From assembly GCA_024958795.1 (NCBI GenBank), contig JANXHP010000011.1, forward strand, positions 1 through 36,411: DNA of 36,411 nt. The letters are read 5' to 3'. Position 1 is the first letter of the stretch, and every line of letters starts with the position of its first letter. This document shows positions 1 to 36,411 of this stretch, piece after piece. Both the position numbers and the translations under genes were made by a program. This stretch comes from Candidatus Poseidoniaceae archaeon. Lineage in GTDB: Archaea; Thermoplasmatota; Poseidoniia; Poseidoniales; Poseidoniaceae. The notes beneath the pieces are model-generated. The model was not told the origin of the DNA, ran no database searches, and worked only from the letters and a program-made list of their open reading frames with translations.

Positions 1-548
1 GTTCTCTTAGATTTGTGAGTGCCTTGTTGTGCTCCTTGTGCAAGATTGCGAAGTGCGACATCTAGGCGGCGAGAAGGAGAAGAATCAACAGCCTTTGGTT
101 GAGAAACTGCACCGAACTTAATTCGAGTGATTTCTTCCATTGGTGCAGCATTACAAATTGCGTCAACAAAAGTTTGCAATGGGTTAGAATTAGATTTTGA
201 TGCAATTTGATCTAATGCAGACTCAAATGCTTTCATAGCACCTTGCTTCTTTCCAGTGTATGGTCCAGTTCGCATCAATTTGTTGATATATCTTTCAACA
301 ACACTGAGCTTTGCTTTTCCAAACCAAGCATTTGCATGACGTCCACCAGTATGAGGGACACCCACAGTTGAGAGATTGATGTATGGTGCAAGTGCTGGGT
401 CTTTACAAGTGATTTCAGAAGCATCCCACTTACCGAAAACCAAAGTTCCAATACCTGCAATCGGACGAACGTCCTCAACAACTTCTTCAACAGTTTCTTC
501 AACAGTTTCTTCAACTGCTTCTTCAACGATTTCTGCATCTTCAGACAT
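1..548 (-). CDS. rps7: 30S ribosomal protein uS7, 3' end cut by window edge
   Basis: uS7 binds the 3' major domain of 16S rRNA and nucleates assembly of the small-subunit head. The reading frame is open from the ATG at 548 down to base 1, giving about 182 codons. It carries the archaeal/eukaryotic uS7 core: the stretch VERYINKLMRTGPYTGKK, then DAICNAAPMEEITRIKFG, then SRRLDVALRNLAQGAQQ. Roughly the last 45-50 residues of a normal archaeal uS7 lie outside the window. The ATG follows a GAGGTGA Shine-Dalgarno with a 6-base spacer, and the SD overlaps the TGA of the upstream uS12 gene, so the two are coupled. The protein opens with an acidic extension of about 20 residues encoded by a 12-base tandem repeat. 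EF-2 is often the next gene in archaeal str operons and would lie beyond base 1. Confidence 0.96.
   Translation of the reverse strand, partial: MSEDAEIVEEAVEETVEETVEEVVEDVRPIAGIGTLVFGKWDASEITCKDPALAPYINLSTVGVPHTGGRHANAWFGKAKLSVVERYINKLMRTGPYTGKKQGAMKAFESALDQIASKSNSNPLQTFVDAICNAAPMEEITRIKFGAVSQPKAVDSSPSRRLDVALRNLAQGAQQGTHKSKR
483..530. repeat. Four tandem 12-base repeats in the uS7 acidic leader
   Basis: The plus strand shows TTCTTCAACAGT twice (483-494, 495-506), then TTCTTCAACTGC (507-518) and TTCTTCAACGAT (519-530). On the coding strand these become Glu-Glu-Thr/Ala-Val units of the uS7 N-terminal extension. The array looks like a slippage-prone microsatellite kept in frame inside a ribosomal protein gene. 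Confidence 0.85.
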
Positions 549-559
549 GATAATTCACC

Positions 560-988
560 TCAGCGGATTGGCTTCTCCTTGCGTCCACGAACCATTTCGT
601 CAAGAGAAACTCCGTTAACTTGGATAACCTTGTAACGAACTCCAGGAATATCTCCGTAGGAACGACCCATACGTCCACCGATACCTTCGACCATTACCTC
701 ATCGTGTTCATCAATGAAGTTGATAGCGCCGTCACCCGGTGCGAATGCAGTAAGTTTGTTTCCGTTTTTGATAAGAGTTATCTTGACAGCCTTTCTGATA
801 CCAGAGTTAGGTTGTTTTGCTTCAATACCGACTTTTTCAATAACGATACCCTTTGCTTGAGTAGAACCTGCAAGAGGGTCGTGCTTAGCGCGAAGTTTCA
901 GCATGCGCTTCTTGTATCTACGATCTGACCATCTGAATTTTTGACGGTCTTTGGCCATTTTTGCACCTGCGAATAATCCTCTACCCAT
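560..988 (-). CDS. rps12: 30S ribosomal protein uS12
   Basis: uS12 sits at the decoding centre of the small subunit and controls accuracy. The 142-residue protein has the archaeal/eukaryotic pattern: [16 protein letters not shown] near the N-terminus, then [37 protein letters not shown] and a basic C-terminus ending [10 protein letters not shown] longer frame begins at 1030, but the family begins at about MGRGLFAG. Two adjacent ATGs (991 and 988) fit this. The GGTGA Shine-Dalgarno at about 993-997 leaves 4-5 bases before 988, so I chose 988. The gene is first in the operon with uS7, and its TGA lies inside the uS7 Shine-Dalgarno. It diverges from the UbiD-family gene. Confidence 0.97.
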
Positions 989-1028
989 CATAATCACCGC
1001 ATTGAAGCAGTTCGCCGACTTTCCTCCC

Positions 1029-1036
1029 ATATATCA
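1029..1036 (-). promoter_or_regulatory. TATA box of the uS12-uS7 operon
   Basis: Read on the minus strand, the divergent interval contains TTGATATATG. Its centre lies about 43 bases upstream of the uS12 ATG, which predicts a transcript start near 1005 and a leader of about 17 bases holding the GGTGA Shine-Dalgarno. It fits an archaeal TBP site in position and sequence; the assignment is by eye. Confidence 0.55.
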
Positions 1037-1147
1037 ACTAAACGGATATTGAAGGCTGTTGAGAACGCATAGCGTCATGCCTTTTCAAGTAATATTCTAT
1101 CTCTATTGATGAAGAAAGTTGAAACCTCTCCTAGAGGTGGGATGGGT

Positions 1148-2419
1148 ATGGCCTTTCGCGACCACCTCTCTGCAGCCACTACAGAAAAGGATGCAGTGAG
1201 TGTAATTCATGGGATGTTTGAGCATTCTAGAAACAATGGTCATCCACTTACAATTTTTGAAAACATTAGTGAATGCCCAGGTCAAAGAGCAGCTATCAAT
1301 TTATTGACAAGAGAGAGATTATGTGCAGCTATTGGAATTTCGCCGGAGGACTATATTGACACTTTAGGGTGGGCAATGTCCAACCCGTTACAACCGCAGA
1401 TAATAGAACCAAATGATTCTCCTTGCTTTGAAAACATTCAAGATGTTGTAGATATTACAAAGTTACCAATTCCACATCATTGGCCTCAAGATAGAGGAAG
1501 ATATGTTTCTGCAAGCGTAATAATTGCTGAGGATAATGGAATTCGAAATATGTCATTCCATCGCCAATTCGTTCGCGATGAAAATCACTTGGTAGTTAGA
1601 TTGGTCCCTCGTCATCTAAGGACTATGACAATGGCTGCAAGGGAACAAGGTCGTCAAGTAAAAATTGCAATCGTAAATGCACCTGATCCTGTAGTATTAT
1701 TGGCCGCAGCCATGTCATTTGATGATAATATTGATGAATTAACTATCGCCGCTGCTCTACATCAGAAACTGTATGGAACTCCACTCAAGTTAACAACGAT
1801 GCCAAATGGAGTTGTTGCACCTGCTAACTCGGAATATGTAATGTGGGGAAATATTACTTTAGAGAATGATGATGAAGGTCCTTATGTTGATATTACTGGA
1901 ACAGTAGATGATGTTCGCCAAGAACCGGTGATTGAAATTGAAGGGGTAGCGCATAGAAATAATCCAATATTCCATGCATTAATTCCAGGAGAAGCAGAAC
2001 ATAAGACTCTGATGGGATTACCTCGTTCTCCTACAATAAAATCAGCGGTTAACGAAGTAGTTGAATGTATAGATGTACACATGACTGAAGGTGGCTGCGG
2101 TTGGTTATCTGCTGTTGTAAAAATAAAGAAGGTCCACCAAGATGATCCGATTAAAGCAATTAATGCTGCTTTAGCAGGACATCGTTCAATGAAGATGGTT
2201 ACAATTGTCGATGAAGATATTGACATTACTGACCCAGTTAGAGTAGAATGGGCTATGGTCACTCGTTGGCAGCCAGATGTAGATACTGTAATCCTTTCAA
2301 ACCAGAAGGGGTCATCCTTAGACCCTTCAAGAAATGAAGATGCAACCACATCTAAAGTTGGCTTTGATGCGACAATCTCTTTAGACAAGAATCCTGATGA
2401 TTTCCATTCAGTAATGTGA
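1148..2419 (+). CDS. UbiD-family decarboxylase (candidate anhydromevalonate phosphate decarboxylase)
   Basis: UbiD enzymes use prenylated FMN to decarboxylate unsaturated acids. In many archaea the UbiD homologue decarboxylates trans-anhydromevalonate 5-phosphate in the modified mevalonate route to isoprenoid lipids; that role is established for the family and inferred here. The protein of about 423 residues has typical blocks: N-terminal FRDHL, the ITKLPIPHHWPQDRGRY stretch, MSFHRQFV, IVNAPDPVVLLAAAM, EYVMWGNITLE, and a C-terminal HRSMKMVTIVDEDIDITDP that matches the metal/cofactor end of UbiD. The frame extends back to a TTG at 1106 and an ATG at 1109, but GAGGTGG at 1134-1140 sets ATG 1148 (ATG 1142 less well). 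A TATA-like AATATTCT at about 1091 also predicts a transcript start downstream of 1109. The gene stands alone and diverges from the ribosomal operon. Confidence 0.85.
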   Translation: MAFRDHLSAATTEKDAVSVIHGMFEHSRNNGHPLTIFENISECPGQRAAINLLTRERLCAAIGISPEDYIDTLGWAMSNPLQPQIIEPNDSPCFENIQDVVDITKLPIPHHWPQDRGRYVSASVIIAEDNGIRNMSFHRQFVRDENHLVVRLVPRHLRTMTMAAREQGRQVKIAIVNAPDPVVLLAAAMSFDDNIDELTIAAALHQKLYGTPLKLTTMPNGVVAPANSEYVMWGNITLENDDEGPYVDITGTVDDVRQEPVIEIEGVAHRNNPIFHALIPGEAEHKTLMGLPRSPTIKSAVNEVVECIDVHMTEGGCGWLSAVVKIKKVHQDDPIKAINAALAGHRSMKMVTIVDEDIDITDPVRVEWAMVTRWQPDVDTVILSNQKGSSLDPSRNEDATTSKVGFDATISLDKNPDDFHSVM

Positions 2420-2477
2420 AATGCCGCAATAGTAGTTCCATTTGCGAATAGCGAAAAGTTGGTACATTAAGGCAGTT

Positions 2478-2504
2478 GTTTGAAGTGCTAATAGTGTTTC
2501 AAAC
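2478..2504. repeat. Inverted repeat before the TPR gene
   Basis: GTTTGAA (2478-2484) and TTCAAAC (2498-2504) form perfect 7-base arms around a 13-base spacer. The repeat ends 6 bases before the ATG at 2511, where no clear Shine-Dalgarno is seen. It could be an operator or a leader hairpin that affects translation; function is unknown. Confidence 0.4.
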
Positions 2505-2510
2505 GGAAAC

Positions 2511-3539
2511 ATGGCGAGTGAAAGTGGAGACCTTTTACAGCACCCTCGCCGTAATCTAGGTAATAGATATAGAACTCAAGCCCAAAAATTTGCTCGTTTG
2601 GCAGCAAAGGATACTTCAAGAGCTGAAGAGAATATGGCATGGGCTGAGCAAAATGCTAGACAGGCGATATTACATGATTTCACAGATCAAAGAAATTGGC
2701 AATGTTTGGCCGATATCAAACTAATCAATGGTGATGGTGAAGGACTAAATGCAGTATTAGAAGACGCTTTCATCATCCTTGGACGTGACCCAGAATTGGT
2801 TGAACAACTAAAAGATATTGATTTCCTATTGGTCGGAGTTGAATTACTAATAGCAGCATTTACTCGAGACCCATTAGATCCAGATTTATGGTGGGAAGTA
2901 ATTTCTAACAATGATGATAATCCCGAATTGGTTGAGCAGAGAATACTTGAATTTGCTCAACGATGTAGGAGATTAGATTTTAGTGACCAAAGAGCCAATA
3001 TCATCTATGGAAGGAGATTGGAGAGGTTAAGAGAGTACGGACATACTGAACTATTCATTGAACTTTCACGACATTTATTGGCCCATCGACCAAATAATCA
3101 TGAGTTATGGATGGAATTAGGTAGGCTACATGAGAGAAGGGGAGAGATAGATGAGGCGTGGTCTTGTTATGACCATGTTCAAACGATATTACCTCATCAA
3201 TCTCCAAGAGATGATTTCCTTTCTCGACTCAAAGGTGCGATGGATGGGGAAGAAAAACAACCTTGGTCAGGTCCCGATATCACCAAACGCTCTACATTCT
3301 TACAACAAATGGAAACACTTTCCAAAAGAATATCTAAAGAATCAATTCAAACACCTTCGCAACAAGATACTATGCCTGAGCCAGAATTAGTTGAAAAAGA
3401 GCATCCTGATTTGAAAAAGTTACGCGAATTATTGGATTCTGGAAATACCAGTGAAGCATTTTTCCTTGCAAGAAGACTTGTGGCTAGTGGTGAAGACTGG
3501 GCAGAAGAGTGGCTTAACAAGGCACAACAACAATTCTGA
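2511..3539 (+). CDS. TPR-like helical repeat protein, function unknown
   Basis: This is a soluble 342-residue protein with no signal peptide or membrane segment. Its centre (about residues 150-235) holds tetratricopeptide-like helical pairs: LLAHRPNNHELWMELGRLHERRGEIDEAWSCYDH is close to the TPR consensus (W/LG-Y/A-F-A-P). The N-terminal part (residues 15-130) is also helical, with repeated ARQAILHDF and ALEDAF-type helices. The linker at about 245-300 is polar and probably disordered. The last 40 residues (LRELLDSGNTSEAFFLARRLV) form one more helical hairpin. TPR proteins are usually scaffolds, and no catalytic motif is visible. The TGA overlaps the Shine-Dalgarno of the Nudix gene, so the two are co-translated. 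A specific function cannot be assigned. Confidence 0.8.
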   Translation: MASESGDLLQHPRRNLGNRYRTQAQKFARLAAKDTSRAEENMAWAEQNARQAILHDFTDQRNWQCLADIKLINGDGEGLNAVLEDAFIILGRDPELVEQLKDIDFLLVGVELLIAAFTRDPLDPDLWWEVISNNDDNPELVEQRILEFAQRCRRLDFSDQRANIIYGRRLERLREYGHTELFIELSRHLLAHRPNNHELWMELGRLHERRGEIDEAWSCYDHVQTILPHQSPRDDFLSRLKGAMDGEEKQPWSGPDITKRSTFLQQMETLSKRISKESIQTPSQQDTMPEPELVEKEHPDLKKLRELLDSGNTSEAFFLARRLVASGEDWAEEWLNKAQQQF

Positions 3540-3548
3540 GGTGGAGAT

Positions 3549-3971
3549 GTGGGTTGTCCGGATATGGAGAACGATGTACTTAGGCCTACTTTTGTTTTGG
3601 CCTGGGTGACTAAAAAAGGTGATTCAATTACTAAAATGGGACTTGGTGGTAGTGTCTTATTCGTTGAACATCCATCAAGAGGTTGGGAAATCCCTGGTGG
3701 ACATTTGGAGCAGGGAGAAACTGCTGAAGAAGCATTGATGCGAGAATTACTAGAAGAAACTGGATTGAGTGGGCAATTGATGTCATGGAATTGTGATTAT
3801 TATCCGAATGGTTGGGTGGGTCATGTATTAGTCGATGAGAAGTTACAGCAATCTTGGAATGTAGAAGACAAAAATGTACAACGCGTAAAATGGTGGAAAA
3901 CTACACCACCTGTAATACAGTGGACAGTACAAGAATTTGAAGATTTATCTGAATGGGCTTCTTCTCTATAG
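3549..3971 (+). CDS. Nudix hydrolase
   Basis: Nudix enzymes hydrolyse nucleoside diphosphates linked to another group, using Mg2+. A complete Nudix box is present: GGHLEQGETAEEALMREL followed by LEETGL, matching G-x5-E-x7-REU-x-EE-x-GU with every acidic ligand kept. At 140 residues it is a single-domain family member. The start is a GTG at 3549, set by GAGGTGG at 3538-3544, which overlaps the stop of the TPR gene; an ATG at 3564 is too far from that SD. The substrate cannot be predicted. The upstream stretch GWEIPGGHLEQGE resembles enzymes acting on sugar nucleotides or oxidised nucleotides, and the C-terminus is tryptophan-rich (VKWWKTTPPVIQW). It converges on the exosome block. Confidence 0.93.
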   Translation: MGCPDMENDVLRPTFVLAWVTKKGDSITKMGLGGSVLFVEHPSRGWEIPGGHLEQGETAEEALMRELLEETGLSGQLMSWNCDYYPNGWVGHVLVDEKLQQSWNVEDKNVQRVKWWKTTPPVIQWTVQEFEDLSEWASSL

Positions 3972-3983
3972 AATAAAATAACC

Positions 3984-5063
3984 TTATTCAGTTAGTAGAG
4001 TTAATTCTGCAAGACGAGATGACCACTTGCTTTTATTTCCCTCGTCTTGACATATTGCATGGCAAATAGCCGCTAATATTGGGTCTTCAACGGAATGGGG
4101 GTCATCCAATAATCTAACAAATAATTCTACATCAGCGATTTTATCAAGTTTTACAGCAATAGAAATTAGTGCACGAATATCTGGTCTATCTTCTCCAAGA
4201 GTCTCTTTAGGCAGGTTATCAATACACCAGTTGAAGACACCTTCAATATCTAATGGATTGACTTCCAAAACCGGTGCATCTTCGTTTAGATCAATTGGTT
4301 TTGAATTCTCAACTTGAACTGCCATCCTCTCAGCATCTTCCTTTTGGCTTGCAAGAGATAATTCAAGAAATAGTGAACCGGCTTCAAGTGCCATACCAAT
4401 CTGTTGTGCAATTATTGCATGTTCATGTGCATTCCAAGCATGACGAGCAGCATCGAACATTTGTCCAATAGAAGCTTTTATTCTACTTGCACCTAAGCGA
4501 GAAATAGCTATTGTTTCATGGGCATGTCCTCCACTTCTGGAAATATCCCCATACACTTGTAGTGCCATTAATTGCTGTCCAAGTGCCATGTGAAATGCAG
4601 CTTTATTGAGAAGTGATAAATCATGCTCTCTGCCAGCCTTTGCAACGCTCTTTAACCTTACTTCAGCCCAATCCAAATCATCTTTAGCAGTCTCAATATC
4701 ACCCATTTCAAAACAAACTAATCCCTTTTCCATTCTTAATCGTCCTTCCAATACTAAGTCACGTGTTTCTGCAGTTTGGCAGATTGTTATCGCTTCTTCA
4801 ATAGAAGGTAGTAAGTGAGTATCTCCTAACATACGTCGTCTAACCAACGAAAAGGTTGCTGCCTGTGCAGGAGTTAATTGAGGTGTAATTAATTCAATCA
4901 ATTCTGCAGCATCCAAAAATAGCGCAGCCTCAGCGATGTTAAGCCAATTATCAAAGCCCATCTCATCCCGCCAAATCGTTGCAGTTTCAAGGTCAACAGG
5001 CCCCTGCTTTCTCCATTTTGAGATAAATAATCCAGGTGCTTGTGAAACAGCAATATCACTCAT
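3984..5063 (-). CDS. TPR-like alpha-solenoid protein at the end of the exosome block
   Basis: This is a 359-residue soluble protein of almost entirely helical character. TPR-like pairs can be seen at about residues 100-135 (LEGRLRMEKGLVCFEMGDIETAKDDLDWAE), 145-175 (LLNKAAFHMALGQQLMALQVYGDI) and 185-250 (ASRIKASIGQMFDAARHAWNAHEHA, then ALEAGSLFLELSLASQKE). No catalytic motif, signal peptide or membrane segment is seen. The ATG at 5063 follows GGAGG with a spacer of about 8 bases, and the DHH phosphoesterase stop lies inside this spacing, so the gene is translationally coupled to the exosome operon. The product may scaffold a complex with the RNA-processing or chaperone proteins encoded upstream; this is inferred from position only. 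It has the same general fold class as the TPR protein at 2511 but no obvious identity to it. Confidence 0.8.
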   Translation of the reverse strand: MSDIAVSQAPGLFISKWRKQGPVDLETATIWRDEMGFDNWLNIAEAALFLDAAELIELITPQLTPAQAATFSLVRRRMLGDTHLLPSIEEAITICQTAETRDLVLEGRLRMEKGLVCFEMGDIETAKDDLDWAEVRLKSVAKAGREHDLSLLNKAAFHMALGQQLMALQVYGDISRSGGHAHETIAISRLGASRIKASIGQMFDAARHAWNAHEHAIIAQQIGMALEAGSLFLELSLASQKEDAERMAVQVENSKPIDLNEDAPVLEVNPLDIEGVFNWCIDNLPKETLGEDRPDIRALISIAVKLDKIADVELFVRLLDDPHSVEDPILAAICHAICQDEGNKSKWSSRLAELTLLTE

Positions 5064-5065
5064 TT

Positions 5066-6073
5066 TTAATCCTCCAGACGTTTTGTTTGAGTTAAGTGAG
5101 AAATAAATGCAGTCTCAGCGCGAACGATATCTGATTTGCCACTCCATCCAGCAGCTCCATCATGTCCTCCACCTTCACCACCAATTTGCTCAGCAACTTT
5201 TTGCATAATATTTCCTAAGTGAACACCAAGTTCGGTACTAGATCTCGGTGCTCTAGCCGTAAGGCGTGTAGTACCCTCACGGAATCTTGAAACCAAGGAA
5301 ACTTCTGCACCAGTTCCTAAAATTAGGCTTGCTAATCTTCCTTCTAATGTTCCTGAAGTTGTGTGAACTAGATTCCAAGGTCCTGCTTCAATACTATTGC
5401 AACGAGATAACCCACGAATTAGAGAGCCTCGCTCACTTGGAGTAGTAATTTCAGTTTCAACAAATTGTAAGAAAGAAGCATAATCAATCGATTCATCAGC
5501 AAGAAGGTCAACAGTTGTTTGAAAGGCGCCTAAATCAGCGTGCTTGAATCTTGCAGTATCTGTAATCAATCCTGCGAGAAGCATTTTCCGTACTGGAACA
5601 GTTAGTGATTCTGAATGAAATTTATGCAGATAATCACTGACTATTTGTGTAGTAGCTCTAACATTCCATTGCAAATAAATATCGGACTCATTCAAATTCC
5701 AATCATTAGTAGAATGATGGTCCAAAATACATAGAGGGATACCTTCTGGTAAATCTATTCCCACTTGTCCTTGTGATGCTGCATCGACTACAACAATGCC
5801 TCCCAGATTCACTGGCCAAGCAGGATTTTGTGCAGACATTTTCCTAAATGGTGCTTGCAATTTGGTTACTATTTTTTTTGCAACTCTTCCTAAGTGTAGT
5901 CCACCAGCCATCATGTTTGAGTTAATGGATGAAAGTGCAATAGCGGAACCGATTGTATCCATATCACCGTTTTTTCCAGTTAATACTGGTACAGCACCAC
6001 GAGAACAAGCATCATTCAACCACTCGTGTAATGCAACTAATTGCTCCACTTTGGATTGATTATCTTCACTCAC
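5066..6073 (-). CDS. DHH/DHHA1 phosphoesterase (RecJ/NrnA-like)
   Basis: DHH-superfamily enzymes hydrolyse phosphodiesters in single-stranded nucleic acids, short oligonucleotides, pAp or cyclic dinucleotides, with Mn2+. The 335-residue protein has motif I GDMDTIGSA (residues 36-44), motif II VVVDAAS (94-100, Asp97), motif III LDHHSTND (117-124), and a C-terminal DHHA1 domain with GGEGGGHDGAAG (about 298-309) for substrate binding. The histidine that usually precedes motif I is not evident (GKNGDMD). The start is a GTG at 6073 whose GTGA overlaps the prefoldin stop; an AGAGGGAGA Shine-Dalgarno supports it. Cytoplasmic; probably trims short RNAs left by the exosome, which is inferred from the operon. 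Archaeal exosome superoperons often end with such a gene. Confidence 0.9.
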   Translation of the reverse strand: MSEDNQSKVEQLVALHEWLNDACSRGAVPVLTGKNGDMDTIGSAIALSSINSNMMAGGLHLGRVAKKIVTKLQAPFRKMSAQNPAWPVNLGGIVVVDAASQGQVGIDLPEGIPLCILDHHSTNDWNLNESDIYLQWNVRATTQIVSDYLHKFHSESLTVPVRKMLLAGLITDTARFKHADLGAFQTTVDLLADESIDYASFLQFVETEITTPSERGSLIRGLSRCNSIEAGPWNLVHTTSGTLEGRLASLILGTGAEVSLVSRFREGTTRLTARAPRSSTELGVHLGNIMQKVAEQIGGEGGGHDGAAGWSGKSDIVRAETAFISHLTQTKRLED

Positions 6074-6384
6074 GACTCTCCCTCTAGGACCTTCTTGAGT
6101 TCTTGATAAGTTTCTACCAACTGTTTTTCTCTTTCGGAAAATCTTAGAAGATGTTCCTTCAGAGTTGTTAAGTTCGTCTTTAATTCACTCACCAATAAAT
6201 CTCTATCTGCAACTTCAATAAGAACTCCACTCAATTGCTTGTGTAAGGCAAGTTCACTTGGTTGGTCATTGACAGCACTAATCGTCATTTCCAATTCTTG
6301 AACCTGTGCATTTAATGAAGCCACTTGACTGCGAGCAGCCTGCATATTATTGACTACCATCTGAAGTTGTTCCATTGTCTCCAT
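6070..6384 (-). CDS. pfdB: Prefoldin beta subunit
   Basis: Prefoldin is a jellyfish-shaped hexamer (two alpha, four beta) that holds unfolded proteins and passes them to the thermosome. The protein of about 104 residues has two coiled-coil helices joined by a short beta hairpin: helix one with heptads around AARSQVASLNAQVQELEMTI, the hairpin HKQLSGVLIEVADRDLLVSE (beta-prefoldin type), and helix two around FSEREKQLVETYQELKKVL. Length and layout match the beta subunit; alpha subunits are longer with a second hairpin. An ATG at 6396 is possible, but GGTGAG sits just before the ATG at 6384. The stop overlaps the GTG start of the DHH gene. The alpha subunit is not in the window. Confidence 0.85.
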   Translation of the reverse strand: METMEQLQMVVNNMQAARSQVASLNAQVQELEMTISAVNDQPSELALHKQLSGVLIEVADRDLLVSELKTNLTTLKEHLLRFSEREKQLVETYQELKKVLEGES

Positions 6385-6402
6385 TGCTCTCACCATATTA
6401 TC

Positions 6403-6654
6403 TCAGGCGCTTGGGGTTGATGAATGCTCGTCAATTACTTTGAGAACATTATCTACAGCGATTAGACCTCTAATTCTAGTATTCCACATTGCTCTGAGGT
6501 CCTTTGCAACTAAATTATTCAATTCAAAGGAGAACTTTACTCCATCTTCAGTGAAGGTGGTTTCCTCATCAGTTGTCAAGCAATCGGCTAAGGCTTGAGT
6601 TTCTTGTAAACTACGTGACTCAACGGTCAATATCAGTTTCCAAGCCGGTGCCAT
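6403..6654 (-). CDS. pcc1: KEOPS complex subunit Pcc1
   Basis: Pcc1 is the dimerisation subunit of KEOPS, which makes the t6A base next to the anticodon of ANN-decoding tRNAs. The 83-residue protein matches the family in length and pattern: a beta-alpha-beta-beta-alpha layout with LTVESRSLQETQALADCL (strand then helix), VKFSFELNNLVAKD (strands), and LRAMWNTRIRGLIAVDNVL, which resembles the conserved LRAxLNSYLRWI helix of Pcc1. AGGTGG lies about 5 bases before the ATG. It sits between eL43 and prefoldin beta, the usual archaeal place for this gene. The other KEOPS subunits are not in the window. Confidence 0.82.
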   Translation of the reverse strand: MAPAWKLILTVESRSLQETQALADCLTTDEETTFTEDGVKFSFELNNLVAKDLRAMWNTRIRGLIAVDNVLKVIDEHSSTPSA

Positions 6655-6687
6655 AAATCCACCTGCCGTAACCCCGTAGGGTAAAGA

Positions 6688-7047
6688 TCACTCCTCTTCG
6701 TCAAGTTCGCCCTTAGCAAGACGACGCTCGTAATCAAGAGCAGCTTGTTGTGCGATATAAGCCATATCAGCAGTAGTTGCACCTTCAACAGAGCGTCGAA
6801 GGATACGACTATTTGCATCAGAAGCACGAGTGAATGGTTCCCAAGCACCGCCAGCGAATGTATGTTTACACTTTGAACAAGACCAAATTCCTACAGACTT
6901 ACGAGAAACCTTGCGGTATTGACAAACTGGGCAAGTGTACTTTGCATTCTTCTTTGCTAAAGCAGTACCTGCATTACGTCGAACGGAAACACCATATCGT
7001 GCTCCGAATCTTGCGGTTGCGCCTGCTTTTTGTGTTCTCTTTGCCAA
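6688..7047 (-). CDS. rpl37ae: 50S ribosomal protein eL43 (L37Ae)
   Basis: eL43 is a zinc-binding large-subunit protein shared by archaea and eukaryotes. The N-terminus has the typical RFGARYGVSVRRN block and the C4 zinc finger CPVCQYRK to WSCSKC, followed by FAGGAWEP. The protein is 119 residues, longer than the usual 80-95, because of a C-terminal tail after about residue 85 (helical, ending in Asp/Glu: GELDEEE). The start is a TTG at 7047, placed directly after the Rrp42 stop and supported by GGAGGGGA 6 bases upstream; no ATG is available in this frame near the start. The rpoP gene that often follows eL43 in other archaea is absent, since only 33 bases separate it from pcc1. Confidence 0.95.
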   Translation of the reverse strand: MAKRTQKAGATARFGARYGVSVRRNAGTALAKKNAKYTCPVCQYRKVSRKSVGIWSCSKCKHTFAGGAWEPFTRASDANSRILRRSVEGATTADMAYIAQQAALDYERRLAKGELDEEE

Positions 7048-7833
7048 TCAGTTCCCCTCCTGGTTTGCTACGAGTTTACGAAGTTCAACACAGCGAGACT
7101 GTGCCACATCGAATATCTCTGCAAATTCGTCCGGAGTGAATACCCCTTTTAGCCCCTTCTGTAAGGAGTGGAGATGACCTTCATCTCCAAGTGTGATGTG
7201 AATGCGCTCATCTCCACCTAATTCTTCTTCCGCTGATGGGTCAAACACATAGCGTCCGCCAACACGAGTAAAGGACGCCATAATCGGTGTACTCTTTACC
7301 TTTAGAGTGTAATCTTCGCCAACATCAAACCGTTCCGCAGGAACGATTGCAGTTCTCAATGCAGCGATTGCTGCAAGAGCACAAGCATCAAACATATTTC
7401 CTTGGTCAGATAATACATGGATGTCAATCATTACACCCCACACCTTCTCTCCAGGAACAATACATAGTTTCTCCATATCAATACATCCAGATTCACGAAT
7501 TCCACGGTCAACAACGCGACCTAATTCAATAGATTCTGGCGATGGTGGACCCGGCTCATACTTTCTTCCAGCAATTGGGCGTAATTCTGCACTACACATT
7601 AGTGAACCTTGATTTGGTCTATCCGGCCAAGGAGTTCTCATTTCAAATTTAACACCAGCATAGATTATTGTATCTCCCCAAACTACCTTTGCTGAACCTT
7701 CACCATTGTATAAACAATCAGTTTCAAGAGTAATATCACGTGCTTCCCAGCGCCCACGTCCATCGATGCGAGCATCGTTTTCAGCAAGACGAGCGAGTTC
7801 TTGTCGGAGTAGAGTTGGAACTAAAGCTACCAT
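7048..7833 (-). CDS. rrp42: Exosome complex subunit Rrp42
   Basis: Rrp42 is the RNase PH-fold subunit that pairs with Rrp41 in the hexameric ring of the archaeal exosome. It is catalytically inactive but needed for the RNA-binding path. The 261-residue protein has RIDGRGRWEARDITLETDCL near the N-terminus, AKVVWGDTIIYAGVKFEM, ELGRVVDRGIRESGCIDMEKL and IDIHVLSDQGNMFDACALAA, all Rrp42-type. The catalytic aspartate block of Rrp41 is replaced by PSAEEELGGDERI, as expected for an inactive subunit. The ATG overlaps the Rrp41 stop in TGATG, and GGAGGTGA lies 6 bases upstream, giving coupled translation and likely equal dosage. Confidence 0.97.
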   Translation of the reverse strand: MVALVPTLLRQELARLAENDARIDGRGRWEARDITLETDCLYNGEGSAKVVWGDTIIYAGVKFEMRTPWPDRPNQGSLMCSAELRPIAGRKYEPGPPSPESIELGRVVDRGIRESGCIDMEKLCIVPGEKVWGVMIDIHVLSDQGNMFDACALAAIAALRTAIVPAERFDVGEDYTLKVKSTPIMASFTRVGGRYVFDPSAEEELGGDERIHITLGDEGHLHSLQKGLKGVFTPDEFAEIFDVAQSRCVELRKLVANQEGN

Positions 7834-8561
7834 CAGTTCTCACCTCCTTCATATCTGCGCTTCAGAGCATCGACCATGATATCATGGATTTCTGCTGCTG
7901 CTTTGAAATTATATTCCATTGCTAAATTGAATTCATCAGGTGATAAGTCACCATCCATTTGCAAGAATGCGATTTCACCAGTGTTTGGCAAAATTCCGAC
8001 AGGAAGGTCTGCTTGACCATAGTTGTCTTCTGCCTTATCCAAGTCAAGAACTACTGTATCCTCAACCTTACCACTTGCAACACCGACCAGTAGGTCACGC
8101 ATTGGAATACCAGCATCTGCTAATGCAACTGCTGCAGCGGTAATACCAACACAACGAGTTCCTGCTTCAGCAGATAATATTTCAATCTCAACACGAATCT
8201 TGCTTCTAGGATATCTTTCACAGATGACCACTGATTCTAATGCTTCAGCAGTTACCTTGGAAATTTCTCTACTACGGCGATTGTATCCAGGACGGATACG
8301 ATCTGAAGTTGAGAAAGGTGCCATATTGTAGCGTACATCAATAACACAACGGTCTTGACGTTGAATCTTACGTGGATGTGCTTCCATAGGTCCATAGACT
8401 GCTGCAACTGCAACATTCAGGCCATGCTTAACCCATGCTGAACCATCAGCACCAGGAAGAGTACCTGCTTCAATTTCAATCGGTCTCATCTCATCAATTT
8501 TTCGACCATCTAGGCGAAGGCCATCTTCTCGTAGTAGTTTTACATCACCATATCCGCCCAT
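7833..8561 (-). CDS. rrp41: Exosome complex catalytic subunit Rrp41
   Basis: Rrp41 is the phosphorolytic active subunit of the archaeal exosome; it degrades RNA 3' to 5' with phosphate and can add tails in reverse. The 242-residue protein shows the RNase PH fold: RLDGRKIDEMRPIEIEAGTL, VAVYGPMEAHPRK, DVRYNMAPFS, the arginine-rich RPGYNRRSREISK for RNA and phosphate binding, and the catalytic VLDLDKAEDNYGQADLPVG with the conserved aspartates. The ATG overlaps the Rrp4 stop as TGATG, with GAGGTGA just upstream. It forms a three-gene coupled unit with rrp4 and rrp42. Confidence 0.98.
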   Translation of the reverse strand: MGGYGDVKLLREDGLRLDGRKIDEMRPIEIEAGTLPGADGSAWVKHGLNVAVAAVYGPMEAHPRKIQRQDRCVIDVRYNMAPFSTSDRIRPGYNRRSREISKVTAEALESVVICERYPRSKIRVEIEILSAEAGTRCVGITAAAVALADAGIPMRDLLVGVASGKVEDTVVLDLDKAEDNYGQADLPVGILPNTGEIAFLQMDGDLSPDEFNLAMEYNFKAAAEIHDIMVDALKRRYEGGEN

Positions 8562-9256
8562 CAGGCATCACCTCTCTTTGGAGCATCATTTTCTAAAGCA
8601 GATAATTCTGCTTCGAATGAAAGTTTATGTCCAGATTTACTGGCCAATTCAATTGCAGAGCGGGCCCATGAAGTCCCTTCTGCATTTCCATCAATCCAAA
8701 CTCGACCATTGTCACCAACCATTATTCGGCAGTCACATATTTCGCGAAGTCTGTGTAGTGTTTCGTTATTGTTTCCACGAATCCTATCAACATGATTTAC
8801 TGGAACTGAAAGAATAGAACCTTCGTTAAGTCGGCGTAATCCTACGCCTTTCATTGTAAGAACAACATTGTGACATTCATCCACTTCCTGAACTCTTGCC
8901 ATGACTACATCACCGATTCCCATATGTTGGCGGGCTGCACCAAACTCAACCTTCCAAGGTGCTAAAGACATAGGAAGAAGTCCTTGGAATGGACCGTTTA
9001 CATTCATGAACCATAGATTATTTCTAACCTCTGCAACGATTGCGATAATTAAATCACCACTCCGTGGCATATATGTAGAATTAATCGGGTCTACTGAGAC
9101 CGTATCGTTCAGTTCGCGAACCCAGCCTAAGCGGGTTGCAATAATTTCTTCGTTTTGTGCTAGTGCACCACTTCCTACACGCTTCCCAGATAACGGCCCT
9201 ATGGCCATTCCTGGGGTCACGAGGCGCAGCTCGGCGCCGATTTGACCTTGGGACAT
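8561..9256 (-). CDS. rrp4: Exosome RNA-binding cap subunit Rrp4
   Basis: Rrp4 caps the Rrp41/Rrp42 ring and feeds RNA, preferring poly(A), into the channel. Counted from 9256 the protein is 231 residues: an N-terminal domain (LVTPGMAIG to VRELNDTVSVDPI), an S1 domain (about 55-130, RSGDLIIAIVAEV to HNVVLTMKG) and a KH domain (about 135-205, VPVNHVDRIRGNN to NGRVWIDGNAEG). The frame runs back to a TTG at 9301, but the family starts near residue 16 of that frame, and GGAGAG stands 6 bases before the ATG at 9256. The other cap, Csl4, is not encoded here. An interval of 116 bases separates it from SBDS, so an internal promoter is possible. Confidence 0.95.
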   Translation of the reverse strand: MSQGQIGAELRLVTPGMAIGPLSGKRVGSGALAQNEEIIATRLGWVRELNDTVSVDPINSTYMPRSGDLIIAIVAEVRNNLWFMNVNGPFQGLLPMSLAPWKVEFGAARQHMGIGDVVMARVQEVDECHNVVLTMKGVGLRRLNEGSILSVPVNHVDRIRGNNNETLHRLREICDCRIMVGDNGRVWIDGNAEGTSWARSAIELASKSGHKLSFEAELSALENDAPKRGDA

Positions 9257-9372
9257 TTGTTTCTCTCCGACCCGCCGACCCAACAACCCATGATAAAGCA
9301 AACCCTTTGCGACTTATTCAATATCACACTGTAGTGCGTTTATTTACAAAGGGGAGGGGATTAAAAAAGCAA

Positions 9373-10059
9373 TCACAATTCTTTGACTTCAGCATCAGAA
9401 GAACGCTGCATAACTTGACCGATTAAATCTCCTTTCATTCCACCTGGACATTCTATTACGCATGCCCATGAGCCATCATCCAACCATCCTTCTTTCTGTA
9501 GATAAGGACGTAATATTTGGTTGACTTTACCCATAGTTGAACCTGATATTTTGAATGCTAGTTTTACAGATTCAAATGATAATGGAATCAATGGCTTTAG
9601 TTTCTCTACTGCATCCTTTACTTGATCTTCTAGTCGTTTAAACGGGTCAACAGAATATCGACATTCATCTAATGCTAATTCAATTCTTGTTTTTGGATGA
9701 GGACTCTTTGTCTTCGGGTCAATTGACTGAGAGTGAATATGATGAACAATTTGCTGGCGCATTTTTTCAACCATATCCTTTCTTTGGTTTGTTGTCAGTT
9801 GAATACTACCTTTGTCTAGGATAATTTGCGTAATTTGAACAATATCTTGTGTGGAGAAGGTATTTTCAATTGCTTCAGCAGTTGGTCTTTCTCCACCTTT
9901 AGCATCATGAAAAACTTCATCCATTGCAAAGAAATCATCAATATTAATTGAACTAGGGTCTTCCTTGAATTTGTCAACAAGTGTTGGATTAACAAGAACC
10001 TCGTAACGTTTACCAGCCTTCTCCATACGCGCTAAAACAGCATCATCCATACTTACCAT
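9373..10059 (-). CDS. sdo1: Ribosome maturation protein SBDS (Sdo1)
   Basis: SBDS helps release eIF6/aIF6 from the large subunit so that it can join the small subunit. The 228-residue protein has the three expected domains: the N-terminal FYSH domain (residues 1-90, AGKRYEVLVNPTLVDKFKE to STQDIVQITQIILDKGSIQL), the helical middle (about 95-155, QRKDMVEKMRQQIVHHIH to TRIELALDE), and the C-terminal ferredoxin-like domain (about 160-225, PLIPLSFESVKLAFKISG to SWACVIECPGGMKGDL). The ATG at 10059 follows GAGGGGA; an ATG three codons later is less well placed. It lies between psmA and the exosome genes as in many archaea. A T-rich run after its stop (near 9361-9372, minus strand) may end transcripts. 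Confidence 0.96.
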   Translation of the reverse strand: MVSMDDAVLARMEKAGKRYEVLVNPTLVDKFKEDPSSINIDDFFAMDEVFHDAKGGERPTAEAIENTFSTQDIVQITQIILDKGSIQLTTNQRKDMVEKMRQQIVHHIHSQSIDPKTKSPHPKTRIELALDECRYSVDPFKRLEDQVKDAVEKLKPLIPLSFESVKLAFKISGSTMGKVNQILRPYLQKEGWLDDGSWACVIECPGGMKGDLIGQVMQRSSDAEVKEL

Positions 10060-10092
10060 CAGTTCCCCTCAGTGTGGGATATGCAGACTAAG

Positions 10093-10107
10093 CACTAAGG
10101 CTTAGTG
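10093..10107. repeat. Palindrome between psmA and SBDS
   Basis: CACTAAG and CTTAGTG (10093-10099, 10101-10107) form a perfect 7-base inverted repeat around a single G. It lies within the 65-base gap upstream of SBDS, about 35 bases before its ATG. With a 1-base centre it is unlikely to be an RNA hairpin and is better read as a site for a dimeric DNA-binding protein. No regulator is known for it. Confidence 0.45.
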
Positions 10108-10124
10108 TATGATTTTCCTTAGAA

Positions 10125-10847
10125 TTATTCTTCCAGAGGCTTTAGTCTGTCAATTTGCTTATTGACATCTTCTCTATTCAATACTCTATATCCTTCAGAA
10201 TCAATAACAGTTACTTCAACAGCATCACGGTTCAATTCAGCATCATTTGCATTTCGCAAAGCCTCAAGACCAAGTTTCATTGCTGCATTTTGAGTTAGAC
10301 CAGCCTTCCAATTACTTTCAAAGAATTCAACTACAGAATTTCTTCCCGAGCCAATTGCACCTGCATGGTATGATTGGTATGCCCCAGATGGGTCTGTTTC
10401 GTAGAGATGAATTCCATTTGCATCAACACCACCGATCAATAGTGCGGTGCCGAATGGGCGGGAACCACCATATTGGGTGAAGGATTGCTTAAAATCACAA
10501 ATACGCTTCACCAATACATCTACAGGAATTGAAGCAGCATATGTGATTCTATTTACTTGTGATTCAACACGAGCTCTAGCAACAAGTTGCCTTGCATCGG
10601 CAACTAATCCAGATGTTGCAACTCCGATATGTCCATCAATCTTGAACATTTTTTCAATTGATTCAGGGATGATTAGACGACTACTAATTCTCTTATCGCA
10701 GACCAATACTACTCCATCCTTGAATTTCAGTCCTGCAGTTGTTGTTCCTCTCTTTACAGATTCACGTGCATACTCAACTTGAAATAATCTCCCGTCTGGG
10801 CTAAATGTAGTAATTCCATGGTCATATCCTCTTCCGCTTGGTTGCAT
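10125..10847 (-). CDS. psmA: 20S proteasome alpha subunit
   Basis: Alpha subunits form the outer rings of the 20S proteasome and gate entry to the proteolytic chamber. From ATG 10847 the protein is 240 residues and shows the alpha-type N-terminus: MQPSGRGYDHGITTFSPDGR then LFQVEYARESVKRGTTTAGLK. The gate YDxG element, the Ntn fold (VVLVCDKRISSRLI) and IGGVDANGIHLYETDPSGAY are all present. There is no catalytic threonine, as expected for alpha. The frame extends to 10922 and would add a His-rich tail, but GAGGTG lies 7 bases before the ATG at 10847, and the family starts there. It is the first gene of the exosome block; the beta subunit is not in the window. Confidence 0.97.
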   Translation of the reverse strand: MQPSGRGYDHGITTFSPDGRLFQVEYARESVKRGTTTAGLKFKDGVVLVCDKRISSRLIIPESIEKMFKIDGHIGVATSGLVADARQLVARARVESQVNRITYAASIPVDVLVKRICDFKQSFTQYGGSRPFGTALLIGGVDANGIHLYETDPSGAYQSYHAGAIGSGRNSVVEFFESNWKAGLTQNAAMKLGLEALRNANDAELNRDAVEVTVIDSEGYRVLNREDVNKQIDRLKPLEE

Positions 10848-10894
10848 ACTTGACACCTCATATTTGCCTTTAGGCGACACTTTATGATGATGAT

Positions 10895-10912
10895 GGTTCA
10901 TTTGGATGAACC
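10895..10912. repeat. Hairpin-forming inverted repeat upstream of psmA
   Basis: GGTTCA (10895-10900) and TGAACC (10907-10912) form perfect arms around a 6-base loop. It lies about 50 bases upstream of the psmA ATG in the 168-base divergent interval shared with dph6. It could be a regulator site or a leader hairpin. The rest of the interval shows nothing else recognisable. Confidence 0.35.
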
Positions 10913-11015
10913 AACGGCACAAGTGACTCCCGCTAACAAGTCATTGAAATCCTCACCCCATATCAACCCTCTCAATTTTTCCAACCCGTAGGCTAATTTG
11001 CTGAGGTTGCTTGGA

Positions 11016-11690
11016 ATGGTCATGCGAGTCGCAGTACTATCAAGTGGTGGAAAAGATTCCTCTGCTGCATATTGGTGGGCGATGTGCAAAGGTTGGGATG
11101 TTGCATATTTGGTAACTGTAACAATTACTGGCGGAGATTCGCATATGTTCCAAGTTCCAGGAGTTGCTGCAGTCCAATACCAAGCGCAATTATCTGGAAT
11201 AACTTGGATAAATGTGGAAAGTGAAGGAATACAAGAGGAAGAGATTGATGATTTACAATCTGCATTAGAAAAGTTAGATATTGATGGAATAGTAAGTGGT
11301 GCATTACGTTCAGATTATCAAAAAAGTCGTTTGGAGAGGATGTGCCAGAAGTTAGACATTATCAGTTGGACACCGTTGTGGCATCAATCATCACAGCAAC
11401 ATATGAGAGATCTTGTTAACAATGGATTTGGCATAATGTTAACGGGTGTAAGCACTGAAGGAATGGGGGAAGAATGGCTTGGACATACACTTAGTAAAGA
11501 ATCACTTACAAAGTTAGAACAACTATCTAAGAAGTATAGGTTCAATGTGGATGGTGAAGGGGGAGAATATGAGACACTTGTGTTATCTGGTCCACATATG
11601 GATGGTAAATTAGAAGTTGAATACCAATCAAATTGGGATGGGGTTAGAGGCCATATTGATTTTACCCAAATCAAAGCAGTCAATAATTGA
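11016..11690 (+). CDS. dph6: Diphthine--ammonia ligase-like ATP pyrophosphatase (Dph6/DUF71 family)
   Basis: Dph6 amidates diphthine to diphthamide on the modified histidine of elongation factor 2, using ATP and ammonium. The 224-residue protein starts with the PP-loop SSGGKDSSAAYWWA (about residues 9-22), typical of N-type ATP pyrophosphatases. It then has the DUF71 blocks DGIVSGALRSDYQKSRLERMC, PLWHQSSQQHMRDLV and the C-terminal FNVDGEGGEYETLVLSGPHM, whose GEGGEYETLV motif is the family signature. The frame reaches a TTG at 10998, but GAGGTT stands 7 bases before the ATG at 11016. It diverges from psmA and converges on purB with no gap. Confidence 0.92.
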   Translation: MVMRVAVLSSGGKDSSAAYWWAMCKGWDVAYLVTVTITGGDSHMFQVPGVAAVQYQAQLSGITWINVESEGIQEEEIDDLQSALEKLDIDGIVSGALRSDYQKSRLERMCQKLDIISWTPLWHQSSQQHMRDLVNNGFGIMLTGVSTEGMGEEWLGHTLSKESLTKLEQLSKKYRFNVDGEGGEYETLVLSGPHMDGKLEVEYQSNWDGVRGHIDFTQIKAVNN

Positions 11691-11696
11691 TTATTG
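11681..11696. repeat. Inverted repeat across the convergent dph6/purB stops
   Basis: CAATAA (11681-11686) and TTATTG (11691-11696) bracket the 4-base centre TTGA. The repeat covers both stop codons (TGA ending at 11690 and TAA, minus strand, at 11691-11693). It might help terminate both transcripts, but it is short and AT-rich and could be chance. Confidence 0.25.
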
Positions 11697-13040
11697 GATT
11701 GCATCTCTTGCAAGAGCAACCGCTTCATCAACTATTTCTCCAGCAACACCAATGTGGTTTGCTGGTTCAAACATTTCCTCTAGTTCTTCAGCCGAAAAAG
11801 CAGCAGCAATTGCCGGAGTTCTTGAGCATACATCGATTAATTCCTCTTTATTAGCAACTGCAGCAAATGATGCTTCACGTAAAATTTCGTGTGCTTCATC
11901 TCTAGAAATGCCATGGTCAACAAGATCAATCATCACCTTTTCAGCCATAACTAGGCCACGTTGAGATTTGATATTCTCCATACAACGCTCTGCATCAACC
12001 CACATCGTTGACATTACTTGACGAGTTTTTGCCATAACATCTTCACACAATGCGGAGGCATGAGATAGAGTAAATCTTTCAGCACTGGAATTGGCCAAAT
12101 CTCTTTCATGCCATAATAGTGCATTTTCATAAGTTGGAATAATAAATGAACGAACGATTCTAGCCAATCCACTTGCGTTCTCAGACTTTATTGGATTCTT
12201 TTTGTGAGCCATTGTAGAAGAACCAACTTGTTTTTCCACATCAAAACCTTCACCAGCTTCAGCAATTTCTGATCGCTGAAGATTTCTAATCTCTTGCAAT
12301 ATTTTTTCGCAAGTACAAGCAACATTTGCTAACCATGATACATACTCAATGTATCTGTCTCTTCCGACGACTTGAGTAGTTGCCAATGGTACTCCAAGTC
12401 CTAGATGGGTTAGAATGAGTTGTTGTAACTCTCTTGCATTTACTCCTTGGGCAGCACCTGTGCCAACGGCTCCGAGGAACTTCCCAACCGAAATACGAGG
12501 GCTTGCTTCATCTAAACGAATCAATTGACGTCGTAATTCATCAAGCCAAACTGCTGCCTTGAGACCAAATGTAATCGGAACTGCAGCCTGGCCATGAGTA
12601 CGGCCAAGCATTACTGTATCTCGTTCTCTTTCAGCAACATCTGCACAAACTCCAATCAAAAGACAGAGTTGCTCTCTAAGCAATACAATACTATCTCTCA
12701 ACTGTAATGCAACTGCAGTATCTACAATATCATTTGAAGTTGCACCCAAATGAATACACCAACCGGCTTCACCAGCTGCCTCAGCCATTGCTTTTGTTAA
12801 TGCCATAATGTCATGTCTTGTTTCTGCTTCAATTTCTGAGACTCGTTCCTTGGTAACAGAAGTTGGATTTGCAATTGATTTTACGATATCATAATCTGAT
12901 TGAGAAACACGGCCAAGTTGCATATGAGCCCAAATTAAAGCCCGTTCAACCTCTAATTGTCTTTCATGCCGGCCAACTTCTGACCAGATGTGTTTGAAGT
13001 CTTGACAGCCATAGCGGTAATCCAACGGACAGAATGCCAT
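11691..13040 (-). CDS. purB: Adenylosuccinate lyase
   Basis: PurB cleaves SAICAR to AICAR and adenylosuccinate to AMP, releasing fumarate, in purine synthesis. The 449-residue protein starts at the family position MAFCPLDYRYG (ATG 13040). It has IEAETRHDIMALTKAMAE, the HLGATSNDIVDTA block, the GRTHGQAAVPITFG block with the catalytic histidine, and the fumarate lyase signature GSSTMAHKKNPIKSE, in which the usual proline after the methionine is alanine. The frame extends back to a GTG at 13124, but the extra 28 residues are basic and unlike the family. No good Shine-Dalgarno lies before 13040, so the mRNA may be leaderless or have a weak site. It converges with dph6. Confidence 0.95.
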   Translation of the reverse strand: MAFCPLDYRYGCQDFKHIWSEVGRHERQLEVERALIWAHMQLGRVSQSDYDIVKSIANPTSVTKERVSEIEAETRHDIMALTKAMAEAAGEAGWCIHLGATSNDIVDTAVALQLRDSIVLLREQLCLLIGVCADVAERERDTVMLGRTHGQAAVPITFGLKAAVWLDELRRQLIRLDEASPRISVGKFLGAVGTGAAQGVNARELQQLILTHLGLGVPLATTQVVGRDRYIEYVSWLANVACTCEKILQEIRNLQRSEIAEAGEGFDVEKQVGSSTMAHKKNPIKSENASGLARIVRSFIIPTYENALLWHERDLANSSAERFTLSHASALCEDVMAKTRQVMSTMWVDAERCMENIKSQRGLVMAEKVMIDLVDHGISRDEAHEILREASFAAVANKEELIDVCSRTPAIAAAFSAEELEEMFEPANHIGVAGEIVDEAVALARDAIQ

Positions 13041-13123
13041 GATGTTGTGGTTTTGCCGCCGCTTCTTCAACCTTGCCTTTGAAAACCTTGTCTTCAATAT
13101 CTGCAAGAATAGTGAAATTAACA

Positions 13124-13555
13124 CTAAACATCAGTAATAGTGACAGGACTCATTACTAAACGAATGAGAATAATGGCAAGTACCATTGATAGACTAAATG
13201 CAATTCCTACATACTGTGAAATGTTGAACCACATCATTCCTAATCCTAGAATAGACATGTATGAAATAATTTGACAAATCGCTGACGCCAGTTTCAATTT
13301 ATCGATTCGGCTGCTGCTCAATTCACCATCATGCTCAAGCAAAAATGTGTAGATTAAGAAATAGATTCCTTGGAACGGCATAGTTGCAGCAATAATAGCT
13401 AAGGCGACCTCACGAATTAACTCTGGATTAGTTTCCTGTGCTATTCCTTGAAAAAGCATAAATGCAGTATTTGTTCCAAGAAGTGCTGCCATGATTGTCC
13501 AACGCTTATCTTGCGCAGATGTTCGGCTTTCTACATTGACCGAATTATCATCCAT
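13124..13555 (-). CDS. Four-helix membrane protein, function unknown
   Basis: This small 143-residue integral membrane protein has a polar N-terminus (about 20 residues, rich in Asp, Ser, Asn) and four predicted membrane helices at about 21-40, 48-72, 86-108 and 112-136. A short charged loop (LEHDGELSSSRIDKLK) links helices two and three. There are no recognisable motifs and no charged residues inside the helices, so transport by a charged pathway is unlikely. GAGGG stands 4 bases before the ATG at 13555. It ends 83 bases before the chosen purB start and may share its transcript. Confidence 0.75.
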   Translation of the reverse strand: MDDNSVNVESRTSAQDKRWTIMAALLGTNTAFMLFQGIAQETNPELIREVALAIIAATMPFQGIYFLIYTFLLEHDGELSSSRIDKLKLASAICQIISYMSILGLGMMWFNISQYVGIAFSLSMVLAIILIRLVMSPVTITDV

Positions 13556-13651
13556 AGAGCCCTCGTAATTAGCAAAGGGTTTGAGTATTGCCCTAACTTA
13601 CTATTGGAAGAAGTCCATTTTGAAAAGAAAAAATAATCTTCGTCAGACAAA

Positions 13652-13861
13652 TCAAGCCAACAATTTCAATATTGAGCCAGTTACAGTCGCGACCACCAAT
13701 AATAGAATCATCATTGAGATTGGACCATATTGATTTTTATCTTCTAGAGCTGTTCCCCAAAAGCCATGCTTTGTCATTGCTTCACCGAAATTAGCAACCT
13801 CTTCAAATTCAGGAAGAGGTCTTCGTGGGATACGCTCACCCTTCCTAACTTCGTCGCTCAT
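13652..13861 (-). CDS. Small single-pass membrane protein, function unknown
   Basis: From ATG 13861 the protein is 69 residues. It has a charged N-terminus (MSDEVRKGERIPRRPLPEFE), a mid-section with FGEAMTKHGFWGTALEDK, and one C-terminal hydrophobic helix (about residues 47-67, ISMMILLLVVATVTGSILKL), suggesting a tail-anchored protein facing the cytoplasm. The frame extends to 13966, but the added part is poor in features. No Shine-Dalgarno is seen, so the transcript may be leaderless or nearly so. Sec61-beta has a similar length and layout, but its conserved glycine/serine and RYF-type motif are missing, so I do not call it that. Confidence 0.65.
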   Translation of the reverse strand: MSDEVRKGERIPRRPLPEFEEVANFGEAMTKHGFWGTALEDKNQYGPISMMILLLVVATVTGSILKLLA

Positions 13862-13907
13862 GTTTGTAGGGTGGGGGCTTTGGTTATTGGTATTGCCCCA
13901 TGAAAGA

Positions 13908-13920
13908 TTGATATTATCAA
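13908..13920. promoter_or_regulatory. TTGATA-T-TATCAA palindrome in a divergent promoter region
   Basis: A 6-base inverted repeat with a single central base lies between the small membrane protein (start 13861, minus) and the P-loop-like gene (start 13979, plus). The AT-rich core also fits a TATA element for the minus-strand gene, about 50 bases upstream of its ATG. It may be a promoter, an operator or both. Confidence 0.35.
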
Positions 13921-13978
13921 TATTCTTGAAACTGAAATAATAGCAAGGCATTAACACCGTAGGCACAATGGAAACACC

Positions 13979-14575
13979 ATGGCAAGGTTTTCACTAGATA
14001 CCAGTGGGCAAGCAATACACCTTGCAGTTGAAGGTTCTGTAGGGGGGACATCATTAGCATTACACCTGGCTGCTAATGAAATAGAAAACGACGGCAGAGT
14101 CATTTGGGCCTGCAAAGAAATGCCAAATGCCGGACGTTTTTCACAATTATTTTCACACTTATCCCTAGTTCAATCTTCTAAATTTCATGCAATGATTTTA
14201 GCAGGAAATATGGAATTGGCAGTGTCAATAATTATCCAAGCAATGAATGGATTACCTTCAGTTACGATGATCATTTTAGACGACTGGTGTGATTCTAGCG
14301 GAAGAATAAGCAAAGATGAATTATCTCAAATGTCTATACTTAATGAGCAAAAGAAAGAAGATATCACCTTGTTATTGGTTTCAAAAGGAAGTATAGATGC
14401 AAGTGGAAGAAGTTCTAGTAGCAAAATCATTGCAAGATCTGCCAACGAAATGCAAAAATCAGGTTTTACTATTGCAACTCTTACTAGAGAAAAAGATGGA
14501 CCATTTAGAACTCTACAAATAGGCGATGACAGTTGTAAAATAAAACTTGAAGAATCTGGTTATACTATCCTTTGA
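13979..14575 (+). CDS. RecA/KaiC-like protein with degenerate P-loop
   Basis: The 198-residue soluble protein has the layout of a small RecA-fold NTPase: a first strand leading to AVEGSVGGTSLALHLAANE (about residues 16-34), which aligns with GxPGSGKTSLALHLA but has glycine where the Walker A lysine should be. A Walker B-like strand VTMIILDDWCD (about 95-105) ends in two aspartates, and a later LLLVSKGSID strand (about 131-140) follows. The loss of the lysine suggests no normal ATP hydrolysis, so it may be a regulatory or structural relative of RadB/KaiC proteins; this is inference from short motifs. It stands between two genes for small membrane proteins and abuts the downstream convergent one with no gap. 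No exact function can be named. Confidence 0.7.
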   Translation: MARFSLDTSGQAIHLAVEGSVGGTSLALHLAANEIENDGRVIWACKEMPNAGRFSQLFSHLSLVQSSKFHAMILAGNMELAVSIIIQAMNGLPSVTMIILDDWCDSSGRISKDELSQMSILNEQKKEDITLLLVSKGSIDASGRSSSSKIIARSANEMQKSGFTIATLTREKDGPFRTLQIGDDSCKIKLEESGYTIL

Positions 14576-14815
14576 TTATTCTTCTTCACCAAGCAATTTA
14601 GCCATCTCTTCAAGGGCTTCATCATCAGGCTCATCGAACTGCTGCGGATTAATCGCTGCACCACCTAAAACATCATCTCCAGCAATTTTCGGGGCATTTT
14701 CCTTAAGAACTCGTGACCTATTTTCTAACCCTTTACTCAAAATAAATCTAAACATCAACACGAAAATTACTATGGAAATAATGTAGGCTATGTTTTTGGT
14801 GGTCTGCTCATCCAT
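14576..14815 (-). CDS. Small membrane-anchored protein with acidic tail
   Basis: The 79-residue protein has one hydrophobic helix near its N-terminus (about residues 9-27, AYIISIVIFVLMFRFIL), then a basic patch (KGLENRSRVLK) and an acidic C-terminal helix (DEPDDEALEEMAKLLGEEE). By the positive-inside rule the tail probably lies in the cytoplasm. No Shine-Dalgarno is visible, but a TTGATATAAT-like element on the minus strand (about 14855-14870) could drive a short-leader transcript. The stop abuts that of the convergent P-loop-like gene. No family is recognised. Confidence 0.65.
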   Translation of the reverse strand: MDEQTTKNIAYIISIVIFVLMFRFILSKGLENRSRVLKENAPKIAGDDVLGGAAINPQQFDEPDDEALEEMAKLLGEEE

Positions 14816-14878
14816 AAAGATACACAGAATACCGCTTGATATTGATGCTTTCGCCTATTATATCAAGAAGTCTAGTTA

Positions 14879-16132
14879 TTATTGGTCCCACTTCAATGGC
14901 CGAGACAAATGACGTCGATGGTCAGTAGGAGGTTGAACCCATCCCCTATGTGGTGGATTTTGTGGATTATATATCCAAATATTTTCTTGCAAGTTTTTGC
15001 AAGCAGGGCATCGTAACTTGTTATTTTTGCCTTGACTTTTCACCGTCTTGCCACATCTTTCACAAGGAGGTCTACGTTTATTTCTTTCAGAGGCTTCAAT
15101 CAATTTTAGTTTTTCAAGATGTAGAGAACCATCTTCTGAGACTAGACCTTTTCCTTTAATCAAATCACCGGATTGGAACCACTGTGCTAAGTTTTTGATA
15201 TCACCTGACTGGGCAAAAGCCATCCAAGTATTTTCATCCACAACCTCTTCTTCAACATTCGAATTAACTTTGATGATTACATGGCCACGGCTGAGTATTT
15301 TAGTTGAGATTACTTTGCCACTATAAATTTCGGATAAGTGATCATCACTTGCTTGATTTGTTAGAAAAGCTCTCATTCCAATAGAGGCTTGAGTAGCCTC
15401 TGCCTGCAATAATTTCTTTGCAGCATTATTGGCAGTTTTTTCATCCCTTGCTCGAACTCCAAATAATACTGGGCAATTACCCCTCGGAGCAATCAAACTT
15501 CTCCCTTTACGAGAATCCCTAGACATGAATGTCCCTTGCCATGAATCAATTACACTCAAAGTATGTTCACATATTTCTCTATTTGTTGTACAATCCTCTC
15601 TCCATGCGATCGCCTCCCATGTAGTCAATTGTGCTGGCCAAGAAATTGCGGCAGTTGCACCAATAATACCATGACTACCCCACGAACGTTCGGCATTTGG
15701 CACTTGTGACATTTCGACATTCTGTGCAACAGCCATTCTATAGAATGAATCATTAGGCTGTGATTCAAACCAAACCATACCTGGTTCAGTGGGTGCTTGC
15801 GGTCTATCATTATGTGTTGATTGTTCTACAGCACCTTTCAATGGAGCAATATGTTCATTCCACCAATTTTCAAGGTGCAATAGCAAAGATTGAGTGGCAA
15901 GTTCTTTTTGTTCACCTTCAGCAATTACATTTTCATTTTCATCAACTAGAATCAATTCAGCAGCCATTGCAGCATTACCACGTGTACGTTTTTTTGCAAA
16001 AGGCCATAAACGAACTAACCTTGTTTCTATTACAGAAACATTTGCTGGTAAATTTTCCAATAATTGATGAAAAACAAGTGTAGTACAACCTCCAGCAAGT
16101 GTGTCAGTATCATCTAATCCTAACCAACCCAT
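14879..16132 (-). CDS. tiaS: tRNA(Ile2) 2-agmatinylcytidine synthetase TiaS
   Basis: TiaS attaches agmatine to C34 of tRNA-Ile2 using ATP, letting archaea read AUA but not AUG. The 417-residue protein begins with the family signature WLGLDDTDTLAGGCTTLVF (residues 3-21). A central domain has RLVRLWPFAKKRTRGNAAMA and the SWGSHGIIGATAAISWP block. An OB-like domain at about residues 275-345 (GKVISTKILSRGHVIIKV to GDLIKGKGLVSEDG) is followed by a C-terminal zinc ribbon with Cys357, Cys360, Cys375 and Cys378. It is cytoplasmic and essential in most archaea. The ATG at 16132 has GGTGGG 6 bases upstream, overlapping the GmhB-like stop, so the two are co-translated. Confidence 0.95.
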   Translation of the reverse strand: MGWLGLDDTDTLAGGCTTLVFHQLLENLPANVSVIETRLVRLWPFAKKRTRGNAAMAAELILVDENENVIAEGEQKELATQSLLLHLENWWNEHIAPLKGAVEQSTHNDRPQAPTEPGMVWFESQPNDSFYRMAVAQNVEMSQVPNAERSWGSHGIIGATAAISWPAQLTTWEAIAWREDCTTNREICEHTLSVIDSWQGTFMSRDSRKGRSLIAPRGNCPVLFGVRARDEKTANNAAKKLLQAEATQASIGMRAFLTNQASDDHLSEIYSGKVISTKILSRGHVIIKVNSNVEEEVVDENTWMAFAQSGDIKNLAQWFQSGDLIKGKGLVSEDGSLHLEKLKLIEASERNKRRPPCERCGKTVKSQGKNNKLRCPACKNLQENIWIYNPQNPPHRGWVQPPTDHRRHLSRPLKWDQ

Positions 16133-16134
16133 CT

Positions 16135-16818
16135 TCAGCCCACCGGTTTGAAAGATATCCCTTCATCCTCTTCGTCTACCATCCTGCTTATCTGTTCTAC
16201 TATTCCGACTTCTGGATTTGCTCTAAAACTTCTAGCACCATATGCCCATGCAACACCAAGGTCACACTTACGGTCTCCTAACATTAAATCAAGTCGATGC
16301 GGAGGATTTGTTTTAACTCCCCACCAGTCAATATTTCTCATATTGGAATCTATTGGAATAATCCCTTTACCATCAACAAGATTAGAATTATCATAAATTC
16401 CATTACGGAGTATTTCAGAACCTAGGAACAACATTCCAGGATATGGCTTGCGACAAGCACATCTGTCTCGAGACCTATGTGGACAAGCGAGAATAACATC
16501 AACATGAGCACCTTCATCCTCATACAGTAACTGTCTTCTCAATTCATCATTTATTTCATGAAGTGTTTGCTCATTCCATAGACCACGCATTATTGGAGAT
16601 TGATTTGTAACAATACAGATTTTCCAACCTTTTTGCCTTAAAGTGGCAATAGATTTTCCAGCACCAGGCAACATCTTGACTTCTTGGGGAGAATTGACAT
16701 ATGTTGAATAGCCAATATTTAGAACTCCATCTCTGTCTAAAAATGCAATTCCTCCATGAAATTGATCCTCATTTTGAGTTGAAATATGAGGTGTGATTTG
16801 AGCAATAACACCTCGCAT
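16135..16818 (-). CDS. HAD phosphatase of the GmhB/HisB-N type
   Basis: GmhB-type enzymes remove a phosphate from heptose 1,7-bisphosphate or, in HisB-N, from histidinol phosphate. The 227-residue protein has HAD motif I FLDRDGVLN (nucleophile and acid aspartates, about residues 26-34), motif II CIVTNQS (about 68-74), the zinc loop CPHRSRDRCACRKPYPGM (about 112-129), and motif IV MLGDRKCDL (about 180-188). An insert before motif IV (residues 135-175) is longer than usual. The ATG at 16818 has no clear Shine-Dalgarno. Substrate: a sugar bisphosphate for surface glycans is plausible, and histidinol phosphate is the alternative; the zinc loop is found in both. It is coupled to tiaS only by location. 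Confidence 0.85.
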   Translation of the reverse strand: MRGVIAQITPHISTQNEDQFHGGIAFLDRDGVLNIGYSTYVNSPQEVKMLPGAGKSIATLRQKGWKICIVTNQSPIMRGLWNEQTLHEINDELRRQLLYEDEGAHVDVILACPHRSRDRCACRKPYPGMLFLGSEILRNGIYDNSNLVDGKGIIPIDSNMRNIDWWGVKTNPPHRLDLMLGDRKCDLGVAWAYGARSFRANPEVGIVEQISRMVDEEDEGISFKPVG

Positions 16819-16903
16819 GGTTTTGCCAAAAGGTTCTGTATCAAGTGTTTTGTTATCTCAGATTGTGTAAGTATTGAAATGCAATGCGATGGAGGTCTGT
16901 TCT

Positions 16904-17824
16904 ATGCTGATGAATCCATCTACGGCGACTCTGCTCGGGGTCATCGGCATGGCGTTATTGGCAATCAGTTGGTTTGGTCGCGATAAATCAATGACGAGAA
17001 TTGCTCAAGTTGCGTGGATTTTTGTCGGAATCTATTTCTTTAATGATTCATTTAGATATTTGGAACATGATGATATGGTTTTGGTGATAATGTCTTCTTT
17101 GACTCTACCTATGGCCTTAGCAATGGCATGGTGGGAGGGTCAAGAAACAAATGCTGGAACTAGAAATGCTCAGAATTGGGCTAGAGGTGCAGTGGCATTC
17201 GCTGGAGGACCATATCTATTGATTGCACATATGCCTTGGTTGAATGTACTTGCAATCTGGGTAGTAGCCTCTCAGTCAGCTTGGATGTTGCGATTTTCAG
17301 GAGGGCAGGATGTCCAATTAGGAGAAACTTGGGTCAATACAGATGCCGGAGTTGTCACTTGGGATGCTTGGGAGGGTAATCGCTGGTTTACCACTGATAT
17401 GATAGGAGAATATCCAATCCATACTGAATTAATTCTATCCGATGGTTCAATGATTGGGATCAATTTCGTTCTCGCTTGTACTGCCTTGCAATCGTTAGTA
17501 GTATTCATAGGTGCTATTTCCGTATTGGACATTGATTGGAAGAGACGTGTAAGGGCATTATTCCTAATAGTTGCAACAATTCATATTCTCAATATTTTCC
17601 GTAATGCTGGATTAATTTGGATGCATTTAACCTATACTACTTGGGAGTTTAATGGCCTTTCAGTATTTGATTTCGGTCATGCTTATGCAGCTAGAGCAGT
17701 ATCTCTGATGGCTATGTTTTTGATGGCATTGATCATGTTTGATATTTTACCAGAATTACATAAACACATTCTTCGGCTTCTAAAGCCATTAGGAATTTCC
17801 AACAATAAATCTAACTCTAATTAG
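16904..17824 (+). CDS. Archaeosortase/exosortase-family membrane cysteine protease
   Basis: Archaeosortases cut surface proteins near a C-terminal anchor and attach them to lipid. The 306-residue protein has about eight hydrophobic helices. The family catalytic set can be placed: Cys192 in LACTALQSLVVFIG, Arg233 in NIFRNAGLIWMH, and His259 in FDFGHAYAARAVSLM, each at the start of or within a late helix as in ArtA-like proteins, with 41 residues between Cys and Arg. A soluble loop (about 120-185) has WVNTDAGVVTWDAW. The frame extends to a TTG at 16874, but GGAGGT 7 bases before ATG 16904 fixes the start. It is followed after 62 bases by the giant surface protein. The subfamily and substrate are not known; no canonical PGF-CTERM protein was seen in the window. 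Confidence 0.85.
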   Translation: MLMNPSTATLLGVIGMALLAISWFGRDKSMTRIAQVAWIFVGIYFFNDSFRYLEHDDMVLVIMSSLTLPMALAMAWWEGQETNAGTRNAQNWARGAVAFAGGPYLLIAHMPWLNVLAIWVVASQSAWMLRFSGGQDVQLGETWVNTDAGVVTWDAWEGNRWFTTDMIGEYPIHTELILSDGSMIGINFVLACTALQSLVVFIGAISVLDIDWKRRVRALFLIVATIHILNIFRNAGLIWMHLTYTTWEFNGLSVFDFGHAYAARAVSLMAMFLMALIMFDILPELHKHILRLLKPLGISNNKSNSN

Positions 17825-17834
17825 TGTTAATGTG

Positions 17835-17841
17835 CTATAAT
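17835..17841 (+). promoter_or_regulatory. TATA box of the surface protein gene
   Basis: CTATAAT lies about 49 bases before the ATG at 17887. It predicts a transcript start near 17864 and a leader of about 23 bases, with GGTGA at 17873-17877 as the Shine-Dalgarno. So the surface protein probably has its own promoter apart from that of the archaeosortase gene. Confidence 0.5.
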
Positions 17842-17886
17842 CCTGTAGTGGAATACATTAATAGGTTTTGCAGGTGACCAATAATT

Positions 17887-20800
17887 ATGAATGCAGTGAA
17901 GCGTTTCTCAGCGACCACGATATTGGTAATTCTAATCTTCTCTAGTTTTTCTCCATTATTAGCACAGTCAAGTGCTGAGAACTCTACAGGAATTGAGATT
18001 TTACATACTGCAATTAATCCAGCAAATAACAATACATATTACCTGTTAAGTGAGGCTTCATGGACTGATTCTGCTGAAGCAGCACGTGGTTTAGGTGGAT
18101 TTTTAGTCACCGTAGATGATGCTGAAGAAAACGATTGGCTTTTCGATACATTCGCAGCATTTGATAACCAAACAAGGCATCTTTGGATTGGATTATCAGA
18201 TACAGATGTTGAAGGAGAATTCCACTGGCATGATGGAACTCCATTCTTTTACAGAAGTTGGGGCGAAGGTCAACCAGGAGAAGGTGGAGATGAGGATTAT
18301 GTCCATATTACAGGGACTAATATGGGGAATATCCAACCAGGATACTGGAATGATTTAGAAGATGCACCACAGTATTTCCCAGTTTATGGAGTTGTAGAGG
18401 TTGGACCTGGTGCAGACTATGCACTTCGTTTTGATGGAATTGATGATTATGTTGAGGCAGAAACAGATACTGACTTTGAACTAAATGGTTCATTGACTAT
18501 TTCCGCAGATATTTATCCATACTCAAATACTGGAACTCAATTTATTGCAATGCTTGGTGACTATGGCTATGGAATGTATCTAAACAATGGACATCTTGCA
18601 TACGCAGATGAATATTCTCTTTCCAAGCATCCAGTTACTGATGTTAATGTTACCGTACCAACAATGCAATGGTCAAATGTGGCAGTTGCATTGACTGAAG
18701 GAGAAGGTGGCTCATTTTTCATTGATGGACAATTAGTAGGCTCATTTGATTCTTCACAAAGTAATATTCCAGCAGGTGATTTTGGTTCAAACTCTTGCTT
18801 TGAATCAGGCTCAGACTGTGATGAATTCATTATTGGAAAAATGGGTGCTGGATGTGATTGTAATTACTTTGAGGGCTTAATAGACAATGTTAGAGTCGAC
18901 AAGATTGATTATTCAGGTTTAAGCAATACCACTGATCCAAATAATGGAACGGTAACACAAACACTTTTGATTCCAGAAGTAAACGATGACACAGTTTCTA
19001 TTTGGGAATTTACTGAAGGTATTGGAGATTTAACAGTTGATCAACTTAGTAGAAATGGAACAATTCATGGAGCCTCATGGGTAATGCCTGATGGAACAAT
19101 TGTAGCTCAAGCAAAGGAATTGTTCAATGGACAAACTCTCAATGGTATCAATGCAGATGCAGGCGACCATTTACTCTATTTTGTAACCTTACCAGAATAT
19201 ACAAGGTCTTTTGATCTCTCTATGTGGTCTTGGTCCATTAGAGATGATGGCCAAACTTCAGCCTACACTGTATATTCCGGACATGATTCAGTTCCGAGCG
19301 CTTGGGATAATTACGCAAAAATTGACGCTGAATGGGGCTATATGTACGAATCTATGTCATGGCCAGAGCAAGGAGTTTGGTGGTTTGTTTTAGTGGCAAA
19401 TGAAGATGTTGAAGATTTGAGTATTTCCCCATATTGGGATGTTGCAGAAGCACCACCTTCCTTGGATGAAATGATTCAATTGAACGATGGTATCGCTGTT
19501 ACTGGCCAGTCGATAGAAGGTAATTTCTGGCAGGGAGAGGGGGATGATTTCGATAATGGAGTATTGTATTATTACGTAAATGTTTCAGAACCATTATCAG
19601 ATTTGAGAATAAAAACATATGGCGGACGTGGTAATGCCGATTTAGCAATTTCATATGGAGGACCTCCAGATCCATTTGATCAATTTATGGATTTTGAATT
19701 CATGGAATCAGGAAGTAGTGCTGATGGAAGACAAATTGGGATACCAGATGATGACTCAAATGGTCAATCATCTAGTAAAGAAGATTGGTCAACGACTCAA
19801 GGAAACGATGAGGAAGTTCATCTGTATAATGTAGATGTAGGTACATATTATGTCATTGCATATACATATTTTAGAACTAATGATTTTACAATTATTGCGG
19901 ATTTCACTTATCCTCCAGAAAATATTGATTCCGATGATGCGATTGAATTATTCCCTGGAGTTGAATACGGCCCTATGAGTGGATATGATGGCCTGGACCA
20001 GTTTTTCAAAATTGATGTTCCAGCGGGAACGGAGAGATTAGAAGTTGATTTGTTTGATGGTGTTGGAGAAGCAGAATTATTCATGAGGCATGAAAGTGCA
20101 CCTACACCTACAACCTTTGACATTAGTTCTAACGCACCTGGAGCTGGTGATAAGATTGGATTTAATGATCCAACTCCCGGAGTTTGGTATATATTATTAG
20201 ATTCAGAATATGTTTTCAGTGGAGTTAGCATTGTAGCAGATTTCAAAGAAAGATATGTTTGGTCATATGATGGAACACCGATTGAATTATTCAACAAAGA
20301 AGAAATTTCTGGAATTGAAGCGCCAAAAGGTGAAGAATTATTTTTCTTCCTTGAATTAGAAAATCCAGGAGAGTATTTGGAAATCTCAACTTATGGCGGA
20401 GATGGAATCTTAAATTTTGAAGTTGAAGGGCAAACTTACTCTTTTGACTTTGATGATTTTGAAATCGGTGAAGGCATTACCGATGGTCGCCAAGGTCGAC
20501 CAAATGGCAATGGAGATGGATTAACTTCACAAGATATTACAATTGAGTCAAGTGGAGATGGAACATCACAAAGCATAATGATTTGGAATCCTTCAAATGG
20601 TCGCTTTGATATCACTTTAACAGCAGTTTCTGATATCAGTGAAGTATCTATTATTGCCTCTTGGGTAGAGTCTCAACTACCACCAATTGAACCGGGGCCT
20701 CCGGAACCAGTTAATGTGGAATCATGTAAGGAAACAGCCGAAATATCCTTCCGAGAAGTTGACACAAATAGGGATGGAGTAATTCAAGAAAATGAGTTTA

Positions 20801-21624
20801 GAGTAATAGATGATAATTCTGGAGATTTTGACTTTGATGAGATTGATATCAATTCAGATGGTGAAATTGAGTTTGCTGAAGTAGTTCAAGAATTGTGTAC
20901 TTGTGATAATGAATTATTCAATAATTTTGAGCAGTTAGCGGATGGTGGCTTTAGAGTCTCAATTGAAGACTTTGGTTCACTTGAATGGTTTAACGAATAC
21001 AATTTCCTAATCATGGATAACAATGATGATGGATTTATTGACTTTGAAGAGGTTGAAATTGCAGCATTATTGTGTGACACTACATTTAGCGCATTTGATA
21101 GTGATGGGGATGGAGTTGTTGATGAAAAGGATGCATTCCCAGATGATCCAAATGAGACCGTCGATAGCGATGGCGATGGAGTAGGTGATAATGCCGACAT
21201 CGCACCAAGCGTTGCTAATGATCTGCTATATACAACAGGTGGAATTGCCTTACTAGTTCTAGCTGGATTACTGATATTCTTCCTCAAAGGTGGAATGGGC
21301 AGTAGTGGATTGACCTCAAGTTCAAGTCAACATTGGGATGATGAGCGCCATATTGCAATGCAAGATGAGATGCTTGGACTGAATGATTCTTTTGACAAAG
21401 AGATTCCCGAATTAGATAGGAATGTAAATCCTTTCGGAGAACCAATAGAAACTGTTGTTAGTACACCTGTTGAAGAACAACTGGCGAGTATTGAGCCACA
21501 AACATCCGCTGCTCAGAACATTGCAGCATCTGAAGCTTCCAATGAACTATTAGGAATTGACTCAACTCAACCACCGCAGAAATTGAATGAGATTTCTGGA
21601 GTTCTAGAAGATCTATTCGATTAA
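17887..21624 (+). CDS. Giant multidomain surface protein (C-type lectin, LamG, PPC, EF-hand, TSP3)
   Basis: This 1245-residue cell-surface protein starts with a signal peptide (residues 1-27, KRFSATTILVILIFSS to LLAQ). Domains in order: C-type lectin (about 35-175, with HLWIGLSDTDVEGEFHWHDG, GQPGEGGDEDY and YWNDLED); a LamG/concanavalin-like domain (177-340, ALRFDGIDDYVEAE to GLIDNVRVD); three pre-peptidase C-terminal-like beta domains (about 529-675, 682-788, 795-935) that share SADGRQIG/TDGRQGRP motifs; EF-hand loops (945-1068, DTNRDGVIQENEF, DINSDGEIEFAEV, DNNDDGFIDFEEV); thrombospondin type-3 calcium repeats (1070-1107, DSDGDGVVDEKDAF); one membrane helix (1113-1133); and a 112-residue acidic, polar cytoplasmic tail. 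Probably calcium-dependent carbohydrate binding or adhesion. No C-terminal sorting signal is seen, because the helix is internal. Confidence 0.88.
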   Translation: MNAVKRFSATTILVILIFSSFSPLLAQSSAENSTGIEILHTAINPANNNTYYLLSEASWTDSAEAARGLGGFLVTVDDAEENDWLFDTFAAFDNQTRHLWIGLSDTDVEGEFHWHDGTPFFYRSWGEGQPGEGGDEDYVHITGTNMGNIQPGYWNDLEDAPQYFPVYGVVEVGPGADYALRFDGIDDYVEAETDTDFELNGSLTISADIYPYSNTGTQFIAMLGDYGYGMYLNNGHLAYADEYSLSKHPVTDVNVTVPTMQWSNVAVALTEGEGGSFFIDGQLVGSFDSSQSNIPAGDFGSNSCFESGSDCDEFIIGKMGAGCDCNYFEGLIDNVRVDKIDYSGLSNTTDPNNGTVTQTLLIPEVNDDTVSIWEFTEGIGDLTVDQLSRNGTIHGASWVMPDGTIVAQAKELFNGQTLNGINADAGDHLLYFVTLPEYTRSFDLSMWSWSIRDDGQTSAYTVYSGHDSVPSAWDNYAKIDAEWGYMYESMSWPEQGVWWFVLVANEDVEDLSISPYWDVAEAPPSLDEMIQLNDGIAVTGQSIEGNFWQGEGDDFDNGVLYYYVNVSEPLSDLRIKTYGGRGNADLAISYGGPPDPFDQFMDFEFMESGSSADGRQIGIPDDDSNGQSSSKEDWSTTQGNDEEVHLYNVDVGTYYVIAYTYFRTNDFTIIADFTYPPENIDSDDAIELFPGVEYGPMSGYDGLDQFFKIDVPAGTERLEVDLFDGVGEAELFMRHESAPTPTTFDISSNAPGAGDKIGFNDPTPGVWYILLDSEYVFSGVSIVADFKERYVWSYDGTPIELFNKEEISGIEAPKGEELFFFLELENPGEYLEISTYGGDGILNFEVEGQTYSFDFDDFEIGEGITDGRQGRPNGNGDGLTSQDITIESSGDGTSQSIMIWNPSNGRFDITLTAVSDISEVSIIASWVESQLPPIEPGPPEPVNVESCKETAEISFREVDTNRDGVIQENEFRVIDDNSGDFDFDEIDINSDGEIEFAEVVQELCTCDNELFNNFEQLADGGFRVSIEDFGSLEWFNEYNFLIMDNNDDGFIDFEEVEIAALLCDTTFSAFDSDGDGVVDEKDAFPDDPNETVDSDGDGVGDNADIAPSVANDLLYTTGGIALLVLAGLLIFFLKGGMGSSGLTSSSSQHWDDERHIAMQDEMLGLNDSFDKEIPELDRNVNPFGEPIETVVSTPVEEQLASIEPQTSAAQNIAASEASNELLGIDSTQPPQKLNEISGVLEDLFD

Positions 21625-21632
21625 GTTAGAAA

Positions 21633-24600
21633 TCACTTCAAGCGTTTTCCACCAATTCGAATTTCAGTCTTTAATGGCATTTGCTGTTCCCATGCAAATT
21701 CCTTGACTATTCTCCATCCTTTTTCAGAGCCTTCATAATCCTTGACTTCAATAATTTTATTTCTTGTATTTGCTTTGAAAGCAGCAACTGGCTCTGCATT
21801 CTTGAATACTAAATAGGCAGAACCAAAACCAAACTTTTCCTTTAATATTCCAGAGAAGTATGGTGCAATAGGGTCGCTAGGAGGTAAAACGAAATCACGA
21901 ATCGGATTAATATCAGCAGATTTTTCTAGTAATTCTTTACGACCCCAGCACACTTCATGTAAGTCCTCAATTAGGAATCCTTTAATCAAAGTACCATCCT
22001 CTTCAAACGAGTTTAGTACTGCCTTCAATTCTTCTGGCTTGAATGGTGTTCCTGCTAAACGTAACAATTGTTTCAGCGTAATTACCGGGTATTCAGCCAC
22101 CAACTTACGTAAATATTCTCTACGAAGTTCAATTCTATCAATATCATCTCTTTGAGTCACTGTTCTATATCCACCTCTAAAGTCTTGAACAATATGGCCA
22201 GATTTAATTAGAGGTTGTAATAATTTTCTAAATTGTGATTGAGTGAGTGCATGCCTTTCCTTGAAAATTTTCGGGTCAGAATTTACTGAGAAGAATTCAA
22301 CAATATCCCATAACTCCTCATCAGGTGGTAACCCTCTAATTGTCAATAGGTCTCTAAAGTGTTCAAATGTGGCCCAAACTTGATGCCCTCGCATATTGAT
22401 TCCTTGATGTAAACGGTGAGCGCTAGCCATACTCTTTAGGTCAACACGATATACTGAAGCCCTACCTCTCAAAGCAAAATCATCTCGTACTTCAGGAACA
22501 TTTCTTAATGCTGCAATTTCGTTTTCTAATCTTGAATCTTGGTGTAAATTATGCTGATAGAATAGAACCTTTTCAGCAATTTCTCTCGGCTGTGGGTCAA
22601 CGATTCCTCCGCGAATCATTCTTTCACCAGCGATTTTGAAACCAATTGCCTCTAGTGATTTTCTTGTATTTTCATCGATTGAGGAAACAGGTTCACTATT
22701 AAAATTGGATAACACTGCCACATCTACTAATTGGTCGGAATGGTTCTCAAGTAAGACTTCGAAAGCTTCACAAAACTCATCTAAGTACGCTGTGGGAACA
22801 TGCAAATCCTTGATTTCAAGATAATCATTTACTTTGAACATCAATACCTTTCCAACAGGATCTACTCCTTTGAAAACAGGCAGATACCACCCTCGCTCAA
22901 GAACACTTCTAACCTCCCAAATGAATCGTGAAACATATGGGTCGGATTGAGTCAATATTCGCATTTGCCTATCTTCTCTTCTTGGCCGCTTTAGCAGTTG
23001 AACCTCTTCTGCCATACAATAGAATGCCTCTGGGTCTGGCACTAATGCCATTACTTTGGAGATACGACCAGACTTTTCCAAATTCATCAATGCAACAGTT
23101 AAATCTTCATAGGAACGAGTAACATAGAAACGCAATGTGTTTGCTTTTACTGGACCCATTCTACTGATGACATCAACCAAAGCATCCTCGAAATCCATTG
23201 CCTCGTAGACATCATGCACCCGATGGAAAAGAGATAACCTTCTACGCCTTCCAATAACATCTTCAAATTGCTTTACCATCATCATTTGACGTTCAAGATT
23301 TGAGATTGCATTCTTCAAATCTCTTTGCAATGCTTTGAAATCTTCTCCCTTTGGATAATTATCTAACAACTCAATTCTAGTAAGATTCTCATTAGCAGGA
23401 ACCTTACTCAATATTTCTTCTTCCATTGGTCCAATCCATGGCTCTGGCTTTAATCCTAGAAGCATAGGGATCGTTTTCTTTGTAGTATAACCTATACGAT
23501 TATGCAATAATCTTCCCATTATCACATCAGAATCAAGTTGAACATCTTTCCAATCTTTGAAATTGAAATCCTTAACTCTATACAGCAACTCCTGCTGCTT
23601 TTGGAATATTACATGAGAATTGAAAGCATCAAAGCAATTTTCATACTGCTTGAATGATTTTTCCAAAACCAGATTTTGCACCCAACGGTATTCAACGACA
23701 TCTTCAGAACCACCCGTTAGTCTATGCTCATCAACCCTAAGGATATATTCTGCATCATCGGTTTGACGATAGAATCCAACGGAGATGACATTTCGTGATT
23801 CTAATTCATGAATAATTCGGTCCACCATATCTCTTGGGAATGGCAGGCGAGCATCCATTTCATCTCCTGTTTGAGGACCTTCTGAGCCTAGCATTTCAAT
23901 AATTTTCACCCTAAGTGCTTCATGCGGATCACTGAGTTGTCTCTCTTCCCATTCAACAGGTGTACGGCCATCGAATTTAGTTACAATTTTGTAAGTAATC
24001 CCTCTAGTATGTATTTCGCGTAAATCATCTGCTTCTTTTCCACCATTGGTCGACAAACAACCGAGGGTTCCATGAATCTCAGCCATATATGGGCTGAACC
24101 ATTTACCATCAATATCACAACCAGTTCCATCAATTTTTGTTATTCTGTTATTTCCTGCTAACTCTTCAACCCATTTCCGAATAACATCAAGTTCAACATC
24201 TTGTAATTTTTCTTTATACAGAGGATTATGGAATTCCTTATCCAGTCCACCACCATGACTCATCAAATTGAATAATTCTTCAGCATTTGTTGGAATAGGT
24301 GCCTTGTCTAGATAATATCTGTTTAGTTGTTCACTGGATAATTCAGTTGCAAGAGAACGAGTACCTAATAGACGGCGTAAAATTTCCGGATCGATATCTT
24401 TAACCAAGAAGGCCCGAGTTTTCATAGCCATCAAGTCTTCAAATGCAGACATGAATAATGACATTCCAAGCCGCGAAGGAACTGTAACTTTATTGTGAAC
24501 GATTCTTGCATCACCTGTTACACACAGTTCCAAAAATTGGTTTAGGCTAGTGATGTCAATATCTCCAAACATAATTTCATTCTTAGCTTCACGCATCAAT

Positions 24601-26909
24601 AAACTATCGTCCATTGTTCTATGTTTCTTCAGCAGCGCTTCAGCCTTCTGTTGAAATTGTTGTGGACTTACTTCTTCAGCCCCTATTCTTCGCGGGATAA
24701 TCATTGAACGTCCCGCAACTTCTCTAAATCTCTTAGTAAAAATTTGAGTATTGACAATATATCTTTCAATCACTTCAACGTGATTATTTAAACGGAAGGC
24801 CTTGTACATTTCACCTGGGTCAACTTCTCTCGATGTCTTTAGCAGAAGACCATTTTCATCATAGGATAATTCTAGAACTGCAATACCATTAGATTCAGCT
24901 AATCCTGCCATAAAGTATCCCAATGCAGTATTGAATCCCCGTCCTCTACAAGTGGTAATCAAATAGGTTGGTTGCCCTCCAGAGACAACTTGCTCAACCA
25001 GTATTTTATTCGGGTCTGGAACTTGGAAAGAATCTATAGAATGCTCTTCTAAGTGGCGGGCAATTGCATTTGCAGCATCTGAGCCAAGACCATATGCATC
25101 ATGTAATAACACCCTTGGGTCTTGTTCACGACGTAGCGCTACTGAACAGTGCCCAATCAAATCGAGTAGAGATTTTGATAATTCTCTAGAGCGAGATCTT
25201 GCTTCACCTGACCAGGATGGTACAGTAGGACGATATCCTGTAACAGATTGAACATTTACTCTTGTACCTTGAATATTTGTCACTCTATATGTAGAGCCAC
25301 CTAACAAAATCACATCTCCACCACGTAGATTAGAAACGAATGAACCAGATAACTGGCCTAATATTGAACCTTCAGCATTGAATACTAGGAATGAATTATC
25401 CATTGCAATTGTACCGACATTGGTATAGTAAATCATCCTTGAATATCCACGTTTTCCATATACATTATCTTCCCAATCAACCCAAACTCTTCGCTCTTCT
25501 TCCAACATGTCAAGGACATCAATGAAATCATCATAAGGGAAATTTCTGTATGACCATGCATTGGTAATTACTTCAAACGCCTCATCGATATCAATCTCAT
25601 TGATTATCACCAATCCAATCATAAATTGAGCAACAACATCTAAACTGTTTTGAGGGAAATCAAGAAGATCCATTTCTCCTGTTTGGATTGCTGCTTGTAG
25701 TGCGGCCAATTCAAGCAAATCATCGACACTTGAAGGTAGGAATCTTGCCCTTGGAATACCACCTACATGGTGCCCTGCACGGCCAATTCGCTGCAATGCA
25801 GTTGAGATGTCACCAGGGCTTCCAATTTGCAGAACTAAATCAACAGAACCAATATCTATACCCATTTCAAGAGAAGAAGAAGTGACGACAGCACGCAGAT
25901 GTCCATGCTTCAATTTCTTTTCCACATCCAATCTTATTTTCTTATCCATCGAACCATGATGGCCTGCGACTAAGTCTCCTAAATGAGGTCGCAATTTTAG
26001 AACAATATTCTCAGTCATTTTTCTTGTATTGGCAAATACCAGCGTGGTGGTATGGGCTGTAATCAAGTCTGCAATGGCCTCAATATTCTTATCAAGTATC
26101 TTCATTACCGAGAGATCGCTGAATTTAGGATCGGTGATTAGAATATCTAAATCTAATTCTCTAGCACCTGAAATTTTAGCGATATTGATTTTTGTTCCTG
26201 GACCATCTTCATCATCACCGCTAGAGACGAGGTATTCTGCAACAGTTTCAAGTGGTTCCATTGTAGCAGAAATACCAATTCTTTGAACAGGAATGGTCAG
26301 TAATGTATCTAGGTAAGACAATGTTAGTGCAAGGTGAACACCTCGCTTAGAAGGGACTAATGAATGCAATTCGTCAATAATCATAAATTCAACAGCATTC
26401 ACTATTGGCTGGAATCTTGGTGATGTGATTGCAATAGCCAGCGATTCAGGTGTAGTGATTAGAATATGGGGTGGATTTCTAAGCATTTTTTGGCGTTCAT
26501 TTTGTGGGGTATCGCCAGTTCTCAATCCGACTTTTATTTCTTGAGCTCTATCGGGTAGATAATTATCAGAAATTTCCTTTAATGGCCCTATTAGATTTCT
26601 TTGAATATCGTTCGCCAATGCTTTGATTGGAGAAATATATACACAGTGTACCTTTTTCTCCAATTTTCCTTTGAGCGCTAATCTAACTAGGTTGTCTATT
26701 ACAGTTAGGAAAGCAGTCAAAGTTTTTCCTGAACCTGTAGGTGAACATAGCAACAAATGTTCCTTGTCCATAATAGCAGGAATTGCTAATTTTTGAGGTC
26801 TTGTAAAGTCATCAAATTTATCTTTAAACCAGTTGCGGACGGGTGGACATAACTTCTCCAACAATTCCTCAGTTTCCAAAGGATTCTCAAGATAGTGTAT
26901 GTCAGCCAT
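21633..26909 (-). CDS. lhr: Large Lhr-type superfamily 2 helicase, extended
   Basis: Lhr helicases unwind branched and RNA-DNA duplexes 3' to 5' and act in repair. The 1758-residue protein has the Q-motif-like FTRPQKLAIP (35-44), Walker A CSPTGSGKT (55-63), motif Ia SPIKALAND, motif Ib TTPESLAI, motif II DELH (179-182), motif III SATM (214-217), the Lhr-type SSLEMGIDIGSVDLVLQIG (345-363), and motif VI QRIGRAGHHVGG (373-384). Winged-helix and barrel domains typical of the Lhr core follow to about residue 850. The remaining half is an extension: archaeal Lhr is usually near 900 residues. The far C-terminus (about 1580-1700) resembles the tandem winged-helix/AlkZ-like C-terminal region of bacterial Lhr, as inference only. 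The ATG at 26909 has no strong Shine-Dalgarno. The gene converges with the surface protein. Confidence 0.92.
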   Translation of the reverse strand: MADIHYLENPLETEELLEKLCPPVRNWFKDKFDDFTRPQKLAIPAIMDKEHLLLCSPTGSGKTLTAFLTVIDNLVRLALKGKLEKKVHCVYISPIKALANDIQRNLIGPLKEISDNYLPDRAQEIKVGLRTGDTPQNERQKMLRNPPHILITTPESLAIAITSPRFQPIVNAVEFMIIDELHSLVPSKRGVHLALTLSYLDTLLTIPVQRIGISATMEPLETVAEYLVSSGDDEDGPGTKINIAKISGARELDLDILITDPKFSDLSVMKILDKNIEAIADLITAHTTTLVFANTRKMTENIVLKLRPHLGDLVAGHHGSMDKKIRLDVEKKLKHGHLRAVVTSSSLEMGIDIGSVDLVLQIGSPGDISTALQRIGRAGHHVGGIPRARFLPSSVDDLLELAALQAAIQTGEMDLLDFPQNSLDVVAQFMIGLVIINEIDIDEAFEVITNAWSYRNFPYDDFIDVLDMLEEERRVWVDWEDNVYGKRGYSRMIYYTNVGTIAMDNSFLVFNAEGSILGQLSGSFVSNLRGGDVILLGGSTYRVTNIQGTRVNVQSVTGYRPTVPSWSGEARSRSRELSKSLLDLIGHCSVALRREQDPRVLLHDAYGLGSDAANAIARHLEEHSIDSFQVPDPNKILVEQVVSGGQPTYLITTCRGRGFNTALGYFMAGLAESNGIAVLELSYDENGLLLKTSREVDPGEMYKAFRLNNHVEVIERYIVNTQIFTKRFREVAGRSMIIPRRIGAEEVSPQQFQQKAEALLKKHRTMDDSLLMREAKNEIMFGDIDITSLNQFLELCVTGDARIVHNKVTVPSRLGMSLFMSAFEDLMAMKTRAFLVKDIDPEILRRLLGTRSLATELSSEQLNRYYLDKAPIPTNAEELFNLMSHGGGLDKEFHNPLYKEKLQDVELDVIRKWVEELAGNNRITKIDGTGCDIDGKWFSPYMAEIHGTLGCLSTNGGKEADDLREIHTRGITYKIVTKFDGRTPVEWEERQLSDPHEALRVKIIEMLGSEGPQTGDEMDARLPFPRDMVDRIIHELESRNVISVGFYRQTDDAEYILRVDEHRLTGGSEDVVEYRWVQNLVLEKSFKQYENCFDAFNSHVIFQKQQELLYRVKDFNFKDWKDVQLDSDVIMGRLLHNRIGYTTKKTIPMLLGLKPEPWIGPMEEEILSKVPANENLTRIELLDNYPKGEDFKALQRDLKNAISNLERQMMMVKQFEDVIGRRRRLSLFHRVHDVYEAMDFEDALVDVISRMGPVKANTLRFYVTRSYEDLTVALMNLEKSGRISKVMALVPDPEAFYCMAEEVQLLKRPRREDRQMRILTQSDPYVSRFIWEVRSVLERGWYLPVFKGVDPVGKVLMFKVNDYLEIKDLHVPTAYLDEFCEAFEVLLENHSDQLVDVAVLSNFNSEPVSSIDENTRKSLEAIGFKIAGERMIRGGIVDPQPREIAEKVLFYQHNLHQDSRLENEIAALRNVPEVRDDFALRGRASVYRVDLKSMASAHRLHQGINMRGHQVWATFEHFRDLLTIRGLPPDEELWDIVEFFSVNSDPKIFKERHALTQSQFRKLLQPLIKSGHIVQDFRGGYRTVTQRDDIDRIELRREYLRKLVAEYPVITLKQLLRLAGTPFKPEELKAVLNSFEEDGTLIKGFLIEDLHEVCWGRKELLEKSADINPIRDFVLPPSDPIAPYFSGILKEKFGFGSAYLVFKNAEPVAAFKANTRNKIIEVKDYEGSEKGWRIVKEFAWEQQMPLKTEIRIGGKRLK

Positions 26910-26979
26910 TTTTTTTCACTTACCCGATGAGCCGATTCGGTCGTATGAAGTGTATCAATGCTTCGCTAATGAATAATCA

Positions 26980-27034
26980 CAATATTTTGGAATAACTGCC
27001 AATATTTTGCAATCTAGTTAGACTACAAATATTG
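26980..27034. repeat. Phased CAATATTTTG repeats between lhr and ferredoxin
   Basis: CAATATTTTG occurs at 26980-26989 and again at 27000-27009, exactly 20 bases apart, on one face of the helix. An inverted, shortened copy CAAATATTG lies at 27026-27034. The 168-base interval (26910-27077) lies upstream of the lhr ATG and downstream of the ferredoxin stop, so the cluster is probably an operator of lhr or an AT-rich nucleoid-protein site. Nothing else is recognised in the interval. Confidence 0.5.
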
Positions 27035-27077
27035 CAATAAAGCGCTAAAACTAGCAAAACAGGGCATTTATTTGTAA

Positions 27078-27392
27078 TTAAGCGACTCCCAGTCCACCCT
27101 TTTTCCAACGATTTACAATTTCTGTTTTTTCCTGAATTGTTGGATTCAATAAAATCGATTGTTTTGCATTATCAGGAATTGTGAGTTCATATAATGCATC
27201 TGTTGGACACGAGCCAATACATGATAAACATCCCACGCAATTATTTTCAACTACAATTACTGGCCTTCTACTATGCTTTCTTTGTGCTGGATTTTCAGCC
27301 AATGGTAATAATGCTTCAAAAGGACAATGAGCAATACATAGATCACATCCTGTACAATCTTGCTGCGTGATTGCAACCATTGACTGGCCCAT
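27078..27392 (-). CDS. Dicluster 4Fe-4S ferredoxin
   Basis: This is a soluble electron carrier of about 104 residues with two CxxCxxCxxxCP sites: CTGCDLCIAHCP (about residues 13-24) and CVGCLSCIGSCP (about 56-67). The sites are separated by a basic linker (AENPAQRKHSRRPVIV), longer than in minimal 2[4Fe-4S] ferredoxins. The C-terminus of about 35 residues (NAKQSILLNPTIQEKTEIV then NRWKKGG) is an addition. The frame reaches a TTG at 27425, while the ATGs at 27392 and 27380 are better starts; no strong Shine-Dalgarno is seen. The gene is a single unit, divergent from glyS. The redox partner is unknown. Confidence 0.88.
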   Translation of the reverse strand: MGQSMVAITQQDCTGCDLCIAHCPFEALLPLAENPAQRKHSRRPVIVVENNCVGCLSCIGSCPTDALYELTIPDNAKQSILLNPTIQEKTEIVNRWKKGGLGVA

Positions 27393-27461
27393 GAGTACTA
27401 CCAGCAGCCCATCTTTCAAAAACAATACTCATTAATGGCGACAAATTTTGTGTCATAAAAC

Positions 27462-27481
27462 CATATATTTCTCTATTGATG
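27462..27481 (+). promoter_or_regulatory. Putative glyS promoter (TATA plus CTCTATTGATG)
   Basis: CATATATTT is followed by CTCTATTGATG at 27471-27481. A transcript start would lie near 27492, giving a leader of about 40 bases before the chosen glyS ATG at 27532. The same 11-base word follows an AT-rich element before the UbiD-family gene at 1101-1111. Confidence 0.45.
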
Positions 27482-27531
27482 GTAGGTGAGGTTCAAAGGC
27501 TGAACGCATTAGCGCTCAATTAGTGAAAAGT

Positions 27532-29202
27532 ATGTCAGATGCTGAGGAAGGTCGTTTAGAACGCCTAACTGGGATGCTGAAGCGTCGGGGAATAATTTTA
27601 CCTGCTTTTGAAATCCATGGTGGGGCTAAGGGATTGTATGATTTCGGTCCTGTCGGTGGTCGTCTGAGAAATAAGGTCAATCAAGCATGGCTTAATCATT
27701 GGATTTCAATGGGTAATATTGTAGAGATATCTTGCCCAACAATAACACCGTATGCTGTATTGGAAGCTAGCGGACATGTAGGAGAATTTTCAGACTTTTT
27801 GACCGACTGTAATTCATGCCAAGAAGCAAGTAGGGCAGATACGCTTCTTGAACCACACCACCCAAACCCAGATTCTTTGACTAAGGATGATTTACAGCAA
27901 TTACTTAGCAATGCTAATCCTCAATGTCCTGCCTGTGGTGCTAATGATTGGAGTCCTATTGTTGCTCAAAATTTAATGTTCAATACTACTATTGGAGCAG
28001 GTAAATCCGGCAGGCCAGGTTTCCTTCGCCCCGAGACAGCTCAAGGAATGTTCACATCCTTTTCTGCTCTATACCGCCATAACAGAGAGAGATTACCATT
28101 CGGTGCGGTACAAGTTGGCAAAGGGTATCGAAATGAAATTAGTCCACGTCAAGGAATGATTAGACTTCGTGAATTTAACATGGCTGAGTTAGAATATTTC
28201 ATTGACCCTGAAGTTGAGACAGATCATGATTTTTCACAATGGTCATCAATACAGATGAATTTGCTATCTGATAATGATGGCGAAATAACTATGTCAATTA
28301 GTAGTGCGATTGAAAAAGGAATAATCCGTCATTCGACAGTTGGATTTTTCATGGCAAAAACGTTTGATTTCCTTACAAATATTGGAATTGATAGTTCTAA
28401 ATTGAGATTTAGACAACACGAAAGCGATGAGATGGCACACTATGCAACAGATTGTTGGGATGTGGAAATACTTGGTTCATACGGATGGGTAGAATGCGTA
28501 GGAATCGCTCACAGAGGTTGCTATGATTTGGAAGCACATGAAAACGCAACAGGAAAAACACTACGTGCACGTCGAGAATTTGCTCAACCCAAGGTTGTGG
28601 AAATTGATGGTTGGACTACGGATGGTGCAACTGTTGGACCAGCATTTAGAGCGTTAGCAGGTGCTGTAAAAAATGCTGTAGAGCAATTACCTTCCACTAG
28701 TCAATTCCCTGCACAAATAACTTTGGATAATGGTGAGTCAGTTACTGTTAACTTAGAACATGTAAAGCGTGTTCAGAGAACAGAATCTATTTCAGGTGAA
28801 TGGTATATTCCTCATGTTGTTGAGCCAGCCTTTGGTATTGATAGAATCATTTGGCATCTTCTTGACCACGCTTATCATGAATCAACAAAAGGTGAAGAAG
28901 AATATGTTACCCTGAGATTAAATGAATCTGTAGCACCTGTTGATTATTGTGTATTCCCTCTCTTTGAGAAAGATGGAATGGGACAAATGGCTAGAGATAT
29001 TCATAAATCTCTATGTTCCAAATCTGCAACAGTTTCAATCTATGACGCAAGTGGTTCAATAGGCAGAAGGTATGCAAGAGCAGATGAAATTGGAGTTCCT
29101 ATATGTATTACAGTAGATCATCAATCACTACAAGATAATACTGTTACTCTAAGAGACAGAGATAGTGGTCAACAATCAAGAGTTCCTATCGCGGAATTGT
29201 GA
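27532..29202 (+). CDS. glyS: Glycyl-tRNA synthetase, archaeal/eukaryotic type
   Basis: GlyRS charges tRNA-Gly. The 556-residue class II enzyme has the N-terminal RRGIILPAFEIHGGAKGLYD block (family RRxFxxP...YGGxxGxYDYGP) and class II motif 2 FLRPETAQGMFTSF. The EISPRQGMIRLREFNMAELE stretch binds the tRNA 3' end. Motif 3 is EPAFGIDRI. A zinc-type insert has CNSCQ and CPACG. An anticodon-binding domain (about 460-555, VAPVDYCVFPLFEKDG to SIGRRYARADEIG) closes the protein. The frame starts at a GTG at 27523, but ATG 27532 is preferred; only a weak GTGAA precedes it. rfcL follows after 33 bases and may be in the same transcript. Confidence 0.97.
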   Translation: MSDAEEGRLERLTGMLKRRGIILPAFEIHGGAKGLYDFGPVGGRLRNKVNQAWLNHWISMGNIVEISCPTITPYAVLEASGHVGEFSDFLTDCNSCQEASRADTLLEPHHPNPDSLTKDDLQQLLSNANPQCPACGANDWSPIVAQNLMFNTTIGAGKSGRPGFLRPETAQGMFTSFSALYRHNRERLPFGAVQVGKGYRNEISPRQGMIRLREFNMAELEYFIDPEVETDHDFSQWSSIQMNLLSDNDGEITMSISSAIEKGIIRHSTVGFFMAKTFDFLTNIGIDSSKLRFRQHESDEMAHYATDCWDVEILGSYGWVECVGIAHRGCYDLEAHENATGKTLRARREFAQPKVVEIDGWTTDGATVGPAFRALAGAVKNAVEQLPSTSQFPAQITLDNGESVTVNLEHVKRVQRTESISGEWYIPHVVEPAFGIDRIIWHLLDHAYHESTKGEEEYVTLRLNESVAPVDYCVFPLFEKDGMGQMARDIHKSLCSKSATVSIYDASGSIGRRYARADEIGVPICITVDHQSLQDNTVTLRDRDSGQQSRVPIAEL

Positions 29203-29235
29203 ATGTTGAATAACCATCGGTGATGGCTGTAACTT

Positions 29236-30771
29236 ATGGGTGACGTGAGTGATTGGACTGAACGGCACCGCCCGGTCTCTGAAGTGCAATTAGAGGGTAA
29301 TGAAGTTCAAAGGAGAAAAATACGCAAGTGGCTAGATGACTGGCAAACTGGTGTACCTAGCAAAAAGGCCCTCCTTCTAGTAGGTCCACCAGGTGTTGGA
29401 AAAACAAGTGTTGCTAGAGCAATCGCTGCTGATATGGGTTGGAGTGTAATTGAATTGAATGCTTCTGATGCACGTAATGCTGCAGCAATACGAAAAGCTG
29501 CAACACAGGGTTCAACACATCGTTCTTTATTCCATGATCCAAATGTAAAAAATCAAAGAACTCTAATATTATTAGATGAAGTTGACCATCTTTCTGGTGG
29601 ATTGAGAGAAGTTAGCCAAGAGCGATTAGAAAAAGCAATGATGGGTGATGAAGTCGGCGGTAAGGCAATTACTTTTAGTGGAGATTCTGGAGGTAAGGCA
29701 GAACTATTGAGATTACTAGATTCAACAAAACAACCAGTTATTTTAGCCTGTAATGAAGAAATGGGATTATGGGGTAAGGGCTCTAATTGGAGAAGTACTA
29801 GAGACCGATTCACAAGACATTTACAGAAGATAATTTTTGATAGAGCAAGTGATGAAGCGCTTAGAAGAATTGCTAAGCGAGTATTACGTTCAGAGAATAT
29901 TGAATTTGAGGATTCAGCAGTTGAAGAGTTAGTAAAAGCAAATCCAGGTGATTTACGGGCACTAGTTCGTGATTTGCAAGTTGTTTGTGTTGATAACAAA
30001 ATAAAATTAACGAGGGATAATGTCAATATGCTAATTGCAGCAGGTCAAAGAGATATTTCGATTGAAGTTTTCCCAGGACTGGATAATCTATACAGAAGTA
30101 AAACTGCTGATGATGCCTCAATAATTTCTCGTACTATAGATAAATCTCCTGATGATTTAATGAACTGGGTACATTGGAATAATGCGTCATTATTTACTGA
30201 TGTAAAAGGAATCATAAGGGGTGCTCGTTCATTATCACAGGCAAATAAGATGTTTTACGGTAGATTTCTAAACACTGCACACCGTTCTTCTTATTGGTGT
30301 TCTAATTTGAGTGCACTATCGGCAAGCGTAGCCAATCCAACTCCTCTTAGTGGACGTATTTACCCCTCATATCCAAATTATCTTCGAAGAGGTAGTTCAT
30401 ACACTCGCCCAACAATTATTGATAGATTGGCAAGCACTTGTGGAACAAATAAATCGACAGTTCGGGAAGAAATGATGCCGATTCTTTCAGCATTATTATC
30501 TGCTGAAGAAAAAATAGGAAATGCTTCCGACTTTACCATTTCACTAAGTCTTGGCTTTACAGCTGAAGAGCATGCGTCATTAGCAGGACTTCCACTATCA
30601 AGGAAAAGTACGAAGGAACTTATTGCTAATTACAATGAAAGACAAACAGAGTTACTAGGCAAAAGTAAGAATGATGAGGTAATTCCACTAGTTGAACAAC
30701 AACCAGTAGAACAAATTGAAACTGAAGACATAGTTCAAGAAAAAGATCCAAATCAAACTAAATTATTTTGA
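29236..30771 (+). CDS. rfcL: Replication factor C large subunit
   Basis: RfcL with RfcS loads the PCNA sliding clamp on primer-template DNA. The 511-residue protein has the RFC box WTERHRPVSEVQ (7-18), Walker A VGPPGVGKTS (49-58), Walker B LILLDEVDHL (109-118), sensor-1 CNEEM and the collar region. An RFC-type arginine finger (SRC) is absent, as is usual for large subunits. The linker of about 30 residues near the end is acidic. The protein ends in NQTKLF, which has the Q-x-x-L-F core of a PCNA-interacting (PIP) motif, so it may bind PCNA with a truncated box. GGTGAT lies 11 bases before the ATG at 29236. Convergent with trkH, with a 4-base gap. Confidence 0.95.
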   Translation: MGDVSDWTERHRPVSEVQLEGNEVQRRKIRKWLDDWQTGVPSKKALLLVGPPGVGKTSVARAIAADMGWSVIELNASDARNAAAIRKAATQGSTHRSLFHDPNVKNQRTLILLDEVDHLSGGLREVSQERLEKAMMGDEVGGKAITFSGDSGGKAELLRLLDSTKQPVILACNEEMGLWGKGSNWRSTRDRFTRHLQKIIFDRASDEALRRIAKRVLRSENIEFEDSAVEELVKANPGDLRALVRDLQVVCVDNKIKLTRDNVNMLIAAGQRDISIEVFPGLDNLYRSKTADDASIISRTIDKSPDDLMNWVHWNNASLFTDVKGIIRGARSLSQANKMFYGRFLNTAHRSSYWCSNLSALSASVANPTPLSGRIYPSYPNYLRRGSSYTRPTIIDRLASTCGTNKSTVREEMMPILSALLSAEEKIGNASDFTISLSLGFTAEEHASLAGLPLSRKSTKELIANYNERQTELLGKSKNDEVIPLVEQQPVEQIETEDIVQEKDPNQTKLF

Positions 30772-30775
30772 AAAT

Positions 30776-32392
30776 TCATTCTTCATCTTTAGATGGAACC
30801 AATCTTCGCCACAGCACTACTGCAGCCCTTTCAGTCAAATCTTTTTCTTCTTTCTTCCAAGTTCTTGGGTGTAATAAAATAACAGCTGTTAGCAATTCCA
30901 AACGACCAAACCACATCAATATTGATGTGATTATTAATCCCCAAGAATTCATTCCAGACCAAGTACTAGACGGGCCAAATTCTCCAAGTGCTGGACCCGT
31001 ATTACCCAGGGAAGATGCTACAACAGAAATTATACTTTCAAAGGATTCATTAGGCATACATATCGCTAGCAATATGCAAGATATTGCAAACAGACCAATC
31101 CATACAAATAACATCCCTACTATCAGACCAAGTTGCTGTCTTTCAACAACTTCACCATTCATCCGAATACGTTCTATCCTTCTTGGTTGTCCAATTCTTA
31201 CAATTTCACGCATTGCTACCTTGAAAGCTAAATTAATTCTCAGTAATTTCAATCCTCCACTTGTAGAACCAGCACAGGCGCCAATAATCATGAGTGTTAG
31301 GAATATTATTTGTGTAACAATCGGCCAAGCACCATAATCAGTTGAAGAATATCCAGTAGAAGTTCCGATAGAAATAACATTGAATATACTGTATCTTAAT
31401 GAGTTACCAAGGGATATCTCAGTAGCCATTAGTGCTAATACCATTGCGCATATAGCAACTACCAAATACACTAGATAATTATTAAATTCTTCATCTTTAG
31501 ATGCTCTTTTGAATTCCCTCATACAAAATAGCCAAATTAGGGTAAAATTAACGCCTGCAATAAACATAAAGATGATGATAATACTTTCAATCGTCATAGA
31601 ATCATAATATCCTATGCTCGCATCTCGAGTTGAAAATCCACCAGAAGCAACTGTTGTAAGTGCATGATTAATGGAATCAAATAATGTCATTCCACCTAAA
31701 AATTTCAACAATAACATTTCAACTATTGTTAACACAATATACAAACTCCATAATGCTAATGCAGTTTGCTGTAATTTAGGCTTCAATCTAGATAGAGATG
31801 GTCCAGTCAATTCAGCCCGCGCTAGTGCCATTCCACCACCAATAATTCTTGACAAGACCATCATTCCAAGCATGATTATTCCCATTCCACCAAGCCATTG
31901 AGTTATTGATCGCCAAAGTAACAAACCTCGAGGTTGCGCGTTAATACAATCCATAGGACCAGGCACACAGTTAGGACTCATATTGTGAGAAATAACAGTT
32001 GCACCAGTAGTAGTAAATCCTGACATTGATTCAAACCAAGAATTGACAGCTCCACGCGCAATATCAACTAATCCAGCACCTTCAGTAAAGGGCCCCACAA
32101 ACACCCCGCCAAACCAAAACGGTAAACTACCAATAAAAACAGCAAGTGGCCATACTAGAGCAACTGCAGCAAAGGCTTCCTTATCACGTAATCTTTCACT
32201 GGTATTTGTCCTCGTCCATAGAGTTAACATGGTAATTCCAAGAATTAGAGAAATAATACTAGGTATTGCAAATGAGATCAATGCTAACTCAATTGAATCC
32301 AAAAAAGCTGTAGCAATACCAGATGCAGCAAGTGGTATCGTTAACGCAATTAGCGTCCACCCCAATATCATGCTCAATACATCAGTACGCAT
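30776..32392 (-). CDS. trkH: Potassium uptake channel subunit TrkH
   Basis: TrkH forms the K+ pathway of the Trk/Ktr uptake system. The protein of about 538 residues has many membrane helices and four pore loops with the expected filter glycines: SGFTTTGATV (about 124-133), TTVASGGFSTRD, SIGTSTGYSSTD and SSLGNTGPALGE. This layout, with two hydrophobic segments before the first pore loop, is TrkH-type. The frame reaches a GTG at 32401, where GTGA overlaps the trkA stop, but GGTGTGA sits before the in-frame ATG at 32392, so that is preferred. It is co-transcribed with trkA, its cytoplasmic gating partner, as in most Trk operons. Confidence 0.95.
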   Translation of the reverse strand: MRTDVLSMILGWTLIALTIPLAASGIATAFLDSIELALISFAIPSIISLILGITMLTLWTRTNTSERLRDKEAFAAVALVWPLAVFIGSLPFWFGGVFVGPFTEGAGLVDIARGAVNSWFESMSGFTTTGATVISHNMSPNCVPGPMDCINAQPRGLLLWRSITQWLGGMGIIMLGMMVLSRIIGGGMALARAELTGPSLSRLKPKLQQTALALWSLYIVLTIVEMLLLKFLGGMTLFDSINHALTTVASGGFSTRDASIGYYDSMTIESIIIIFMFIAGVNFTLIWLFCMREFKRASKDEEFNNYLVYLVVAICAMVLALMATEISLGNSLRYSIFNVISIGTSTGYSSTDYGAWPIVTQIIFLTLMIIGACAGSTSGGLKLLRINLAFKVAMREIVRIGQPRRIERIRMNGEVVERQQLGLIVGMLFVWIGLFAISCILLAICMPNESFESIISVVASSLGNTGPALGEFGPSSTWSGMNSWGLIITSILMWFGRLELLTAVILLHPRTWKKEEKDLTERAAVVLWRRLVPSKDEE

Positions 32393-32397
32393 TGCAA

Positions 32398-33807
32398 TCA
32401 CACCTTGAATCGCTTTTCTAACTCTGCTACTCGCTCTGGATTACAGAACATAGTTAATCGGTCACCTTCAATAATCAATTTATTAGGAGAAGGCCTCATA
32501 TTTTCCCACTTATTGACATCTACCTGCCTTTGAATAAATGCTATTCGCATCCACTCAGGGAAATTCGCTTCAGATATTTTCATTCCACAGAATTTTGTAG
32601 AATCCTTTACTGGTAATGAGATTCCAATAATTTCAGGAATTGTAGACAATAATGCATATGCACCCGTGGTTTTTGTGTGGATTAGAGCTAATAGATTATC
32701 AACAGCAACTCGCTTTCTATCAACTGCAAAGGTAATACCCATACGTTGAGTAACTTTGACCAAATCTGCATCGTATAGCATCAAACCAGTTCTTTGCACA
32801 CCCATGTCACTAGCCAACAATGCGGCTGCAATACATGCGTGGTCATCTTTCAAAGCTGCAATTGCAATATGGTGCTCAGAAATACCAATTTCCTTCAGCA
32901 TTTCTCTATCTAAATGGTCCCCGTGAATCACTTCAATATTCGGATTTGCACCAGTCTTTGTTCCTGAAAAATTGTTAGCCTTTTGTAGATCTCTTTCAAT
33001 CATTGTCACCGAAGCACCCGATGAAAGCCACTTATCTGCAACTCGTTGACCAATCTTATTAGCGCCAATAATTGCAACCTTGGGAGAAGATGGGAAATTT
33101 TTTGGCTGATGTCCAAATATTTTCAAAATATGGTTGAAACTTGAAGTTCCTGTAGTTGCTACAGCGATTTTGTCATTTGGAACAAGAACAAATTCTCCAT
33201 CTGGCACGATACTTTTCTCACCTTCACGCTTTACACCAATAATCAATGGTAACTCACCATCGATATTGTCTGCAGCCTCCTTTAAACTCAAGAAAATTAC
33301 ATCCGTTGCATCATTTGTAACATCCAATTCAATTACAAAAGCATCATGTCCAAAGGGAATAACATCTTCAATTCCTGGAGTTTTCAAACCTAGATGAAGG
33401 CGATCGATTGCCCCATCAAGTGGATTTACTACATGGTTTACCTTTGCCCACTCTACCAAATATCCATTATTCTGTTCCTCAACAAACTTGCTGTCCCTAA
33501 CACGACAAATTGACAACAAGTCTTTGCCGCCCTTAGAAGCGCTGGTATGTTCTGCTAATGTACATGCTAACAAATTTCTTTCATCAGAGTTAGTTACTGC
33601 AATAAACACTTCCGCTTCTACAATTCCAGCCTCAATCAATTTCTCTCTTGAAATAAAATCACCATGAATCACAAGTGCATCGAGGTTTTGAGCATTTTTC
33701 ACAGCTCTAGAATCTGAATCAACTAGTACAACATCCAAATCTTCAGCCCTCAATGCTTTGGCCAAATCAGTACCAACTCTTCCCGCTCCACCTATTATTA
33801 CTCTCAT
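32398..33807 (-). CDS. trkA: Trk K+ regulatory protein TrkA (two RCK domains)
   Basis: TrkA is a cytoplasmic ring protein that binds NAD(H) or ATP and opens the TrkH pore. The 469-residue protein has two Rossmann RCK-N domains, with GGAGRVGTDLA (residues 6-16) and IGANKIGQRVA (about 248-258), each followed by an RCK-C domain (about 140-225 and 385-469). The acidic ribose ligand is Asp30 of VVLVDSD in the first, and Glu of MIERD in the second. The tandem arrangement is the full-length bacterial/archaeal TrkA layout. ATG 33807 follows GGTGA, whose TGA is the transglutaminase stop codon, giving a coupled start; trkH overlaps the other end. Confidence 0.96.
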   Translation of the reverse strand: MRVIIGGAGRVGTDLAKALRAEDLDVVLVDSDSRAVKNAQNLDALVIHGDFISREKLIEAGIVEAEVFIAVTNSDERNLLACTLAEHTSASKGGKDLLSICRVRDSKFVEEQNNGYLVEWAKVNHVVNPLDGAIDRLHLGLKTPGIEDVIPFGHDAFVIELDVTNDATDVIFLSLKEAADNIDGELPLIIGVKREGEKSIVPDGEFVLVPNDKIAVATTGTSSFNHILKIFGHQPKNFPSSPKVAIIGANKIGQRVADKWLSSGASVTMIERDLQKANNFSGTKTGANPNIEVIHGDHLDREMLKEIGISEHHIAIAALKDDHACIAAALLASDMGVQRTGLMLYDADLVKVTQRMGITFAVDRKRVAVDNLLALIHTKTTGAYALLSTIPEIIGISLPVKDSTKFCGMKISEANFPEWMRIAFIQRQVDVNKWENMRPSPNKLIIEGDRLTMFCNPERVAELEKRFKV

Positions 33808-33811
33808 GATA

Positions 33812-35374
33812 TCACCAAAATGTTTCTGCGTATTTCTTCACCTGATATGGAGAACCACCTGTTAACTCAAAATCACCAGTTGCATAACTTCGTTCTCGTT
33901 CAATACCATTAGTTTGAGTTATTGGATGATAGAAATTATTCAATTTTGTTGCAGTTTCATCAGACTCTTCAATCCAATCAATATAGCCAGTAGGTGTATT
34001 CAGTAACCACTTATTGTTGACGACATCAACTGCACCATTAACAAAACAAGAATTTCGTTCAATATTATTTTCATCACACCATTCATCACTCATCGGTAGT
34101 TGAATATAGCCCCAAGCATGTGCCTCCCATGTCTCATAGTTCATATCGGTCAAAGCACCGAAAACAAACCATCCCGGTATGCCTTTCACACGAAGTAGGC
34201 TAAGGAAGGCATTGGTTTGCTCATCACAATCTCCTTGACCATCATTTAGGCATGAGGGGCCACTTCTAGCAACAACTGGAGCAAATGAATCATAAGCAAT
34301 TTTTTCGTGCAGATAATCAAATGCTGCTCTTGAAAAAGCGTATGCATTATCTTGCATTCCCTCTGGTATAGATGCACTAATTATTTCAGCAGTTGAGATA
34401 ACAATGTCAGCCTGTGAATTTATCGCATAACCAGCAGGAGAGCCTCTGTTATACCACTTATCATCATTAAACTCATAGAACTTTTGCCCATCATCTCTAT
34501 TTTGAATGTCGGAAAAATTCCCACTATTATCAACACCAATTCCATTTTCCATTCCAGCGATTCTCGAATCAACTCTCGCTCCATTGTGCCATGAATATGA
34601 TGTTGAGTGAACTCCAACAGAATATGTGAAACTACTGGATTCACCAGGGCCTAAATTGACCAATACTTTTACGCAATTACTGACAGAACAATAATCATCA
34701 CCAATTCCTATACCAGGCCACCAGATTTCATGTCCGTTTGTAGTGACTAATTTTTCAGAAGCAGATCTTACTGGAAAACCACTGGTTGGAACAGCATATT
34801 CTTCCCCACCGAAACTAATACTAATCGCAGTAGTTATTTGGATTGAAGTCGGAATTTCCGCAGAATCTCCATTTGTATATTCAAATCCATAAGGTGAGCC
34901 CTGTGTAGAACTGACGGCGGGGGGTATTGCCAAATTTTCCATCATGTATCCACTCGGCCCAGAGTTCGAGACAAATACGGTTTTCTCAAGAGTGTATGAA
35001 GCTTCTATCGGGTACAAGTGATATGGCGAAACAGCAGATTGGATGTATTCTTGAATGCCTGCCCATTGAGCAATAACTTGCTCTCTCGCCTGTGGAGATA
35101 ACATAATGAAGGCCACCAGTGATAACATTACAAAACTACGAAAACGATTTTTCTTTCTTTTCAATATGTTTTTTGTTCTCCCAGTATGAGTTTGTACAAA
35201 CCCTTTCTCGGTTGGTTTTGTAGTCATTTTGTAGGAAGTTGCTAGTGATCCTTGATTGAATTGTTGCTCAAGTCTGAAATTACTTGAATTCAAATTTGCA
35301 AGAACGCGTCCACAGGAATAGCAGATTGAATCTCCCGATTCAGTGGTCGCTCTACAATAAGGGCAAGAACCCAT
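33812..35374 (-). CDS. Membrane-anchored transglutaminase-like protein with zinc ribbon
   Basis: From ATG 35374 the 520-residue protein has a cytoplasmic zinc ribbon (Cys4, Cys7, Cys18, Cys21; CPYC and CYSC), a polar linker and a basic patch (ILKRKKNRFRS). One membrane helix (about 79-93, FVMLSLVAFIMLS) leads to a large outer part. A beta-rich region (about 120-320) is followed by a transglutaminase-like core with Cys383 in DGQGDCDEQTNAF, His419 in WEAHAWGYIQ and Asp450 in GAVDVVNN: the usual Cys-His-Asp triad of papain-like transglutaminases and proteases. The substrate is unknown; it may cross-link or cleave a surface protein. ATG at 35407 and GTG at 35425 are alternatives. The stop overlaps the trkA Shine-Dalgarno. 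Confidence 0.85.
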   Translation of the reverse strand: MGSCPYCRATTESGDSICYSCGRVLANLNSSNFRLEQQFNQGSLATSYKMTTKPTEKGFVQTHTGRTKNILKRKKNRFRSFVMLSLVAFIMLSPQAREQVIAQWAGIQEYIQSAVSPYHLYPIEASYTLEKTVFVSNSGPSGYMMENLAIPPAVSSTQGSPYGFEYTNGDSAEIPTSIQITTAISISFGGEEYAVPTSGFPVRSASEKLVTTNGHEIWWPGIGIGDDYCSVSNCVKVLVNLGPGESSSFTYSVGVHSTSYSWHNGARVDSRIAGMENGIGVDNSGNFSDIQNRDDGQKFYEFNDDKWYNRGSPAGYAINSQADIVISTAEIISASIPEGMQDNAYAFSRAAFDYLHEKIAYDSFAPVVARSGPSCLNDGQGDCDEQTNAFLSLLRVKGIPGWFVFGALTDMNYETWEAHAWGYIQLPMSDEWCDENNIERNSCFVNGAVDVVNNKWLLNTPTGYIDWIEESDETATKLNNFYHPITQTNGIERERSYATGDFELTGGSPYQVKKYAETFW

Positions 35375-35427
35375 ATATTTCCGGCTATGCGGGAGTTGTA
35401 TAACCATTGCTAGCGGAAAGCCCACGA

Positions 35428-35499
35428 AAGTGCTTATTTGCTATGATTTACAAAATATCGGATAAATAATCAACAGTATCCTTTGTAAATAAGTGCTTA
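35428..35499. repeat. Direct and inverted repeats upstream of the transglutaminase gene
   Basis: AAGTGCTTA occurs at 35428-35436 and 35491-35499. Between them a perfect 9-base inverted repeat, ATTTACAAA (35446-35454) and TTTGTAAAT (35482-35490), has a 27-base spacer. The cluster lies in the gap between the 254-residue membrane protein and the transglutaminase-trk operon and probably holds its promoter and operator sites. Confidence 0.5.
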
Positions 35500-35521
35500 C
35501 TTAGTTACAATAATAATTAGT

Positions 35522-36286
35522 TCACTCTTCTTCTCCAATAGTGCCTTTTGAACGCTTTTCCCTCTCATTTGAGGCCCAAATTCTTCGCAATCTTCGCCTT
35601 GCAGGTTTTGGTATAGATGCCCAAATCCAATCCTCTATTTTTGAGTCAACAATCATCATCATCGAACCGATAAATATCCATCCAAATGGATCAAAAATTG
35701 AATAATATATTGTGGTTAACAATGCAATTCTCCATGCAGTTGACCGTATAACAGCCCCCCATTTTTTCCCATTCAACATCATATATCCCTGATGTGCAGT
35801 AATCATTGCTTCACATCTTGGGGTTAGTATTGCAAGTGCTGCAATAGTTAGTACCATTTTAAAAGAAAAAATCTCATCATCAAGTTGAATATATCTAAAA
35901 ATTAAGACCATCGCAGTCATTCCACCGATTGCAAGCCCTAGAGCCCAACCACTAGTAGGGTGAGATCCACCCTTCCTCACTCTCTCTCTTCGCAGCAGCA
36001 AGTGGACTGCAATAGATAGCATTAGCGCTAATAATAGCAAAGAAATTGGATGGGGAATTTTAGCCCCATCACCATTGTTTGCATATTCAACATACGGCAT
36101 GAATAACGAACTATCGCAAAAGGTTGCATAAAACATTCCAACAATAATTCCCCAAAATATTTGATTCCAAGCAGTTGGTAAATCATAAAATCCAGCATAC
36201 TTTGTCATCATCCCCCTCCAACCCAGTGTCATACCGATTAGAGCAGAGAATGTGGCGACCTGAAATAACACTGGTGCAGATACCAT
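35522..36286 (-). CDS. Polytopic membrane protein, function unknown
   Basis: The 254-residue protein has about seven hydrophobic helices: near residues 4-23, 41-57, 80-97, 113-130, 142-157, 182-196 and 199-217. A basic loop (LLRRERVRKGG) follows the third helix. The C-terminus (IPKPARRRLRRIWASNEREK) is strongly basic and likely cytoplasmic, ending in acidic GEEE. No transporter or enzyme motif is recognised. The ATG at 36286 is preceded in frame by a stop (TGA at 36305-36307), and no Shine-Dalgarno is visible. It reads in the same direction as the transglutaminase-trk genes, 147 bases upstream of the chosen transglutaminase start. The last 125 bases of the window (36287-36411) show no supportable gene. 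Confidence 0.7.
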   Translation of the reverse strand: MVSAPVLFQVATFSALIGMTLGWRGMMTKYAGFYDLPTAWNQIFWGIIVGMFYATFCDSSLFMPYVEYANNGDGAKIPHPISLLLLALMLSIAVHLLLRRERVRKGGSHPTSGWALGLAIGGMTAMVLIFRYIQLDDEIFSFKMVLTIAALAILTPRCEAMITAHQGYMMLNGKKWGAVIRSTAWRIALLTTIYYSIFDPFGWIFIGSMMMIVDSKIEDWIWASIPKPARRRLRRIWASNEREKRSKGTIGEEE

Positions 36287-36411
36287 ATTGTCTTGCAGTT
36301 GAGTTCACTTCTTCAATCAATTGATGAAAATGCCGCCATTGATTAACTTTGAATGTTACTTGGCCAAAGCCGCAATTTGTTATGCGTATGTTCAAACGCA
36401 ACCTATGGTTG

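Follow-up and report, generated by a model that had tools for sequence, protein, structure and literature searches.

A predicted membrane-anchored transglutaminase-like protein encoded between a PrsW-like gene and trkAH in Poseidoniales archaea

The window, a 36,411-nt stretch from a Candidatus Poseidoniaceae archaeon, is a single contig of a fragmented 1.88-Mb genome. Three genes follow one another head-to-tail on its minus strand: one for a transglutaminase-like protein (hereafter TGase; 33812-35425, longest ORF 537 aa from GTG), trkA (32398-33807; 469 aa, two TrkA_N domains and TrkA_C) and trkH (30776-32401; 541 aa from GTG). Upstream of the TGase and on the same strand lies an unannotated membrane gene, which we call up254 (35522-36286), whose product has about six hydrophobic segments. 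The 147 nt between the two (35375-35521, minus strand, measured up to the Met18 start of the TGase discussed below) are, by eye, a probable promoter or leader region. A first reading made from the sequence alone (the sequence-only reading) had placed the coupled TGase at 32392-33812, a span that essentially covers trkA and not the TGase ORF itself; its account of the two junctions stands. The TGase stop codon (TGA, 33812-33814) does lie inside the Shine-Dalgarno-like site of trkA (GGTGAT, 33811-33816, minus strand), which ends 4 nt ahead of the trkA ATG (33805-33807), and trkA runs into the start of trkH by four bases, GTGA at 32398-32401 being common to the stop of one and the start of the other, given the GTG start for trkH. 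By domain content the two trk genes are ordinary members of the Trk K+ uptake system (TrkA gating ring, TrkH channel), with two RCK units (TrkA_N/TrkA_C) in TrkA and the TrkH family domain in TrkH (Pfam, 7.3e-51); the NCBIfam TrkA and TrkH equivalogs were matched with scores under their cut-offs.

The TGase carries a Transglut_core domain (PF01841, residues 358-443, 6.8e-10) that scores 39.6 bits against a curated cut-off of 23. Comparison with relatives makes Met18 (35372-35374) its likely start; most of them begin at the equivalent residue, with MGSCPYC or a similar sequence. Reading inward from the GTG at 35425, approximately 30 nt are shared without change between the window and two relatives (L033 and L094), while the DNA before them diverges (window approximately 35375-35425, minus strand); they could encode a small N-terminal extension or belong to a conserved leader. 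Residues were compared in a set of 54 proteins, 53 from fetched loci plus that of the window. The four zinc-ribbon cysteines (C21-x2-C24...C35-x2-C38; 35312-35365, minus strand) are kept in 53, the sole exception being a truncated ORF; Pfam ribbon models matched the TGase under cut-off (Zn_ribbon_3, E 0.0059). A single hydrophobic helix (residues ~96-112; 35090-35140, minus strand) comes after a Lys/Arg-rich stretch, a flank that suggests a predicted N-in/C-out topology. By simple hydropathy this helix passes in 36 of the 54 relatives, the window protein falling under the threshold, and it is also present in a low-confidence structure model. In the catalytic core (34025-34228, minus strand), Cys400 (34226-34228) and Asp467 (34025-34027) are found in 54/54 and His436 (34118-34120) in 53/54, with one unread X; the assignment of Asp467 relies on its place in weak models, where it ends the strand that follows the one with the His. 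The equivalents C383/H419/D450 are invariant over 17 sequences, three of them from family f3 of the same class, and five outer cysteines (246, 251, 392, 450 and 460) vary little or not at all in the 54 relatives.

Domains and residue conservation thus bear out the architecture given in the sequence-only reading, that is, a zinc ribbon, one membrane helix and a Cys-His-Asp core. The structure prediction that it had proposed gave no reliable model: two AlphaFold runs with four-sequence alignments reached mean pLDDT values of 39.9 and 47.6. A single-sequence search of the PDB returned no match, and a profile search gave 3isr as its best, a weak match (E 0.0014) to the core only. Archaeal members of the transglutaminase-like superfamily were reportedly described by Makarova, Aravind and Koonin in 1999. 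The TGase shares with the PF01841 superfamily a core over the cut-off and the Cys-His-Asp set, and the superfamily has archaeal membrane-anchored members; it differs in adding the zinc ribbon, an outer region of ~240 residues and the extra invariant outer cysteines, and in having neither an NCBIfam model nor a solved full-length relative. Searches of phage records and viral contigs found no relatives. A second transglutaminase core of the same genome (L001, G000:C28:6671-7033) lies in a 2916-codon open frame away from this locus.

Across the order, a search of 292 genomes found a TGase match in 162 and a TrkA match in 246. One weak TGase match (G224, 30% in a 1859-aa frame) was dropped as a non-orthologue, leaving 161 orthologues, and in 152 of these the TGase lies directly before trkA, with no counterexample. 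Coordinates were listed for 148 genomes, of which 139 showed same-strand adjacency, and closer searches added 13 more (G202, G069, G212, eight g19 genomes, G093 and G243); in the remaining nine (G161, G118, G039, G103, G152, G114, G254, G163 and G160) one gene lies at the end of its contig or is truncated by it. The operon layout is real and order-wide, and the neighbourhood survey disposes of the possibility, raised in the sequence-only reading, that the pairing occurs in this genome only. A TGase-TrkA fusion, suggested by TGase frames of ~1020 aa, was ruled out, trkA having its own frame in those genomes. No TGase match was obtained for eighteen genomes of family f1; a search of all 18 for TrkH succeeded in only four, which suggests that the locus as a whole is missing from most of these bins. 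How closely the two genes are joined depends on the family. The TGase-trkA gap is -4 to 12 nt in 28 of 34 loci of family f1 (the rest include unsure trkA starts) and 39-52 nt in all 20 loci of family f2, and the stop within the Shine-Dalgarno site or a 4-base overlap recurs in several f1 genera; tight coupling characterises family f1.

The pairing is part of a larger conserved block. All 54 TGase loci continue with trkA and trkH. RFC-large stands beyond trkH in 50, GlyS in 47, and up254 precedes the TGase in 52, the missing cases being contig ends or ends of the fetched stretch (for up254, two contig starts). The block thus extends over at least six genes throughout the order. Two of them, GlyS and RFC-large, lie on the opposite strand and are not obviously related to TGase or Trk; since they keep the same order, the adjacency of TGase and trkA is best taken as inherited synteny, which says little of a shared function. 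Seven genera of family f2 (g12, g13, g14, g16, g18, g20 and g21), each sampled by one fetched locus (seven loci, L076-L082), have up254-trkA-trkH-RFC-GlyS intact and the TGase absent. In a tree of TrkH, RFC-large and GlyS, rooted at the midpoint only, they form one clade, for which one change suffices, and because family f1 and the other f2 genera carry the TGase, its single loss in this clade is the simplest reading. Trk was kept after that loss and so does not need the TGase, which is neither required by Trk nor always found with it, as a subunit of the system would be. The TGase-less loci retain the PrsW-like gene next to trkA, at a distance of 67-115 nt; up254 would therefore have a use without the TGase and is not strictly tied to it.

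Outside the order the TGase and trkA part company. Weak matches to the TGase core were found phylum-wide in 137 of 292 genomes, the order's own included, and in 40 outside-order genomes searched (of 87; six of the 40 without a TrkA match) trkA adjoins the TGase in none. Four of the outside genomes (G450, G470, G360 and G322) have both genes on one contig, ~60 to 500 kb apart, and in the others with a TrkA match they are on different contigs. Family f3, which we take to be Marine Group III, and family f43 have the same zinc ribbon-helix-TGase architecture with no trkA alongside, and the Cys, His and Asp are also kept in the TGases of outside families. In f3 loci (L096-L100) the zinc-ribbon TGase is directly followed by a GNAT acetyltransferase and then by TFB; a profile search found no up254 match in this family, though the TGase is present.

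The neighbour that does recur is up254. A profile of the Poseidoniales protein matched the ORF that immediately precedes the TGase in 5 of 20 outside loci fetched, and a profile made from those five ORFs had a match in 61 of 80 outside genomes (the 87 less the seven with the weakest TGase matches). In 21 of the 80, belonging to eight families, the homologue is directly before the TGase, defined as on the same strand and at most 1.1 kb ahead of the TGase core. Among the 21 outside loci for which both genes were fetched, the two ORFs overlap or are at most 36 nt apart in 19, the other distances being 170 and 364 nt; in 38 of the 59 outside genomes with both genes listed, the two are non-adjacent. 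In Poseidoniales the up254-TGase gap is 42-162 nt, and the TGase is nearer to trkA, with which it is often coupled. From this distribution, the pairing of TGase and up254 appears both older and more widespread than that of TGase and trk.

No convincing family match for up254 exists in Pfam or NCBIfam. With eight members, PF13367, the PrsW family, gave no match at E<=1, and the same model finds other loci in the same genomes; up254 as a true PrsW by this profile is ruled out. The relationship emerges through the outside homologues, which hhalign aligns with PF13367-type PrsW proteins over ~200 columns (96.8%, E 2.3e-10), the EExxK position included, and with the Poseidoniales up254 (98.8%, E 9.7e-17), whereas the latter compared directly with PrsW reaches 0.9%; the PrsW set had 15 rows, of which 3 are probably wrong ORFs that were left in. 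EExxK is the catalytic motif of PrsW. It is present in 12 of these 15 fetched ORFs and in 11 of 25 outside up254 rows, 11 more keeping one E and the K and three neither; none of the 54 Poseidoniales up254 rows examined shows it, one of them being unreadable (X) there. The Poseidoniales protein differs from PF13367 members in lacking both the motif and a direct profile match. By profile comparison up254 is probably a remote PrsW relative whose Poseidoniales version appears to have lost EExxK; because there is no Pfam or NCBIfam fit, the motif is partial and the match to PrsW exists only via outside members, we call it PrsW-like rather than PrsW.

Covariation was assessed over 39 loci with all six genes after removal of the GlyS and RFC distances (one locus per genus, 11 genera). 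The residual correlation of TrkA and TrkH, 0.77, exceeds the values of all other neighbour pairs (0.45-0.65), among them TGase-TrkA and TGase-TrkH (0.52 each), TrkA-up254 (0.65), TrkH-up254 (0.60) and TGase-up254 (0.45, the lowest). The distance test therefore recovers the known TrkA-TrkH pair and does not favour either Trk or up254 as the TGase's partner; over the 39 loci the TGase has no TrkA-specific covariation in excess of background, and the outcome also counts against up254 as its partner.

We favour, with a probability of about 0.58, the explanation that the TGase is an ecto-enzyme of the transglutaminase/papain fold whose ancestral partner was the PrsW-like protein, the pair having later been placed before trk in Poseidoniales. 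It is supported by the conservation of Cys-His-Asp, the pairing with up254 in eight outside families and the lack of trkA adjacency outside the order. Weighing against it are the persistence of up254 beside trkA where the TGase is gone, the closer spacing of the TGase to trkA in Poseidoniales, the 38 outside genomes with the two genes apart, family f3 with a TGase but no up254 match, and the low TGase-up254 covariation. The zinc ribbon of the TGase would lie in the cytoplasm, joined by the one membrane helix to a beta-rich region on the outside and, also outside, a catalytic domain whose triad is intact. The enzyme would most likely cleave or transamidate envelope proteins outside the membrane, and its ancestral working partner would have been the product of the neighbouring PrsW-like membrane gene on the upstream side. 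The Poseidoniales ancestor would have acquired the arrangement with the pair ahead of trkA-trkH; translational coupling of the TGase to trkA would have followed in one family, the two being probably co-expressed from a common transcript. The link with trk would thus probably be one of lineage history, perhaps with co-expression. That history alone made neighbours of TGase, up254 and Trk, in a slowly rearranging genome and with no working connection, seems to us unlikely. It would account for a block of at least six genes that includes unrelated ones on the opposite strand, for the loss of the TGase with the rest undisturbed and for a covariation that points to no partner, but the up254-TGase pair recurs in eight further families, its ORFs often overlapping, and this is hard to explain in this way.

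The sequence-only reading had looked to Trk, proposing that the TGase ties envelope state to K+ uptake. As an accessory Trk regulator the TGase would sense or modify the outer face or the envelope and adjust uptake accordingly, and an adjacency of 152/161 with no counterexample, as well as the stop within the Shine-Dalgarno site or the 4-base overlap in several f1 genera, would be expected of such a protein. However, unrelated GlyS and RFC-large hold their positions equally well, seven genera keep Trk without the TGase, the linkage is missing from 40 outside-order genomes, where up254 is the older neighbour, the f2 gap is 39-52 nt and covariation with TrkA stays at background, so that the proposal is left without specific support and we regard it as unlikely. 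That the outer domain is structural, serving in binding rather than catalysis, has a precedent in the inactive TGase domains of other surface proteins (PMC3482391), but Cys, His and Asp are retained by practically every one of the 54 relatives as well as by outside families, which makes it highly improbable. A bolder version of the favoured explanation, which we hold to be quite doubtful, is that a PrsW-like protein and an ecto-transglutaminase form a two-gene module across Thermoplasmatota, its Poseidoniales form having become a pseudoprotease wired into trkAH for joint control. If true, envelope processing and potassium uptake would be controlled together in abundant surface-ocean archaea.

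No TGase-like Trk subunit is described in the literature searched (TrkH, TrkA/potassium/archaea, Marine Group II and Poseidoniales, with transglutaminase), which covered few subscription papers and agrees with the sequence-only reading that no described Trk system has such a partner. Within the same coverage, and in the accessible parts of PMC3482391 and PMC10318531, neither the TGase-trk nor the PrsW-TGase pairing is described. The useful result is a conserved pair, found in eight outside families and in both families of the order, of a membrane-anchored TGase and an unannotated PrsW-like membrane protein that has no name in Pfam or NCBIfam. It offers a testable lead on the processing of archaeal envelope proteins, with a natural TGase-loss clade for comparison. 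Elsewhere in the window, 21633-26909 (minus strand) encodes a 1758-aa Lhr-type helicase in which no Pfam family is matched at E<=0.001 over the C-terminal ~940 residues that follow DEAD_assoc, and 17887-21624 (plus strand) a 1245-aa protein of surface type that matches C-type lectin, PPC and EF-hand.
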